Shown here: piece by piece, positions 1-59,028 of the stretch
Layout of the letters: each line of letters begins with the position of its first letter
How positions within the stretch are numbered: the stretch's first letter is position 1
Source of the DNA: Deltaproteobacteria bacterium
GTDB taxonomy: Bacteria > Myxococcota > Myxococcia > Myxococcales > JAHFDP01
NCBI GenBank assembly: GCA_023248955.1
Contig: JAHFDP010000009.1
Coordinates: 1 to 59,028, forward strand
DNA length: 59,028 nucleotides
Reading direction: 5' to 3'
Position numbers and translations under genes: made by a program
The notes under the pieces: generated by a model
The model's database searches: none
What the model saw: only the letters and a program-made list of their open reading frames with translations
Told to the model about the DNA's origin: nothing

Positions 1-3000
1 CAGATCCAACGACACCACCGCCGCGTCGTGCTCCTCCACCGACTGCACCACCGCGACCGTCTCTTGCGCGGACTGCCGTGCGAACGCGTAGACGAGACCA
101 TCGGCCGCCGTTCCACCGGAGAGCCGCACGAACGTTCCGCTCAAAAGCGCGGGATGTGCGGCGCGCGCGGTGAAGAGCGCTTTGAAGAAATTTTCTAGCG
201 CGTTGTTTGGTCCTTCGAGATTCCACGGCATCGCGCCGCGGTGTTGCGCGAGTCCGAGCTCTTCGCCGTACATGAGTTGCGGCGCATTGGGCAGCGTCGC
301 TTGGAGCGTCAATGCCGCTTGCAGTCGCGGCGTGCCGCGCGCCGGATCGTACGTTCCATCGCCACCGCAAGCCACCGTGCCATAGCTGCGCAACGCGGTG
401 TAACTCGCGGGCACGTCGTGATTCTCGAGGAAGAAACACGACGTGGCATTCGGCGAATAGCGCGCGGCAATGTCGCTGAGCAATCCGTCGATCGTCGACA
501 CCGGCGCGCCGCAACTCGGGCCATTGGCGAAGAGCGATTGCGTGGCCCAGAAAAACGGAAACGTAAACGCCAGATCGAATTCGCCGTGCACGTAGTCGCG
601 CAGTCCGTAGCCCTGACCACCGTTGTCGAAATCGCGGAAGACCTCGGCGAGCAAGAGCAAGTCGGGTCGCAGCGCCTTCAACTCCTTGCGCAGCGCGGCC
701 CACACCACGTGATCGGGACCGGTGACGTGATCGAGCCGCAGCCCATCAACGCCGGCGGAGAAGTCCCCGCTGCCGTCGGGATCGACCCAGGCGCGCGCGA
801 CGTCGAAGAAGTAGCGGCGCGCGGCGGGATTGGCGAAGTTGATGTCGGGAATGTCGGCCCAGCCTGTGGCCGCGGTGAGACGCGACCCGCCAAGCTCGCG
901 GCCGTAACCATAGGAGCAGGAGAGCGACGCGGCGTTGTCGAACCAGATGTACCAGTCGCGCAGGCTCTCGGTGCCAGCGGGCGCTTGGTGTTGGAATGCC
1001 GCGAGCGAGCCCGTGAAGAGCGGGTGATGGCGAGAGGTGTGGTTGATAGCGAGATCGATCACCACGCGCAATCCCAGCTTGTGCGCGGCGCGCACGAAGG
1101 ACTTGAACGTCGCGCGCGTACCGTACTGCGACTCGACGCGGAAGTAGTCGTTGGTGTGGTAGCCGTGATCGTGATCGTTCGATGAGAAGACCGGCATCAG
1201 CCAGAGCGTGTTGACGCCGAGTGATTTCAAGTAGAGCAACTTCGCGGTCAGGCCCGCCAGATCGCCGATGCCATCACCGTCGCTGTCCGCGAATTGGCGC
1301 ACGAAAATTTCGTAGAGCACGGCGCTCTTCACCCAGGTTGGTGCCAGGTAGTAGTCGGTGACTTGCACTGCGCCGCGTGACACGCGGATTTGCGCGGCCG
1401 CGGGTTCGACGCGTACGCCCGTGGCTTGCGGCACCGCAAAGAAACGGTAGGCGCCATCCGGAAGTCCCGCGGCGATATCCCAGCTCGCGGCGTTCGCGGC
1501 CGGCGGCGGGACGGCGATGGCGTTGGCGGGATCGGCGTACCAGGTGATCGCCCCCGCGGGAGCGCTGGCGGCGAGTGAAACGGTGCCGGAGGTGTCTTGA
1601 TGAAATGTCAATTCGGCTTGCGCGAGATTTCCGGTGGCAGAAGGTGTCACCACGACGCCGGTGAGCGATTCCGCGCTGCTCGTTCCATTGCGAGAGACGG
1701 TCAAACCAAAGACGTATTCGCCCGTGGCGGCTGGCGTGAAAATCTTGCGCGCGGGAGTGGTGGGCACCGTGGGCGTCGCGCAGTCCACACCACCGGAGTA
1801 GGCGGCGGGTGTGGTGACCGGACCGTCGGCGAGGTGAGGCGCGGGATCTCCAGCGGGCGCGGAGACGAGGCGCCACGAAAAAGTAAGTCCACCGCGGGCG
1901 CCCGGATCGCGCGTGCCGGCACCGTCGAGAATCACCGCGCTGCCGAGGTGAACGATCTGAAACGGTCCAGCATCGGCGAGGGGTGGCGCGTCGCCGGCCA
2001 CGGAAAAATCTAGCGCGGCGTCTTCGGCCCAAGCGCCATTCGCATCGGCGACCGCGAGCTCCGCGTGATGTTGACCCGCGGGCAGGGTGACGTCGGCGAC
2101 GATCGTTTTGGCCGTCGAGTCATAGTGCGCAGCGTAAGCCGCGTCGTCGATGCAGAGCGTGAGTCCGTGCGGCGTTCCGTCGCCAAGTTGTCCGTCGGTC
2201 CAGGCGGCGCGCAGCGACACGGCGGCTGCGTTTTTGAGCTCGCCCTCGAGTGGCGCGGTGAAGGCCACGGCTGGTCGACACCCATCGTGTACCTGCAGGA
2301 GGGAGTTTCCGAAGATCGGTTCGAGCGGCGCCGCGGGATCGGCGATCCAACGGTCGGCTGCCCCCGCTGCGACGATCACGAATTTGTATTCGTGCGCACC
2401 TTCCGCGAGTAGAAGATCGGCAGCGAAGTGTCCCGCGCCATCGCCGTTCATTGCTTTGGGGTGATCGCCCCAGCCGGTGAAATCGCCGACCAGGAGCACC
2501 CCGCTAGCACCAGCAGCTCCAGCCGCGATGGCATCGAAAGAAAAGTGCGTCGGTGCTTGCGGGCAGGCTTTGTGTGCGGGTGGACGCGCGGCAAGTTTGC
2601 ACGGAGACGGGCGATCGCGCGGCGGATCGCCGATGAAGGTAAAGGCCTGCGCGAGCACCGCTGGAGCGCCTCCGGGATTGTTGACGCTAACGTCGACGAC
2701 GCCCGGCAGATGTGGGGGCACGATTACGTCGAGCCCGCCATTGGCGGATGCCACCTTGCTCGCGGGTACCGATCCCAAAAAAACAAGGGCGCCAACGCTG
2801 AAGGACGCACCCGTGATGTGGACGCTCGTTCCCCCAGCCGCGGGCGCCAATGCGGGCGCAACGCTTACCAGCGTCGGCGCCTTTCCGAGCGGCGCACCCC
2901 CGTCACTGGCCGAGGGTGGAGCCTCGGACGATGGGACGGGAGAGATGGCACAAGCGGCGAACACGAGTGCGATCGTGTAGGCAGGACGCAGGTTGGCGCG

Positions 3001-3006
3001 GATCAT
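1..3006 (-). CDS. GH13 alpha-amylase-family lipoprotein with IPT and starch-binding-like modules (C-terminus off window)
   Basis: A single open frame reads leftward from ATG at 3006 to the window edge (1002 codons), so the C-terminus is missing. The N-terminus looks like a lipoprotein signal (LVFAAC). An IPT/TIG-like module follows at about residues 42-125, a CBM48-like beta module (VLLVGDFTGWG) at about 150-220, and a PKD/Ig-like stretch near 320-400. The GH13 barrel starts near 590. Its conserved regions are visible: DLAINHTS (near 650), GLRLDHV with the nucleophile Asp (near 755), LLLAEVF with the acid/base Glu (near 785), and ENHDVP (near 862). It probably hydrolyses or transglycosylates alpha-1,4-glucans outside the cytoplasm. 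The exact specificity cannot be read. Nothing is coupled to it upstream. Confidence 0.9.
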   Translation of the reverse strand, partial: MIRANLRPAYTIALVFAACAISPVPSSEAPPSASDGGAPLGKAPTLVSVAPALAPAAGGTSVHITGASFSVGALVFLGSVPASKVASANGGLDVIVPPHLPGVVDVSVNNPGGAPAVLAQAFTFIGDPPRDRPSPCKLAARPPAHKACPQAPTHFSFDAIAAGAAGASGVLLVGDFTGWGDHPKAMNGDGAGHFAADLLLAEGAHEYKFVIVAAGAADRWIADPAAPLEPIFGNSLLQVHDGCRPAVAFTAPLEGELKNAAAVSLRAAWTDGQLGDGTPHGLTLCIDDAAYAAHYDSTAKTIVADVTLPAGQHHAELAVADANGAWAEDAALDFSVAGDAPPLADAGPFQIVHLGSAVILDGAGTRDPGARGGLTFSWRLVSAPAGDPAPHLADGPVTTPAAYSGGVDCATPTVPTTPARKIFTPAATGEYVFGLTVSRNGTSSAESLTGVVVTPSATGNLAQAELTFHQDTSGTVSLAASAPAGAITWYADPANAIAVPPPAANAASWDIAAGLPDGAYRFFAVPQATGVRVEPAAAQIRVSRGAVQVTDYYLAPTWVKSAVLYEIFVRQFADSDGDGIGDLAGLTAKLLYLKSLGVNTLWLMPVFSSNDHDHGYHTNDYFRVESQYGTRATFKSFVRAAHKLGLRVVIDLAINHTSRHHPLFTGSLAAFQHQAPAGTESLRDWYIWFDNAASLSCSYGYGRELGGSRLTAATGWADIPDINFANPAARRYFFDVARAWVDPDGSGDFSAGVDGLRLDHVTGPDHVVWAALRKELKALRPDLLLLAEVFRDFDNGGQGYGLRDYVHGEFDLAFTFPFFWATQSLFANGPSCGAPVSTIDGLLSDIAARYSPNATSCFFLENHDVPASYTALRSYGTVACGGDGTYDPARGTPRLQAALTLQATLPNAPQLMYGEELGLAQHRGAMPWNLEGPNNALENFFKALFTARAAHPALLSGTFVRLSGGTAADGLVYAFARQSAQETVAVVQSVEEHDAAVVSLDL

Positions 3007-3148
3007 CGGGCGCACTCTAGCAATTTTGGTGCGGTCGCGAATGAGAGGGCCTTCACGCGCTGTTGTATCCGCACCCTCGTGCCTAGTATTCCTTGGAGTG
3101 TCACAGAGAGCCGTGTGGTTCGTTAAGTGATCAGGGGGACGTTGCGCA

Positions 3149-4687
3149 TTGAATCCATCTGAAGCTGCGGTCGACCTTCCGCGTTCGTCGCACGACGACT
3201 TCGATGCTCCGGAAGAAGCGGCGCCAACCGGCGCGATGGTCCGTGTCGTTCAACACGATGCGTCGCGCATCGAATGGGTGACCGAAGTTGCGCTGCCTGC
3301 GCCCGGTGCGAGCGGCGAAATCGCCATCGACTTCGAGTTGGAAATTCCGGCGCACATTTACACGCCGCATGATCATTGGGAGCATCTGGAAGTTCGCTCG
3401 CGATTGGCTTCTCCGCAGCTGACCGCGCCCGGTCGCCCGACGACGATCGACGGACTACGCCAGGATGCGTTGCGCGTGGCCCATCAGCTCAAGATGGCGG
3501 GCGAGCGTTTTCGCCGACGCGCGTTGTTGGCTTCGTCGCTCCTGATGGTGGCGCCGGCGCACGACGTTTACGATCTGCTCGACGGGGAACTCGCACCGGC
3601 ACTGGAGGCGTTTTATGGACACCGCTTGGCCGCGCGTGCGTTGCCGAGCGAGACCACGGAGTTGGTTACCGAGCGCCGGCTGGTCGATGAATTTCTCTCG
3701 AACAAATTGTTGGATCTGCTTTCAGACGCCGAGCATGCGGTCGATGCGTTGCTCCTCGATGAGCGTTGTCCGCATCGCGATGCCTACGAGCTTGCCTCGC
3801 GGCGGCTTCGGCGAACCCTCTGTGATCGCTTGGAGCGCGAGCTCTCGCACCGCGTGATTCACGGCTATGCGACACCGATTGAGGACGAGCAGCCGTCGTT
3901 GGAGCACTACCTCGATCGCGCCAGCGTTTTGAAAAAGCATTTTCAAGAGGTGCTTTTTCTCGAGGTGGACAGCTATTGGGTCGACAGGCGGCTGCGCAAT
4001 TGGGTGGGCGCGCTGGTGGCGACGGTGGCCGCACTTTGGGCGTTCTTGTGGCAGATCTATTTGACGCGCGAGGGATCGAGCGCGGGGTTTGGCCTGCTCA
4101 CGATTGGAACGTTGGGTGCGCTGGTTTACGCCGCGAAGGATCGCATGAAGGCCGTGGGCAATGAGTGGCTCGCCGGTCGCTTGACGCGCGCATATGCGGA
4201 TCGCGTGACGCGTCTGCGCGTTCCGTCGCGGCTCTTGGGTGTGGCCCCGCGTCGGCGGACGATGAAGGATAGTACGGCCACGCGCGCGATCTCGACGGTG
4301 CGCGAGCGTTTCATGCGGTTACACGAGGTGCGCGCCGATCCGCTCAACCCCACCACGCAGCGCCCGGTGCGGACGGTGCTATTACGTTACCGATTCGTCG
4401 AAGATGTACTGGGAAGTTTGCCGCTGCAAACCGCCGGTTTCCGCAGCATCAAACACATCTTTCGGTACGACTTCACGCCGCTGCTCAGCCGGCTTGACGA
4501 TGCGGTCAAGCGCGTGCCGGTGCTCGACGAGAATGGCCGCTGCGTTCGTTTCGTGCAGGCGCCGCGTTGCTACCGGTTGCCGCTCGTCGTGCGGCACCGT
4601 TCGTCGGACGGCGTAGTAGACGAGCACCGGCTGGTAGTGGTGCTGCATAAGATGGGCGTGGAGCGCGTGGAAGACGCGGCGCTGTAA
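3149..4687 (+). CDS. Unknown protein with a central two-helix membrane hairpin
   Basis: The start is a TTG at 3149 with an AGGGGG ribosome site ten bases upstream. The 512-residue product has a soluble alpha-rich N-terminal half and two adjacent hydrophobic segments near residues 290-335 (LVATVAALWAFLWQIYL, then FGLLTIGTLGALVYAAKDRM). A basic, Arg-rich C-terminal half follows. I recognise no family. The topology suggests two cytoplasmic domains joined by a membrane hairpin, but that is inference. The 3' end overlaps the antisense tail of the GIY-YIG gene by about 180 bases. The divergent neighbour is the GH13 gene. Confidence 0.75.
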   Translation: MNPSEAAVDLPRSSHDDFDAPEEAAPTGAMVRVVQHDASRIEWVTEVALPAPGASGEIAIDFELEIPAHIYTPHDHWEHLEVRSRLASPQLTAPGRPTTIDGLRQDALRVAHQLKMAGERFRRRALLASSLLMVAPAHDVYDLLDGELAPALEAFYGHRLAARALPSETTELVTERRLVDEFLSNKLLDLLSDAEHAVDALLLDERCPHRDAYELASRRLRRTLCDRLERELSHRVIHGYATPIEDEQPSLEHYLDRASVLKKHFQEVLFLEVDSYWVDRRLRNWVGALVATVAALWAFLWQIYLTREGSSAGFGLLTIGTLGALVYAAKDRMKAVGNEWLAGRLTRAYADRVTRLRVPSRLLGVAPRRRTMKDSTATRAISTVRERFMRLHEVRADPLNPTTQRPVRTVLLRYRFVEDVLGSLPLQTAGFRSIKHIFRYDFTPLLSRLDDAVKRVPVLDENGRCVRFVQAPRCYRLPLVVRHRSSDGVVDEHRLVVVLHKMGVERVEDAAL

Positions 4688-4955
4688 GCGCACGTTTTTC
4701 GGATCGCGGAAGTTGTTTGATGGCGTATTCGCGCCGCAGTGCCGCGCCCAGGTCGAGCGGTCCCTCGGTGAGCAAGAGACGTAGCGGTCCGCGGCCGCGC
4801 GTGTAGCGGGCGCCCGATCCGTTGCGATGCTGCGCCAGGCGCAAAGCCACGTCCCGCGCGATGCCGGTGTAGAGCGTGCCGTCGCCGCAGCGCAAGATGT
4901 ACACGTAATACATTCGATCTGTTTTGTATTTTCGATGCTTGCGCCGTGCCTTCAC
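4506..4955 (-). CDS. GIY-YIG nuclease superfamily protein
   Basis: The GIY-YIG core is clear: MYYVYILRCGDGTLYTGIA, then RLAQHRNGSGARYTRGRGP and a REYAIKQLPRSEK segment, as in short YhbQ-type proteins. This family is a single-domain nuclease fold linked to DNA repair, though cellular roles are mostly unproven. The start was set at GTG 4955 because it overlaps the TGA of the upstream gene (GTGA), implying translational coupling. ATG at 4913 would begin exactly at the domain. Beyond about residue 90 the Ala/Pro/Arg-rich tail lies antisense to the 512-residue gene and has no domain, so the real functional part is the first 90 residues. Confidence 0.8.
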   Translation of the reverse strand: MKARRKHRKYKTDRMYYVYILRCGDGTLYTGIARDVALRLAQHRNGSGARYTRGRGPLRLLLTEGPLDLGAALRREYAIKQLPRSEKRALTAPRLPRAPRPSYAAPLPAGARLLRRPTNGAARRAATGSNAAPARNERSGHSRRAPARA

Positions 4956-5188
4956 CGCTTGAGCTCAATCGCGATTTCCACTTCGTCGTCGCTCGGAGCG
5001 CCTCGGTTTTGGACGTGCGCGGTGAACGTCCCGCTTTCGCGCAGCGTTTGAAAGATCGCTTTCATCACAGCGGGCTTGGTGCGCTCCCAGTGGCGCAGCC
5101 AGACATGGCCGTCGTCGTCGCTGTCTTCGTCGTCGGCGAATTCCGCGGCGAGATGCAACCGAATCACGAACTCCTTTTCTTCCCGCAC
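4952..5188 (-). CDS. Small acidic hypothetical protein between SUI1-like and GIY-YIG genes
   Basis: A 78-residue protein starts at GTG 5188 with an AAGGGG site in the tail of the upstream gene and ends inside the GTGA overlap with the GIY-YIG gene. It is acidic, with a DDEDSDDDGH patch near residue 20, WLRHWERTKPAV in the middle, and an alternating polar/hydrophobic end (DDEVEIAIELKR). The pattern looks like a small alpha/beta fold. No family recognised. Tight packing on both sides is the main evidence that it is a real gene. Confidence 0.65.
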   Translation of the reverse strand: MREEKEFVIRLHLAAEFADDEDSDDDGHVWLRHWERTKPAVMKAIFQTLRESGTFTAHVQNRGAPSDDEVEIAIELKR

Positions 5189-5191
5189 GCG

Positions 5192-5545
5192 TTACCCCTT
5201 CACCAGAAATCCCATCGACGTGAGCAGTGGGCGCAGCTTGTCGCGAAAATCGCCTTGCAACTCGACGCATCCGTCGCCCGCCGTGCCACCGGTGCCGCAC
5301 CGGCGCTTGAGCTGGCTGGCGAGATCGCGCAGATAGTCGGCGTGGCGTGGGAGTCCGTCGAGCACCGTCACCGTTTTTCCGCCGCGGCCTTTTTTCTCCA
5401 TGCGCAGAATCACGGTTTGCCGTTTTCCAAACGGCTTTGATTCGGGAGCAGGGCAGGTGCAGTTTCGCGTCAGCTCTTTGCAGCGCGCGCACTTCTGCAT
5501 CAGCGCGGGATCGGTCGAGTAAACGAGCTTCCCATCCGTGGACAT
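5192..5545 (-). CDS. yciH: SUI1/eIF1-like translation factor (YciH family)
   Basis: The C-terminal 80 residues match the eIF1/SUI1 fold: QTVILRMEKKGRGGKTVTVL, then a CGTGGTAGDGCVELQGDF segment and DKLRPLLTSMGF, as in bacterial YciH. A short Cys-containing N-terminus (KCARCKELTRNCTC) may bind zinc and precedes the domain, as in other bacterial members. SUI1-type proteins influence start-codon fidelity; the physiological role of YciH is not settled. ATG 5545 was chosen because it gives the usual length of about 117 residues; GTG further upstream is possible. It heads the cluster with the 78-residue protein and the GIY-YIG gene. Confidence 0.85.
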   Translation of the reverse strand: MSTDGKLVYSTDPALMQKCARCKELTRNCTCPAPESKPFGKRQTVILRMEKKGRGGKTVTVLDGLPRHADYLRDLASQLKRRCGTGGTAGDGCVELQGDFRDKLRPLLTSMGFLVKG

Positions 5546-5626
5546 CGGATGAGCATCCCCCAAAAAACAGAGCGCCGCCACTTCGCAAGCTGGCGGCCCT
5601 CTGTATTACGATGTAAATCCATTGTA

Positions 5627-5815
5627 TTACTTCGTCTCTTTTGCCGCGCCGGACTGTTCGATCGCTTGGCCGTTCTTTTCCGACTTCTCGCCGCGCTTCT
5701 CTTTGCGTTCGCCACGCCGCTCTTTGCGCTCGCCACGCTTTTCTTGAGCTTCGCCAGCGCGTGCGGTGGAAGGAATCGCGCTGAGGAGAAGGCCGGCCGC
5801 GACGGTGCCGATCAT
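5627..5815 (-). CDS. Small secreted protein with charged KRGE-type repeats
   Basis: A short hydrophobic signal (AAGLLLSAIPSTARA) is followed by about 40 residues almost entirely Lys, Arg, Glu and Gly, in imperfect KRGERKE repeats. The mature product would be a disordered, highly charged exported peptide. No family recognised. The Shine-Dalgarno (AAGGAG) lies 18 bases before ATG 5815 but only six bases before an in-frame ATA at 5827, which would add I/M-N-R-F, so the true start may be non-canonical. A GGCGGG/CCCGCC hairpin (5846-5860) sits just upstream of the ribosome site. Confidence 0.6.
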   Translation of the reverse strand: MIGTVAAGLLLSAIPSTARAGEAQEKRGERKERRGERKEKRGEKSEKNGQAIEQSGAAKETK

Positions 5816-5908
5816 GAACCGATTTATTTTTGTCTCCTTAGTTAAGGCGGGAATCCCGCCATCCGTTCTGGATTAAAAGACGCTAGGCGCAGCGGATTTA
5901 TTCAGGCG

Positions 5909-6085
5909 CTAGGTCCAGCGAAAGATCCTCATGGCCAGCGCGAAACATCCTGCGCCCCACACCGCTAGAACCGCACCCTGCGGTGCGAGCGTGAAGATCG
6001 AAGCACCGTCGATCATCACCGAGCGCAGACCATCGTTGAGCGCGGTGAGCGGTAAGAGCTTGAGCACCGGTGTCTTACATGCGTG
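5909..6085 (-). pseudogene. C-terminal remnant of an ABC-2 type transporter permease
   Basis: The minus strand holds 58 open codons bounded by stop codons. The peptide LKLLPLTALNDGLRSVMIDG followed by a hydrophobic helix and AMRIFRW is the typical C-terminal end of ABC-2 family permeases (last helix, aromatic-basic tail). The rest of the permease and any ATPase are absent, and the fragment runs into the start of the NADH dehydrogenase gene. It is most simply read as debris left by a deletion or insertion junction near 6085. Confidence 0.6.
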
Positions 6086-6099
6086 TTACATTGTGATCG

Positions 6100-7355
6100 G
6101 TGGGGACTTCGGGAAAAACGCCGCACGTGGTGATTCTCGGAGGAGGATTCGGCGGTCTAGCGGCCGCTCGCGCGCTTAGTCGCGCACCGGTCCGCCTCAC
6201 GCTGATCGATCGCAAGAACCATCACCTCTTTCAGCCGCTCCTCTACCAGGTGGCGGCGGCCGCGCTCAATCCCAGCGACATCGCCACGCCGATTCGGCGC
6301 ATCTTGCGGCGGCAGAAAAATGTCACCGTCATTCTCGACAAGGCCATTGCGATCGATGTCGCGCAGAAGCGCGTGTGCTTGGCTGACGGCACCATCGACT
6401 ACGATTTTCTGATCGTCGCTACCGGCGCCACGCACGCCTACTTCGGACATCCCGAATGGGCGCGCGCTGCGCCGGGCCTCAAGACCATCGAGGACGCGTT
6501 GGAGATTCGACGTCGGCTGCTGTCGGCCTACGAAGCGGCCGAGCGCGAAACGGATCTCGAGCGGCAGCGTGCTTGGATGACCTTTGCCATCGTGGGCGCG
6601 GGGCCGACGGGCGTTGAATTGGCCGGCGCGCTGGCGGAGATTTCGCGGCAAGTGTTGGCGCGCGACTTTCGGCGCATCGACCCGCGGGCCGCGCGCATTG
6701 TGCTGGTGGAAGCGGGCCCGCGTGTGCTGCCGACATTCGCGCCGGATCTTTCGCAACGCGCCGCGGATCAACTTCGTCGGCTCGGCGTGGAAGTGCGCAT
6801 GGGCACCGCGGTGACCACCATCGATGAGCACGGGCTCGCGCTTGGCGATGAGCGCATCGAAGCGAAAACGGTGCTCTGGGCCGCGGGTGTGGCGGCTTCG
6901 CCAATCGCGCAATCGCTCGGTGTGCCGCTCGATCGTGCGGGACGTGTTCGCGTGGAGCCAACGCTCGCGGTTCCGGGAGCGCCGGATGTGTATGTCATCG
7001 GAGACTTGGCCGCGGTGTCGCAAGCCGCGGGGCAAGTTCCAGGCGTGGCGCAGGGCGCTATTCAAGGTGGTCGGCACGCGGCAAAAAATATTCTCAATAC
7101 CTTGGTAGGTAGACCGCGGGTCGCCTTTTGCTACCGCGATCTGGGGTCGCTCGCCACGATTGGCCGAGCGGCGGCGGTGGCCCAATTTTCTCGTGTTCAC
7201 CTGTCCGGGTTCATCGCCTGGTTGGCGTGGCTCTTCATTCACCTCATGCTCCTAATCGGTTTTCGCAACCGCTTCCTGGTGCTCACCGAATGGGCCTGGA
7301 CCTACTTCACGCGCGATCACGGTGCGCGGCTCATCACCGGCAGCGAGCGAGAATC

Positions 7356-7359
<4 letters not shown>
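6100..7359 (+). CDS. ndh: Type II NADH dehydrogenase (NDH-2)-like FAD oxidoreductase
   Basis: A 419-residue two-dinucleotide-binding-domain flavoprotein. The N-terminal FAD motif is VVILGGGFGGLAAARAL, followed by DRKNHHLFQPLLYQVA, which is characteristic of NDH-2. The NAD(P)H-binding motif FAIVGAGPTGVELAGAL is near 165. The C-terminal FAD contact VYVIGDLA is near 305, followed by GAIQGGRHAA. A C-terminal hydrophobic helix (FIAWLAWLFIHLMLLIGF) matches the membrane-anchoring tail of the family. It would oxidise NADH and reduce quinone without pumping protons. GTG 6100 is the first start after an in-frame stop. The DUF309 gene overlaps its stop by four bases. Confidence 0.9.
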
Positions 7360-9214
<1,855 letters not shown>

Positions 9215-9240
9215 TCACCTAGGTTACACTCTTAAAACGC

Positions 9241-11232
9241 ATGTCTGCGCAGGTCCGCTGCCCGCAGTGCCAGAAGACCTTCGGCGTCAGCATCCCCTGC
9301 TGCCCGTTCGATGGAAGTTGGCTAGAGCCCATCGGGCAAGAACGTAAGCCCCAAGAGCCAGAGCCGTTTCCCTCGCTGAAATCGATGACGCCGGCGCCGC
9401 GCGCGCCGCCGCCGAGGCCAGGCGCGGCGCCCCACATGGACACCAAGGCCCCGACCATCGCGCCAGTGGTGGCTAAGCGCCTCGAAACCGTTGAGGGACA
9501 CGCCGTCGGGACCGTGATCGCGAACCGCTACGAAGTGCAAAGCGAGCTGGGCAGCGGTGGATTCGGCCTGACGCTAAAATGTCAAGATCAGAAATTTCGC
9601 CGGACGGTTGCGCTCAAGCTGATGCATGCGCGTCTGCGCGAAGACAAAGATGCGCGCCGCCGTTTCGAGTTGGAGGCACTGGCGCTGTCGCGGATCGATC
9701 ATCCGAACGTCGTTCAGGTTTACGACATGGGCGAAACGCCCGAGGGTGAACCCTATTTTGCGATGGAGTTTGTCGAGGGGAAGTTGGTTTCGGAGCTGCT
9801 GCGCGCGGCGCCGCTTCCGCAAGCCGAGGTGTGTGAGCTCGGCGCGCAACTGCTTGAGGCGCTCGAGGCCGCGCACGCCAAGGGTTTTATTCACCGCGAC
9901 CTGAAGCCATCGAACCTGGTGATATCGCACGACGAACGGAAAATGCCGCTCTTGAAAGTCCTGGATTTCGGTGTTGCGGCAGTCACCGCAGGCGGCGTGG
10001 AGACAGCGCTGCGCGATTTCAAATCGCAGATGGCCGGAAGCGTGGTGGGAACACCGGCCTACATGTCGCCGGAGCAGGCGCTCGGTGGATCGATCACCGC
10101 CGCCTCCGACATCTACTCGTCCGCAGTGGTGCTCTATCAATTGCTCACCGGCAACTTGCCTTCGGAGTTGCCGCAGGCCTGGACCGCAGTTTCAATCGAT
10201 CGTTACGTCAAAGCGCCGCATGTACCGATTTTCAAATTGCGAAAGGATGCGGACAAGGAGCTGGTTCGCACGCTCGATCGCGCGCTGGAGAAGGACGTTG
10301 AAAAACGTTTTCGTCGCGCGGCCGAAGTTGCCGCGGATCTGCGGCGAATCAAGGCGCGGTTGCTTTCGCGGCCTGGGCGGGCCTTGGCGATCAGACGACT
10401 CGTGACGGTGGCGGTCCTGGTTGCCGGGGCGTGGGGAGTGGTCGATGTGTGGCCGACAGTTGAAGCGTGGGCTTTTCCGGCGATCAGCGATTTCGTGGCG
10501 CATCCGCCGACGGCCGCGGATCTGCAAAAGCACTTTGGGATGGGCGACGACACAGCTCCCGCGAACGCGGAGAAGTCCGCTCCAGCGACGCCTGCTTCGT
10601 CGACTCCTTCCGCTACGAAAACGCGAACGCACACGGCCAAAAAATCGTCGGCCAAGTCTCCAGAAAAAATCGCCGAAACCAAGAGCGCGCTAGTCGGTGG
10701 CGATGCGGGATTTCGTCTCGATCGTTTCGAAGTGACCGTTGACGACTACACCGCGTGCGTGGACGCCAACGTCTGTTCGCCGCCGCGCGATGGAGATGGA
10801 TGTCTCGCGCTCGCGGACGATGATTTGCGACCGGTGAACTGCGTGAACTGGGCGCAATCGGCGGCCTACTGTGCTTGGCGCCATGCGCGGTTGCCGACTG
10901 ACGCCGAATGGGATCGCGCCGCGCGCGGCGAGGAGAAGCGCGCGTTCCCCTGGGGCCCCGATGAGCCGGAGTGCTCACGCGCTCTTCTGCACGAGTGTGG
11001 CGACGGCCCCAGCGCCGTCGGGTTGCGGCAGGGCGGGGCCACGCCGCAGGGGGTGCAGGATCTGGTGGGCAATGTCGCGGAGTGGGTGGACGCGGCGAAT
11101 GTCGGTGTGGATTTTCACGTTGCGCGCGGCGGGTCGTACGAGACGAGTAGCGCAGAGTTGGGGACGGCGATGAAGGTGGAATACATCAGCACGATGAGCG
11201 CACCGGGAATTGGATTTCGATGCGCTAGGTAG
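9241..11232 (+). CDS. Membrane Ser/Thr protein kinase with N-terminal zinc ribbon and C-terminal FGE-sulfatase-like domain
   Basis: The 663-residue order is a zinc-ribbon-like segment (CPQC near 7-10, CCPFDG near 20), then a Hanks-type kinase domain at about 96-365. The kinase carries the Gly loop GSGGFG, VALK (K126), HRDLKPSN near 219, DFG near 241 and GTPAYMSPEQ. One transmembrane helix follows near 385-405, then a Thr/Ser/Lys-rich linker. The formylglycine-generating-enzyme-like domain spans about 480-663 (LPTDAEWDRAARG, FPWG, GNVAEWV, RGGSYET, final GFRCAR). The paired active-site Cys of true FGE is not seen, so this domain is probably a binding or sensing module outside the membrane. This architecture is common in myxobacteria. 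Confidence 0.92.
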   Translation: MSAQVRCPQCQKTFGVSIPCCPFDGSWLEPIGQERKPQEPEPFPSLKSMTPAPRAPPPRPGAAPHMDTKAPTIAPVVAKRLETVEGHAVGTVIANRYEVQSELGSGGFGLTLKCQDQKFRRTVALKLMHARLREDKDARRRFELEALALSRIDHPNVVQVYDMGETPEGEPYFAMEFVEGKLVSELLRAAPLPQAEVCELGAQLLEALEAAHAKGFIHRDLKPSNLVISHDERKMPLLKVLDFGVAAVTAGGVETALRDFKSQMAGSVVGTPAYMSPEQALGGSITAASDIYSSAVVLYQLLTGNLPSELPQAWTAVSIDRYVKAPHVPIFKLRKDADKELVRTLDRALEKDVEKRFRRAAEVAADLRRIKARLLSRPGRALAIRRLVTVAVLVAGAWGVVDVWPTVEAWAFPAISDFVAHPPTAADLQKHFGMGDDTAPANAEKSAPATPASSTPSATKTRTHTAKKSSAKSPEKIAETKSALVGGDAGFRLDRFEVTVDDYTACVDANVCSPPRDGDGCLALADDDLRPVNCVNWAQSAAYCAWRHARLPTDAEWDRAARGEEKRAFPWGPDEPECSRALLHECGDGPSAVGLRQGGATPQGVQDLVGNVAEWVDAANVGVDFHVARGGSYETSSAELGTAMKVEYISTMSAPGIGFRCAR

Positions 11233-11259
11233 TTCCGGCCATCCACGTCGATCGACCTG

Positions 11260-11964
11260 CTACCCCAAATCGATCAGCAGCAAATCCGTCCCTGCGCTCC
11301 CCGCTACCAGGTCCAGCTTCTCGGCTCCTGTAATACGTCCTTGATCGTTTGTATTCAGCGCCCGATCATTCACCGTCACTCCACCCTCGATCACGAACAG
11401 ATATTGCCGCCGTCCCGGGCGCGGCGAGAACGTGACGTGCTGCTGCGCGTTGAGCGCTCCAAGATAGAAATCGGCATCTTGATGTATTGTCAACTCGCCT
11501 TCCGTCGGCTTTTCGGTGACGATCCGTTGCAATCGCCCCAGCCGACCGTCGCGCGGAAAGCTTTTCTGCTCGTAGCCAGGTGTTAGCCGCGCCGTCTTTG
11601 GCAGCACCCAAATTTGCAGCAGATGGTCGGGCTGCGACGGATGCGGATTTTTTTCCGAATGGGCGAGGCCTGTTCCTGCGGTCATGCGTTGCACGTCTCC
11701 CGCGCGCATCAGCGAATGGCCGCCCGTGGTGTCACGATGTTCGAGCTCGCCCTCGAGGAGAATCGTCACGATCTCCATCTCACGGTGCGGGTGCGTGTCG
11801 AACCCCGACGCTGGCGCAACGCGGTCGTCATTGAAAACGCGCAGCGCGCCGAAGCTGACGTTGGCCGGGTCGTAATAATGGTCGAACGAGAAATGCCACT
11901 TGCTGTCGAGCCAATCTTGGCGGACGGCGTAACGTTGATCGGCCGGCGTGTGAATGAGTTTCAT
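11260..11964 (-). CDS. Pirin family protein (YhhW-like)
   Basis: A 234-residue bicupin protein. The N-terminal cupin metal motif is visible: FDTHPHREMEIVTILLEGEL, then GDVQRMTAGTGLAHSEKNP, as in YhhW and other pirins with quercetinase activity. The C-terminal half is the second cupin. Bacterial pirins bind a metal and some degrade quercetin; other roles are regulatory. It is convergent with the kinase gene, 27 bases away, and shares a direction but no tight junction with the E2 gene to its right. Confidence 0.9.
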   Translation of the reverse strand: MKLIHTPADQRYAVRQDWLDSKWHFSFDHYYDPANVSFGALRVFNDDRVAPASGFDTHPHREMEIVTILLEGELEHRDTTGGHSLMRAGDVQRMTAGTGLAHSEKNPHPSQPDHLLQIWVLPKTARLTPGYEQKSFPRDGRLGRLQRIVTEKPTEGELTIHQDADFYLGALNAQQHVTFSPRPGRRQYLFVIEGGVTVNDRALNTNDQGRITGAEKLDLVAGSAGTDLLLIDLG

Positions 11965-12012
11965 GTTTATTTGATGCTCATCGTTGCGAAAGGATGCACT
12001 TGTCGCCTGCGG

Positions 12013-12042
12013 GCTTCGGCGCGACTCCGCGCCGCGGCCGCC
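12013..12042 (-). repeat. 30-bp hairpin repeat, copy 1
   Basis: This stretch is the exact reverse complement of 41470-41499. The core is a hairpin with a 7-bp stem (CGGCGCG/CGCGCCG) around a four-base loop. It sits immediately after the stop codon of the E2 gene, so it could act as a transcription end or an RNA 3' stabiliser for the E1-E2 operon. No long T run follows it. Confidence 0.75.
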
Positions 12043-13347
12043 TCAGTTCAGCTCGACCAGCTTCCACGGATCCTGCAACAGCGCGATCAGCTCGTACGCA
12101 AACGCGGCGCCGACGTGGCCGTCGATGAGGCGGTGATCGAACGCCAAGGATAGGTACATCATCTCGCGCACCACCACCGCGCCATCGCGCACCACCGGTC
12201 GCGGCTCGATGCGGTGAATGCCGAGAATGGCCACCTCGGGATGACGGATGATCGGCGTGGCGAAAATTCCGCCCTGCGCGCCGAGTGACGTGATGGTGAA
12301 GGTGCCGTCCTTGAGATCCGCGGCGGCGAGTTTGTTCTCTCTCGCAGCCTTTGCTAGCCGATCGATCTCCGCGGCGATCTCCACCACACTTCGTCGATCC
12401 GCGCCGTGAATGACCGGTACGGTGAGCCCATCCGGCGTCGCAGCGGCAATGCCGATGTTGTAGTCGCGCTTGACGACGATCTCTTTCGACGCGTCGTCGA
12501 GCGAAGCGTTGAGGTAGGGAAATTTCGGCAGTGCGGCGGTGACCGCCTTTACGATGAATGGAAGAAACGTGACTTTGGTGACGCCGTTCTTCGGCGCCCG
12601 CGTGAGCTGTGCATTGAACTGCGTCCGCAGCAGGGCGAGCGCCGTCATGTCGACTTCTTCAACGAACGTGAAGTGCGGAATCGTGGCCTTGCTTTTGGCC
12701 ATCGCTTCGTAAATGCGCTTGCGCAAGCCACGAAGCGGTTCTCTAGAGTAGTGGACCCGTCCCCCACCGCCATCCGGCGAAGCCGTCGTGCTCCTCCCCC
12801 CTGGCTCGCTCCTCCAGTCGCTTGCAATATCCTTCAGGTCGACGGCGGCGAGCACGTCCGTTTTCATGACGCGCCCACTCGGACCGCTGCCCGCGATCAG
12901 CCGCAGATCGACGCCGTGCTCGCGCGCAATTTTTCGCGTGACCGGTGTGGCGAGCACTTTCCCATTCGAGCTCGCGGTCGAAGTGGAGGTCGCCATCGAC
13001 GTTGTTCTCGTGGGCGCGGACGCGGGAGGTACCGTGGTCGCCTTCTCCGGCACCTTGTCGAAAAACGGCTCCTCGCGTCCCGCAACCTTCTCAACGGTCG
13101 CCGCGCCACCAAACTCGATCACCACCAGCACCCCGTGCACTTTGGCGATGTCGCCTTCTTTCCCGACCCGCTTCACAATCTTCCCCGCCTTCGGGCTGGG
13201 AATGGTCACCGTGGCCTTGTCCGTCATCACCTCCACGAGCGGCTGATCTTCTTTGACGACGTCGCCCTCGTTGACGTGCCACTTGACAATTTCGCCTTCG
13301 ACGACGCCTTCGCCAATATCGGGGAGTTTGAAGTCGAGCTGTGCCAC
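12043..13347 (-). CDS. bkdB: 2-oxo acid dehydrogenase E2 (dihydrolipoamide acyltransferase), probably branched-chain
   Basis: A 434-residue E2 with one N-terminal lipoyl domain (lipoyl Lys44 in VMTDKATV), a peripheral-subunit-binding domain at about 133-170 (TPVTRKIAREHGVDL, GSGPSGRV), flexible linkers, and a C-terminal catalytic domain. It ends with FDHRLIDGH (His405) as in CoA-dependent acyltransferases. It forms the core that accepts acyl groups from E1 and passes them to CoA. It is last of the three-gene run E1alpha, E1beta, E2, with 34 bases from E1beta. No E3 gene is in the window. Branched-chain substrate is inferred from the E1 sequences. Confidence 0.92.
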   Translation of the reverse strand: MAQLDFKLPDIGEGVVEGEIVKWHVNEGDVVKEDQPLVEVMTDKATVTIPSPKAGKIVKRVGKEGDIAKVHGVLVVIEFGGAATVEKVAGREEPFFDKVPEKATTVPPASAPTRTTSMATSTSTASSNGKVLATPVTRKIAREHGVDLRLIAGSGPSGRVMKTDVLAAVDLKDIASDWRSEPGGRSTTASPDGGGGRVHYSREPLRGLRKRIYEAMAKSKATIPHFTFVEEVDMTALALLRTQFNAQLTRAPKNGVTKVTFLPFIVKAVTAALPKFPYLNASLDDASKEIVVKRDYNIGIAAATPDGLTVPVIHGADRRSVVEIAAEIDRLAKAARENKLAAADLKDGTFTITSLGAQGGIFATPIIRHPEVAILGIHRIEPRPVVRDGAVVVREMMYLSLAFDHRLIDGHVGAAFAYELIALLQDPWKLVELN

Positions 13348-13381
13348 GGCGCCTCCGTTAATACAAAAGTGATCGAAAGTA

Positions 13382-14362
13382 TTACGCCTCGTACGCCGTC
13401 GTCTCTTGCATCGCTTTCAAAATTCGCGGCGCCCGCGGCAAATACTCGTTCTCCAACGTGTAAGGAAACGGCGTGTCCCATCCTGTCACCCGGCGAATCG
13501 GCGCTTCGAGATGCACGAAACAGCGCTCCTGGATCAGCGACGACAACTCGCCACCAAATCCGCACGTGCGCGGCGCCTCGTGCACGATCACGCAACGCCC
13601 AGTCTTTTTGACGCTCGTGACGAGCGCATCGATGTCCACCGGCCACAACGTGCGCAGATCGATCAGCTCCGGCCGCAATCCCTGCGCGGCGGCCTGTTCA
13701 CAAGCCTCCATCGCTTCGTGCAACATCGCGCCCCAAGCGATCACCGTCACCTGATCGCCCTCGCGCACAATCTTGGCTTTGCCGATCGGGATTGTGTAGT
13801 CGCCCTCGGGAACGTCGCCCTTGGCCGCGCGGTAGACGCGCTTGGGCTCCATGAAGAGGACCGGATCCTCGCCGCGAATCGCCGAGAGCAAAAGCCCCTT
13901 GGCATCGATCGGGTTGGATGGACAAACAACGACCAGCCCGGCGGTGTGAATGAAGAGCGACTCCGGTGATTGCGAATGGTAGTGGCCGCCCTTGATGCCG
14001 CCGCCGACGGGCGTGCGAATCACCACCGGCGCTGGATATTGTCCGCCCGAGCGGTAACGGTACTTCGCTAGCTCATTCACGATCTGATCGAACGCCGGAA
14101 AAATAAAATCCGAAAACTGAATCTCCGGCACCGGTCGCAATCCGTAGAGCGCCATGCCGATCGCCGCGCCGATAATCCCGCCCTCGGCCAGCGGCGTGTC
14201 GATCACGCGCTTGTCGCCGAACTCCTCGAAGAGCCCCGCCGTGGCGCGAAAGACGCCACCGAATTTGCCGACATCCTCGCCAAGGATGACCACCCGCGGA
14301 TCTCGTTTCATCTCGATGCGAAGCGCATCGTTGACGGCTTGGATGATATTCATGGTCGGCAT
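13382..14362 (-). CDS. bkdA2: 2-oxo acid dehydrogenase E1 beta subunit, probably branched-chain
   Basis: A 326-residue transketolase-like beta subunit: VVILGEDVGKFGGVFRAT, DTPLAEGGIIGAAIGMAL, EIQFSDFIFPAFDQIVNELA, RTPVGGGIKGGHYHSQSPE, and the C-terminal domain with VIVHEAPRTCGFGGEL. It pairs with E1alpha to form the thiamine diphosphate enzyme that decarboxylates the 2-oxo acid. It lies between E1alpha (29 bases) and E2 (34 bases) in one operon. Confidence 0.93.
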   Translation of the reverse strand: MPTMNIIQAVNDALRIEMKRDPRVVILGEDVGKFGGVFRATAGLFEEFGDKRVIDTPLAEGGIIGAAIGMALYGLRPVPEIQFSDFIFPAFDQIVNELAKYRYRSGGQYPAPVVIRTPVGGGIKGGHYHSQSPESLFIHTAGLVVVCPSNPIDAKGLLLSAIRGEDPVLFMEPKRVYRAAKGDVPEGDYTIPIGKAKIVREGDQVTVIAWGAMLHEAMEACEQAAAQGLRPELIDLRTLWPVDIDALVTSVKKTGRCVIVHEAPRTCGFGGELSSLIQERCFVHLEAPIRRVTGWDTPFPYTLENEYLPRAPRILKAMQETTAYEA

Positions 14363-14391
14363 TTAAAAATCCTCTTTTAAAAATAATCTTC

Positions 14392-15525
14392 TTAATGCTT
14401 CGGTGCAGTCCCGAACGACTCTGCCTCGGCACGTTGTTCGTCGAGATTCCAAAATGGCCGGGCGTAAACTTCCTCGAACATCGATTCGATGGTCGGCCCC
14501 TGCGCGGCTTCCGCGGCGGCGAACGTCTCGCGAATCCTTACATCGAGATCTTCGCGCAGCTTCTTCTCCTGCTTGGCGTCCCAAAGTCCGCGCGCGTCGA
14601 GATAAATTCGCATCCGCTCGATCGGATCCTTCTTGCGCCACGGCTCGACCTCTTCGTCGGGCCGATAAACTTTTGGATCATCCGACGTGGAGTGGCCGAG
14701 CACGCGGTAGGTGACCGCCTCGATGAACGTCGGCCCTTCGCCATTGCGCGCGCGCAAGCAGGCTTCCTTGGCCACCCGGTGCACCGCCAAGAGATCGTTG
14801 CCGTCGACGCGAATGCCGGGCATTCCGTATGCCATGGCCTTGACCGCAAACGTCTCGCTCGCCGTTTGGCGAGAGAGCGGCGTGCTGATGGCCCACTGGT
14901 TGTTGCGGCACATGAAAACGACCGGCGCCTTCATCACCGCGGCGAAGTTCATGGCCACGTGAAATTCGTTGCTGCTGGTCCCGCCCTCGCCGATGAAGGA
15001 CATCGCCACCACGTCATCGCCTTTGAGTTTGGCCGCCCAGGCCGCGCCCATGGCTTGCGTATACTGAGTACCGATCGGCGAGGACACCGAGGCGTAGTTG
15101 GCCGGCCGCCAGGCGATGTGGTTGGGCATTTGCCGGCCCTTCACTGGGTCTTCGCCGTTGCCAACCATGTTGTCGAAATAGTTGCGCAACGACAGCCCGC
15201 GCATCAGCGCCACGCCGTTTTCGCGGTAGCAGGGAAAGAACCAATCTTGCGGTCGCAGCGCCAACGCTGCACCAAGAATCGCCGCCTCCTCGCCGACAGA
15301 GCCGATGTAGAAGCCGATGCGTCCTTGCCGCTGGAGCGTGATCATCCGCTCGTCCACGAGCCGGTTTTCCACCATCATCGCGTAAATTTTGGTGAGCTCG
15401 TCGGGCGAAAGATCGGTAGGCGCGTCTTTGCGGTTGTCCGGGCCGAGAACGCTGATGAGATCATCCGGTTCGGCAGACTTCTGGCGCCGCGCGGCGGCCT
15501 TGGACTGCGCGTGGGTGTCGGGCAT
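14392..15525 (-). CDS. bkdA1: 2-oxo acid dehydrogenase E1 alpha subunit, probably branched-chain
   Basis: A 377-residue E1alpha. The thiamine diphosphate motif begins at GEGGTSSNEFH and ends at RNNQWAIS. The loop segment GHSTSDDPKVYR matches the serine-containing regulatory loop region of branched-chain E1alpha proteins. QGRIGFYIGSVGEEA near residue 70 is also typical. ATG 15525 gives a hydrophilic N-terminal extension of about 40 residues. This is the first gene of the operon. A paralogue lies at 17206-18282 and shares long identical stretches such as LQRQGRIGFY and FHVAMNFA. Confidence 0.93.
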   Translation of the reverse strand: MPDTHAQSKAAARRQKSAEPDDLISVLGPDNRKDAPTDLSPDELTKIYAMMVENRLVDERMITLQRQGRIGFYIGSVGEEAAILGAALALRPQDWFFPCYRENGVALMRGLSLRNYFDNMVGNGEDPVKGRQMPNHIAWRPANYASVSSPIGTQYTQAMGAAWAAKLKGDDVVAMSFIGEGGTSSNEFHVAMNFAAVMKAPVVFMCRNNQWAISTPLSRQTASETFAVKAMAYGMPGIRVDGNDLLAVHRVAKEACLRARNGEGPTFIEAVTYRVLGHSTSDDPKVYRPDEEVEPWRKKDPIERMRIYLDARGLWDAKQEKKLREDLDVRIRETFAAAEAAQGPTIESMFEEVYARPFWNLDEQRAEAESFGTAPKH

Positions 15526-15676
15526 GCACGCTCCGCGAACGAGGGAGCGAGTGAACTAGCAGAGGCCTGGGGTGGGTGCAACGATTGGGCGGTCCCTTGA
15601 ACTCACACCAGAGGTGCTCTCGCAATCGCGTCGTACGCTCATCGCACCTTTGCGAATTCGTGCACCGCCGTCTATT

Positions 15677-15913
15677 ATGGCAGTTATGGCAATTCGTCGA
15701 ACCACGGTCGTTCTTGACTCCGAAGACGAGCAGGCATTGGCCAAAGCCAGCCGCGCCGAGGGGCTCTCGCAGTCGGCGCTCATTCGCAAGGGAATTCGCC
15801 AGGTAACCGCTGCCTACCGGAGCAAAGAGAGACCACGCATCGGCTGGCTCAAGCTCTCCGAGGCGTTGCGGCGTGAAATTATCGCCGAGGATTTCACGGA
15901 TTCAGACGCGTGA
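15677..15913 (+). CDS. Ribbon-helix-helix antitoxin (CopG/VapB type)
   Basis: A short DNA-binding protein with the RHH pattern: MAIRRTTVVLDSEDEQALAKA forms the strand and first helix, then EGLSQSALIRKGIRQV. The C-terminal half (about residues 50-78) would bind the toxin. ATG 15677 is used; ATG 15686 is equally possible. Its TGA overlaps the GTG of the PIN-domain reading frame (GTGA), the usual VapBC layout. The antitoxin frame is intact although the toxin frame is broken. Confidence 0.8.
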   Translation: MAVMAIRRTTVVLDSEDEQALAKASRAEGLSQSALIRKGIRQVTAAYRSKERPRIGWLKLSEALRREIIAEDFTDSDA

Positions 15914-16331
15914 GGGGCGCGCTCATTCTCGACACGGGCGGCTGGCTGCTCGCCCTTGCTGGCGCGCAATCCTACGCCGCTGCGCTCAAGGGGCCGCATC
16001 GCTTCACGTTTCCGCTCTCGTTCTGACCGAGGTCGACTACCACCTCCGCCACAATCGACCCGCCATGCGGCGGATTCTCGACGACCTGGATGCTGGCGCT
16101 TACGTTTACGAGCCGCCACCCGTGAGCGACTTGAAGCGTGCCGCAGCCATCGACCGCAAGTTCGCAAGCCTCGAGCTCGGTCTCGTCGACGCGACAGTGG
16201 CTGCGCTGGCGGAACGAATCGGCGCGCCGGTCCTGACGACGGATTCCGATTTCACGGTGCTTCGTGTCGGCGCTCGGTGGGATGTTGCGCTGGAGCTGTC
16301 CATTGTGCCCACGCGGCGCCGCAAGAAGTAG
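15910..16331 (+). pseudogene. PIN-domain toxin (VapC-like) broken by a one-base frameshift
   Basis: From GTG 15910 the frame reads LILDTGGWLLALAGAQSYAAAL and then terminates at TGA 16024. A +1-shifted frame continues the domain: SALVLTEVDYHLR, LGLVDATVAALAER, VLTTDSDF, ending at TAG 16331. All the acidic residues expected of a PIN nuclease are present across the two frames, so a single missing base in the GGGG run at 15990-15993 explains the break. Either the toxin is truly inactivated or the base is a sequencing or assembly error. A slippage-switched gene is less likely. The intact antitoxin precedes it. Confidence 0.8.
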
Positions 16332-16336
16332 AGGTG

Positions 16337-16495
16337 TTACTGCTGGTCGTCGGAACTGCCCGGATCGTCGCTGTTGGTGACTGCACCCTGATCGTCGCTC
16401 TGACTGGGAGTGGCGTTGTCGCTCCAGCTTGGAGTCACCGAACGCTCGAGCGAGGTCTTTGCATTTTGCGGCGTCGCGGGTAATTTCCGCTCCAT
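16337..16495 (-). CDS. Possible 52-residue acidic small protein
   Basis: An ATG at 16495 opens 52 codons on the minus strand, from MERKLPATPQNAKTSLERS to an acidic, Ser/Asp/Gln-rich end with repeated SDDQ/SDDP units. The composition differs from the Arg/Ala-rich products usual for chance frames in this GC-rich DNA. No clear ribosome site is seen, and the start overlaps that of the divergent PPC gene. It may be chance. If not a gene, the 16332-16493 stretch holds no other feature. Confidence 0.2.
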   Translation of the reverse strand: MERKLPATPQNAKTSLERSVTPSWSDNATPSQSDDQGAVTNSDDPGSSDDQQ

Positions 16496-16922
16496 GCAAG
16501 TCTACAAAGAAGCGCGCGGTCTCATCATTTGCCTCTCTCGCGGCGAGCGCATCGTGGAGATGCTCACGCACGCCGCACGGGAGCAGGGCGTCAAAGGCGC
16601 CAGCATCGGCGGTATCGGCGCGCTCTCCAAGGTGGAGCTCGGGTATTACATTGTCTTTGAGAAGCGATACGAACGGACGCTGCTCGACGATGATCACGAG
16701 CTGTTGTCGCTGGTCGGAAACGTCTCGTTGAAAGACGGCGTGCCGTTCGTGCATGTGCACGCCAACCTCGGTGGACGCGATTTCCGCTCGGTGGGCGGGC
16801 ATCTGTTCGAGGCCACGGTTGGCGCCAGCGCGGAAATTCGAATGGAGCGCTGGAGCACGGCGCCGGTGCGGATGCCGGATGCGGCGGTTGGACTTTCGGT
16901 TTGGAATGGCTGTGAGTGGTAA
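16494..16922 (+). CDS. PPC/DUF296 domain protein
   Basis: A 142-residue single-domain protein of the PPC (plants and prokaryotes conserved, DUF296) fold. It has LSRGERIVEMLTHAAREQGVK, GASIGGIGALSKVELGYY, LVGNVSLKDGVPFVHVHANL, and GGHLFEATVGASAEI. The conserved His-containing VHVHA segment is intact. In plants the domain is linked to AT-hook DNA-binding proteins; in bacteria it is a trimeric protein of unknown function. It begins a plus-strand run with YggX, E1alpha-like and LipB-Nudix. Confidence 0.88.
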   Translation: MQVYKEARGLIICLSRGERIVEMLTHAAREQGVKGASIGGIGALSKVELGYYIVFEKRYERTLLDDDHELLSLVGNVSLKDGVPFVHVHANLGGRDFRSVGGHLFEATVGASAEIRMERWSTAPVRMPDAAVGLSVWNGCEW

Positions 16923-16933
16923 GGGGTGACAAA

Positions 16934-17206
16934 ATGTCAAGAATGGTAAAGTGCGTCAAACTCGGCAAAGAACTTCCCGGTCTCAGCTACAAACCGTTTC
17001 CGACGCCGCTCGGCCAGCGCGTTTACGAGAACGTTTCCGAAGAGGCGTGGAAGATGTTCACCGAGCACTTCAAGATGGTGATGAACGAGTATCACCTGAT
17101 CGGCGGGAAGCAGGAGACCAACGACGTCTTCTTCGATCAGTGTGAGAAATTTTTCTTCGGCGAAGGCGTGGCCAAACCAGCCGAGTACAAGCCGCCCGCC
17201 ACTTGA
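16934..17206 (+). CDS. yggX: YggX-family Fe(II) trafficking protein
   Basis: A 90-residue protein with the YggX pattern: VKCVKLGKELPGL near the N-terminus (the conserved Cys), FPTPLGQRVYENVSEEAW, then VMNEYHLIGGKQETND and KFFFGEG. The family is implicated in iron handling and protection of iron-sulfur clusters from oxidation. ATG 16934 has AAGGGG upstream. Its stop overlaps the next start by one base (TGATG). The nearby lipoate gene is interesting because lipoyl synthase needs iron-sulfur clusters, but no lipA is in the window. Confidence 0.88.
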   Translation: MSRMVKCVKLGKELPGLSYKPFPTPLGQRVYENVSEEAWKMFTEHFKMVMNEYHLIGGKQETNDVFFDQCEKFFFGEGVAKPAEYKPPAT

Positions 17207-18282
17207 TGGCGCGCTCGGCCGCTGCACGCTCGCAAACGCCCGCGCTCGATGCGGTTAAGCTTCGGCGTCTCTATGCCGAGATGGTACGGCTGCGCACGCT
17301 TGACGAGCGGATGATGACGTTGCAGCGCCAAGGTCGCATCGGGTTTTACGGGGCTTGCACGGGGCAGGAAGCCGCGACGTTGGCGTCCGCGTTCGCGCTG
17401 GAAGCGAACGACTGGATTTTTCCGGCATTGCGCGAAGGCGCGACGATGCTGCTGCGCGGTTTCGACCTCACGGCATATATATGCCAGGTCTTCGGCAACG
17501 CGGGTGATGAGCTCAAGGGCCGGCAGATGCCTTCACACTATGCTTCGCGATCGGTGAATCAGGTTTCCTGGTCGAGTGTGATCGGCACGCAACTTCCGCA
17601 AGCGGTGGGCGTCGCAATGGCCGCGAAGCTCAAGGGCGATTCCACCGTGGTGATGGCCTACCTTGGCGACGGCGCCACCAGCAGCGCGGATTTTCACGTG
17701 GCCATGAATTTCGCCGGCGTGTTCAAAGCGCCGATCGTTTTCGTCTGCCAGAACAACCACTGGTCCATTTCGGTGCCGACAGCGCGGCAGACCGTGAGCG
17801 AGAGCATCGCCATCAAGGCGCGCGCGTACGGAATGCCCGGCGAAAAAGTCGACGGCAATGACGTGCGAACGGTCTACGCCGCTTGCCGCGCCGCGGTCGA
17901 CCGAGCCCGCGCTGGCGAAGGGCCGTCGCTCATCGAGTGCGAGACCTACCGCATTGGCGCGCACAGCTCGTCCGACGATCCGACGCGTTACCGCGACGAG
18001 CGCGAAGTGGCCGCGTGGCGAGCGAAAGATCCGATCGAAGGATTGCGGCGCGTGATGGAAGCAGAAAAATGTTGGGACGAAAAACGGGAGGCGACCTTGC
18101 GCGCGCGTTGCCTCGAGGAAGTGAATGCAGCCATCGTCGCCGCCGAAGCGGAGTTGCCGCCCGCGCGTGAGACGCTTTTTACGGACGTGGTCGCGGGAAC
18201 GCCCTGGCATCTCGCCGAGCAGGCCGCGGAGTTGGCGCCGTTTGAAATGAGCGGAGACCGACCCGGAACCGTGAGCCATTGA
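17206..18282 (+). CDS. Second E1 alpha-like 2-oxo acid dehydrogenase subunit
   Basis: A 358-residue E1alpha homologue with an intact thiamine diphosphate motif (GDGATSSADFH ... CQNNHWSIS) and the HSSSDDPTRYR loop. It lacks the long N-terminal extension of the operon copy at 14392-15525. No E1beta accompanies it. Instead it is translationally coupled to YggX upstream (TGATG) and to LipB-Nudix downstream (TTGA). It might share the E1beta/E2 of the neighbouring operon, giving a second substrate range, or serve a different reaction. The motifs argue against loss of function. Confidence 0.88.
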   Translation: MARSAAARSQTPALDAVKLRRLYAEMVRLRTLDERMMTLQRQGRIGFYGACTGQEAATLASAFALEANDWIFPALREGATMLLRGFDLTAYICQVFGNAGDELKGRQMPSHYASRSVNQVSWSSVIGTQLPQAVGVAMAAKLKGDSTVVMAYLGDGATSSADFHVAMNFAGVFKAPIVFVCQNNHWSISVPTARQTVSESIAIKARAYGMPGEKVDGNDVRTVYAACRAAVDRARAGEGPSLIECETYRIGAHSSSDDPTRYRDEREVAAWRAKDPIEGLRRVMEAEKCWDEKREATLRARCLEEVNAAIVAAEAELPPARETLFTDVVAGTPWHLAEQAAELAPFEMSGDRPGTVSH

Positions 18283-19361
18283 CGGCGCTGGTCGTTCGCC
18301 GGCTCGGTCGCGTTGAATACGCAGACGGCCTCGCGCTTCAGGCGCACTTCGCCGCCGCGCGCCGCGCCGGAACCGTCGACGACACGCTGCTTCTGCTCGA
18401 GCACTCGCCCGTCATCACGTTGGGGCGCGGCGCCGAGGCGCACAATGTTTTGTTGCCGGAGCGGGAACTCCACGCGCGCGGCGTCGAGCTTTTCGCAACG
18501 GATCGGGGCGGCGACGTCACGTATCACGGGCCCGGCCAGATCGTCGGCTATCCTATTTTCGATTTAGCGCCCGATCGCAAAGACGTACGCAAATACGTAC
18601 GCAACCTGGAAGAGGTGCTGATCCGCGCCGCGGGTGATTTCGGGGTGATCGCCGAACGGATCGACGGTCGCGTCGGCATTTGGGTCCGTAGTCCAAAAGA
18701 CTTCGCGCCGCACCAGCGTAAAATCGCCGCCATCGGCGTGCATCTTTCGCGCTGGATCACCACGCACGGTTTTGCCTTCAACGTCGCGCCCGACCTCGGC
18801 CACTTCGGTTTCATCGTGCCGTGCGGCATTCGCGACGCTGGTGTGACGAGTCTCGCCGCGGAGTTAGTGGCCGCGCCTTCGCAGCGCGCTGTCGAAGATC
18901 GGCTTGCGTCGCACACCGCGCAGGTGTTTGGTCGTGAAGTGGTTGAACACGCAGCCGACGTCCAGTCCGTGCTGGTGGCGGTTTTGCGGCGATCTTCGAG
19001 CGGAACCGAAGCGCTTCTTCTTCGGCGAACACCCGCGCGCGGCGGCTTTTGGCAGACGGTCACCGGACGCATCGAAGCTGGCGAAACCCCGCTGGACGCG
19101 GCCCAGCGCGAAGCCTTCGAAGAGACGGGCTTCCAAAATCCGGTGAGCGATCTCGGTTACGCGCACAGCTTCGTGCGGATGGATCGCGTGGTTCAGGAAA
19201 CCTGCTTCGCGCTCTGGGCTAGGCCAGACGCGGCCGTGCGCATGGATCCGAACGAACATGACGATCAGCGTTGGACGTCGCTGGCGAAAGCGATCGAGGA
19301 AATTTCCTTCGCCGGTATGAAGCGCGCGCTTCGTTTGGCCGGCGAAACGGCCGCGCCGTAA
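18279..19361 (+). CDS. lipB: Octanoyltransferase LipB fused to a Nudix hydrolase
   Basis: The N-terminal ~215 residues are LipB: LEHSPVITLGRGAEAHN, the RGGDVTYHGPGQIVGY signature, K148 in HQRKIAAIGVHLSRW, and the acyl-carrying C182 in PCGIRDAGVTSL. Residues ~228-360 form a Nudix domain with a complete box (263-285, G-x5-E-x7-REAFEETGF). FWQTVTG before the box and an NEHDDQRW segment after it resemble NudB (dihydroneopterin triphosphate diphosphatase). The LipB half transfers octanoyl groups to lipoyl domains such as that of the nearby E2. The Nudix substrate is unknown. The TTG start overlaps the E1alpha-like stop (TTGA). Confidence 0.92.
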   Translation: MTALVVRRLGRVEYADGLALQAHFAAARRAGTVDDTLLLLEHSPVITLGRGAEAHNVLLPERELHARGVELFATDRGGDVTYHGPGQIVGYPIFDLAPDRKDVRKYVRNLEEVLIRAAGDFGVIAERIDGRVGIWVRSPKDFAPHQRKIAAIGVHLSRWITTHGFAFNVAPDLGHFGFIVPCGIRDAGVTSLAAELVAAPSQRAVEDRLASHTAQVFGREVVEHAADVQSVLVAVLRRSSSGTEALLLRRTPARGGFWQTVTGRIEAGETPLDAAQREAFEETGFQNPVSDLGYAHSFVRMDRVVQETCFALWARPDAAVRMDPNEHDDQRWTSLAKAIEEISFAGMKRALRLAGETAAP

Positions 19362-20996
19362 CTATTTCCCCGACGCCTCTGCCATCAATTTTTCGAAATT
19401 CGCTCGTGCCTGGGCCACCTGCGCGCTCTCGGGAAAAAGCTTCTCGGCTTTTTCGATCACCTGATGTGCATCGGGGAATCGGCGACGCGCCACAAGGTGG
19501 CCAATGTAGGTCAGTACGTTTCCGAGTGGGGGCGACTCGCCGACCACCGATCGCGCGAAATGGATCTCGGACTCCTCGATTCGATCCAACTGGTCAAGTG
19601 CTTGAGCCAATTGCGATTCGGCGCTCGGGAAAGCAGGCCAGAGATCCAGTGCCCTCCTGGCGTGCACCTCTGCGGCTGCCGGATCTCCTCGGTCGAGCAG
19701 AATTCGTGTAACCCTCGATTGAACGAGTGCACTGTCGGCTCCCAACGCGAGCCCGGAAAAAGAGAGCGCGGCATTGTCGTGCCAGTCGCGGTGGCGTCTT
19801 TGTAAGGCGAATCCATTGCTTCCCACCACCGCTGCCAGAACGACGAAGATCATCCAGCCAAAGCGTGCGCGGCGGATGATCGCCATCGTAACGGCACCAA
19901 GCGCGATGCTCAAACCGAGGCTTGGTAGGTAGAGGAGCCGCTCGGCATAGGCGACCGTTGACAACACCGGCACGTTGGAGACGGGAAAGAAAAAGAGCGC
20001 AAACCAAAAAAGTCCCAGTGCGATGACCGGCTGCTTGCGAAAAAAAAGGAGCGGTGCGGCGAGCAGTGTGGCGATGCAGAACAGGCCGATCCATGCGACA
20101 GGATCGCTCGTCGTTGCGGGCATACAAGCCGTTGCGGAGCAGGTGTAGAGCCGTCGCCAAGGATCGACCATGCCCCAGAGGTAGCGCGCCAGGAAGATGT
20201 GCCCAGCGCCGAAGAGGCGGCCCATCGTCCCCTGCGTTCCGAGCGGGTTGTACATCGGATCTAGATGATGCGACGTGAGGATGTCGCCAAGTGCGTGGTA
20301 GCGCGCCGCCAAGTAGGCGATGAAAACAACGACGAAAGCGCTAAGGCGCGCCAGCGAAGGAAACGGCCGACTGCCTGACTCCGGTAGGAAGAAACCGATG
20401 CCGCACCAGGCCACTGGCAAAACGACCGCGGTCTCCTTCGAGAGGAATCCGAGAGCAAAGGCCGCTGCAGCCAGCGCGCCCGTCCAAAATCCGCTTCGGC
20501 GATACGCCGCGAATCCCAAAAGAGCGCAGAGCGCCAAACAAAGATCCGACCGACCAACGTTTGCTTCCACCACCTCGGATGGCGCGGCGAAGACAGCGAA
20601 GAATGCCGCCGCGATCAGCGCCGCTTGCTCTCCCGCCAGCCCAGCGAAAACGACATAGAGCGTAGCCACGACAGCGGCATGCAGCAGCACGTTGACCGCG
20701 TGAAAGTGCCACGGTTCGTGCCCCAACCATCGCCACTCGGCAGCGAACGTCAATGTTGGGAGCGGCCGATAAGTGGCGATGTCATGCCCTGCCGGCAGGC
20801 CCCAAAAGTCGCGCGAAAAAGCGGTCCACGGGGAGAGCGTTCCATTGACCACCGGGTTGTCGAGGATCGCTTTCGGATCGTCGTAAACGAATCCGTTTTC
20901 GAGCGTGCCCGCGTGGGCCGCAATGGCAAACGCTGCGAGCGCCGCGGCGCGCCACGGAACGGCTTTTTGAGAGGCGTGCGCAGGCCCAAACTGCAT
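19362..20996 (-). CDS. TMTC-like GT-C membrane glycosyltransferase with C-terminal TPR
   Basis: A 544-residue multi-pass protein. The first luminal loop carries NGFVYDDPKAILDN and TYRPLPTLTFAAEWRW, which resemble TMTC/DUF1736-type protein O-mannosyltransferases. About ten hydrophobic helices follow to residue ~395. The C-terminal ~130 residues are soluble and TPR-like (helix pairs such as AEVHARRALDLWPAFPSAES). It probably transfers a sugar from a lipid-linked donor to exported protein, an inference from fold. Its stop abuts the stop of LipB-Nudix. Its start lies 26 bases from the divergent cca start. Confidence 0.82.
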   Translation of the reverse strand: MQFGPAHASQKAVPWRAAALAAFAIAAHAGTLENGFVYDDPKAILDNPVVNGTLSPWTAFSRDFWGLPAGHDIATYRPLPTLTFAAEWRWLGHEPWHFHAVNVLLHAAVVATLYVVFAGLAGEQAALIAAAFFAVFAAPSEVVEANVGRSDLCLALCALLGFAAYRRSGFWTGALAAAAFALGFLSKETAVVLPVAWCGIGFFLPESGSRPFPSLARLSAFVVVFIAYLAARYHALGDILTSHHLDPMYNPLGTQGTMGRLFGAGHIFLARYLWGMVDPWRRLYTCSATACMPATTSDPVAWIGLFCIATLLAAPLLFFRKQPVIALGLFWFALFFFPVSNVPVLSTVAYAERLLYLPSLGLSIALGAVTMAIIRRARFGWMIFVVLAAVVGSNGFALQRRHRDWHDNAALSFSGLALGADSALVQSRVTRILLDRGDPAAAEVHARRALDLWPAFPSAESQLAQALDQLDRIEESEIHFARSVVGESPPLGNVLTYIGHLVARRRFPDAHQVIEKAEKLFPESAQVAQARANFEKLMAEASGK

Positions 20997-21022
20997 TCAA
21001 TAGATGCTAGCATGCGTCCATC

Positions 21023-22432
21023 GTGGCGCTTCCCGATTCCTCCAAAGTCCCGCGTGAAGTGCTGGGCGTTTTGTCCACGCTGCGCGCCGCCAATCGTTCG
21101 GCGTGGCTGGCGGGAGGGTGCGTTCGCGATCTGCTCCGTGGCGCCGAGGCGCATGATTTCGACGTCGCAACGGCCGCGCGGCCCGAAGAGGTTCAGACCA
21201 TCTTCGCGCGCAGGGATTCGGGGGCGCGGCGCGTGGTGGCGACCGGTGCGCAGCACGGCACAGTGACGGTGCTGGCAGGCGATCACGCCATCGAAGTCAC
21301 CACCTACCGCGGCGAGGGTGTCTACCTCGATGGACGGAGGCCTGAGCACGTCACCTTCCTCGACAGCATCGACGATGACTTGGCGCGCCGCGATCTCACC
21401 ATCAACGCCATGGCTTGGGATCCGCTGGCGGGCGAGTTGCGCGATCCCTTCGGAGGCGCGAAGGATCTCGGGGCGGGTTTGGTGCGCGCCGTGGGCGACG
21501 CGCCGGCGCGTTTTGCCGAAGATGGCCTGCGTCCATTGCGCGCGGTTCGCTTTGCCACCACGTTGCGTTTTTGTCTCGATCGCGCCACGCGCCGCGCCAT
21601 CACCTCGGCGTTGCCGTCATTCGAGAAGGTCGCCGCCGAGCGTGTGCGCGACGAGCTCACCAAAATTCTCGTCTCCGGTCGCCCGCCGTCGCGTGGCCTC
21701 GAGCTCTTGCGTCGCACGGGCCTGCTCGCGCGCATCATCCCCGAGCTCTTGGATGGCGTTGGCTTCGAGCAAAACCGCTGGCACGCCCACGATGTCTATC
21801 GGCACACGTTGCACACGCTCGACGCCACGCCCGCCACGCTGCTTCTGCGCCTCTCGGGCCTGCTCCACGACATCGGCAAACCCCGTTCGGCGACGATGCG
21901 CGACACGTCGCAGCCGCTGTCGAAAAAGGGCGAGCACCATTTTTACGATCACGAGCGGCTCGGCAAACGCATGGCGCTGGAGATTTGCGAACGCCTGCGT
22001 TTTCCGAAACGGCTGGGCGAGGAGGTCGCGCTCCATGTGCTGGAGCACAACTGGCACTACCGGCCCGAATGGAGCGACGGCACCGTGCGTCGCCATGCGG
22101 CACGGATTGGCCTCGAGGCACTGGAGCCGCAATGGGCGCTGCGTCGCGCCGATCTTCTCGGCCGTGGCCGTTACGTCGAAGAGGGCCTGTCCAACCTCGA
22201 CGCGTTGGTGGCGCGCTTTGCGTCCGTCCTGGCGCGCGATCGGGCGCTCAAGATTACGGACCTCGCGCTCAAGGGTCCGGACGTGATGCAGGCGCTGGAA
22301 ACGGGCCCTGGCCCTCAAATTGGCGAGGCGCTTCGCTGGCTTTTGGAGCGGGTTTTGGACGAGCCCTCGCACAACACGCCGGAAGGCCTTCGCAAGCTTC
22401 TCGACGGCTTCAAGTCAAGCGTTAAAATCTGA
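21023..22432 (+). CDS. cca: CCA tRNA nucleotidyltransferase / poly(A) polymerase family with HD domain
   Basis: The 469-residue class II nucleotidyltransferase has WLAGGCVRDLLRG, then HDFDVAT with the catalytic Asp pair and RRDLTINAMAWDP, followed by the neck/body helices. An HD phosphohydrolase domain follows (LSGLLHDIGKP, HHFYDHERLG, LHVLEHNWHY). It adds or repairs the 3' CCA of tRNAs. This matters locally because the tRNA-Leu gene at 36524 lacks an encoded CCA. GTG 21023 is the first start. The C-terminus ends with a short tail after the HD domain. Confidence 0.9.
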   Translation: MALPDSSKVPREVLGVLSTLRAANRSAWLAGGCVRDLLRGAEAHDFDVATAARPEEVQTIFARRDSGARRVVATGAQHGTVTVLAGDHAIEVTTYRGEGVYLDGRRPEHVTFLDSIDDDLARRDLTINAMAWDPLAGELRDPFGGAKDLGAGLVRAVGDAPARFAEDGLRPLRAVRFATTLRFCLDRATRRAITSALPSFEKVAAERVRDELTKILVSGRPPSRGLELLRRTGLLARIIPELLDGVGFEQNRWHAHDVYRHTLHTLDATPATLLLRLSGLLHDIGKPRSATMRDTSQPLSKKGEHHFYDHERLGKRMALEICERLRFPKRLGEEVALHVLEHNWHYRPEWSDGTVRRHAARIGLEALEPQWALRRADLLGRGRYVEEGLSNLDALVARFASVLARDRALKITDLALKGPDVMQALETGPGPQIGEALRWLLERVLDEPSHNTPEGLRKLLDGFKSSVKI

Positions 22433-22587
22433 AAACTTCAACTTTCCCCGCAAAAAGTTATCGTCCACAGGGCGTCCACAGGCCCGTCTTCGCGGGGGTC
22501 TCGAAACCGACCGAATTCTAGACTTTCCACAGGCTTGGAGCGGACTGTCCTGTTTTAAGTCATGCCAAAAATACTAGTTAAATAAGT
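22433..22587. other. Intergenic region with three TCCACAGG motifs
   Basis: Between cca and the kinase-like gene are two tandem copies of CGTCCACAGG (22462-22471 and 22473-22482) and a third TCCACAGG at 22526-22533. The right end is AT-rich (ACTAGTTAAATAAG) and could hold the promoter of the next gene. The motif spacing suggests a protein-binding site, but the regulator is unknown. Confidence 0.35.
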
Positions 22588-23586
22588 ATGTTGTCGTTCT
22601 TTGAGAGTAGGGCTCGCTCTAGAGGCGGAACGCGCCCGCTCTCACGTCAGAGCGAGCCTGAGAGGCGACCTACCCATGTTAATAACGTGTTGAATCCAAT
22701 TGTTCAGAAGATGAACATTGCCGCAGTGCGGCTGATGCCTACCCCTCGGCTCATCCGTAACTTCAAGGAGCAGACGACGCTCCAGCGGAGGCAAGTTTTG
22801 GGGCAAACTTCGAACATTCCAGAGTCCGGGCAGAGCCGACGATTCCCCGAACCGGTCCCGCTCGTTCCCGTCGACCCCTATAGCCGCGACTACACGCTCA
22901 TCCAGACCATCGCTCGCGAGCTTGCTCAGCCGCTGACGCCCATTACGGGCTATCTGGCGCTGCTTTCCACCGGCAAGCTTGGGGTACTGACCGATCCGCA
23001 GCGAAGGGTGATCAGCGCCGCTTTGCAGGCCTCCGAGCGGCTGGCGGGGGTGATTGGCAATTTGGTGGACTTCGCGCAGCTGGAGACGGGCGCCTACGTG
23101 CCCGTTCGGGAGCGGTTCGAGCTGGACAGCACCGTCCGGGCCTGCCTGGCAGTGTTGCGCGCCAAGGCCAACGAACGGCGGGTCAGCTTCAACGTGCTTT
23201 CCGCCGGGCCGGCGGCGGTGCTGGGGGATGAGCCGAAGATTGCGCAGGCACTTACCAACATCGTCGACAACGCCGTTAAATTTAGCCCGCATGGCGGCGA
23301 GGTGCTGATCGAGATCATCCAGGCCAAGGGCGAGCTGACGCTTGCCGTCTACGATCAGGGGGCAGGCATTCCCGCGGCCGAGCGCGAGCGTGTCTTCGAG
23401 CCCTTCTTTCACGCCGATCGCGGCGGCGACGCTCCGGTTGGCGCCGGGCTTTGTCTTCCGGTGGCCCGGCAGATCATTTTGGCCCATGGCGGTCGCCTTT
23501 GGCTGGAGAGCCCGCCGAAGACACAGCCGCAGTCGCGGCATGAATTCAAGGGCACGAAGATCGCCGTGGCACTTCTGATCCCCTAG
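22588..23586 (+). CDS. Histidine-kinase-like ATPase lacking the phosphoacceptor His
   Basis: Residues ~100-170 align with the HisKA dimerisation helices, but the usual SHELRTPL reads ARELAQPL, placing Arg110 (CGC) where the phosphorylated His belongs. The ATPase domain is complete: QALTNIVDNAVKFSP (N box), YDQGAGIP (G1), VFEPFF (F box) and VGAGLCLPVARQ (G2). The first ~95 residues are basic with no transmembrane segment, so the protein is cytoplasmic. It may regulate another kinase by heterodimerising or act as a pseudokinase; no response regulator is adjacent. A 10-bp inverted repeat lies at 22611-22620 and 22649-22658. If the start is ATG 22711, it would be in the leader. Confidence 0.85.
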   Translation: MLSFFESRARSRGGTRPLSRQSEPERRPTHVNNVLNPIVQKMNIAAVRLMPTPRLIRNFKEQTTLQRRQVLGQTSNIPESGQSRRFPEPVPLVPVDPYSRDYTLIQTIARELAQPLTPITGYLALLSTGKLGVLTDPQRRVISAALQASERLAGVIGNLVDFAQLETGAYVPVRERFELDSTVRACLAVLRAKANERRVSFNVLSAGPAAVLGDEPKIAQALTNIVDNAVKFSPHGGEVLIEIIQAKGELTLAVYDQGAGIPAAERERVFEPFFHADRGGDAPVGAGLCLPVARQIILAHGGRLWLESPPKTQPQSRHEFKGTKIAVALLIP

Positions 23587-23712
23587 CACTCCAGTCCGAT
23601 TTCGAACTGGAGTAGGGGTAGTCCAGTTGCCGACAAATTCGCCTGATAATCTACGGTGCTTGTCGCGGCATGGTGATTGCTGACCCTTTGCTAATCATTG
23701 AATGGAGGGGCC

Positions 23713-25020
23713 GTGCGTATTCAACACCTTTGCTTGGTTCTGTTAGCCGCAGCTTGTGTGCCACAACCGGAAACGCGCGTAGACCAACGCTCGGCGGACG
23801 AGAAGATCGCCCAACGCGACAATCCCGCGCACCTCTTGGCCGCGCTGGGGCTTCCGACACGATGGTTACTAAGCGACGTTATCTCCACCGCGGAGGTAGG
23901 TCGCTTCTACAAGACTTCTCGGGTGCCCTATCCGGACGACTTTTGGCCTTACGACTTCGGCGGAATCGATGCGAACTGGAATTGGAAAAGTAGAGCATCT
24001 CCGCTTCAAAAATACATGGCAGTCTTTAGTCCGCACAACAGCGCCGCAGCGGCGAGCTGGGAAAATCGCTGGCATGGCCTAGGTCTACCGAATCTGGCCC
24101 ATTGGATGGGACACTGCAACGGATGGGTGGCCGCAGCCATCAGCAACGATCCGCTTTCCGGACCTATCAACGTGAAGCGTACGGAGCGCGGTGTCGCCTC
24201 CTGCACCCTCGGCGAAATAGGCTGCGTGCATTTCGAAATCGGCGATATCAACGCGCTCGAGGCAGAGGCCTATTTCGACGCTCCCTCGGTCTTGATTGGT
24301 GCGCGCTGCGATGCCAGATCGGAGACGATCACACACGCGAGCGGCGGTCGCATCCAGCGCAAGAATGGTTGCCAGGGTCTGAACGCAGGTTCACTTTTGG
24401 TTCTCCTAGCCAACATGATCAAGTTCCAGGACCGACCGATCGCCCTAGACATTCAGGATATACGCGCGACCGAGGAGATCTGGAATCAGCCAGTCTTCGG
24501 GTACACGGTCTACGCGTCTAGGCCTCTTGCTTTAAGTGAGGCGAGCGATCTCGTCTGGCATGGTTCGAATCACTATCCGTGGAATGAGTCGGCCCAAGGG
24601 TTTGTCTTCGTCAACCTCGGGATAAGCTATGTGAACGAAGTCGCACCCAGCACAGAAGTGGTGGATGGAATGGAAGCCCAAAAAGAGCTACGGGTAGCAG
24701 CGGTGATTGAACTAGATGCCGATCCTTCCAACCCCAATGCCCACATCATCGGGGGTGAATACGTGGACGCTCCCTCGCTGCGAGCTAGACGTCTGGACGT
24801 TCCTCCTTTTGCCTGGGTGCCATTAGGAGTAGCCAGTGTGGATTTGCCGCCAAGCACGACTGACAACATGAGCCGCAATCCCTATGTGAAGCCGCGCAAT
24901 GTGACCTCCCTTATTGCGCTGGCGCAGGGTCGCGTTTCCGAGGTGGAAATGGACGCGGTGGACGAAGCGGTCGCTGATTCCGCCGATACGGGCGATGAGC
25001 CCCTCGACGTAGAAAATTAA
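23713..25020 (+). CDS. Lipoprotein with transglutaminase-elicitor (GP42-like) domain
   Basis: GTG 23713 follows a GGAGGGG site. The signal peptide ends in LLAAAC (Cys15). The body resembles the transglutaminase elicitor family known from Phytophthora GP42: DFWPYDFGGIDANWNW, then WMGHCNGWVAAAI with the probable nucleophile Cys135, a GDINALEAEAYF segment, and TEEIWNQPVFGY. Further Cys residues at the domain could form disulfides, consistent with export. Such enzymes cross-link Gln and Lys side chains. The substrate here is unknown. The last 25 residues are acidic. Codon use is slightly less GC-extreme than that of neighbours, a hint of later acquisition. The stop overlaps the convergent OPT gene. 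Confidence 0.75.
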   Translation: MRIQHLCLVLLAAACVPQPETRVDQRSADEKIAQRDNPAHLLAALGLPTRWLLSDVISTAEVGRFYKTSRVPYPDDFWPYDFGGIDANWNWKSRASPLQKYMAVFSPHNSAAAASWENRWHGLGLPNLAHWMGHCNGWVAAAISNDPLSGPINVKRTERGVASCTLGEIGCVHFEIGDINALEAEAYFDAPSVLIGARCDARSETITHASGGRIQRKNGCQGLNAGSLLVLLANMIKFQDRPIALDIQDIRATEEIWNQPVFGYTVYASRPLALSEASDLVWHGSNHYPWNESAQGFVFVNLGISYVNEVAPSTEVVDGMEAQKELRVAAVIELDADPSNPNAHIIGGEYVDAPSLRARRLDVPPFAWVPLGVASVDLPPSTTDNMSRNPYVKPRNVTSLIALAQGRVSEVEMDAVDEAVADSADTGDEPLDVEN

Positions 25021-27215
25021 CTTTCCGTCGTCTTCAGCAGAAAGCCGCGGCCCACAGCGAACAGGAAAACGCCTAAGGCCACGAAGAGTCCCAGTGCCAC
25101 GGCGTCGGAATCCGCGATCCATCCTACTGCCTTCGTGAGGTCCATGCTGTTGGTGATTTTTTCGCTGAAGGCGAGGAACGCGATCACGGTTCCGGCGATC
25201 GCGCCGCCCGCGATGAGGCCCGAGGAGACGAGTACACCGGGGCCGGTCTCCGCCTCGGCGTCGCTGACTTTGCGCGGCGACGTTTTTTCCACCAAGAATC
25301 GGATGAGGCCGCCCACCAAAATCGGCGAAGACGACGACAGCGGAAGATAGACGCCCACCGCGAACGGGAGCGCGGAGATGCCGCTCATTTCCAACACGAT
25401 GGCGATGAACGCGCCGAGCAACACCAGGCCCCACGGGAGCTTTTGCGACATGATGCCGTCGATGATGAAGCTCATCAGCATGGCTTTGGGCGCTTTGAAT
25501 TTCTGCACCTTGAGGCCGTTGTCGCGCGTGTCGAGCGTGCCGTTGATGCCGGGATCTTCGAGGTAGGCGAGCTTGCCGTTGCCGTCGACCAAGTACTTGC
25601 CTTTGGCGATGTTGCCGACGGGCGCGTCGAGGCGCAGCACGCGGTATTCGCCGCTGTCACGCGCGGCGTCGGGACCGCGCAGGTGCTCGGTTTCGCCGAG
25701 CTGCGAAGCGTCGGCGGTGAAGGCCGGGTAGTCGACGTGGTGGAAGATAGTGGCCGAGTCGTTGAGGTAGAGGAGCACGCTGCCGATGACGAGGGCGCTG
25801 GTGAGCGCGCCGACCAAGATGGCCACTTGCTGGTGCCGTGGCGTGGCGCCGATGAGGTAGCCCGTTTTGAGATCTTGCGAGGTGGTGCCGCCGTTGGAGG
25901 CCGCGATGCAGACGATGGCGGCCACCGAGAGCGCCGTGAGTTTGTAGGGCGCGGAGACCCACCCGAGCGCGAGAAAGATGAGCGACGTGAGCAGCAGCGT
26001 GGCCACGGTCATGCCGCTGATGGGATTCGAGGAGCTGCCGATTTCGCCGGTGAGTCGCGAGCTCACGATGACGAAAAGAAATCCGAAGGCGACGATGAGC
26101 AGCGCGCCGAGGATGTTCATGTTGAGTGTCGGGGCGATCCAGATCACCGCGACCAGGCCGAGCGATCCGAGCAGTACCACCGAGAGTGGAAGATCGCGGT
26201 CGGTGCGCAAAGTCGTTCCCGCGCCAACGCCACCCGAGAGTGATTTGATGCCTTCCATGGCGCCGCGCACGATGGTCGGCAGCGATTGCACCAGCGAAAT
26301 GATGCCGCCCGCGGCCACTGCGCCCGCGCCGATGTAGAGCACGTAGTTGTGCCAGATGTCGCCGATGCTCATGTCGCGGATGAGTGTGGTGGCCGGATAA
26401 ATTGGATGGTCGAGGCCCGATCCAAAAAGTTTGATGGCTGGGATCAGCACCAGCGACGAGAGCACGCCGCCGGCGCACATGATGAAGGAGATGCGCGTGC
26501 CGATGATGTAGCCGACGCCCATCAACTCGGGTGCCACTTCCACCGAGAGCGCGCCGCCGTCGAACCACTTGCCAAATTCACGTTCGGCGACCTCTTTCCA
26601 GAGGTGAAATCCTGAATATAAGAATTTGAATAGACCGCCGGCGAAAAATCCCGCGAAGACGGTCTTCGCCGTGGTGCCGCCTTTTTCACCGACGATGAGC
26701 ACCTCCGCGCAGGCGGTGCCTTCGGGGTAGATGAGTGTCTTGGCTTCTTTGACGATCAGCGCCCGACGCAGCGGAATCATCATCAAGATGCCGAGGAGGC
26801 CGCCGAGCACGCTGACCAAAATCACGCGCGTCAGCTCGAGGTTGTAGCCCAAGATCAGCAAGGCCGGCATGGTGACGCCGACGCCGAAGGCGATCGATTC
26901 GCCAGCGCTGCCGGCGGTCTGAACGATGTTGTTTTCGAGGATCGTCGCGCGGCGCACGCCGAAGGCTTTGGAGAAGGCGCGGAAGATGGTGATGGAGAGC
27001 ACCGCGACGGGAATGCTGGCCGAAACGGTGAGGCCGACTTTCAGCACGAGGTAGAGCGAGCTGGCGCCGAAGACGATGCCGAGCAGCGCGCCGATGACGA
27101 GTGGAAGTGCGGTCAGCTCGGGCGGGGAGTCGGAAGCGGGAATGAACGGTTGATGGGTGTCAGCGTCGGACGAGATGGGTGTCGCGGCAACCGCAGTGCG
27201 TTCGGGCATGGCCAT
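25017..27215 (-). CDS. Oligopeptide transporter, OPT family
   Basis: About 732 residues with around fifteen hydrophobic segments. Family features include GIVFGASSLYLVLKVGLTVS near the N-terminus, NNIVQTAGSAGESIAFGVGV, and SNGGTTSQDLKTGYLIGATP in the middle. It would import small peptides or metal chelates with protons. The start MAMPERTAV at 27215 is preferred because rc GGAG lies six bases upstream; a longer frame exists. The soluble loop near 500-560 is Asp/Gly-rich. It is convergent with the elicitor lipoprotein, sharing stop codon bases. Confidence 0.9.
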   Translation of the reverse strand: MAMPERTAVAATPISSDADTHQPFIPASDSPPELTALPLVIGALLGIVFGASSLYLVLKVGLTVSASIPVAVLSITIFRAFSKAFGVRRATILENNIVQTAGSAGESIAFGVGVTMPALLILGYNLELTRVILVSVLGGLLGILMMIPLRRALIVKEAKTLIYPEGTACAEVLIVGEKGGTTAKTVFAGFFAGGLFKFLYSGFHLWKEVAEREFGKWFDGGALSVEVAPELMGVGYIIGTRISFIMCAGGVLSSLVLIPAIKLFGSGLDHPIYPATTLIRDMSIGDIWHNYVLYIGAGAVAAGGIISLVQSLPTIVRGAMEGIKSLSGGVGAGTTLRTDRDLPLSVVLLGSLGLVAVIWIAPTLNMNILGALLIVAFGFLFVIVSSRLTGEIGSSSNPISGMTVATLLLTSLIFLALGWVSAPYKLTALSVAAIVCIAASNGGTTSQDLKTGYLIGATPRHQQVAILVGALTSALVIGSVLLYLNDSATIFHHVDYPAFTADASQLGETEHLRGPDAARDSGEYRVLRLDAPVGNIAKGKYLVDGNGKLAYLEDPGINGTLDTRDNGLKVQKFKAPKAMLMSFIIDGIMSQKLPWGLVLLGAFIAIVLEMSGISALPFAVGVYLPLSSSSPILVGGLIRFLVEKTSPRKVSDAEAETGPGVLVSSGLIAGGAIAGTVIAFLAFSEKITNSMDLTKAVGWIADSDAVALGLFVALGVFLFAVGRGFLLKTTES

Positions 27216-27356
27216 GGATTTCTCCGTCCGCATTGGCGCGGGCGGGCCTTGTAGCATGGGGCGGAATTGAGCTGCTATCGAGATTGCGGTTGTGGCTGGA
27301 GCCTTGCCAGTCCACGTGGAGTACGTGCGCGCACTCCATCCGATGCATGGCCTCCG

Positions 27357-27728
27357 TCAGTGGACCGCGGAGAGCAGCCGCCACGCGTAGTAGGTCGCAT
27401 CGAGCAGGACCAGACAGAGCGCGGCGGCGATGGCGGTTGCGAGGGATTCGGCGTTGGGCCGCCGGCGCGTGGACACGAGCCACGCTACTGCGGCGCCGAT
27501 GAGGAACGCGATCACCGAATAGAGCAGGAAGCCGTAGTAGCTCATCATTGGGCCGGCGCGCGGCGTGGCGAAATGAAACAGGCGGTGATTCGGATCGTAG
27601 AGCAGCACAGGCACGCCCCAGGCGGGCGCGATCACGTAGACCATCGCAAAAGCGCAGGCGCCTACGAGCGTGGACCAGGCCAGACGGGCGGCACGTTGAT
27701 TTTGAGAATCGTTTTCATTCTCAATCAC
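27357..27728 (-). CDS. Small three-helix membrane protein of the radical SAM operon
   Basis: A 123-residue protein starting at GTG 27728, which overlaps the stop of the upstream membrane gene (GTGA). Three hydrophobic segments are visible: WSTLVGACAFAMVYVIAPA, YGFLLYSVIAFLIGAAVAWL, and ATAIAAALCLVLLDATYYAW. The N-terminus is Asn/Glu-rich. Not recognised. Coupling to the other genes suggests it works with the radical SAM protein. About 140 bases to the right (27216-27356) show nothing I can identify. Confidence 0.7.
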   Translation of the reverse strand: MIENENDSQNQRAARLAWSTLVGACAFAMVYVIAPAWGVPVLLYDPNHRLFHFATPRAGPMMSYYGFLLYSVIAFLIGAAVAWLVSTRRRPNAESLATAIAAALCLVLLDATYYAWRLLSAVH

Positions 27729-28201
27729 GGAGCGGCTCCCACGGCGCGGTAGCTCGTCACGTAGAGTCCGAGCAGCGCCACCAACCAAACCAGCGCGGCG
27801 CCCACGACGGCGAGCAACGCGCCGATGCGGCGCACGTCCTTTGCCGCGGGACGGCGGGCGAGCAGCGAAGCCACGATCAAGAGCGGCACAGCAAGCGCGG
27901 CGCAATGTTCCTTGATGTCGAAGAGCGCGGAGACCAGCGGCGCCTTGACGTCGAGATAGGGCACGCGGACGGTCACGCGGTAGACGGGGTAGAGCAAAAG
28001 CCCGATGGCGAATTGCGAAAGAAAGAGAATCGGCACGATCAGACCAAAGAGGCGCACGTGCCAACGCCACGGCTCTTTGCCGCGCCAGAGGCCGATGGAA
28101 TAGGTGGCCAGATGCGTCGCGGCGCCGACGGCGGCCATGCCCACCACGGCGTGCAGAATCAGCGTGAAACGGGCGGCGTCTTGCAAAAACGGCGGTGTCA
28201 T
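27725..28201 (-). CDS. Four-helix membrane protein with conserved-looking His residues, radical SAM operon
   Basis: A 158-residue integral membrane protein. Helix one contains two His spaced as HAVVGMAAVGAATH, helix two follows RLFGLIVPILFLSQ, and KEHCAAL begins helix three. His placed inside helices suggests haem or metal binding, by analogy with small cytochrome-b-like proteins, but this is speculative. ATG 28201 overlaps the stop of the radical SAM gene (ATGA), and its own stop overlaps the next start (GTGA). Confidence 0.72.
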   Translation of the reverse strand: MTPPFLQDAARFTLILHAVVGMAAVGAATHLATYSIGLWRGKEPWRWHVRLFGLIVPILFLSQFAIGLLLYPVYRVTVRVPYLDVKAPLVSALFDIKEHCAALAVPLLIVASLLARRPAAKDVRRIGALLAVVGAALVWLVALLGLYVTSYRAVGAAP

Positions 28202-29403
28202 ACAATCGGCATCGAATGTCTTACAGGTGGATTTTTGGCGCGGTAGTCCTGCACGCGCGGGCAGCCGGGATCGGGATCGCTCCACTGGCCGCGGGCCGCC
28301 GAAACCACGCGGCAGCCTCCGCGGCAGAGCGAGAGGTAGCGGCACGAGGCGCAGGGTTCAGGTGCGGTGGCGACGTAATCGCGGAAGGCGCGAAAGCCCG
28401 TTTTCCACGCGGCTTCGAATTCTCCGACTTGGCGTCCGTCGGCTTCGGGAGGTCCTCCGAAGCTGCAGCCCGTCACGACGCCGTCGGGATGCACTGCCGC
28501 GAGGACGTCGCCGCCCACGCAGCCTTGGACGCCGAAGAAGGAAGCCAGCGCCGGCGGTGGATTGTGCGCGAAGACCATCGGCGCGAAGGAGCAATCGAGC
28601 TTCACGCGCAAACGTCGGCGGAGTGCCAGCCGCAGCGCTTTGGGATAGATGCCGCGGGCCTGTTCTGGCGTGAGATCTTCGGCGTCGAACATCGCGCCGC
28701 CGCCTCGGCCGGCGGGCTTGAAGCGCAGGAGCTCCAGCTCGGAGAGTTTGAGTTTTTTGGCCAAGCGCGCCACTTCGTCGATGCCGTCGTAGCTCGAGCG
28801 CGACACCACGAAGTTGATGCCGACGTGCCGCGTGACCGCGCGGAGCAGGCGCAGCGCGCGTTCGGCGCGATCGTACCCGTCGAAGCCGCGCGCCTTTTCA
28901 TAGGCCGCGCCGACGCCGTCGACGGAAACGTTGATCTGCCCGAAGACGCGGCACCGCTCGGCTTGGGCCTCGGTGAGCGTGAGTCCGGCGGTGGTGAGGT
29001 TGGGGATGATGCCGACGGTGCGCGCGTAGTCGGCGACTTCAAAAAGATACTCAATATCCATCGCCTCGCCGCCGCCCAGCGCGATGTGAAAAACCTTGAG
29101 GCGTGCCAGCTCGTCCAGCGATCGTTTGGCGTCGTCGAGCGACATCACTTCGCCTTTGGGCGTGGCGTCGACGTAGCAGCCTTTGCATCCAGCGGCGCAG
29201 CGTTTCGAGAGCACCAGATGGACTTCCGTCGGTGCGGAAAGCGGGCTGGGCGCCGGATTGTCCCAGAGTGCGGACGGACCGTAACCAAGGCGGCGCATCA
29301 ACGCGCGATCGAGGTGCACCAGTGCGCGCGGGCGTTCGGTGGCCACGATTCCGCCGAACTGCTCGTGCCGCGCGGCCAAGATTTGCGGAAGACCAAACTT
29401 CAA
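28198..29403 (-). CDS. Radical SAM/SPASM domain protein
   Basis: A 401-residue enzyme. The radical SAM cluster site is CAAGCKGCY (Cys69, 73, 76; CxxxCxxC), followed by the GGGEAMD segment that contacts SAM. The C-terminal third is a SPASM-type region binding extra iron-sulfur clusters, with GCVGG, GCSFGG, CASCRYLSLCRGGC and DPGC. SPASM enzymes typically modify peptides or proteins (thioether, C-C links, epimerisation). The TTG start overlaps the stop of the 58-residue gene (TTGA), and its own stop overlaps the next membrane gene, so four genes are coupled. The substrate is unknown; the microprotein is the obvious candidate. Confidence 0.9.
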   Translation of the reverse strand: MKFGLPQILAARHEQFGGIVATERPRALVHLDRALMRRLGYGPSALWDNPAPSPLSAPTEVHLVLSKRCAAGCKGCYVDATPKGEVMSLDDAKRSLDELARLKVFHIALGGGEAMDIEYLFEVADYARTVGIIPNLTTAGLTLTEAQAERCRVFGQINVSVDGVGAAYEKARGFDGYDRAERALRLLRAVTRHVGINFVVSRSSYDGIDEVARLAKKLKLSELELLRFKPAGRGGGAMFDAEDLTPEQARGIYPKALRLALRRRLRVKLDCSFAPMVFAHNPPPALASFFGVQGCVGGDVLAAVHPDGVVTGCSFGGPPEADGRQVGEFEAAWKTGFRAFRDYVATAPEPCASCRYLSLCRGGCRVVSAARGQWSDPDPGCPRVQDYRAKNPPVRHSMPIV

Positions 29404-29576
29404 ACGTCGGCCTTGGGTTCGGGCTGGCGTGCGCGACGCAAGAGCGCGGAAGCCAGCACGGCGATGGCTGACGCGGCCATGGTGCCGAAGAGAAGAAACG
29501 TGACGTCGACGCCGAGCGATGAAGAATTCGGGTTGGCGCCGAAGGTCACGCGCAACACTTTGCCAGGGCTACTCAT
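29400..29576 (-). CDS. 58-residue membrane microprotein heading the radical SAM operon
   Basis: ATG 29576 opens a 58-residue frame ending in a TTGA overlap with the radical SAM start. The N-terminus MSSPGKVLRVTFGANPNSSS is polar, with FGANPNSSSLG as its most distinctive segment. A single hydrophobic helix follows (FLLFGTMAASAIAVLASALL), then a short positive tail RRARQPEPKADV. It would insert with the tail in the cytoplasm. Position and size are those of a modification substrate or a membrane partner. The N-terminal segment could be the modified part. No family recognised. Confidence 0.6.
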   Translation of the reverse strand: MSSPGKVLRVTFGANPNSSSLGVDVTFLLFGTMAASAIAVLASALLRRARQPEPKADV

Positions 29577-29609
29577 CGAGACGCCATCGTAGCACTCGTG
29601 TTGACCTTG

Positions 29610-30620
29610 CTAGGGGCGGTCCTTCTTCTTTCGCGCGGGCGTTGCGGGGGCCGGCGCGTTGGGACGTGCCGGACCAGGTGCCACGAATGGATGCCGCGGT
29701 GGCGCTTGCGGACGAACACTCCGTTCCGGCGGTTGAGGCAAATGGATTCCGCCCGTCGCGGGCGGGCGCGGCTGCATCGTTGGCTGGCGCATTGGCGTGG
29801 GCGTGGCCATCGACTGCGATCGTTCAGCTGGCGCGGTTGGCGCGATGTTCCAGCCGCGATGTTCCATGACCCGCTGCACTGGCTCGGGCGGTCGCGGCGC
29901 GAGCGGCGCGGTGGCGATGGCATCGGTTCCACGCCCGGTCACCGCACGCGCCGCGACTGGTTGGACCGGCCGGCCTGTCGCCGCAGAGACCGCCGCCGGA
30001 TGCGGACCCGGATTCACCGCTACGGTCCCAACGCGCGTGGGTGGCGCTAGCTCTTGCGCACGAGAGACATACGTTGCTGTTTGCGAAGCGGGCACCGCCG
30101 CGTGACGGACCGAAACCGGCTCGGCCAGATGCCGCTCCTCGACCGCAACCCAGGCGGGCGAGCTTGCCGCGTAGACCACGCCGTAACCGATGGGAGCTGC
30201 CGGTGCCCAGCAGGCATAGCCGCCGCCGTGCCGCCAGGTGACCCAAGCGGGCGCCCAAACCACGCCCGGGATCCAGACCCAGCCGAAGCTCTCCGCCATG
30301 ACCCAATTTCCATAGTGCCAAGTGGCCCAGCCCCAGGGGTCGTCCGAAACGAACGTCCAGCCGTATTCGGTGAGCACCCAACGACCGTCGTAATAGGGAC
30401 GAAAATCCGCCACGGCGCTTCGCGGTACCCAAACCTCACCGTACGGCGCGACGTAAACCCAGCGCCCGTAGGGCGACAGGCGTTCATGGAAAGTCCCCAC
30501 GTCGATTTCGCCGCCGACCGCCAGGCTAGTGTCGTCGTTTGCTTCGTATTCCTCGGCGCGCGCGTGGACGCACGCCAAGAGGCCGGCACAGAGAGTGATT
30601 GCTCGAATGGCACGTTGCAT
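29610..30620 (-). CDS. Secreted DUF6600-like protein with Trp-rich WG/WP repeats and Pro-rich tail
   Basis: A signal peptide (RAITLCAGLLACVHARA) precedes a region of repeated aromatic motifs: YGRWVYVAPYGEVWVP, YYDGRWVLTEYGWTFVSDDP, WGWATWHYGNWV, FGWVWIPGVVWAPAWVTWR. This resembles the DUF6600 type of secreted proteins. The C-terminal ~180 residues are Pro/Ala/Thr-rich and low in complexity, ending KKKDRP. ATG 30620 has a GAGGAG site. A role at the cell surface is likely; nothing more can be said. Confidence 0.78.
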   Translation of the reverse strand: MQRAIRAITLCAGLLACVHARAEEYEANDDTSLAVGGEIDVGTFHERLSPYGRWVYVAPYGEVWVPRSAVADFRPYYDGRWVLTEYGWTFVSDDPWGWATWHYGNWVMAESFGWVWIPGVVWAPAWVTWRHGGGYACWAPAAPIGYGVVYAASSPAWVAVEERHLAEPVSVRHAAVPASQTATYVSRAQELAPPTRVGTVAVNPGPHPAAVSAATGRPVQPVAARAVTGRGTDAIATAPLAPRPPEPVQRVMEHRGWNIAPTAPAERSQSMATPTPMRQPTMQPRPPATGGIHLPQPPERSVRPQAPPRHPFVAPGPARPNAPAPATPARKKKDRP

Positions 30621-30673
30621 GGCGTCTCCTCATTGATAGTGACGCTTGCGACCTGCCGAATATTTAATGTCGA

Positions 30674-31573
30674 TCAAAGCGCTGGCTTGTAGGTCACCAG
30701 GTACCCCTGGCCGGCGTTGGAATCCCACTGACCCTTGGCGTTGCTGAACGAAAATCCCAGCGCGTCCAAGTGCGTGTCGATCTCTTTACCGCTGCCGCCG
30801 AGGAAGAGATGCAGGATTCCGGTGAAGGTCGTGGTGCCCACGCGGTCGAGCCGCACGCCGTTCTGATTCGTCTCGATAGGCTTGTCCAGGCCTGAGATGG
30901 TCTGGTGTGTCGTGACATCGACCCAGGCATGGATGCTGGTGTCGTCCGGATCAGAGAAGCCGCCCAGGTCGTCATAGCGGATCGTTACGGCGAAGGAGCG
31001 CGCGTGCGTGTCGTCGGAATAGTGCTGCGACGGCCCAATGCCCACGTCCATTTGGAAAGAGTTTTGCTGCGCGCCGTTCGCGGTGCTGGTGAGGAAAAAG
31101 CGATTGAGCGCCTGCGGATGTTGTGATTCGGCGGGCGGGCCTTCGGGATCGGGAGCCGTCACCATGGAGGCGGCAATGAGCGCGCCGGTGAAGGAGCGCG
31201 CGCGCGCAATGAAGGGCGCCTCGCGTGGAAAATCCTTCGGAAGGGGGACGATGATTTTGGAAGCGGTCGGCAGGCTGCGGTCACCAGCGGTGAGGTCGAT
31301 GACCACCGACAAGATGCGCGGGGCATCGGGATTGATCGCCGAGTAGACGAAAAATTTCTTCAGCGAAACTTTGAGACCACGGCGCGGCGCCATGATCGAA
31401 ACGGCCACGCCTTCATCCGTGCTCGCGTTGAGCGGGGACCAGGCGAAACTCACCTGCTCGGGAACGTAGTGCTGGACTTTGGCCGCCGCGGTGTCCTCGG
31501 AAAGCATCGCGGGTTCGGTGCCGCAGGCGGCGGAAACCAGGAGCGCGAAAGTCGCAATGCGAAGAGTCGTCAT
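30674..31573 (-). CDS. Hypothetical lipoprotein
   Basis: ATG 31573 starts a signal peptide ending in LLVSAAC, a lipobox, giving a mature surface lipoprotein of about 280 residues. The body is beta-rich with no motif I recognise. It contains PRRGLKVSLKKFFVYSA, a conserved-looking TISGLDKPIETNQ, and an end GYLVTYKPAL. It follows the DUF6600-like gene direction but with 53 bases between them. Function unknown. Confidence 0.72.
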   Translation of the reverse strand: MTTLRIATFALLVSAACGTEPAMLSEDTAAAKVQHYVPEQVSFAWSPLNASTDEGVAVSIMAPRRGLKVSLKKFFVYSAINPDAPRILSVVIDLTAGDRSLPTASKIIVPLPKDFPREAPFIARARSFTGALIAASMVTAPDPEGPPAESQHPQALNRFFLTSTANGAQQNSFQMDVGIGPSQHYSDDTHARSFAVTIRYDDLGGFSDPDDTSIHAWVDVTTHQTISGLDKPIETNQNGVRLDRVGTTTFTGILHLFLGGSGKEIDTHLDALGFSFSNAKGQWDSNAGQGYLVTYKPAL

Positions 31574-31886
31574 CGGTGCCTCACGTGCGTGCGCGCGCAA
31601 ACGCGGCGCCCTGTTGGAAATCGGTCGCTTGACCGTCGTCGGGGTGACCGATGGACGGTGCGTGCAAGGAGCAACAAGCGGGCCAGCGCACGCGCGGAGA
31701 GCAAACGCGCTGGTCCGCGCTCAAGTTGGAGCGGCGGCGCTCCAGCGTGCTGTTCAGAAAATTTTCCGCCGACGTTCAGAACGCGACGCTGGACGGGCCG
31801 CACATGGATAAGGCACGCTCTCGAACCGCGCGCGCTCGCCTCGTTCCGTGGACAATTTTCCGACAGACTCCTAGCATCGCGCGTCG
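31574..31886. other. 313-base divergent intergenic region, nothing identified
   Basis: This stretch separates the divergent lipoprotein and nadE genes. Frames open here on both strands are Arg/Ala-rich and lack ribosome sites. No hairpin terminator, tRNA or repeat is apparent. It presumably holds promoters for both genes. Confidence 0.4.
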
Positions 31887-33524
31887 ATGCGGATTGCGAT
31901 CTGCCAGCTCAACACCACGGTCGGCGCGTTCGAAGCGAATGCCGCGGCGATCGAGCGCTACGCAGCGCGCGCGGCCGATGCCGGTGCGCGGTTGGCGCTC
32001 TTTCCAGAGCTGGCGTTGTGCGGCTATCCGCCGAAAGATTTTTTGTTGCTGCCGGAGTTTGTCGAGCGGGAAATGGCGGTGCTGAAGAGGCTCGCGCGCG
32101 CGCCGGTTTTTTCGCGCATCGCCGCGGTCGTCGGTTACGCCGAGCCGCACGATGGACCGGGGACTGGGTTGTTCAACAGTGCGGCACTGATCGCGGACGG
32201 CGCGGTGAAGCTCTCCGCGCAGAAAATGCTGCTTCCGACCTATGACGTTTTTGACGAAGGTCGCTACTTCGATCCGGGTGTCGCGCCCACCGTCGCTGAG
32301 ATCGACGGCGTTCGCGTGGGCCTCTCCATTTGCGAGGACGCGTGGAACGACAAACGCTTTTGGCCGCGGCGCCGGTACGCGACCGATCCGATGGAGCAGT
32401 TGGCGAAGGGTGGCGCGCAGCTGCTCGTGAATATTTCCGCGTCGCCGTTCGCCCTCGGCAAACCGGCGCTGCGCGCGCGCATGCTCGGTCACGCGGCGCA
32501 GATGTATGGGATCCCATGTTTTTACTGCAACCTCGTCGGTGGCAACGACGCGCTGGTGTTCGACGGCGGGTCAGCGGTGTTCGGTGCCGACGGTGCGGTG
32601 CACGCGCGCGCCAAATTTTTCGACGAGGATCTGCTGGTCGTCGATTCTGATTCCGCGAATGAAGCCGTGTCCGCGTTGCCGGCCGATCTCGATGCGCTTC
32701 TCGATGCGCTCGTGTTGGGCACGCGTGACTACGCCCGAAAAACGGGCTTCACCGACGCGGTGCTTGGCCTCTCCGGCGGAATCGATTCCGCGCTGACGGC
32801 GGTGATTGCGGCGCGTGCTTTGGGCCCGGAGCGCGTGCTCGGTGTGGCCATGCCGTCACGTTTCACGGCTAGCATCTCCAATGAAGACGCGGCCGCGCTA
32901 GCACGCACGCTTGGGATTCGTTTCTTGACGCTGCCGATCGAACCGGAAGTGGAATCGTATCTCGCGACGTTGCAAGCGCCGTTTGCAGGGCGAGCACCGG
33001 ACGTCACCGAGGAGAATCTGCAGGCGCGCGTGCGTGGAACGATGCTGATGGCGCTCTCGAACAAGACGGGCGCGCTCCTTCTCTCGACCGGAAACAAGAG
33101 CGAGCTCGCCACAGGTTACTGCACACTGTACGGCGATATGGCGGGCGGACTCGCGGTGATCGGCGATCTGCCGAAGACGCTGGTGGTTGCGCTTTCTCGC
33201 CACATCAACGCGGTGCGGACGATTATTCCCGAGCGCACCATCACGCGGCCGCCCACCGCCGAGCTGCGCGAAAATCAGCGTGATGAGGACGCGCTGCCGC
33301 CGTATGACATCCTTGATCGGGTGTTATACGCGTATATTGAAGAGCGCCTGACCGTTGCCCAGATCGTGGCCACCGGTATCGACCAAGAGACGGTGCTGCG
33401 TGTGCTCGGCATGGTGGTGAAGAGCGAGTACAAGCGGCGGCAAGCGGCGCCCACGCTGAAGGTCACGGCGCGCGCGTTTGGAGAAGGCTGGCGGTTTCCG
33501 ATCGCGCACGGGTATCGGATTTAG
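31887..33524 (+). CDS. nadE: Glutamine-dependent NAD+ synthetase
   Basis: A 545-residue two-domain enzyme that amidates nicotinate adenine dinucleotide to NAD+, with glutamine as ammonia donor. The N-terminal nitrilase-type glutaminase has its triad: Glu41 (LFPELALCGYPPKDF), Lys near 113 (SAQKMLLPTYDVFDEG), and Cys near 149 (GLSICEDAW). The C-terminal synthetase has the PP-loop LGLSGGIDSALTA near 290 and STGNKSELATGYCTLYGD. Eleven bases separate it from truA, with which it is probably cotranscribed. Confidence 0.95.
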   Translation: MRIAICQLNTTVGAFEANAAAIERYAARAADAGARLALFPELALCGYPPKDFLLLPEFVEREMAVLKRLARAPVFSRIAAVVGYAEPHDGPGTGLFNSAALIADGAVKLSAQKMLLPTYDVFDEGRYFDPGVAPTVAEIDGVRVGLSICEDAWNDKRFWPRRRYATDPMEQLAKGGAQLLVNISASPFALGKPALRARMLGHAAQMYGIPCFYCNLVGGNDALVFDGGSAVFGADGAVHARAKFFDEDLLVVDSDSANEAVSALPADLDALLDALVLGTRDYARKTGFTDAVLGLSGGIDSALTAVIAARALGPERVLGVAMPSRFTASISNEDAAALARTLGIRFLTLPIEPEVESYLATLQAPFAGRAPDVTEENLQARVRGTMLMALSNKTGALLLSTGNKSELATGYCTLYGDMAGGLAVIGDLPKTLVVALSRHINAVRTIIPERTITRPPTAELRENQRDEDALPPYDILDRVLYAYIEERLTVAQIVATGIDQETVLRVLGMVVKSEYKRRQAAPTLKVTARAFGEGWRFPIAHGYRI

Positions 33525-33535
33525 GCTGTATTGCA

Positions 33536-34288
33536 ATGTCTATCATACGTATTACGGTTGAGTACGACGGAACGGACTACGTTGGCTGGGCGCGGCAGCC
33601 CAATGGTCCGAGCGTTCAAGCAGCGCTGGAGAAGGCGCTCGCGATCGTGGCCCAAGCGCCGGTGCTCGCACTCGCGTCGGGCCGCACGGACGCGGGTGTT
33701 CACGCGGCAGGGCAGGTGGTCAGCTTCGCGCCTCCGTGCGAGCGGCCGCTCAAAGCTTGGCACATTGGCGTGAATAGCGAGTTGCCGCGCGACATCGCGG
33801 TGGTGAAAGCCGAGCACGCGCCGGATGGATTCGACGCGCGACGCTCGGCCAGTGGGAAGCGGTACCGTTACCAAATTTGGAACGGGCCCACGCGATCGCC
33901 GTTGCATGCGCGCACGGCGTGGGAAATCTTTCGGCCGCTCAACGTGGAGGCGATGGCGCGCGCTGCGCGTGAATTTTTGGGCGAGCATGACTTCGCTGCT
34001 TTTCGCGCGGAAGGGTGCGACGCGAGGACGACGGTGCGCACGATGCGGCGGGTCGACGTGACGGGGATTTCGGGTGGCGGCATCGCCATCGAAGTGGAGG
34101 CCACGGCGTTTCTGCGACACATGGTACGCGCCATGGTGGGGACGCTGGTCGATATCGGGCACGGGAAGCGGGCGAACGATATTGCGCGGGTACTGGCGTC
34201 GCGTGATCGCGGGCAGGCCGGGCCGACGGCGCCGCCACATGGACTGTGCTTGATGGAGGTGTATTACAACCGATCGGTCGGTCCGTAG
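33536..34288 (+). CDS. truA: tRNA pseudouridine synthase TruA
   Basis: A 250-residue protein with the TruA catalytic motif SGRTDAGVHAAGQV (Asp52). Other family segments are EYDGTDYVGWARQP at the N-terminus, ASGKRYRYQIWNG, FLGEHDFAAFRA, and FLRHMVRAMVGTLVDIG. It isomerises uridines 38-40 in the anticodon arm of several tRNAs. Length is normal. Confidence 0.95.
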   Translation: MSIIRITVEYDGTDYVGWARQPNGPSVQAALEKALAIVAQAPVLALASGRTDAGVHAAGQVVSFAPPCERPLKAWHIGVNSELPRDIAVVKAEHAPDGFDARRSASGKRYRYQIWNGPTRSPLHARTAWEIFRPLNVEAMARAAREFLGEHDFAAFRAEGCDARTTVRTMRRVDVTGISGGGIAIEVEATAFLRHMVRAMVGTLVDIGHGKRANDIARVLASRDRGQAGPTAPPHGLCLMEVYYNRSVGP

Positions 34289-34371
34289 CGCCATCCCATC
34301 AGAGCGCTTTCTACGGCTCCGCCATCCCTCGTCGAATAAGTTCCTTCACGCCCGGCTCATCCGCAACCGCG

Positions 34372-34824
34372 TCAGCGAATGGGCCACCGTCGGCCACCGA
34401 TCTCCAGAAAAAAGTGTCCCGCATCCTCGCCAACGAGCGGCGCCAACGCGATTTGTGCCGCCTGCGAAAACCGTGCGAGGAAAACGCCGTGTTTGACGCG
34501 GCAATAAAGAACGTCGCCCGCGCCGCGCGTGACCGTCGAGAGATCGAGCGTTTCGCTGGTCTCGTCGGAAAGTCGGAGCAACACCTGATTCGATTCGAGT
34601 GAGAGGAGGCGAACGATGTACGGCGCATCTTCCGCCTCGATGAAACACCATTGATCGCCAACGGTCAGCGTGAGGCGACCATCCGCCGCACGGCCGATTC
34701 CGCGGTGCCACAACCGTGCGATGCCCGGATGCGTAACCGGCGCGCCGTCGTGCCAAAAAACGCCACGCGCATCGAGACGAATTCGCGAATTCTCGCGCAG
34801 CTGGTTGAGCGTTTTGTCGTCCAC
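34372..34824 (-). CDS. DUF1285 domain protein
   Basis: A protein of about 150 residues with the DUF1285 pattern: RLDARGVFWHDGAPVTHPGI, then TVGDQWCFIEAEDAPYIVRL and TLDLSTVTRGAGDVLYCRVK. The function of the family is unknown. GTG 34824 is preferred because GGGA lies just upstream and it avoids overlap with the divergent apaG start. ATG 34899 would overlap apaG by 14 bases. Confidence 0.8.
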   Translation of the reverse strand: MDDKTLNQLRENSRIRLDARGVFWHDGAPVTHPGIARLWHRGIGRAADGRLTLTVGDQWCFIEAEDAPYIVRLLSLESNQVLLRLSDETSETLDLSTVTRGAGDVLYCRVKHGVFLARFSQAAQIALAPLVGEDAGHFFLEIGGRRWPIR

Positions 34825-34885
34825 GTTTTTCCCGATGATAGCAACGACTTGCCACTCAACTCGCTTTCGGGCATTGAGCCTCCCC

Positions 34886-35269
34886 GTGTCCACCGCCATC
34901 ACCCAAGGCATTCGCATCTCCGTCGAGGCGCAGTACATGCCGGAGCGCTCGCAGCCGCCGGCGTCGCGCTTTGCGTTTGCGTATACGGTGGTCATCGCCA
35001 ACGAAGGTCAACTGCCGGCGCAACTGCTCGCCCGGCACTGGATCATCACCGACGGCGACGGCAACGTGCAGCACGTGCATGGTGACGGTGTCGTCGGTGA
35101 ACAGCCGCAGCTGGGACCGGGGCAGCAGTTTCAGTACACCAGCGGCGCGATGCTGAAGACGCCGCACGGCGCCATGCAGGGGAGCTACCGGTTCGTGCGG
35201 CAGGATGGATCGACGTTCGATGCGACGATCGCGCCGTTCACGCTCTCGATGCCGAATGCGTTGAATTAA
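34886..35269 (+). CDS. apaG: ApaG/CorD family protein
   Basis: A 127-residue single-domain protein almost colinear with ApaG: GIRISVEAQYMPERSQPP, FAYTVVIANEGQLPAQLLAR, HWIITDGDGNVQHVHGDGVV, PGQQFQYTSGAMLKTPHGAM. ApaG is a small fibronectin-III-like protein associated with magnesium/cobalt phenotypes in enterobacteria. The biochemical role is unclear. GTG 34886 is used; an in-frame TTG lies at 34874. Confidence 0.92.
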   Translation: MSTAITQGIRISVEAQYMPERSQPPASRFAFAYTVVIANEGQLPAQLLARHWIITDGDGNVQHVHGDGVVGEQPQLGPGQQFQYTSGAMLKTPHGAMQGSYRFVRQDGSTFDATIAPFTLSMPNALN

Positions 35270-35350
35270 TCGCGCAGACGTTGTCGCTGCTGGCCGGCCC
35301 GCTGTTCGGTGGCAATCAAGAGCTCATCCAAATGCGCTAAACTATCGCCA

Positions 35351-36235
35351 ATGCACATCGCCGAAATTCTCCGCATTCCCGAACCCTGTTTCTCCTTCGA
35401 GTTCTTTCCGCCGAAGACCGACGACGGAGTGGCCAACCTCGTTTCGACCGTTGCTGCGCTGCGCCCCCTCGGGCCCTCCTTCGTCTCCGTCACCTACGGC
35501 GCGAGCGGCACGACCCGCGAACGCACTGTCGACCTGGTGCTGCGCATCAAGCAGGAGCTGGGCATCGAAGCGATGGCGCACCTGACCTGCGTTGGTTCCA
35601 CGCAAGAAGATCTCGCTGCTGTGCTGGATCGCCTCGCGCAAGGCGGCGTGGAAAACGTGCTGGCGCTTCGCGGCGATCCCCCGCGCGGCGCACCAGCGTT
35701 CACGCGCCCGCTCGGCGGCTTCGGCTACGCCAACGAACTGGTGCAATTCATCCGCTCGCGTTGGTCCTTTTGTCTCGGCGGCGCGGCCTATCCGCAAAAA
35801 CATCCCGAATGCGACGACTCGTACCAGGACATCCTCAACGTCCGTCGCAAAGTCGAGGCCGGCGCGGAATTCCTCGTCACGCAGCTCTTCTTCGACAACA
35901 CCTACTATTTCGATTTCGTAGCGCAGGCACGTCGCCTCGGCATCACGGTTCCGATTCTCCCCGGCATCATGCCGATCACAACGACCGATCAGATCGAACG
36001 AATCGCCGCGCTATCAGGCATCGCCGTCCCAGATCGCTTGCGCCGCGAACTCGAGCTACGCCGCGGCGATCCGCAAGCGGCACTGGAGTTGGGCGTAGCC
36101 GCAGCAACGCTGCAATGCGCGGATCTCCTCCGCCGCGGCGCTCCAGGAATTCATTTTTATACATTAAATAGATCATCAGCCACCCGCGCGATCCTGGCCG
36201 CACTCCGCGCAGCCGCCCCGTGGAGAAGTTCCTAA
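35351..36235 (+). CDS. metF: Methylenetetrahydrofolate reductase
   Basis: A 294-residue TIM-barrel flavoenzyme. Family segments include FSFEFFPPKTDDG, FVSVTYGASGTTRERT, HLTCVGSTQEDL, LALRGDPPRG and FLVTQLFFDNTYYFDF, ending in the FYTLNRS segment near the C-terminus. It reduces 5,10-methylene-THF to 5-methyl-THF for methionine synthesis. ATG 35351 fits the family start; ATG 35309 would add 14 residues. Confidence 0.95.
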   Translation: MHIAEILRIPEPCFSFEFFPPKTDDGVANLVSTVAALRPLGPSFVSVTYGASGTTRERTVDLVLRIKQELGIEAMAHLTCVGSTQEDLAAVLDRLAQGGVENVLALRGDPPRGAPAFTRPLGGFGYANELVQFIRSRWSFCLGGAAYPQKHPECDDSYQDILNVRRKVEAGAEFLVTQLFFDNTYYFDFVAQARRLGITVPILPGIMPITTTDQIERIAALSGIAVPDRLRRELELRRGDPQAALELGVAAATLQCADLLRRGAPGIHFYTLNRSSATRAILAALRAAAPWRSS

Positions 36236-36246
36236 GTCTCGATTCA

Positions 36247-36278
36247 CGTGGATGGCCGGGTCGAGCCCGGCCATGACG
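36247..36278. repeat. REP-like hairpin repeat, copy A
   Basis: A 32-base sequence with the inverted core GGCCGGG-TCGAG-CCCGGCC. It matches 53933-53964 at 31 of 32 positions, with G instead of A in the loop. It lies just after metF and could act as an mRNA end hairpin. The motif type (translating as VMAGLDPAIH in one frame) is familiar as an abundant REP-like repeat of alphaproteobacterial genomes. Confidence 0.75.
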
Positions 36279-36401
36279 ACGGGTTGACCATCAACACTCC
36301 AAACATCCCCCTCGGCACCAGCACGACTTCACCTCTTCCGGCATAACGGATCGTGGCCAGGAGATGCCCGAGAAACCCCGCAAAACGCCCGCCCGCCGGC
36401 T

Positions 36402-36455
36402 GCCCTTTTTTGTCCCACAAAAAAGGGCCCGGTGGGCGTACCACCCGGCCGGACC
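36402..36455 (-). terminator. Probable terminator of tRNA-Leu plus adjacent perfect hairpin
   Basis: Read on the minus strand, about 70-120 bases past the tRNA, a GC-rich stem (GGCCGGGTGG and CCCACCGGGCC around TACG) is followed by TTTTTTGT, an intrinsic terminator layout. The T run is itself half of a perfect 12-bp palindrome at 36402-36413/36417-36428 (GCCCTTTTTTGT, three-base loop). On the plus strand this palindrome could terminate metF transcription as well. Confidence 0.6.
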
Positions 36456-36523
36456 CTCGAGCTCTTAATTGAGGAAACGAATGGCGCAAGAGCGCGTCAG
36501 CCGCGCGCAGCGCAAATCTAAGG

Positions 36524-36610
36524 TGCCGCCGCTCGGACTCGAACCGAGACGTCGCTTTTGGCGACACAGGATTTTAAGTCCTGCGCGTTTACCGATTTCG
36601 CCACGGCGGC
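36524..36610 (-). tRNA. tRNA-Leu (anticodon TAA)
   Basis: The minus strand folds as a class II tRNA of 87 bases. The acceptor arm is GCCGCCG/CGGCGGC, the D arm contains TGGCGAAATCGGTAAACG, the anticodon stem GCAGGA/TCCTG bears loop CTTAAAA with anticodon TAA, and a long variable arm (GTCGC/GCGAC) follows. The T arm is TCGGTTCGAGTCCGA. The variable arm and anticodon fit leucine. The 3' CCA is not encoded (ACCT follows), so the CCA enzyme must add it. Confidence 0.95.
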
Positions 36611-36628
36611 ACATGCTAAAAACGGTGC

Positions 36629-38926
36629 GTGAAAAAACGAAACGTGGCCGCGATTCTACTCTGCGGCATCTTCGCCTGTCACAAACCCTCCAAGACTTCG
36701 ACCGACGTATCGGATCCCGTCGACTACGCCAATCCCTTCATGGGCAGCGGCGGCTTCGGTTTCGCCGCGGGCAGCGCATTCCCGGGCGCGCTCGCACCGC
36801 AAGGGCTCGTCAAAGTTGGCCCCGACACCAACGGCCCCTTCGGCGACATCAATTTTCTCCACTATTCTGGTTACTGGTTTGGCGACGACACCATCCGCGG
36901 ATTTTCGCATCTGCATCTGCACGGAACCGGCGCCACCGATTACGGCGTGTTGTCGCTGATGCCCGTCGCGAACTTCGATTCGGTGGCCCCGGTAGCCAGC
37001 TCCGTTTCGACGTTCGCAAAAAAAAGTGAGCAGGCGCGGCCGGGCTTTTACGCGGTGACGTTGACCAACGGCGCGGTCGGCGTCGAGCTGACCGCAACGC
37101 CGCACGCCGCCATTCACCGCTATTCGTTTCCGAGTCATTCGGGCGCGGTGGTCGTTGATTTCGATCACCATCTGTTTGGTGGCACGGTGACAGCCGCCGA
37201 GGCGCAGATCGATGCCCCAAACTCCACCATCCGCGGCAAGCTGCACCACGTCGGCCAGATGTCGGGCGGCAGTGGGTATGACGTATTTTTCGAAATGCGC
37301 GCGCGGCAGCCGTGGACGAAATCGCTGACGTGGAAAGCGGGCGCCGTTTCGGCGGAGGGAAATTCCGTTGCTGGCGCTGGCGCGGGATTGGCGATCGCTT
37401 TTGAAAACCTTTCGGCGCCCGTCGAGATCGGAGTGGCGGTTTCGATGGTCTCCACCGACGGCGCGAAGAAAAATTTCGAAGCAGAAATTGGAACGCGCGG
37501 ATTCGAGGAGGTGCGGCGTACGACCGAAACGGCCTGGCGCGAACTCTTGTCGACGGTGCAAATTTCCGGGGGGACCGAGGATGATCGGCACACGTTTTAC
37601 TCGTCGCTCTACCACGCGTTTCTGATGCCCACGGTCCAGAGCGATGCGGACGGCGCCTATCGCGCGCTCGATGGCGTGATTCGCACCGCGGAGGGATTTC
37701 ACTACTGCACCGATCTCTCGCTCTGGGATACCTATCGAACGCTGCATCCGCTCTATGCGATCGTGGCGCGCGAGAAGGCGCTCGATGCGGTGCGCAGCCT
37801 CCTCGCGATGGCGCAAGCGACTGGCGCATTTCCCTCATGGCCCGTCGGGACGACCGACGCGCGATCGATGCCAGGCGCGAGTGCGGAAATCGTGGTCGCG
37901 GATGCAGCGCTCAAGGGGATCACGGATTTTGATCTCAAGGCGGCCTACGCGATCGCACGCGCCTCCGCGCTCGACAGCACGATGTCCGCGGACGCTCGCG
38001 GCGGGCGCGGGCGGCAAAACGCGGACTACGATCGGCTTGGGTTTCTACCGGCGGAGGCGGGTGGCACCGTTTCGGTGACCGCCGAATATTCCGCCGATGA
38101 TCACGCGCTGGCAGCGCTGGCCACGCTTGTTGGCGAGACTGCCGATGCCACGCGACTCAACGCGCGGTCGCTGGGCTATCGAAAACAATTCGATGTCGCG
38201 AGCGGCTTTTTGCGCGGACATCTCGCCGACGGCACGCTGCGCGAGGCGCCGTTCGATCCGCTGGAGTGGGGTTACGATTACGTTGAAGCCAATGCGTGGC
38301 AAAGCGTTTGGGCGGCGCAACATGACCCCGCGGGCCTCACCGCGCTGTTCGGTGGCCGCGACGCGTTTGTCACCAAGCTCGAGTCTTTTTTCGAGCAGGC
38401 GCGGAGCGAAGCGGACGTGTTGGCCGGAACAAAGCCCGATGATCTCCGGCGCGCTGGCCCGCGTCCCTACTACTTCGCGGGCAACGAGCCCGACTTTCAT
38501 GCGCCCACTCTTTTCGCCGCGGTGGGACGTCCGGATCTCACGCAGCGCTGGGTCCGCTGGGCGATGGCCCGCTGGTATGGCCCGGGCGCCGACGGGCTTC
38601 CCGGCAATGACGATGGCGGCACGATGTCCGCCTGGTACGTTTTTTCAGCGCTCGGATTTTTCCCAGTACCAGCGACCGATCGCTATCTCGTCGGTGCGCC
38701 ACTTTTCACGCGCGCACGCATCGCGGTTGCCGGCGGCACGTTCACCGTCGAAGCGCCCAACGCGTCGGCGGAGAATCATTTTGTGCAGTCGGTCACCCTC
38801 AACGGCACGCCGCTCGACACGCCGCTTTTTCACCACCGCGATCTCAAGCCAGGTGGTGTGCTTCACTTTGAATTGGGGTCCGCGCCGACATCGTGGGGCA
38901 CGTTGGCGCAAATCGCGACAGAGTAA
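36629..38926 (+). CDS. GH92 alpha-mannosidase-family lipoprotein
   Basis: A 765-residue protein with a lipoprotein signal (ILLCGIFAC). Family 92 features include NPFMGSGGFGFAAGSAFPGA, GFSHLHLHGTGATDYG, a middle segment LWDTYRTLHPLYAI, AGNEPDFHAPTLFA, and the active-site region GLPGNDDGGTMSAWYVFSALG near 660. GH92 enzymes are calcium-dependent exo-alpha-mannosidases acting on N-glycans or mannans outside the cytoplasm. The GTG start at 36629 lies only 18 bases from the divergent tRNA. Its stop abuts that of the convergent protease. Confidence 0.92.
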   Translation: MKKRNVAAILLCGIFACHKPSKTSTDVSDPVDYANPFMGSGGFGFAAGSAFPGALAPQGLVKVGPDTNGPFGDINFLHYSGYWFGDDTIRGFSHLHLHGTGATDYGVLSLMPVANFDSVAPVASSVSTFAKKSEQARPGFYAVTLTNGAVGVELTATPHAAIHRYSFPSHSGAVVVDFDHHLFGGTVTAAEAQIDAPNSTIRGKLHHVGQMSGGSGYDVFFEMRARQPWTKSLTWKAGAVSAEGNSVAGAGAGLAIAFENLSAPVEIGVAVSMVSTDGAKKNFEAEIGTRGFEEVRRTTETAWRELLSTVQISGGTEDDRHTFYSSLYHAFLMPTVQSDADGAYRALDGVIRTAEGFHYCTDLSLWDTYRTLHPLYAIVAREKALDAVRSLLAMAQATGAFPSWPVGTTDARSMPGASAEIVVADAALKGITDFDLKAAYAIARASALDSTMSADARGGRGRQNADYDRLGFLPAEAGGTVSVTAEYSADDHALAALATLVGETADATRLNARSLGYRKQFDVASGFLRGHLADGTLREAPFDPLEWGYDYVEANAWQSVWAAQHDPAGLTALFGGRDAFVTKLESFFEQARSEADVLAGTKPDDLRRAGPRPYYFAGNEPDFHAPTLFAAVGRPDLTQRWVRWAMARWYGPGADGLPGNDDGGTMSAWYVFSALGFFPVPATDRYLVGAPLFTRARIAVAGGTFTVEAPNASAENHFVQSVTLNGTPLDTPLFHHRDLKPGGVLHFELGSAPTSWGTLAQIATE

Positions 38927-40399
38927 CTACCGCACGCCAACGTCTCCGTCGGGCGTAGGCGCATCCGCGGGTGGCCGCGCGGCTGGCGCGTTGGCTCCAC
39001 CGGCCGCGATCACTGCTTTGGGCATCGCCGCGATCCGGTCCACGTCGTAGAGGCAAGTTTCCAAGAGCTCGTGGTTGTCGTTGGCGTGATGCGAGAGCGC
39101 CGCACGCGCCGTCTGTGCAGCGCCGTGGGCATCCGCGCTGGAGGCCGCATGCGCAGCGAGGAGCCGGTAGTCCAGTACGCCGATCAACTGCCGCCAAATC
39201 TGATCGTAGAAGCGCTGCAAGTGATCGCGCACATCGGGATCGAGCGCCGTCGCCTCTTGCGTCGCCGCGCCGTCGGGACCGCGCACCATCACGCTGTCGA
39301 GCGTGCCGAATCCGTTGGCGGCTTGATCGATCAGCGCGATTGACTCCGTCGACAAGAGCGGAAAATCAGAATCGAGCAGCGAGAAGCGAATGGTCTGCCG
39401 ATCCGCCAACGCGACGCGCACCGCGCGGCCCGCGAACGGAAAGACCAGCGCATGCGTGGGATCTTCGAACAACGCATTCACCACGCGATCGCGATCAGCG
39501 GCGGTGATCTCCAACTTGGGCCCATGATCGCGCCGCGGCGGTCGCAGCGTCTCCAACATCTCCTTGAGCTGATCGATGCCCACCACGACGTTGAGCGCGG
39601 CCGCGTCTTTGTATCCCGCGTGATACACGCCCACGAGCTCCAGCTCGCCGGTGTGGCAGCTCACCGCGAAGACGGGGCTTCCAGAATTGCCTGAATTAAG
39701 AAGCGCGTCGATGACGAAGTCGACGTGGTTCCAACTCTTTTCAGTATCGATCTGCGTGGGGTTGATGACTTTGCCGGAATTCACCGCGGCGAATTCTCCG
39801 AGTGGAAAACCGCGTGCGGTGATCAAATTTCCGGAGCGCAGCGCATTCGATCTGCCGAGGCGGTAAGGCATGAGCGACAGCTGCGCGTGCGTCTTGAGGA
39901 GCCCGATGTCGTCGGCCTGATCGGCCAACGCGCGCGTGACGGCGATGTGCCCGGGCTCGTAATCGTCGCTGTCGGAATGCACGATCTTAAGGACCTCGCG
40001 CACCTTCTTCGAACCAGGTGGGACACCGTCGACGAGATGATCGTCGTCGGTCACCTCGGGCTGCTCGGCCACGTGATCGTTGGTGATGAGGTAGCTCTCG
40101 CCGTCTTTCTGCTTGTACGCGAAGGCTGTCCCGTGAATCACCGAGCGCAAGTAGGCGCGTCGCAGTTTTCCATCATGCCCGTAGTAGACGTGCTCGTAGG
40201 TGGCGGTGTTGCGTACGAGGTAAACAAACGCGGCGGCGGTGACCTGCTGCTGCACGCGCGCGGTCACGTCGGGCGTCAGCGCATCGGAATAGTCGCCTTC
40301 GCAAATCGGTGCTGGCGCCGGAACTTTGGCCGGAGTGGGCGGCCGCTTGGCGTGGGCGGCGGCACTGAGCGCAGCGGCGATCAAGAGCGAGGCGGTCAT
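38927..40399 (-). CDS. Secreted trypsin-like serine protease
   Basis: A 490-residue protein with a signal peptide (SLLIAAALSAAAHA). The catalytic triad is recognisable: His109 in LITNDHVAE, Asp164 in ADDIGLLK, Ser239 in NSGNSGSPVF, an S1/trypsin_2-like arrangement. The C-terminal half (about 270-490) is a separate helical region without a PDZ domain. It may process proteins in the periplasm. ATG 40399 has AGGA upstream. Confidence 0.85.
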   Translation of the reverse strand: MTASLLIAAALSAAAHAKRPPTPAKVPAPAPICEGDYSDALTPDVTARVQQQVTAAAFVYLVRNTATYEHVYYGHDGKLRRAYLRSVIHGTAFAYKQKDGESYLITNDHVAEQPEVTDDDHLVDGVPPGSKKVREVLKIVHSDSDDYEPGHIAVTRALADQADDIGLLKTHAQLSLMPYRLGRSNALRSGNLITARGFPLGEFAAVNSGKVINPTQIDTEKSWNHVDFVIDALLNSGNSGSPVFAVSCHTGELELVGVYHAGYKDAAALNVVVGIDQLKEMLETLRPPRRDHGPKLEITAADRDRVVNALFEDPTHALVFPFAGRAVRVALADRQTIRFSLLDSDFPLLSTESIALIDQAANGFGTLDSVMVRGPDGAATQEATALDPDVRDHLQRFYDQIWRQLIGVLDYRLLAAHAASSADAHGAAQTARAALSHHANDNHELLETCLYDVDRIAAMPKAVIAAGGANAPAARPPADAPTPDGDVGVR

Positions 40400-40522
40400 G
40401 AACCATCCTACGTCTTGCTAGAAGATTCTATTCAGAAGAGTAACAAGCAACGGCGCTGGCGCCAATTCCCTTGCACCTTTAGCCTTTGCGGATCGCCGCA
40501 CTGCTGCTACTTTTGAGCACCT

Positions 40523-40918
40523 ATGCGCCCTAAGATCCGCGTCGTGGCCGCCATGATGGAAGAGGGTGGCAAGTACCTCATCACCCAACGCCGGCCCACG
40601 GCGACGCTCCCGCTCTTGTGGGAGTTCCCGGGCGGCCGCGTCGAGGAGGGTGAGACAGACGAAGCGGCCCTGGCGCGCGAGCTGAAAGAGGAGATGGACA
40701 TCGAGGTGGAGGTGCGCGACCGCGTGATTCACGTCGAGCACAGCTACCCCGAGTACGACATTGATTTTCGCGTCTACCGTTGCCGGTTGGCGGGCGGCGA
40801 GATTCGTCATGTGCGGGTGCATGATCACCGCTGGGTCGATCCGGCCGATCTCGACAAGTATGAATTTCCGGCGGCCGATGAGAAGACGTTGGCGCGGCTG
40901 CTGGATGTCGCGCACTGA
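40523..40918 (+). CDS. Nudix hydrolase (MutT-like)
   Basis: A 131-residue protein with RPTATLPLLWEFPGGRVEEG and a Nudix box GGRVEEGETDEAALARELKE continuing EMDI. The usual Gly near the end of the box is Asp. The general shape (FPGG before the box) resembles MutT-like 8-oxo-dGTP diphosphatases. Alone between the protease and the usp gene; substrate not certain. The stretch 40400-40522 contains nothing recognisable besides a short GGCGC/GCGCC repeat. Confidence 0.88.
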   Translation: MRPKIRVVAAMMEEGGKYLITQRRPTATLPLLWEFPGGRVEEGETDEAALARELKEEMDIEVEVRDRVIHVEHSYPEYDIDFRVYRCRLAGGEIRHVRVHDHRWVDPADLDKYEFPAADEKTLARLLDVAH

Positions 40919-40986
40919 CAATTGATCGGTTCGTCTTACGTTGCAATACACATGACATTTTGAGGCACCGTCCTTAAATTCCAGAA

Positions 40987-41424
40987 ATGCAGTGTCCGCC
41001 ACGGCGCCTGCTCGTCGGTGTCGACTTCTCCGAAGCTTCGCGAGAAGCGGTGCGCTATGCCGCTGGGCTGGTGGCGGCGCTTGGTGGCGAGCTCACACTC
41101 CTGCATGTCGTGGACAACGCGCCGATCCTCAATGCCTCCCCGCTGGTGGGTGGTGCGCCGCCGGGATCGCTGGCGGATCTTCCCTCGGTGGAGACGGAAG
41201 CGATGCGTGCTGTTGAGCGCATGGCTTCCGATTCAGCGCCCGGTGCGCAGTGCGAAGTGCGCGTCGGCTCTCCCGCGCAGGAGCTTTGCGCGCGTGCATC
41301 GGACGCCGATCTCTTGCTCGTGGGCGCGCATGGCAAGCGTGCGTTGCGCCATCTGCTCCTCGGTTCAACGAGCGAGCAGACGATGCGGCGCTCGCCCGTG
41401 CCCGTGCTGATCATCCGGGCCTAG
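40987..41424 (+). CDS. Universal stress protein
   Basis: A 145-residue UspA-fold protein. It starts RRLLVGVDFSEASREAVRYA, has LTLLHVVDNAP, and the nucleotide-binding signature LLVGAHGKRALRHLLLGSTS with SPVPVLIIRA at the end. This G-x2-G-x9-G-S/T type motif is seen in ATP-binding members. Such proteins are induced by stress and often act as adaptors. It stands alone before the repeat-rich spacer and ftsH. Confidence 0.9.
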   Translation: MQCPPRRLLVGVDFSEASREAVRYAAGLVAALGGELTLLHVVDNAPILNASPLVGGAPPGSLADLPSVETEAMRAVERMASDSAPGAQCEVRVGSPAQELCARASDADLLLVGAHGKRALRHLLLGSTSEQTMRRSPVPVLIIRA

Positions 41425-41469
41425 ACTCCGGAGTCATAGATTTCTGCGCTAACTACTTCGGACGCCAAA

Positions 41470-41499
41470 GGCGGCCGCGGCGCGGAGTCGCGCCGAAGC
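41470..41499 (+). repeat. 30-bp hairpin repeat, copy 2
   Basis: Identical, in reverse complement, to 12013-12042. It folds into a hairpin with stem CGGCGCG/CGCGCCG and loop GAGT. It lies in the spacer after usp, followed by another hairpin (CCCCG-GCGAGC-TTC-GCTCG-A-CGGGG at about 41512-41536). Confidence 0.75.
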
Positions 41500-41560
41500 A
41501 AGGAGGGGTCCCCGGCGAGCTTCGCTCGACGGGGAGGGGCGGCGAGCCCCTTGCAGACGG

Positions 41561-41619
41561 CTAGACTCCTAAAAATAACCGCCGCATTTATGCGGCGAAC
41601 TTCTGATCTAGGAGTCTAG
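41561..41619. repeat. 59-bp nested palindrome upstream of ftsH
   Basis: Outer arms CTAGACTCCTA (41561-41571) and TAGGAGTCTAG (41609-41619) are perfect inverted copies. Inside lies a perfect inner hairpin CGCCGCAT-TT-ATGCGGCG (41580-41597). A partial outer-arm copy (TAGACTCCGGAGTC) occurs at 41423-41436. It could terminate usp transcription, control ftsH, or be a small mobile-element remnant. It ends 38 bases before the ftsH start. Confidence 0.7.
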
Positions 41620-41657
41620 TTGCGGACGCACGGTACGGTTCGCAGCTTTATTCCCGG

Positions 41658-43577
41658 ATGCCCGTATCCTCGCCGCCGCGCAAGCCGGATCGTCCGACGC
41701 CGCCCACGCGGCTCATTTCACCGCTGGGCCTTTTCATTGCGCTGGCGGTGGCCTTTTTCATCACGCGCAGTTTTGTTCAGGACGTCGGCGCGCAACGCGT
41801 TCCCTACAGCCAATTTCGCGAAGCCGTCTCCGTCGGACAATTCAAGCGCGTGGCGATCGCGGAGGACTACCTCAAAGGCTATCCCGCCGCCAAAGTTCAC
41901 GATGCCAAACCGCAACCCGCCACGCCGTGGGTCGCCTCGCGCGTGCGCGGCGACAACAGCATCATTCCGATTCTCGAGCAGACCCACACCGAATTCGAAG
42001 CCATCCCCGACGGCGGTTTCGGCGATCTCTTGGCGGTTTGGGTCGTGCCGATTGGACTTGCCATGCTCTTCTGGACTTTCCTGGCGCGCCGCGCACAAGG
42101 CCTCGGTCCCGGCGCGCCGCCCGGTGGCGTGCTCGCTTTCGGCAAAACGCGCGCGCGCATCTCGATGGAATCCAACACCGGCACCACGTTCAAAGACGTG
42201 GCCGGCATCGACGAAGCGGTCGAGGAACTCAAGGAGATCGTCGAATTTCTAAAGACGCCGGAAAAATTTCGGCGGCTCGGTGGCCATATTCCCAAGGGCG
42301 TTTTGCTGGTCGGCCCGCCGGGCACCGGCAAGACGCTGCTGGCGCGCGCGGTCGCGGGAGAAGCGGGTGTTCCCTATTTTTCACTCTCGGGATCGGAGTT
42401 CGTGGAGATGTTCGTTGGTGTAGGTGCGGCGCGCGTGCGTGATCTTTTTCAGCAGGCTTCCGACAAAGCACCGGCCATCATCTTCATCGACGAGCTCGAC
42501 GCCATTGGTAAAAGCCGCAACGGCGGATTTGTCGGCGGCCACGACGAGCGCGAGCAGACACTGAATCAGTTGCTCTCGGAGATGGACGGCTTTGATGCGC
42601 GCGTTGGTCTGATCCTTTTGGCGGCTACCAACCGTCCCGAAATTCTCGATCCTGCGCTCTTGCGACCGGGGCGTTTCGATCGGCAGGTGCTGGTGGATCG
42701 TCCCGACCGGCGTGGGCGCGAGCAGATCCTAGCCATTCATGTTCGTGACGTGAAACTCGGCAAAGACGTCGAGCTTCGCGAAGTCGCTGCCCGCACACCG
42801 GGCCTGGCCGGCGCGGATCTCTCCAACATTGTGAATGAGGCCGCGCTCCTGGCCGCCCGCAAGAATCGCGACGCGGTGGCCATGGCCGATTTTCACGAGG
42901 CGATCGAACGCGTGGTGGCTGGTCTCGAGCGAAAAAATCGGCGCATGAACGAGCGCGAAAAAGAGACCGTCGCTTATCACGAGGGTGGCCACGCGCTGGT
43001 GACCTCGCTCATGCCGCACGGTGAACCGGTCCACAAAATTTCCATTATCCCGCGCGGCATCGCGGCGCTTGGCTACACCATGTCGTTGCCGCTCGAGGAT
43101 CGCTATCTGCTCACCAGAGACGAGCTGCGCGACAAGCTGGCGGGGCTCATGGGCGGGCGGGCCGCGGAGGAGCTAGCGGTTGGAGAAATTTCCACCGGCG
43201 CGGCGAACGATCTCGAGCAGGCCACGGCGATGGCGCGGCTGATGGTGACGAGCTACGGCATGTCCGACAGCATGGGGCCGGTCTGCTTGGCCGAGCCACG
43301 GCGCAGTCCGTTTCTTGGCGCGCAATCGATGCCGACGCTTTCGGAACGCGTCCACAGTGAACGGACGCAACAGCGAATCGACGCGGAGGTGAATCGCCTG
43401 CTCGAGGAGGCGCTGGGCCGTGCGCGCGATGTGGTGCGATCGCATCGGGATGCGCTGGATCGGCTTGCGGCGCGGCTCATGGCTGTGGAGGTGATCGAAG
43501 GTGACGAGTTGCAACGCATTCTCTCGGAAGTTGGTGCCGTGCGTGCGGACGCGCCGAACATGACGGGAGCCGTCTGA
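41658..43577 (+). CDS. ftsH: ATP-dependent zinc metalloprotease FtsH
   Basis: A 639-residue membrane AAA protease. Two N-terminal helices (about 21-38 and 123-142) flank a periplasmic domain. The AAA domain has Walker A GPPGTGKT (219-226), Walker [12 protein letters not shown], and the [17 protein letters not shown] pore region. The peptidase has HEGGH (His441, Glu442, His445). It degrades membrane and regulatory proteins. Its TGA overlaps the start of the small sigma-1.1-like gene (TGATG). Confidence 0.95.
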
Positions 43578-43801
43578 TGCACCCCGAAGATTTGGAGAGC
43601 GCGGAGACCGGCGAAGCTGGGCGGACCAAGCCCAGTAAGGCGCATCGTGGTCGCAAGGCGCTGTTCAAGCTCGGGCTGGCGCGCGGGTGGCTCTCGATCG
43701 ACGAGATCGAACGCGCCATTCCTCTCGACGCCACGAGCGCGGCAGAGCGCTGGTTGCTCTACTACTCGTTGCGCGCCGCACAAATTGAGATTCGGGAATG
43801 A
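43577..43801 (+). CDS. Standalone sigma-70 region 1.1-like small protein
   Basis: A 74-residue protein translated off the ftsH stop (TGATG). After a polar Glu/Lys N-terminus it reads ALFKLGLARGWLSIDEIERA and ends ERWLLYYSLRAAQIEIRE. The pattern (helix, G-x-L-S/T-x-x-E-I, helix, final strand) resembles region 1.1 of primary sigma factors, which mimics DNA in the RNA polymerase channel. No other sigma region is present. It may interact with RNA polymerase or with FtsH. The similarity was judged by eye. Confidence 0.6.
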   Translation: MHPEDLESAETGEAGRTKPSKAHRGRKALFKLGLARGWLSIDEIERAIPLDATSAAERWLLYYSLRAAQIEIRE

Positions 43802-43845
43802 ACGCATCCACTTGACAAAATGATGCGTGGCTCGCGCCATCCGAA

Positions 43846-43873
43846 TTGACACCGAGAGTGAACTGCTTATCGT
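43846..43873 (+). promoter_or_regulatory. Candidate sigma-70 promoter of htrA
   Basis: TTGACA (43846-43851), a 16-base spacer, then TATCGT (43868-43873), about 90 bases before the htrA start. The -35 is perfect and the -10 matches four of six. A second TTGACA at 43812-43817 has no -10 at the right distance. No sigma-E-type GAACTT box is seen. Confidence 0.4.
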
Positions 43874-43960
43874 TCCCGATCGAATTCGGGGAATGCTCGG
43901 CGCCCCGCGTTGTTCCCAATAATCGTAGCCAAAAATGAACGCTCGGAGAGGCCCGCCTTT

Positions 43961-45400
43961 ATGAAAACGATGACGATTCTCATTCTCATTTCGGCGGTCG
44001 CTTGCGCGCGCGCCCACGACACCTTCGCGCCCGATGCGCGCGCGGATGTTCCGCCGTTTGTGGGAAACAGTGAGGCCAGCGGAAACGGAAGAACGCTGGG
44101 GCCCATGCCTTCGCTGGCACCGCTCGTCAAAGAGCTGAAACCGGCCGTCATTAACATCGCCACGGCGACGATGCCGCGACGGCAGCGTATGGGGCCGTAT
44201 GGCGAAGACCCGATGCAGGATTTCATGCGGCGTTTTTTTGGCGAAGTTCCCGAGCAGCAGCAGGCGCGTCATGCGTTGGGATCGGGATTTCTCATTGGCG
44301 ACGGCCTCGCGCTCACCAACAACCACGTGGTTGAGGGTGCCGACAAAATTCAGGTCAAGACGGACGACGGCCAGGAATTCGAAGCGGAAATCGTTGGTCG
44401 CGATCCGAAGACGGACATCGCGGTCATTCGTCTGAAGGGCGCGGCGGCGAAGAAATTGCCGGCGGTCAAACTCGGCGATTCGGATGCGACAGAAGTAGGT
44501 GACTATGTGATCGCCATTGGCGAACCGTTCGGTTTGCAGGCCACGGTGACCTCGGGAATCGTGAGCGCGAAGGAGCGGCGCCTCCCCGGAGGAAGTCCGT
44601 ATGAAGACTTTATTCAGACCGATGCCGCCGTGAATCCGGGCAACTCGGGCGGGCCGCTCTTCAACCTGCGCGGCGAAGTGATCGGCATGAACACCGCCAT
44701 CTTCAACAATGCGGGCTTGCAGCAGAACGTCGGAATCGCCTTCGCGGTGCCGGTGAATCTCATCAAGGACGAACTCGATCAGCTCACGCACAAAGGCAAG
44801 GTGGTGCGCGGTTGGCTCGGCGTCGGTATTCAAGAGGTTACACCGGATATCGCGCAGGCGTTGGGGCTTGCGCAGGGCACGCACGGCGCGCTGGTGACGC
44901 AAGTGTTTCCAAATGGGCCCGCGGCCAAAGCGGGGCTCAAGGATGGCGATCTCATTTTGCGATTCAATGGAAAGTCGGTGAAGGATCAGTCCGAACTTTT
45001 GCGCGTCGTGGGCAGCGTGGGGCCGGGGAAGACGGTGCCGGTGAAGGTGCTGCGCGAAGGGAAGGAAAAGAGTCTCGACGTAACCATCGCCGAGCGGACC
45101 GAAGCCGCGGAGGAAGCGGGGCTCTCTGGTCATGCTCCCGAGGGGAACGATCCGCTGGGCATTGCGGCGCAGCAAGTTCGACACGGTGTCGTCATTGCGG
45201 ATGTGCAGCCGGACGGCCCAGCGGCGCATCAGGGGCTGGAGTCGGGCGATCAGATTTTGGAGATCAACCGGCAGGGGATCGGGACGATCGCCGACTACAA
45301 CCGTGCCGTTCGCGCGCTCGGGCCGGGGACGACGGCGCTGGTGCGGGTCAAGCGTGGAGCGGGCGCGATCTACGTGGCGATTCCAATTCCGCAGAAGTAG
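43961..45400 (+). CDS. htrA: Periplasmic serine protease HtrA/DegP family
   Basis: A 479-residue protein with a signal peptide (ILILISAVACARA), then a trypsin-like domain with His122 (TNNHVVEG), Asp152 (PKTDIAVI), and Ser229 (NPGNSGGPLF). Two PDZ domains follow at about 283-375 and 395-479. The LA-type loop is short. It degrades and chaperones misfolded envelope proteins. ATG 43961 has GGAGAGG upstream. The convergent murJ gene is 31 bases away. Confidence 0.95.
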   Translation: MKTMTILILISAVACARAHDTFAPDARADVPPFVGNSEASGNGRTLGPMPSLAPLVKELKPAVINIATATMPRRQRMGPYGEDPMQDFMRRFFGEVPEQQQARHALGSGFLIGDGLALTNNHVVEGADKIQVKTDDGQEFEAEIVGRDPKTDIAVIRLKGAAAKKLPAVKLGDSDATEVGDYVIAIGEPFGLQATVTSGIVSAKERRLPGGSPYEDFIQTDAAVNPGNSGGPLFNLRGEVIGMNTAIFNNAGLQQNVGIAFAVPVNLIKDELDQLTHKGKVVRGWLGVGIQEVTPDIAQALGLAQGTHGALVTQVFPNGPAAKAGLKDGDLILRFNGKSVKDQSELLRVVGSVGPGKTVPVKVLREGKEKSLDVTIAERTEAAEEAGLSGHAPEGNDPLGIAAQQVRHGVVIADVQPDGPAAHQGLESGDQILEINRQGIGTIADYNRAVRALGPGTTALVRVKRGAGAIYVAIPIPQK

Positions 45401-45431
45401 GCCTCTCGCGCCGTTGCCGTTTTCAACTGCG

Positions 45432-47039
45432 CTACCGTCGGCGAGCGCGAACGAAGCGAACCAACACCCCGAGCTCCTCGATGCCCAGGAGCGCGGCGGC
45501 CGCGGCATACGCGACGGTGCCAGCGGCGATCGCGCCGAGCGTGGCGCCACCGTTGGCCAAGAAAGTTTGCGACCCGAGTGTCTGCTCGGCGCCGTGCAGC
45601 GTGAGAATCGCCGCCCAACCGCAGAGCGCGCTCGCCACGCCCATGCGCCACAGTCCGCTCCACAAATCGGCCCAGCGAAGCGGCCCTCCGACTTGGCGAA
45701 ATCCGACCAAGAGAACAATGACGTTGACAAACGCGGTGAGGCTCGTTCCCAGCGGCAGCCAGCGGTGAAGCGAGTCGGGGGCTTGCGTCAAGTAGGCCCA
45801 TCCGCAGAAGGCGATGTTGACTACGACGGCGGTCAGCGACGCGACCAGTGGCACGCGCGGGCGTTCGAGCGCGTAGAAGGCGGGCGCGATCACCTTGACG
45901 GAGGCAAATGCGACGAGTCCCAGCGCGTAAAGTTGCAAGGCCTCTGCGGCGTGAACCGTGTCGCCCGCGTTGAAGCGGCCGTGTTGGTAGAGCAAGCGAA
46001 TGATGGGCGCGTGCAGCGTGACGAGGCCCGCTGTCGCCGGCAAAGTTAGAAAAAGCACCAGCCGCAGCGATCCCGAAAGCGTGTTGCGCAAACCTTCGGC
46101 GTCTTTGCTCGCCGCGCGATGGGCCAGGCTAGACGTGGTCACGGTGGCGATGGCCACGGCGAAGATGCCGATCGGAAGTTGCAGAATGCGGTTGGCGTAA
46201 TTGAGCCACGACACCGCGCCTGGTTCGGCCGACGCGTAGATGGTGTTGAAGAAAATGTTGAGCTGGACACCGGCGAGGCCGATGGTCGCGGGCGCCATGA
46301 GGGTGAGAATGCGGCGAATGCCGGGATCGTTTCGCACTTCTCGAAGCAGAAAAACGAAGCGGAAACCGTCGCGGTAAAGCGGTGGTGCGTGCACGATCAT
46401 TTGCGCGAATCCACCGAGCAGCGTGGCGACCGACCAGCCGATCACCGCGGCGCGTGGGGAGAGTCCAGCCAGGCGAAGAGTGGCGCCGATAAGAATGGAA
46501 ACCAGGTTGAACGCGGCCGGCGCGAGCGCGGTTTCTAGGAAGTGATGCCGGCTGGTGAGCATCCCCATGGAGACGGCCGCCATCGAGATGAGGATCAAAA
46601 AAGGCATCATGATGCGCGTGAGCGTGACGGTAAGGGCCGCCTTCTCGGGATCGAATCCGGGCGCCATGGCATGCACGAGCGGCCCCGCGCCGAGCATCGC
46701 GATCAGCACGAGAACGGCGAGCACTGCCATCACCGCTGAAAGGACGCGGTTGGCCAGGCGCCACGCGTCGGCGATTCCACGGTTGACGAGGTAGTCGGTA
46801 AACGTCGGCACGAAAGCGGCCGAAAGTGCGCCCTCGGCGAAGAGATCGCGCAAGAGGTTCGGAATGCGAAACGCGACATTGAACGCATCGGCGAATGGCG
46901 TCGCGCCGACGAGTGCCGCAAAAATCTGCTCGCGCAAAAGTCCCAACACGCGCGAAAGCAGCGTGGCCGCACCCACGCGTCCAGCAGATCGCGCGACGCT
47001 AGGGGGTGACGAAGCGTCGGCAGCGGCGGGCTGATTCAT
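45432..47039 (-). CDS. murJ: Lipid II flippase MurJ
   Basis: A 535-residue MOP-superfamily membrane protein with about fourteen helices. The N-terminal signature LLSRVLGLLREQIFAALVG, DAFNVAFRIPNLLRDLFAEG and ALSAAFVPTFTDYL is diagnostic of MviN/MurJ. It moves lipid II across the inner membrane for peptidoglycan synthesis. Start ATG 47039 precedes a short polar N-terminus. Confidence 0.95.
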   Translation of the reverse strand: MNQPAAADASSPPSVARSAGRVGAATLLSRVLGLLREQIFAALVGATPFADAFNVAFRIPNLLRDLFAEGALSAAFVPTFTDYLVNRGIADAWRLANRVLSAVMAVLAVLVLIAMLGAGPLVHAMAPGFDPEKAALTVTLTRIMMPFLILISMAAVSMGMLTSRHHFLETALAPAAFNLVSILIGATLRLAGLSPRAAVIGWSVATLLGGFAQMIVHAPPLYRDGFRFVFLLREVRNDPGIRRILTLMAPATIGLAGVQLNIFFNTIYASAEPGAVSWLNYANRILQLPIGIFAVAIATVTTSSLAHRAASKDAEGLRNTLSGSLRLVLFLTLPATAGLVTLHAPIIRLLYQHGRFNAGDTVHAAEALQLYALGLVAFASVKVIAPAFYALERPRVPLVASLTAVVVNIAFCGWAYLTQAPDSLHRWLPLGTSLTAFVNVIVLLVGFRQVGGPLRWADLWSGLWRMGVASALCGWAAILTLHGAEQTLGSQTFLANGGATLGAIAAGTVAYAAAAALLGIEELGVLVRFVRARRR

Positions 47040-47107
47040 TCGATTCTGTCGTTAGCATGGGCTTCACGGTTGCCCAAGAAAGAATCATGAAAACAATAGA
47101 CGGCCCA

Positions 47108-47122
47108 TTAATCGGTGATTAA
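47108..47122. promoter_or_regulatory. Operator-like palindrome TTAATC-GGT-GATTAA
   Basis: A perfect 6-bp inverted repeat with a three-base centre in an unusually AT-rich stretch (47040-47175) between divergent murJ and the 109-residue gene. The motif GGCCCATT occurs on both sides (47102-47109 and 47129-47136). This looks like a promoter with a dimeric repressor site. The regulator is unknown. Confidence 0.35.
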
Positions 47123-47175
47123 ATTCGGGGCCCATTCATTCCATTAAATTAAAAACCATTCAGAAGGATTCCCTA

Positions 47176-47505
47176 ATGCCCCGTCAGCGCCGCGTTTCCA
47201 CTCTTTCTCCCGAGCTTTCGAGCCTGGCCAATTCCTTTGCCGAAGCGGTGGCTCAGCTGGTCGAGCGCACCATCGCCGATCGCGTGGGCGCACGTGTGAG
47301 CACGTTGGCTGGGCGGACGATTGCGAAGACCAGCCGCGCAACGAATCGGCGAAAAGTTCACCGCCCGGCGCACACGCTGCGCGCCTGTCCTTTTGGGGGA
47401 TGCCAAGAGCCTTCGAAGGGGCCGCGCTACTCCTGGTTTTGCGCGGCGCACCGCGAATTGCCCGAGGGCGAGCGCGCGAAAGTGTTGGCCGCGGCGACGA
47501 CTTAG
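47176..47505 (+). CDS. Small protein with Cys/His zinc-knuckle-like motif
   Basis: A 109-residue protein with a downstream motif CPFGGCQEPSKGPRYSWFC followed by AAH (Cys-x4-Cys-x12-Cys-x2-His) that could bind zinc. The N-terminal half is helical (SLANSFAEAVAQLVERTIAD). The GPRYxWFC..H pattern recalls short zinc-knuckle segments seen in other myxobacterial small proteins. Upstream is AAGGATT six bases before ATG. No function known. It may bind nucleic acid. Confidence 0.7.
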   Translation: MPRQRRVSTLSPELSSLANSFAEAVAQLVERTIADRVGARVSTLAGRTIAKTSRATNRRKVHRPAHTLRACPFGGCQEPSKGPRYSWFCAAHRELPEGERAKVLAAATT

Positions 47506-47511
47506 CCGGCG

Positions 47512-47640
47512 CTACAAAGGCAACGTTACGTTGACAAACGTTCCCTCGTCCCGCTGGCTCGCGACGAGGAGCGTGCCGCCGTGAGCTTCCACCAAATTGC
47601 GCGCCAGGCCAAGTGGCAAAACCAACCGGCGCCGTCTTCA
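47512..47640 (-). pseudogene. C-terminal remnant of a histidine kinase ATPase domain
   Basis: The minus strand ends GLARNLVEAHGGTLLVASQ...GTFVNVTLPL-stop, the exact G2-box-to-end segment of HATPase_c kinases. A few codons upstream, EDGAG is in another frame, so a base is missing near 47603. No kinase body lies further upstream because the 5'-nucleotidase gene begins its C-terminus at 47662. It is a decayed fragment, possibly the old partner of the response regulator at 49255. Confidence 0.6.
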
Positions 47641-47661
47641 GCGACGCGCCAAGATCCGGGG

Positions 47662-49227
47662 TCACAGTTCGTGGGCCATTACATCTCGCGGCGACCGGAA
47701 ATATTGCATCGGCGAGTAGTAAAGAAAGTTGGACGCGCGGCTGGTGTAGAGACAAGCGTAGTCTTCGACTTGGTTGCCGAAGCGGGAATTTTCGTTGCCC
47801 TCTTTAAACACCAGGCCCCAGTAGGGATTGGCGCCGCGCTCGAAACGATCTTCCAAGGCCGCCGATTCCGCGATCACGTCGCGCAAGGCCCGGCGTAATC
47901 GCTCGAGGCAATTTTTTTCGCGACGCCGTTCCAGGTCGAGTTCGGTGAGCGCGGGATCGTCACGCAGGCGATCGGCGCGGCGGTCGAGTTGGTTCAAATG
48001 CAACTTGTGGTGGTTGATCTCGTCGTCGAGCCCCGTGCGCAGGCGGTCCAATTCGCGCAACCGCGCAATGTCGTCGGCGCGCGCGGCGGTGTAGGCGAGC
48101 TCCGTTTCCAACTCCTGGACCACCATGCAGGTGCGCCACAGCGAGACTTTTCGGTTGCGTATGATGTCGCCGTAAATGTGATCGCCGACGTAGAGCACGC
48201 GCTCGCCGCCGAAGCCGGCCAGCCGCTCGAGCTCCTGCAAATTTCCGCCTTGGTAAATGTGCCCGCGCTCGAGTGACGTGGCGGGACCGATCACGTTTCC
48301 GTTGGCGTCGATTTCCAGCAGCGGATGTCGTTCGGAAAAGAAGCCGGGTTTCTGTGCGCCGACGATCACGTGATCGAAATAGTTTCGCCACGAGGGATAT
48401 TCGGGGAGCACGCCGTCGAAAAGAAAGCGCATCACGGCGTCGGTGTAGTCCCAGTAGCTGTTGGTCAGCAGGAACGTCTTCTTGCCGCCCGAGCGCAGCT
48501 TGTGCAGCGCCGGCCCGAGCTCGGCATCTTTGACGATGTAGTGACCGAGATCCTTTTTGAGTTCGAGCTTGAGCGTGTTGTCGCGGTGCACTTCGTCGAT
48601 GCATTCGCGAATGTCGTCGTAGAGCCGCACATAATCAACCGCGCGGCCGTTGGCTTCGAACAGCTCGATGATCTGTGCGTAGAGACAGGCTTCCGGCAGC
48701 GCGAAGAGCGTGTCGATCCAGGCGTAGCGCGGCGGGCGCAGCGAAATTTTTTCGTTGCGGTAAGCGGCGCGCCGCTCTTCGGCGGTGAGCGGTCGCCGGC
48801 CGTGGTAGCAGCGGCCGACGTGGTTGTGCGCATCGACTTTGAATATATTTCCAAGTTGTTTGTCGACCACCAGTCCGCGAATCACGAAGGCGTGGTCGTA
48901 ACGAAGCGTCTGGATCTCGGCGGGGTAATTTTTCTTCGCGATCAGCCGCGCGATGGTCATTTCGAACGAGAGCGATTCGATGCGCCGCAGGTGATAAATC
49001 GCCAGCGTGTAGTCCATGTCGAAGCCGACCAGGTCGATATGGTCGAGCCGCAAATTGCGGTTGGTGAAAATCTGCCGGCCACGCTCGACCTCTTGGCCGC
49101 CGTGCCGCGTCTCCTCGAGCAGGTGCTCGATCTCGGCGTCGGAGAGTGGTGAGGCGGGTCGCGCTTCGGTGTCCAAAGGCTCGGCGGTTTGGCGTGCTTC
49201 GGCGCGCTTGGTCGAAGGAGGAGGCAT
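47662..49227 (-). CDS. HAD-superfamily 5'-nucleotidase (NT5C2/cN-II-like)
   Basis: A 521-residue protein. The HAD nucleophile motif is VGFDMDYTLAIYH, followed by RYDHAFVIRGLVVDKQLGN, the motif II region KTFLLTNSYWDYTD, and the motif III-IV region RVLYVGDHIYGDIIRN. A long coiled helical insert with LRELDRLRTGLDDE follows. It resembles the purine 5'-nucleotidase family that dephosphorylates IMP/GMP. ATG 49227 is used; a longer frame exists. It is divergent from the response regulator gene, 27 bases away. Confidence 0.9.
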   Translation of the reverse strand: MPPPSTKRAEARQTAEPLDTEARPASPLSDAEIEHLLEETRHGGQEVERGRQIFTNRNLRLDHIDLVGFDMDYTLAIYHLRRIESLSFEMTIARLIAKKNYPAEIQTLRYDHAFVIRGLVVDKQLGNIFKVDAHNHVGRCYHGRRPLTAEERRAAYRNEKISLRPPRYAWIDTLFALPEACLYAQIIELFEANGRAVDYVRLYDDIRECIDEVHRDNTLKLELKKDLGHYIVKDAELGPALHKLRSGGKKTFLLTNSYWDYTDAVMRFLFDGVLPEYPSWRNYFDHVIVGAQKPGFFSERHPLLEIDANGNVIGPATSLERGHIYQGGNLQELERLAGFGGERVLYVGDHIYGDIIRNRKVSLWRTCMVVQELETELAYTAARADDIARLRELDRLRTGLDDEINHHKLHLNQLDRRADRLRDDPALTELDLERRREKNCLERLRRALRDVIAESAALEDRFERGANPYWGLVFKEGNENSRFGNQVEDYACLYTSRASNFLYYSPMQYFRSPRDVMAHEL

Positions 49228-49254
49228 AATGGAAACTGGTCCAAGGATAACACT

Positions 49255-49932
49255 TTGACTCCGCCAACGCGCATTCTGATTGTCGAAGATGACCCGCGCG
49301 CGCTCAAAGCCATGGTCAAGCTGCTGGGGGCCGTCGCGGATTTTCGCGTGGTCGACGCGGTGCAAAGTGGCGAGTTAGCGCTTTCACGTCTGGTCGATCC
49401 GTGGCCAGCGGGTCCGCCCAATGTGGTGCTGATGGATCTCGAATTGCCCGGCATCGGTGGCGTGGAGACGACGCGGCGTTTGCTCGAGCAGGCCAGCGCG
49501 ATGCGGCCGCGTCTAGAAATCGACGTGCTGGTGTGGACGTCGTTCGCGGACGAGGACCATGTGTTCGAAGCGATGCGCGCAGGTGCCGCGGGTTATCTCG
49601 TGAAGGGAGCGCCGCGCGAACGGCTGGTGCGGGCCATCGGAGAGATCGCCGCCGGTGGAACCGTTTTGGAACCGCGGCTGGCGCGACGTTTCTGGGACTA
49701 CTTTCGCGGCCTCGATCGCGGTGCGCCGGTGCCCATGGTGTTGTCGTCGGAGGAGCTGGAAATTTTGCAGCTGGTGGCGAAAGGACTTTCGAACGCGCAG
49801 GTCGGTGAAGCGATTGGTGCGGGTCGGAGATCGGTGCGGACGGTGCTTACACGCATCTATGACAAACTCGGCGCGCGCTCGCATGTGGAAGCGGTGGTGA
49901 TTGCGGTGCGACGAGGCTGGGTGCGGGTTTGA
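49255..49932 (+). CDS. NarL/LuxR-type response regulator
   Basis: A 225-residue regulator. The receiver domain has RILIVEDDP, phosphoacceptor Asp61 in VLMDLELPGIGG, and the GAAGYLVKGAP segment with the conserved Lys. A linker precedes the C-terminal LuxR-type helix-turn-helix (LSSEELEILQLVAKGLSNAQ, VRTVLTRIYDKLGARSHVEA). TTG 49255 has AAGGA seven bases upstream. Its cognate kinase is not adjacent; the only kinase traces are the remnant at 47512 and the His-less protein at 22588. Confidence 0.92.
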   Translation: MTPPTRILIVEDDPRALKAMVKLLGAVADFRVVDAVQSGELALSRLVDPWPAGPPNVVLMDLELPGIGGVETTRRLLEQASAMRPRLEIDVLVWTSFADEDHVFEAMRAGAAGYLVKGAPRERLVRAIGEIAAGGTVLEPRLARRFWDYFRGLDRGAPVPMVLSSEELEILQLVAKGLSNAQVGEAIGAGRRSVRTVLTRIYDKLGARSHVEAVVIAVRRGWVRV

Positions 49933-49948
49933 GTGGCTCTGCCACGGA

Positions 49949-50365
49949 CTACGCGATCGAATCAATGCCGGCGGCGCGGGCCGCGTCTTGTAAATCCGTA
50001 TCGAGCGTGGCCATCCCGGCGTGCTTGCGAAGCGCTAAGTCGAGATAGGCGGCATCGTACCCAGACAGCTTGTGCGCTGCCGCCAGCGATCGAAGCCTAC
50101 CCGCTCCGGGTGCGTCCATCTCGGCGTCCGTTGCGATCGGAAGCTGACCCATCAAGTCGAGTGCTTGTACAAGATCGGCTTCGGAGATCCGCTTGCGACG
50201 GTTGGCGACGGTGAGCGCATTGGCGAGCTCGTACCAGAAGAGCACGGGAACCCAGAGTTCGCGCGGACGTGTCTGAGCGAGAAACCGATCGGCACGCGGC
50301 GACGACTCGTCCGGCAAAATCCAGGCGAGCGCGACCGAGCAATCCATGACCCAGCACGTGCTCAA
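49949..50365 (-). CDS. vapC: VapC-type PIN domain toxin
   Basis: A 138-residue PIN nuclease with VMDCSVALAWILPDE (first Asp), a WVPVLFWYELANAL segment (Glu), YDAAYLDLALR (third acidic residue) and MATLDTDLQDAARAAG. Such toxins cut tRNA or rRNA. TTG 50365 overlaps the antitoxin stop (TTGA); ATG 50347 is an alternative. Unlike the pair at 15.7 kb, this frame is intact. Confidence 0.9.
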   Translation of the reverse strand: MSTCWVMDCSVALAWILPDESSPRADRFLAQTRPRELWVPVLFWYELANALTVANRRKRISEADLVQALDLMGQLPIATDAEMDAPGAGRLRSLAAAHKLSGYDAAYLDLALRKHAGMATLDTDLQDAARAAGIDSIA

Positions 50366-50610
50366 AAGCGCCGTCCTGCTTCGATGAGCGACCGAACGTC
50401 GAGCTTGCCGCGAGCGTTGGCGCGAAGTTTTCGGAAAGCGATGACGATGTCGTCGATGCTTGCAGCTGGCGATTCAGGTGCAGCGGGAACCAAGCGGGCA
50501 ACGGCTTTTCCGCGCCGGCGGATGACGAAGCTCTTGCCGCGCTCCGCTTCGCGAAGCATCGCGGAAAGATGCGTCTTGGCAGCGAAGGCGCTAACGTCTT
50601 TGGTGAGCAT
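50362..50610 (-). CDS. vapB: Phd/YefM-type antitoxin (VapB)
   Basis: An 82-residue protein. VSAFAAKTHLSAMLREAERG then KSFVIRRRGKAVARLVP is the Phd/YefM DNA-binding N-terminus. The C-terminal IDDIVIAFRKLRANARGKLD would bind the toxin. It overlaps vapC by four bases and probably represses its own operon. The 50611-50721 stretch has an AT-rich TAGTTTAATAGACT, possibly the promoter/operator. Confidence 0.88.
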   Translation of the reverse strand: MLTKDVSAFAAKTHLSAMLREAERGKSFVIRRRGKAVARLVPAAPESPAASIDDIVIAFRKLRANARGKLDVRSLIEAGRRF

Positions 50611-50721
50611 TCAACTAGTTTAATAGACTGGTTGATAGGAATCAACGAGAACAGGAGCATCGTATTGGCTCCACCACAGCAGAGGCGATACGAATGACGT
50701 TCGCTGTGGTGCGTGGACGTT

Positions 50722-53679
50722 TCAGCACCCCGGGTCGTACGAAATCTCCACGTGCGATCCGTACGGCGGCGCGCTGTCCACGCGAAAGGTCACCGCGTTC
50801 TGCGCCGGATCGTACGTGTACGCCGCTGGGTCCACGGCCACACCATTCACCGTCACCGTGATCTGCCCCGTTGCTCCGGGCGTCTGCGTGAGCGGAAATA
50901 CCGTCCGCGGCACGAGCAGCGCCTGCCCGATCCGCACGAGCATGTCGCTGTAGTGCGCCAGATCGCAGCTGTCCTCGAGGCGCCCGTTGTTCACCATGCT
51001 AAAGAAATCCTGATACCGCGTTCCCACGGATTCCGACGACGTGCACCGTGTGAGCGCGGCAAGTCCTCCAAAGGTGAGCCGATCGGTTCGTCCCTTTTTC
51101 AGCGCTAGGATTTGCTGGAAGTAGGGCGCCACTGCCACAGGGTTGGGAACGTCATCGTCGTCGTTGGCATCGGTGAGCACCATCAGCGCCAGCTTGGCGT
51201 CGTCGCGCAAAAAGCCGGCGTTGCCATCGGCAGGAAACGGCGTCCCGGGCGCTTTAACTGAATCCACGAGCGGCGATGTCAGCGCGGCGATCAGCGGCTC
51301 GAAGAACCGTTCGTCCCAGTGGCACATGCCGACGTTCAAATTGTTGCGCAGCACCTGCTCGCCGTTCGGCGTGGCGTTGGTGATGATGCGCGGACTCGAC
51401 CCATCCACCGGAAAGAAGCGTCCCGCCTCGCCGCCCTCCGCGCCGCCCGGGCACTGTGTCCAACCGCCGGCGTAGGGCGTCATGCCAGTCGTGGTGACCG
51501 CTAAATGAAAATCGACGCCGCTTGCGGTGAGCGCTTGCCAAAAGCCGTGCAGCGCGGGCGCCAGCGCGGTGGTCTCCTCGGTGAGCGAGCCGGAATTGTC
51601 CATGACCCAAAGGATGTCGACCTGGCCGGGCGCTTGGTCAAACGCATCGAGCACGCGCCCGCTGGCGGAGGCATTGCCGGTGAGCCCGACGAGAAATGGC
51701 GCGGTGGCGACATCGGTGTTGAGCCAGAGCGGCGCGGCGTCAGGTCCGGTGCTCAGCGGCGCATAACGGACCGCGATCGAGGTGTTTTGGGCAGGCGGCA
51801 GCGTGAGTGGCGCAAAGGGTTGCACGAGTGAAAAAGCGGACGACGTTCCAGCGCCAATCACTGCGGATGAAACGCTAACTGCCTGCGAACATGTATTGTT
51901 AATCGCAATATTTTTTACGGCGAATCCGCACATCAAGCCGAGGGTCCCAAAGTCGAGAGTTGCCGGCGTGACCGTTAAGCAACGCTGCACACCATGCGCG
52001 ATCAGGCCGACGGTTCCGCTCGGGTGGGCGGGATCGGAGATGGCAAATTCGACGCTCCCCAGGACGTCGGAGACGTTGCTTGGCGTGAAGGCCACGCGCG
52101 TGAGCAATCGCTCGGACGGGTGCAGGACAGCTTGAATCACCGAGCCACCGGGCAGCGAGAACGAGGGCGGTGTGGACGCGGAGAGCGCTAGATTGTTCAC
52201 CACGCAGTCGTCCGTTCCGCGGTTGTCGATGGCGAACGCCAGCACAGCGGTGGAACCGACTTGCACACTTCCGAAATCGAGCGGAGTGGGTGCCACCACG
52301 TTCTGACACGGCGCCAATGCGCGCCCTTGACCGGTCAGCGCAACTTGCGCGGCGGGATGCGCGCCGTCGTTGGAATCGATCTCGAGCATGCCCTGCGCGG
52401 TCTGCGCGGTCAGCGGATCGTAGCTCACGCTAAACGTGGCCTGCGCGCCGATGGCGAGCGTCACCGGCAAGTTGCGCGCGTCCACATGAAACTCGGGGCC
52501 CTGGGCGACCTTGATCGCGGAAATCGTCAGCGGCGCGGGCCGTCCGCCAGCGAAGCCGGTGTTGGCGATCACGATTTGGCGCTGCGCGGAGGCGCCGAGG
52601 GCAATGATTCCGAAATCGAGCGCGGAAGGTTGCACGCGAATCACCGGCCCACCGCCCTGGGCCGACAACGTGACTGCCGCATCTATGCCGGTTGTATTAC
52701 TAATGTAACACAACGCCCGAAATTGACCGATGCGCCTCGCGGTGAATTGCACGGTGACCATCGTTTGCGCGCCGGACGGCAGCGCGATCGGCAATGGCGA
52801 ATTTTGGATGGCAAACGAAGCATCGGCGATGGAAAGCGAGGACACGGAGAGCGGTTGTGAACCAGCATTGTGCAGCGTGAACGTTCGCGTCGCCGAGAGC
52901 CCGACGGCAACGGCGCCGAAATCAAGTTGCAAAGGTGTGGCTTCGAGCACCGCCGCGATGCCGCTGCCGGTCAGCGGCACGCTCACCGGTTGGCACACCG
53001 AACAGAGTGCGATGGTCAGCTCCGATTGCGCCAGGCCCAACCGCTGCGGCGCGAACTTCACCGTGATCGTCAATCGACCATCGCGCGCATTGAGCTCTGC
53101 CGGGCCCGACCCGACGGTCTGAAAGGCCGGCGCATCGGGGCCGTTCGGCGGTGCGACGTTGACCGTCGACGCCACGCCGCCGTTGTTGGTCAGCGTAATC
53201 GTTTTCGTCACGGATTGACCAAGCACCACGTTCCCAAAATCGAGCGAAGGCGCGGACAATTCACTTTTGCCCAGGACGCCCTCTCCCTGCAAGACGAGGA
53301 TCATCGGCGTCTTGTCATTGTCGAAGGTGAGTTCGATCGTCGCGGTCGTGGCGCCCATTTGCAGCGGCATGAAATGGAAGGGAAGCTTGGTGCTGACACC
53401 GCTTGGCAACGCGATTCCGCTTGCCGGCGCATCGTTGGTAAAGACGCCGCCGCCGCTCGATTGCCGAATGGAAATCAGGCGCAGCGCAATGCCGCCGCGG
53501 TTTTGCACATCGATCGATTGGGTCGCTAAGCGACCGAGGTTCACCTGACCAAAATTGATCGCGCTCGGCGCTACGGCCACGATTCCGTTGGAGGCGCGGA
53601 CCCGCGTGCCGCCGCATCCGATGATGACCACGAAAAACGCTCCCATCAAGAACGCCACCACTCCCCAAAACCGCCCCAT
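50722..53679 (-). CDS. Large lipoprotein with ASH-type repeats and a von Willebrand A domain
   Basis: A 985-residue protein. ATG 53679 has GGGAGG seven bases upstream; the signal peptide ends in VIIGC. At least six immunoglobulin-like ASH repeats follow, each opening with a variant of LDFGxVxxGxxxTxxFTLxN (residues ~30-620). Then comes a VWA-like domain with the MIDAS start VMDNSGSLTEE near 645 and a late TDANDDDD segment. The C-terminus (about 930-985) is a small beta module. ASH proteins cluster in cilia in eukaryotes; in myxobacteria these secreted versions may mediate surface adhesion. Confidence 0.9.
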   Translation of the reverse strand: MGRFWGVVAFLMGAFFVVIIGCGGTRVRASNGIVAVAPSAINFGQVNLGRLATQSIDVQNRGGIALRLISIRQSSGGGVFTNDAPASGIALPSGVSTKLPFHFMPLQMGATTATIELTFDNDKTPMILVLQGEGVLGKSELSAPSLDFGNVVLGQSVTKTITLTNNGGVASTVNVAPPNGPDAPAFQTVGSGPAELNARDGRLTITVKFAPQRLGLAQSELTIALCSVCQPVSVPLTGSGIAAVLEATPLQLDFGAVAVGLSATRTFTLHNAGSQPLSVSSLSIADASFAIQNSPLPIALPSGAQTMVTVQFTARRIGQFRALCYISNTTGIDAAVTLSAQGGGPVIRVQPSALDFGIIALGASAQRQIVIANTGFAGGRPAPLTISAIKVAQGPEFHVDARNLPVTLAIGAQATFSVSYDPLTAQTAQGMLEIDSNDGAHPAAQVALTGQGRALAPCQNVVAPTPLDFGSVQVGSTAVLAFAIDNRGTDDCVVNNLALSASTPPSFSLPGGSVIQAVLHPSERLLTRVAFTPSNVSDVLGSVEFAISDPAHPSGTVGLIAHGVQRCLTVTPATLDFGTLGLMCGFAVKNIAINNTCSQAVSVSSAVIGAGTSSAFSLVQPFAPLTLPPAQNTSIAVRYAPLSTGPDAAPLWLNTDVATAPFLVGLTGNASASGRVLDAFDQAPGQVDILWVMDNSGSLTEETTALAPALHGFWQALTASGVDFHLAVTTTGMTPYAGGWTQCPGGAEGGEAGRFFPVDGSSPRIITNATPNGEQVLRNNLNVGMCHWDERFFEPLIAALTSPLVDSVKAPGTPFPADGNAGFLRDDAKLALMVLTDANDDDDVPNPVAVAPYFQQILALKKGRTDRLTFGGLAALTRCTSSESVGTRYQDFFSMVNNGRLEDSCDLAHYSDMLVRIGQALLVPRTVFPLTQTPGATGQITVTVNGVAVDPAAYTYDPAQNAVTFRVDSAPPYGSHVEISYDPGC

Positions 53680-53832
53680 GGTACCTCCCGCCTGCGCGCT
53701 TGCCCGACGAACGACCAACGATGCGGCCGCCGTGCCACACCGGCCCGAGAGGCGCTCGCTTAGGCTGGGCACGCGTTTGGTGTTGGTAGTTTCTGGGATG
53801 GGCGGAAAAAAATTCCGTTCGTCACCGAGACG

Positions 53833-53986
53833 CGCAAAATAGTATCCGTTCAGTCCGGCACACCAGTTGTCATGGCCGGCCGCCGATCCCCGGGTCAAGC
53901 CCGGGGAGGCCATCCACGTGCATCGAAATCCTCGTGGATGGCCGGGTCAAGCCCGGCCATGACGGACTGAACGGTTACGCAAAATA
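53833..53986. mobile_element. MITE-like element with 9-bp flanking duplication
   Basis: Two direct copies of CGCAAAATA (53833-53841 and 53978-53986) flank an element of about 136 bp. The element carries 12-bp perfect terminal inverted repeats CCGTTCAGTCCG (53846-53857) and CGGACTGAACGG (53963-53974), extending to about 16 bp with a mismatch. Inside are two head-to-head REP-like hairpins: an expanded, inverted copy (53869-53918) and a standard copy (53933-53964). It encodes nothing; it would need a transposase supplied elsewhere. Nine-base duplications are made by several IS families. Confidence 0.8.
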
Positions 53987-54020
53987 AAAAGCCGGCGCGT
54001 CTTGATTCGACGCGCCGGCT
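53981..54020 (-). terminator. Strong intrinsic terminator on the minus strand
   Basis: A perfect 12-bp stem AGCCGGCGCGTC/GACGCGCCGGCT (53990-54001, 54009-54020) is followed, reading leftward, by TTTTTATTTT. No minus-strand gene lies to its right, so it ends transcription from an unannotated source or from antisense reads of the M16 promoter region. The rest of 53680-54172 outside the MITE shows no gene; its Gly/Pro-rich frames are chance. Confidence 0.65.
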
Positions 54021-54172
54021 ACCGGCCCCCAACCCGCCCCCACCCAGTGACGAACAGGGATATTGCGAGCGGCGTGCCGCGGTGATTATCGTGGGTGGCC
54101 CTGCTGCGCTTGGGGAATCACCGTCCGCGGAAGGCGAAAAACTTTCTTTCGCAGGCGTGGCCATTCCCGCTA

Positions 54173-55576
54173 ATGTTCCGTTTCGTTGTTGTTTCGAGAG
54201 CAACGAAAGCAGGGGCCACTTTGATCGCCGTCATTCTTGCCGCGTCTCTAACCGCAGGCGCCGACTCCGCGCCGAGAGGTCACGTGCTCGATCCGAAACT
54301 TTTTGAAGTCGAGGAGCACACGCTCAAGAATGGCTTGCGCGTGCGCTTGCTGGCCGATCACGCTGTGCCCACGATTACCTACTACACGTTCTTTCGCGTG
54401 GGCTCGCGCAACGAGCGGCCGGGCATCACCGGCATCAGCCATCTCTTCGAGCACATGATGTTCAACGGCGCCAAGAAATATGGCCCGAAGGAATTCGATC
54501 GTGTGCTCGAATCGCAGGGTGGCTACTCCAACGCCTATACGTCCAACGACGTCACCGCCTACTACGAGGATTTTCAATCGGGCGCGTTGGCCACGGTGAT
54601 CGATTTGGAGAGCGACCGCATGCGATCGCTCGCGCTGACGCCGGCGTCACTCAAGAGCGAGCGCGAGGTGGTCAAAGAAGAGCGGCGCTTCCGCACGGAC
54701 AACGACATCGGTGGAATGCTCGGCGAGCAGCTCGAAGCGACGATGTTTCTCTCGTCGCCGTACCACTGGCCCGTGGTGGGATGGATGGCCGATCTCGATC
54801 GCATCACGCGCGAAGATTGCGTGAACTATTTCAAGATGGCCTACGCGCCGAACAACGCGACCGTGGTGGTGGTCGGTGATTTCGAGCCAAAGAAAGCGCT
54901 CGTCGAAATCGAAAAGGCCTACGGCAACATTCCCGCCGGACCGCCGCTGCCGAAGGTGGCCGCCGAGGAAGCGCCGCAAACTGGCGAACGCATCGCGTAC
55001 GTCAAATATCCAGCGCAGGCGCCCGCGGTGGCCATTGGATACAAAGCCGTCGCCGCCAGCGATCCCGACGCCACGGTGCTCGACATCATTCAAGCGACGC
55101 TCGGATTCGGCGAAGGCGCTCGGCTCAAGCGCACGCTTGTTTACGGAAAGGAGCTCGCCGTAAACATCGGCGTCGATTTTGGATATCGCATCGATCCCGG
55201 GCCCTTCTTTTTTTCGCTCGAGCTCAAGCCCGGTGTCGACGTCGCGCAGGCGCAAGCGGCGCTCTACACCGAGTTGGACAAGATCGTGAAGGAGGGAATT
55301 TCCGCCGAGGAGCTCTCGCGCGCGAAAAATATTTTGAACGCCGCGTTTCTCCGTGAGATCGCCACGCACAATGGGCGCGCGCACGCGATTGGCGAGCACG
55401 AAATTTGGTTTGGTGATTGGCGCCAACTCTTGACCAAGCTCGATCGCACCAACGCCGTGACGCTGGCCGACGTGAAGCGCGTGTCCGCGACTACATTCAA
55501 TGCCGATCACCGCACGTCGAGCATTCTCATTCCGCTTTCCGATCCGGGCGAAGTCGCTCAAGGATCGAAGCCGTGA
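54173..55576 (+). CDS. M16 family zinc metallopeptidase (catalytic subunit)
   Basis: A 467-residue exported peptidase. The inverted zinc motif is HLFEHMMFNGAKKYGPKEF (His90, Glu93, His94), with the third Glu ligand expected in SEREVVKEER near 165. The second, inactive half with the Tyr/Arg substrate clamp follows from about 260. ATG 54173 starts a plausible signal (LIAVILAASLTAGA). TTG 54221, with AGGGG five bases before, would give a shorter signal. The stop overlaps the next M16 gene (GTGA). Confidence 0.92.
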   Translation: MFRFVVVSRATKAGATLIAVILAASLTAGADSAPRGHVLDPKLFEVEEHTLKNGLRVRLLADHAVPTITYYTFFRVGSRNERPGITGISHLFEHMMFNGAKKYGPKEFDRVLESQGGYSNAYTSNDVTAYYEDFQSGALATVIDLESDRMRSLALTPASLKSEREVVKEERRFRTDNDIGGMLGEQLEATMFLSSPYHWPVVGWMADLDRITREDCVNYFKMAYAPNNATVVVVGDFEPKKALVEIEKAYGNIPAGPPLPKVAAEEAPQTGERIAYVKYPAQAPAVAIGYKAVAASDPDATVLDIIQATLGFGEGARLKRTLVYGKELAVNIGVDFGYRIDPGPFFFSLELKPGVDVAQAQAALYTELDKIVKEGISAEELSRAKNILNAAFLREIATHNGRAHAIGEHEIWFGDWRQLLTKLDRTNAVTLADVKRVSATTFNADHRTSSILIPLSDPGEVAQGSKP

Positions 55577-56928
55577 CGCTGGTTCTCTTGGGGATCCTGA
55601 TGGCCGCACCCGCGCCGATCAAACTACCGCCGCTCGCCGAATCGACGCTTCCCAACGGACTACGCATCGTGGTGGCCGAACGCCACGCGCTTCCGCTGAT
55701 GGCCGCGCGGCTGCTTCTCTCCACCGGCAGTGCGCGCGATCCCACTGGTAAGGAGGGACTGGCACAACTGACCGGCGACCTTCTGCGCCGCGGGACGACG
55801 CAGCGAAGTGCCGCGCAGATCGACGACACCATCGAGCGCGTTGGTGGTCTTCTCGACGTCGATGTGGCGCGCGATTCCACCGAGCTCGCGGTCAGCGTTC
55901 CCGCGGCGCAACTCGAGGTGGCGCTCGATGTGATGGCCGATGTGGCCGTGCGCCCTTCCTTTGCGGCGACGGAATTCGAAACGGTGAAACGGCGCGCGCT
56001 AGCTGAGCTGGCACGCGAGTTGGACGACCCGGCGGCTATGGCCGATCGCGTGGCGGTGACCGAAGGCTACGGCGCGACATCGCCCTACGGCCATCCGGTC
56101 CGCGGCAGTCAGCGCTCCGTTGGGCAGATTGTGCGCGACGATGTGGTGGCTTTTCACAAACGCGGATTTTCTCCGAAGAATGCGGTGCTCTTTCTCGTCG
56201 GTGATATCCGCGCACAGGATGCGGCGAAACTTGCCGCAACTCATTTCGGATCGTGGAGCGGAGACGCGATGGTCGCGCTCACCGTTCCGCAGCCGCTCGC
56301 GCGCAAGCGCAGCGTGGTTCTCCTCGACAAGGCCGATGCTTCGCAGGCACAAATTCGAATTGTCGCGCCGGGGCTCACCGAAACTTCTCCTGACTGGGAA
56401 TCGCTGGCGGTAGCCGCGACGGTGCTCGGCGGCGGCTTCACTTCGATTCTCGTTGACGAAGTGCGGGTCAACCGCGGCCTCTCCTACAACGTGGGCTGTC
56501 GTTTTCACGCCGACCGCGACGCCGGCCTCTTCGTTTTTTCTTCGTTCACCAAGAACGCCACGCTGCGTGAGCTGTCCGATCTGGCGCTCAAGTTGATCGC
56601 CGAGTTTCGCGCGCACGGTCCGAGCGACGCACAGTTGGAGAAGGCCCAGCGCTACATGTCGGGGCTCTACCCGTTGCATTTGGAAACCAACGAGCAACTC
56701 GCGGCTGCGTTGGCCGATGCGGTGGTGAAGTCGTTGCCCTTCGAACGCGTGGCCGATTTCCCGGTGCGCATCGCGGCGGTGACGGCAATCCAAGCCCGCG
56801 CCGCGGCTCTCAAGTATTTGCCCGACAACGGCGAGACGATCGTGATCGTCGGGCAGGGCAGCGCGCTTGAGCCGCAGCTCAAGGGGCTGGCCGAAATCAC
56901 GCGGCGACCGATTACCTCCGTGGAGTAG
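55573..56928 (+). CDS. M16 family protein lacking the zinc motif (partner subunit)
   Basis: A 451-residue M16 homologue. Where HxxEH should be, it reads GLAQLTGDLLRRG, so it is not catalytic. The C-terminal clamp residues are present (NRGLSYNVGCRF). Such catalytic/non-catalytic pairs form one heterodimeric peptidase, as in mitochondrial processing peptidase and many bacterial systems. GTG 55573 overlaps the upstream stop, so the pair is coupled. A signal peptide (LVLLGILMAAPAPI) indicates periplasmic location. Confidence 0.92.
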   Translation: MTLVLLGILMAAPAPIKLPPLAESTLPNGLRIVVAERHALPLMAARLLLSTGSARDPTGKEGLAQLTGDLLRRGTTQRSAAQIDDTIERVGGLLDVDVARDSTELAVSVPAAQLEVALDVMADVAVRPSFAATEFETVKRRALAELARELDDPAAMADRVAVTEGYGATSPYGHPVRGSQRSVGQIVRDDVVAFHKRGFSPKNAVLFLVGDIRAQDAAKLAATHFGSWSGDAMVALTVPQPLARKRSVVLLDKADASQAQIRIVAPGLTETSPDWESLAVAATVLGGGFTSILVDEVRVNRGLSYNVGCRFHADRDAGLFVFSSFTKNATLRELSDLALKLIAEFRAHGPSDAQLEKAQRYMSGLYPLHLETNEQLAAALADAVVKSLPFERVADFPVRIAAVTAIQARAAALKYLPDNGETIVIVGQGSALEPQLKGLAEITRRPITSVE

Positions 56929-56949
56929 ATTTGTAATACAATAGAGTTC

Positions 56950-57657
56950 GTGGATCTGCCCGTCCTCTACGAAGACGATCGGCTGCTGGTCATCGACAAG
57001 CCGGCTGGCTTGCTGGTCATCCCCGGTCGCGGTGAAGACCAGGCGTTGTCGGTCGTTTCGATGTTGCGAGAGCAGCGCGGCGAGCGGCTCTTCGTGGTGC
57101 ACCGGCTCGATCGCGGCACGAGTGGCGTTCTGCTCTTCGCGCGGGATGAGGAAGCTCATCGGCGGCTCTGTGGTGCGCTCGAAGCGCGGCAGGCCGAGAA
57201 GCGCTACCTCGCGCTGGTGGCTCTCGGCGACGTGTCTCTCGAGGAACCGAAGTTCATCGACGCGGCGATTGCCCCCGCGCGACGTGGACGCATGCGACTG
57301 GATGTTCGTGGAAAGGACGCACGCACGTTGGTGCGGCTCGTCGAGCGGTTGCCGCCCTATGCGCTGGTGGAAGCCGTTCCGGAGACGGGGCGCACGCACC
57401 AGATTCGGCTGCACCTCATCCATCTCGGTGCGCCGCTGGCGGTCGATCCGCAATACCACGCGCCGCGCGCGCTGCTGTGGCAGACGGAGAATGGAATCGA
57501 TGGGCGCATGTCACGCACACCTTTGCATGCGGCGCACATGCGTTTTCCTCATCCCGATGGAAAGCGTTTTCTGACGGTGGAAGCACCGCTGGCGGGAGAC
57601 ATCGCGGCGTGTGTGGAGCATTTGCGCCGCGGAGGGCGGGTGGTGGAAGAGCGTTAG
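56950..57657 (+). CDS. RluA family pseudouridine synthase
   Basis: A 235-residue protein with the RluA catalytic motif HRLDRGTSGVLLFAR (Asp54) and GRTHQIRLHLIHLGAPLAVD. It lacks an S4 domain, like RluA and TruC. It probably modifies rRNA or tRNA uridines. GTG 56950 is used. It is 21 bases after the M16 pair and may be in the same transcript. Confidence 0.9.
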   Translation: MDLPVLYEDDRLLVIDKPAGLLVIPGRGEDQALSVVSMLREQRGERLFVVHRLDRGTSGVLLFARDEEAHRRLCGALEARQAEKRYLALVALGDVSLEEPKFIDAAIAPARRGRMRLDVRGKDARTLVRLVERLPPYALVEAVPETGRTHQIRLHLIHLGAPLAVDPQYHAPRALLWQTENGIDGRMSRTPLHAAHMRFPHPDGKRFLTVEAPLAGDIAACVEHLRRGGRVVEER

Positions 57658-57671
57658 TTGTTCAACTTGTA

Positions 57672-57701
57672 TTGTACGTAAAAACGGAACAGTTCTATTC
57701 T
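57672..57701 (+). promoter_or_regulatory. Candidate promoter of the CYGxPC lipoprotein/MNIO pair
   Basis: TTGTAC (57672-57677), 18-base spacer, TATTCT (57696-57701), in an AT-rich patch that stands out from its surroundings, 72 bases before the ATG at 57774. The fit is moderate. No metal-regulator operator could be recognised. Confidence 0.35.
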
Positions 57702-57773
57702 GATCATACCAATTCTCTTCGATAGTCGTCGGGCCTAGGGTTTGTCGTGCAAGCCCACCCGAAGGAGAGAAAA

Positions 57774-58370
57774 ATGAAAAACGTGTTGACGAAGACGACC
57801 GGAGGTCTGGCCCTCATGCTTGGGCTTCACACTGGATGCGGCGCTGCTCCGAAATCCGTGGCGCCGATCGATTCACCACTCCCTCCGGGACCGTCGCCGG
57901 AGCAGCCAGCGAACGATGCGACCCAGGTCACGGATTCGATTCAGCAGAGCCTCGCACGTCTGGACAAATTGGAGATCTTCCAGACTGACAGTTTGGTGAG
58001 CAAGCTGCCGGCGGAGGCCTTTTCTTGCTACGGGAGCCCATGTCCCGGCGGGAAGTGGGAGAAACCGTTTCTGGAGGAGCGCGCGCGCCAAGCACCCCGG
58101 CTGGCCAGACTGGCCGATATCGCAGAAGTGGTCAGCCGCGATACATCTCTCACTCCGCGCGATCCGAATGAGGCAGCGTCGGCACTTGCCGCCTTGAATG
58201 CGCTCGAAGTCGTGCACGTCGAATTTCTCGTCGAGGCCCAGCCTAAGAACAACCCCGAGTGTTACGGCCTGCCGTGCACGGCGGACAAGGCCGACGCCGA
58301 CCGCGCAACCGGTCTGCACGTGGCGCAAGCACTGGCCATCGCCGACGTGGCCAAACGTACGGGGTTGTAA
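57774..58370 (+). CDS. Exported duplicated protein with two CYGxPC motifs, likely substrate of the adjacent MNIO enzyme
   Basis: A 198-residue protein with ATG 57774 after GGAG. The signal region (GGLALMLGLHTGC) looks like a lipoprotein start, with Cys22 as the possible lipidation site, though His at -3 is unusual. The mature part is an internal duplication: residues ~58-120 and ~136-198 align with LARLDKLE/LAALNALE, CYGSPC (85-90)/CYGLPC (163-168), and ADIAEVV/ADVAKRT. Apart from Cys22 there are no other Cys. Directly coupled to a DUF692 enzyme (TAATG), it is a candidate ribosomally made, post-translationally modified protein whose Cys pairs are altered. Not a family I recognise. Confidence 0.75.
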   Translation: MKNVLTKTTGGLALMLGLHTGCGAAPKSVAPIDSPLPPGPSPEQPANDATQVTDSIQQSLARLDKLEIFQTDSLVSKLPAEAFSCYGSPCPGGKWEKPFLEERARQAPRLARLADIAEVVSRDTSLTPRDPNEAASALAALNALEVVHVEFLVEAQPKNNPECYGLPCTADKADADRATGLHVAQALAIADVAKRTGL

Positions 58371-59028
58371 TGAGCATCGCGTTTCCGTCCCTGCCGCGTC
58401 GCGGCCTCGGCGTTGGTCTCGACCTTCCGTGGGATGGGACCACCGGCTTTGGCCATCACGCACATGACGGGGACGTTCTCGCCGCGCCCGTCCGTAAATT
58501 CCTACGGACGAGCGCGGCGCGTTGGTCGCACGCTTTCTTCTCGTGGCAACCGCGCGATCGCGCCGCGCCACTTCTCGAGGATTATGCCGCCGCGTGGGAC
58601 GGTCTCCGTGCAGCGCTTCCTCCACAGTTGCCGCGCGCACTCCACCACACTGCGCTCAACCTCGGATCGCTTGGGCCGTACCAGCGCGACGAGCTCTTCT
58701 CGTTCACCAACGCGCTCTGCGATCGCTACGGTCTGTGTTGGATCAACGAAGACGTCGGACTCTGGTCGCTGGCGGGACGACCGCTGCCGTATCCACTTCC
58801 TCCGTTGCTAACCGACGAAGGTCTCGCGGCCACGATTGCCAACGTGCGCGAGTGCCAGGCCGCGCTTTCGGTTCCGCTGGTGCTCGAATTTCCCGGATTT
58901 GCACGCGGCGTGAGCGTCGTCCTCGGCGAACTTCCCGCCTACGATTTTTTCCGCGTGCTCGCCGAGGAGACCGCTGCGCCGGTGACGCTCGACATCGGGC
59001 ATCTCTTGAGCTGGCAGTGGTGGCGTGG
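58370..59028 (+). CDS. DUF692 / multinuclear non-heme iron oxidase (MNIO), 3' end beyond window
   Basis: The ATG at 58370 shares one base with the upstream stop (TAATG). About 219 residues are visible. Family marks: GLGVGLDLPW at the start, HHTALNLGSLGPY (His92/93), INEDVGLW (Glu127, Asp128) where canonical members have SDHLCW or SEHLSW, LPYPLPPLLTDEGL, LVLEFPGF (Glu173) in place of LLLENP, and LDIGH (Asp208, His211). These fit the iron-ligand positions of the MbnB/TglH superfamily, but the second strand is diverged. Characterised members modify Cys residues of peptides with O2. Substrate inferred from coupling: the CYGxPC protein. Any partner (MbnC/TglI-type) would lie beyond the edge. Confidence 0.82.
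   Translation, partial: MSIAFPSLPRRGLGVGLDLPWDGTTGFGHHAHDGDVLAAPVRKFLRTSAARWSHAFFSWQPRDRAAPLLEDYAAAWDGLRAALPPQLPRALHHTALNLGSLGPYQRDELFSFTNALCDRYGLCWINEDVGLWSLAGRPLPYPLPPLLTDEGLAATIANVRECQAALSVPLVLEFPGFARGVSVVLGELPAYDFFRVLAEETAAPVTLDIGHLLSWQWWR

Follow-up and report, generated by a model that had tools for sequence, protein, structure and literature searches.

The window, by which we mean the whole stretch of DNA analysed here, comprises bases 1-59028 of a 77,792-base contig (G000:C34) from a Myxococcota genome that is its family's sole member in the genome set compared. At its right-hand end lie two genes on the forward strand: gene A (57774..58370), which encodes a predicted lipoprotein of 198 amino acids with two CYGxPC repeats and is a candidate MNIO substrate, and gene B (58370..59028), the first 219 codons of an MNIO (PF05114) recognized by Pfam and by full-length orthologues. 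Gene A runs from an ATG at 57774 to a TAA at 58370, and its stop shares one base with the ATG of gene B (TAATG), which sets the start of gene B at 58370. These ORF coordinates confirm the 198-residue, two-motif protein and its overlap with the enzyme start, as described in an earlier sequence-only reading of the same DNA. Gene B is cut by a run of exactly 100 N from window position 59029 (G000:C34:59029-59128), the customary sign of a gap of unknown length, which conceals about 100 residues as estimated from a 319-aa orthologue. Since the window ends at this scaffold gap and the contig goes on, the rightward extension suggested in that reading was possible; it crossed the gap and found a partner-like gene after gene B, here gene C (contig 59129-59761, forward strand, outside the window), followed by a LysR gene on the opposite strand (contig 59794-60666).

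Gene A is defined by its open reading frame, its motifs and two orthologues (L011 and L012, see below). It encodes five cysteines, namely Cys22 in LHTGC and one pair each in CYGSPC and CYGLPC. The protein had been described as exported, for which predicted lipoprotein is the better term: LHTGC (57825..57839, forward strand) is by its sequence a lipobox with Cys22 as the predicted lipidation site, and the Gly-Cys is invariant in both close orthologues, the versions of the box being LHTGC, LSAGC and LSGC on inspection of the alignment. In repeat 1 (CYGSPC, residues 85-90; 58026..58043, forward strand), Cys, Tyr, Gly, Pro and Cys are invariant across the three orthologues, as are Cys, Tyr, Leu, Pro and Cys in repeat 2 (CYGLPC, residues 163-168; 58260..58277, forward strand). 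The Tyr following the first motif Cys is thus found in all six motifs of the three proteins, and the true consensus of the family is CY[GN]xPC; in this form the originally proposed CYGxPC motif holds for the three orthologues, whereas a fourth locus has a different Cys arrangement. Furthermore, the two halves of gene A are homologous: aligned locally, they score 64-79 in the three orthologues, where shuffled sequences average 22-23 (0/500 shuffles). The best of five AlphaFold2 models predicts a core (pLDDT at least 90 over 118 residues) built from two helix-strand-loop-helix units, in which each CYxxPC motif sits in the loop that joins the strand to the long helix; this confident core belongs to the best model only, the other four being poor, so the fold is to be taken with care. 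A PDB fold search with gene A returned no match. PADLOC and PHROGs yielded no matches.

The proposal that the neighbouring enzyme is of the DUF692/MNIO kind is well founded, as gene B matches PF05114 (MbnB_TglH_ChrH) with 32.7 bits despite its truncation (curated cut-off 25), and the full-length orthologues L011 and L012 reach 61.8 and 58.7 bits. The NCBIfam equivalogs BufB and ApyH are matched by gene B only far below their cut-offs, and the NCBIfam ChrH profile gave no match to the L011 or L048 enzyme at E 0.01. In an MNIO tree in which the tool flagged long branches elsewhere, four enzymes (gene B and the three relatives described below) form one clade (100/99) within an Asp-type branch (100/99). 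A new subfamily, as had been suggested, is therefore upheld by a clade of its own in the DUF692/MNIO tree, outside the named equivalog families.

To place the iron site, gene B and its orthologues were aligned with 51 other Myxococcota MNIOs, the BufB of the same genome, a TglH fragment and a 3BWW fragment; the last four ligands lie behind the gap in the window and were read from the orthologues. The iron ligands of TglH are His71, His107, Glu151, Asp184, Asn187, His216, Asp229, His231 and Glu258 (PMC10880893). Seven of these are identical in the gene B clade, and the two replacements, H107 to Asp and N187 to His, are both to ligating residues, giving His91, Asp127, Glu172, Asp207, His210, His241, Asp254, His256 and Glu284 in the L011 enzyme. 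The same replacements occur in a large group of fused 550-720-aa Myxococcaceae MNIOs, and in others, and are thus not peculiar to this system; the signature of the gene B clade within the Asp-type branch is NED plus LE[FL]PGF. The segments INEDVGLW and LVLEFP, earlier taken as departures from the usual enzyme, are present as stated but are not unique, since a large myxobacterial branch has the Asp/His pair, and a plasmid MNIO of Streptomyces next to a YcaO gene has both ED...W and EFP. This plasmid of Streptomyces europaeiscabiei (NZ_CP109155.1; L077 3510-7919) encodes a 533-aa MNIO with ED, EFP and DIGH features, whose neighbours in an uncharacterised cluster are YcaO, MBL-fold, acyl-protein synthase and acyl-CoA reductase genes. 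The fused Myxococcaceae enzymes share the Asp and His at the iron site and fall with the gene B clade into one larger clade (100/99), but they retain LENP and ND, and no Cys lipoprotein adjoins them in the loci inspected. In the window's order they are near-universal (L018-L045 and similar loci, about 75 genomes) and adjoin a uridine kinase gene in four of five loci inspected, with no precursor gene in sight.

Searching with gene B returned two close loci among the matches listed, one in the Myxococcales MAG palsa_1104 (L011) and one in an Archangium MAG (L012, the same locus as G106:C379). At both, gene A lies directly upstream of the MNIO and a partner-like gene C follows, in the order A-B-C. 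The L011 gene A product has 182 aa with CYGVPC and CYNLPC, and that of L012 carries CYGVPC, CYNLPC and an additional CNSGHC. The L011 enzyme is 74% identical to that of the window and 65% identical to that of L012, and the window's gene A product shares 50% identity with that of L011 and 36% with that of L012. The spacing between A and B varies from a 1-nt overlap (window) through abutting genes (L011) and a 6-nt gap (L048) to about 0.1 kb (L012). An enzyme profile run over 195 Myxococcota genomes found one more high scorer, G183 (E 6.8e-87), from the same phylum and another order. At this fourth locus, a gene for a Cys-bearing lipoprotein-like product (CDESSC, CDEIC, CPSCY) lies just upstream of the MNIO, and gene C comes after. 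Enzyme matches with E < 1e-80 occur in 3/195 Myxococcota genomes, all directly 3' of such a Cys-bearing lipoprotein-like gene. The fourth-locus lipoprotein resembles A in layout, and its scores are at most suggestive of homology (out of 500 shuffles, 3 score as high against L011, 37 against the window and 66 against L012; hhalign E 0.084); it is therefore counted as a Cys lipoprotein in the same position and not as a proven homologue.

Rather than occurring mostly away from DUF692 genes, the CYGxPC proteins found, three in number, all adjoin this MNIO, and no gene A without a neighbouring MNIO was found among the 195 Myxococcota genomes, although the cases are few (n=3). No further genome was matched by a gene A profile among 147 genomes of the class, or by a single-repeat profile among the 195 genomes of the phylum. 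A pattern scan for gene A alone across 84,980 genomes gave no relative among the matches listed, and since the gene B scan did give relatives, the enzyme is the better bait; beyond Myxococcota, coverage consists of these two genome scans and plasmids. A Fibrobacter match (L013) was dropped because its frame was not sensible, and weak gene A matches in relatives (E about 0.002-0.006) were taken as chance. The flanking genes differ at each locus (a pseudouridine synthase in the window; L011, L012 and L048 by inspection) while A-B-C stays constant. The A-B pair is not chance, being conserved in three genomes across enzyme identities of 65-74% and gene A identities of 36-50%. The pairing of a dedicated Cys-motif envelope protein with an MNIO, as first proposed from the window, hence recurs in three genomes.

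Gene C lies 3' of gene B in 4/4 loci, and in L012 the two form one reading frame. It has no Pfam family match, hence no DUF2063 match, and comparisons by profile and by structure linked it to none of the DUF2063, TglI and RRE proteins. PDB fold and sequence searches were likewise without a match, with a poor query model (pLDDT 65). Homology to the fused C-termini of Myxococcaceae MNIOs was not demonstrated (P 0.004, probability 8%), and comparison gave no support for homology to BufC or to the Streptomyces MNIO C-terminus. Precursors with signal peptides are known to pair with DUF2063 (PME-type 1) partners (PMC12452194), so this system would be an exception to that pairing if C is the partner.

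The LysR gene scores over cut-off for both HTH_1 and LysR_substrate. Recurrent copies point to a putative regulatory site of 15 bases, TTCTGATCATACCAA (57698..57712, forward strand), 76 nt before the start of gene A. When at most two mismatches are allowed, three copies occur in the 3.83-Mb genome, one upstream of gene A, one upstream of LysR (TTCTGATCATTCCGA, two mismatches, 37 nt upstream of the gene) and one elsewhere; this is a fairer test than a degenerate-pattern search, whose pattern was built from the letters of these very sites. In the genome of L012, the best copy has one mismatch and lies about 73 nt before the gene A orthologue. The LysR gene of G183 is 48-49% identical to that of the window and lies upstream of the cassette in the opposite direction. 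The simplest reading of these sites is that LysR would control its own gene and the cassette. MNIO and LysR were not found named together in the literature searched. LysR proteins 46-47% identical to the cassette LysR are also encoded in G107 and G108 (L083, L084), two genomes in which no CYGxPC protein was found; the LysR family thus extends beyond the system.

MNIO oxidative chemistry is unpredictable, and MNIO substrates are hard to find. The A-B-C gene system is very probably real, and we think it fairly probable that it forms a self-contained maturation cassette, in which B, aided by C, would oxidise A at its CYxxPC loops. Protein A would be made in the cytosol, where B, with C as a substrate-binding partner, would oxidise the two exposed loops before export. 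After export, A would receive a lipid at Cys22 and so be anchored in the envelope, the whole cassette probably standing under the nearby LysR protein. By analogy with bufferins, our guess is that the altered loops might bind metal or do redox work there. We infer A as the substrate, C as the partner, the loops as the site, and the final role. The cassette is supported by the tight A-B pair in all loci, by C following in 4/4, and by iron ligands that are kept or swapped for metal ligands; moreover, there are precedents for the precursor-MNIO-partner order and for lipidated MNIO substrates (PMC12452194, PMC12636315). Weighing against it, A is predicted to be folded, unlike most short MNIO substrates, although large protein substrates are known (PMC12636315); sure members number three; gene C has no detectable DUF2063, RRE or PDB partner relation; and a gene of this type is missing beside many myxobacterial MNIOs of the same wider branch.

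At the iron site, the likeness is to PbsC, which hydroxylates Phe in a route to biphenomycin-like ortho-Tyr peptides (PMC12257519). Its ligands, from an AlphaFold 3 prediction, are His97, Asp133, Glu178, Asp213, His216, His247, Asp260, His262 and Glu290 (PMC12257519). Compared through these published predicted positions, the L011 enzyme has the same nine ligand residues with identical spacing (36-45-35-3-31-13-2-28), whereas the intervals in TglH differ. The cassette departs from PbsC/PbsD in its substrate candidate, a lipoprotein, and inspection of the ORFs around L011, L014 and L048 revealed no FHAFRF precursor, arginase or B12 radical-SAM gene. The Cys chemistry favoured by the sequence-only reading is thereby weakened, as MNIOs are not solely Cys enzymes and the ligand set matches that predicted for Phe-hydroxylating PbsC and not those of TglH, MbnB or HvfB. 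The Cys-binding site of the known Cys enzymes appears altered here just as it is in an aromatic hydroxylase, which removes the ground for assuming Cys chemistry, and the PbsC-like iron site makes the loop Tyr nearly as likely a target as Cys. If the loops are modified, a Cys change would come a little short of an even chance, and oxygen insertion at the loop Tyr would be a tentative prospect; a single PbsC case does not prove a rule linking ligands to reaction. It is an unlikely possibility that a PbsC-type MNIO oxidises the loop Tyr, or cross-links Cys and Tyr, in the two CYxxPC loops of a folded lipoprotein to yield a genetically encoded, catechol-like or Cys-Tyr cofactor at the envelope, an MNIO product not found in the literature surveyed.

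A somewhat doubtful alternative is a bufferin/captophorin-like route, whereby B would make thiooxazole or oxazolone-thioamide from the motif Cys (-4 Da per Cys) and the lipoprotein would sequester copper at the membrane; this comes near to what the sequence-only reading proposed. In its favour, the window and L011 versions of A have no Cys outside the lipobox and the two motifs, Cys is the target in most known MNIO substrates (PMC12452194), and lipidated EGKCG substrates exist (PMC12636315). Like the bufferin/captophorin systems (BufA-BufB-BufC, HvfABC), the locus combines a signal-bearing Cys protein, an MNIO and a following partner gene, and some Buf2 precursors are predicted lipoproteins (PMC12452194). 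However, an orthologue of B scores 50.3 bits against the BufB profile (cut-off 310), the cassette enzyme is separate in the tree and has other iron-ligand residues, and the cassette has no DUF2063 partner by Pfam match, no bufferin domain and no Lys-Cys or Cys-Lys motif. In MbnB, moreover, the substrate Cys thiolate is bound by an iron with two His ligands (PMC13419390); the cassette enzyme has Asp as the second of these, in line with the prediction for PbsC.

It is improbable that A is not a substrate at all, its CYxxPC loops forming ordinary structural disulphides or serving, unmodified, as metal or redox sites while B acts on another protein or molecule. The confident predicted core, with the motif loops modelled between strand and long helix, would suit this alternative, as would the related MNIOs that have no visible precursor gene adjoining; on the other hand, A and B strictly co-occur and are adjacent, and no other precursor-like gene lies between C and LysR in L014. 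That A and B are neighbours by accident of genome order is very improbable and largely refuted by the four loci, since A-B-C stay together while the flanks differ at every one, even though the genomes are few and related MAGs could share gene order by descent.

The maturation cassette can also be set beside the DAG-RiPPs (DybA/DybH, NedABC; PMC12636315), where an MNIO lies beside a lipoprotein-type precursor and the subfamily takes protein-sized substrates. In contrast to these, gene A is without the C-terminal CPxCxMG, EGKCG or CxxxxC motif family, the CPACGMG-like (ChrH) motif is absent from it, and the cassette enzyme is not ChrH-like. Laboratory work has produced lipidated MNIO products and substrates of more than 30 kDa (PMC12636315), so the lipidation and size of A are no obstacle. 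Precursor, MNIO and partner are already known as a kind of system; the main texts of the literature surveyed gave no account of this precursor family, of its two-repeat architecture or of its association with a PbsC-like site, a prior listing under another name is possible, and the MNIO landscape paper leaves many small precursor groups unclassified. The cassette offers a small, tight and testable set of candidate substrate, enzyme and putative partner, in which the candidate substrate is a predicted folded lipoprotein. It also raises a family-wide question, whether MNIOs that do not act on Cys are marked by an Asp where site 1 otherwise has its second His; if that mark holds, the MNIO reaction type could be forecast from sequence.

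The genome of the window also carries a separate, canonical BufA2 bufferin cluster on contig C37 (L015, G000:C37:48000-60000, 4810-6709), in which BufB (359 bits) and BufA2 score over their cut-offs and a BufC/HvfC-like gene scores below. Its gene order is B-C-A, against a bufABC order termed strictly conserved (PMC12452194), and a sigma-factor-like gene comes after. Downstream of the cassette itself, inspection shows a gene for a large protein with RCC1-like repeats (CAVVNG..WCWG; L014 3838-6456) and an alanine racemase-like gene (L014 7124-8254).
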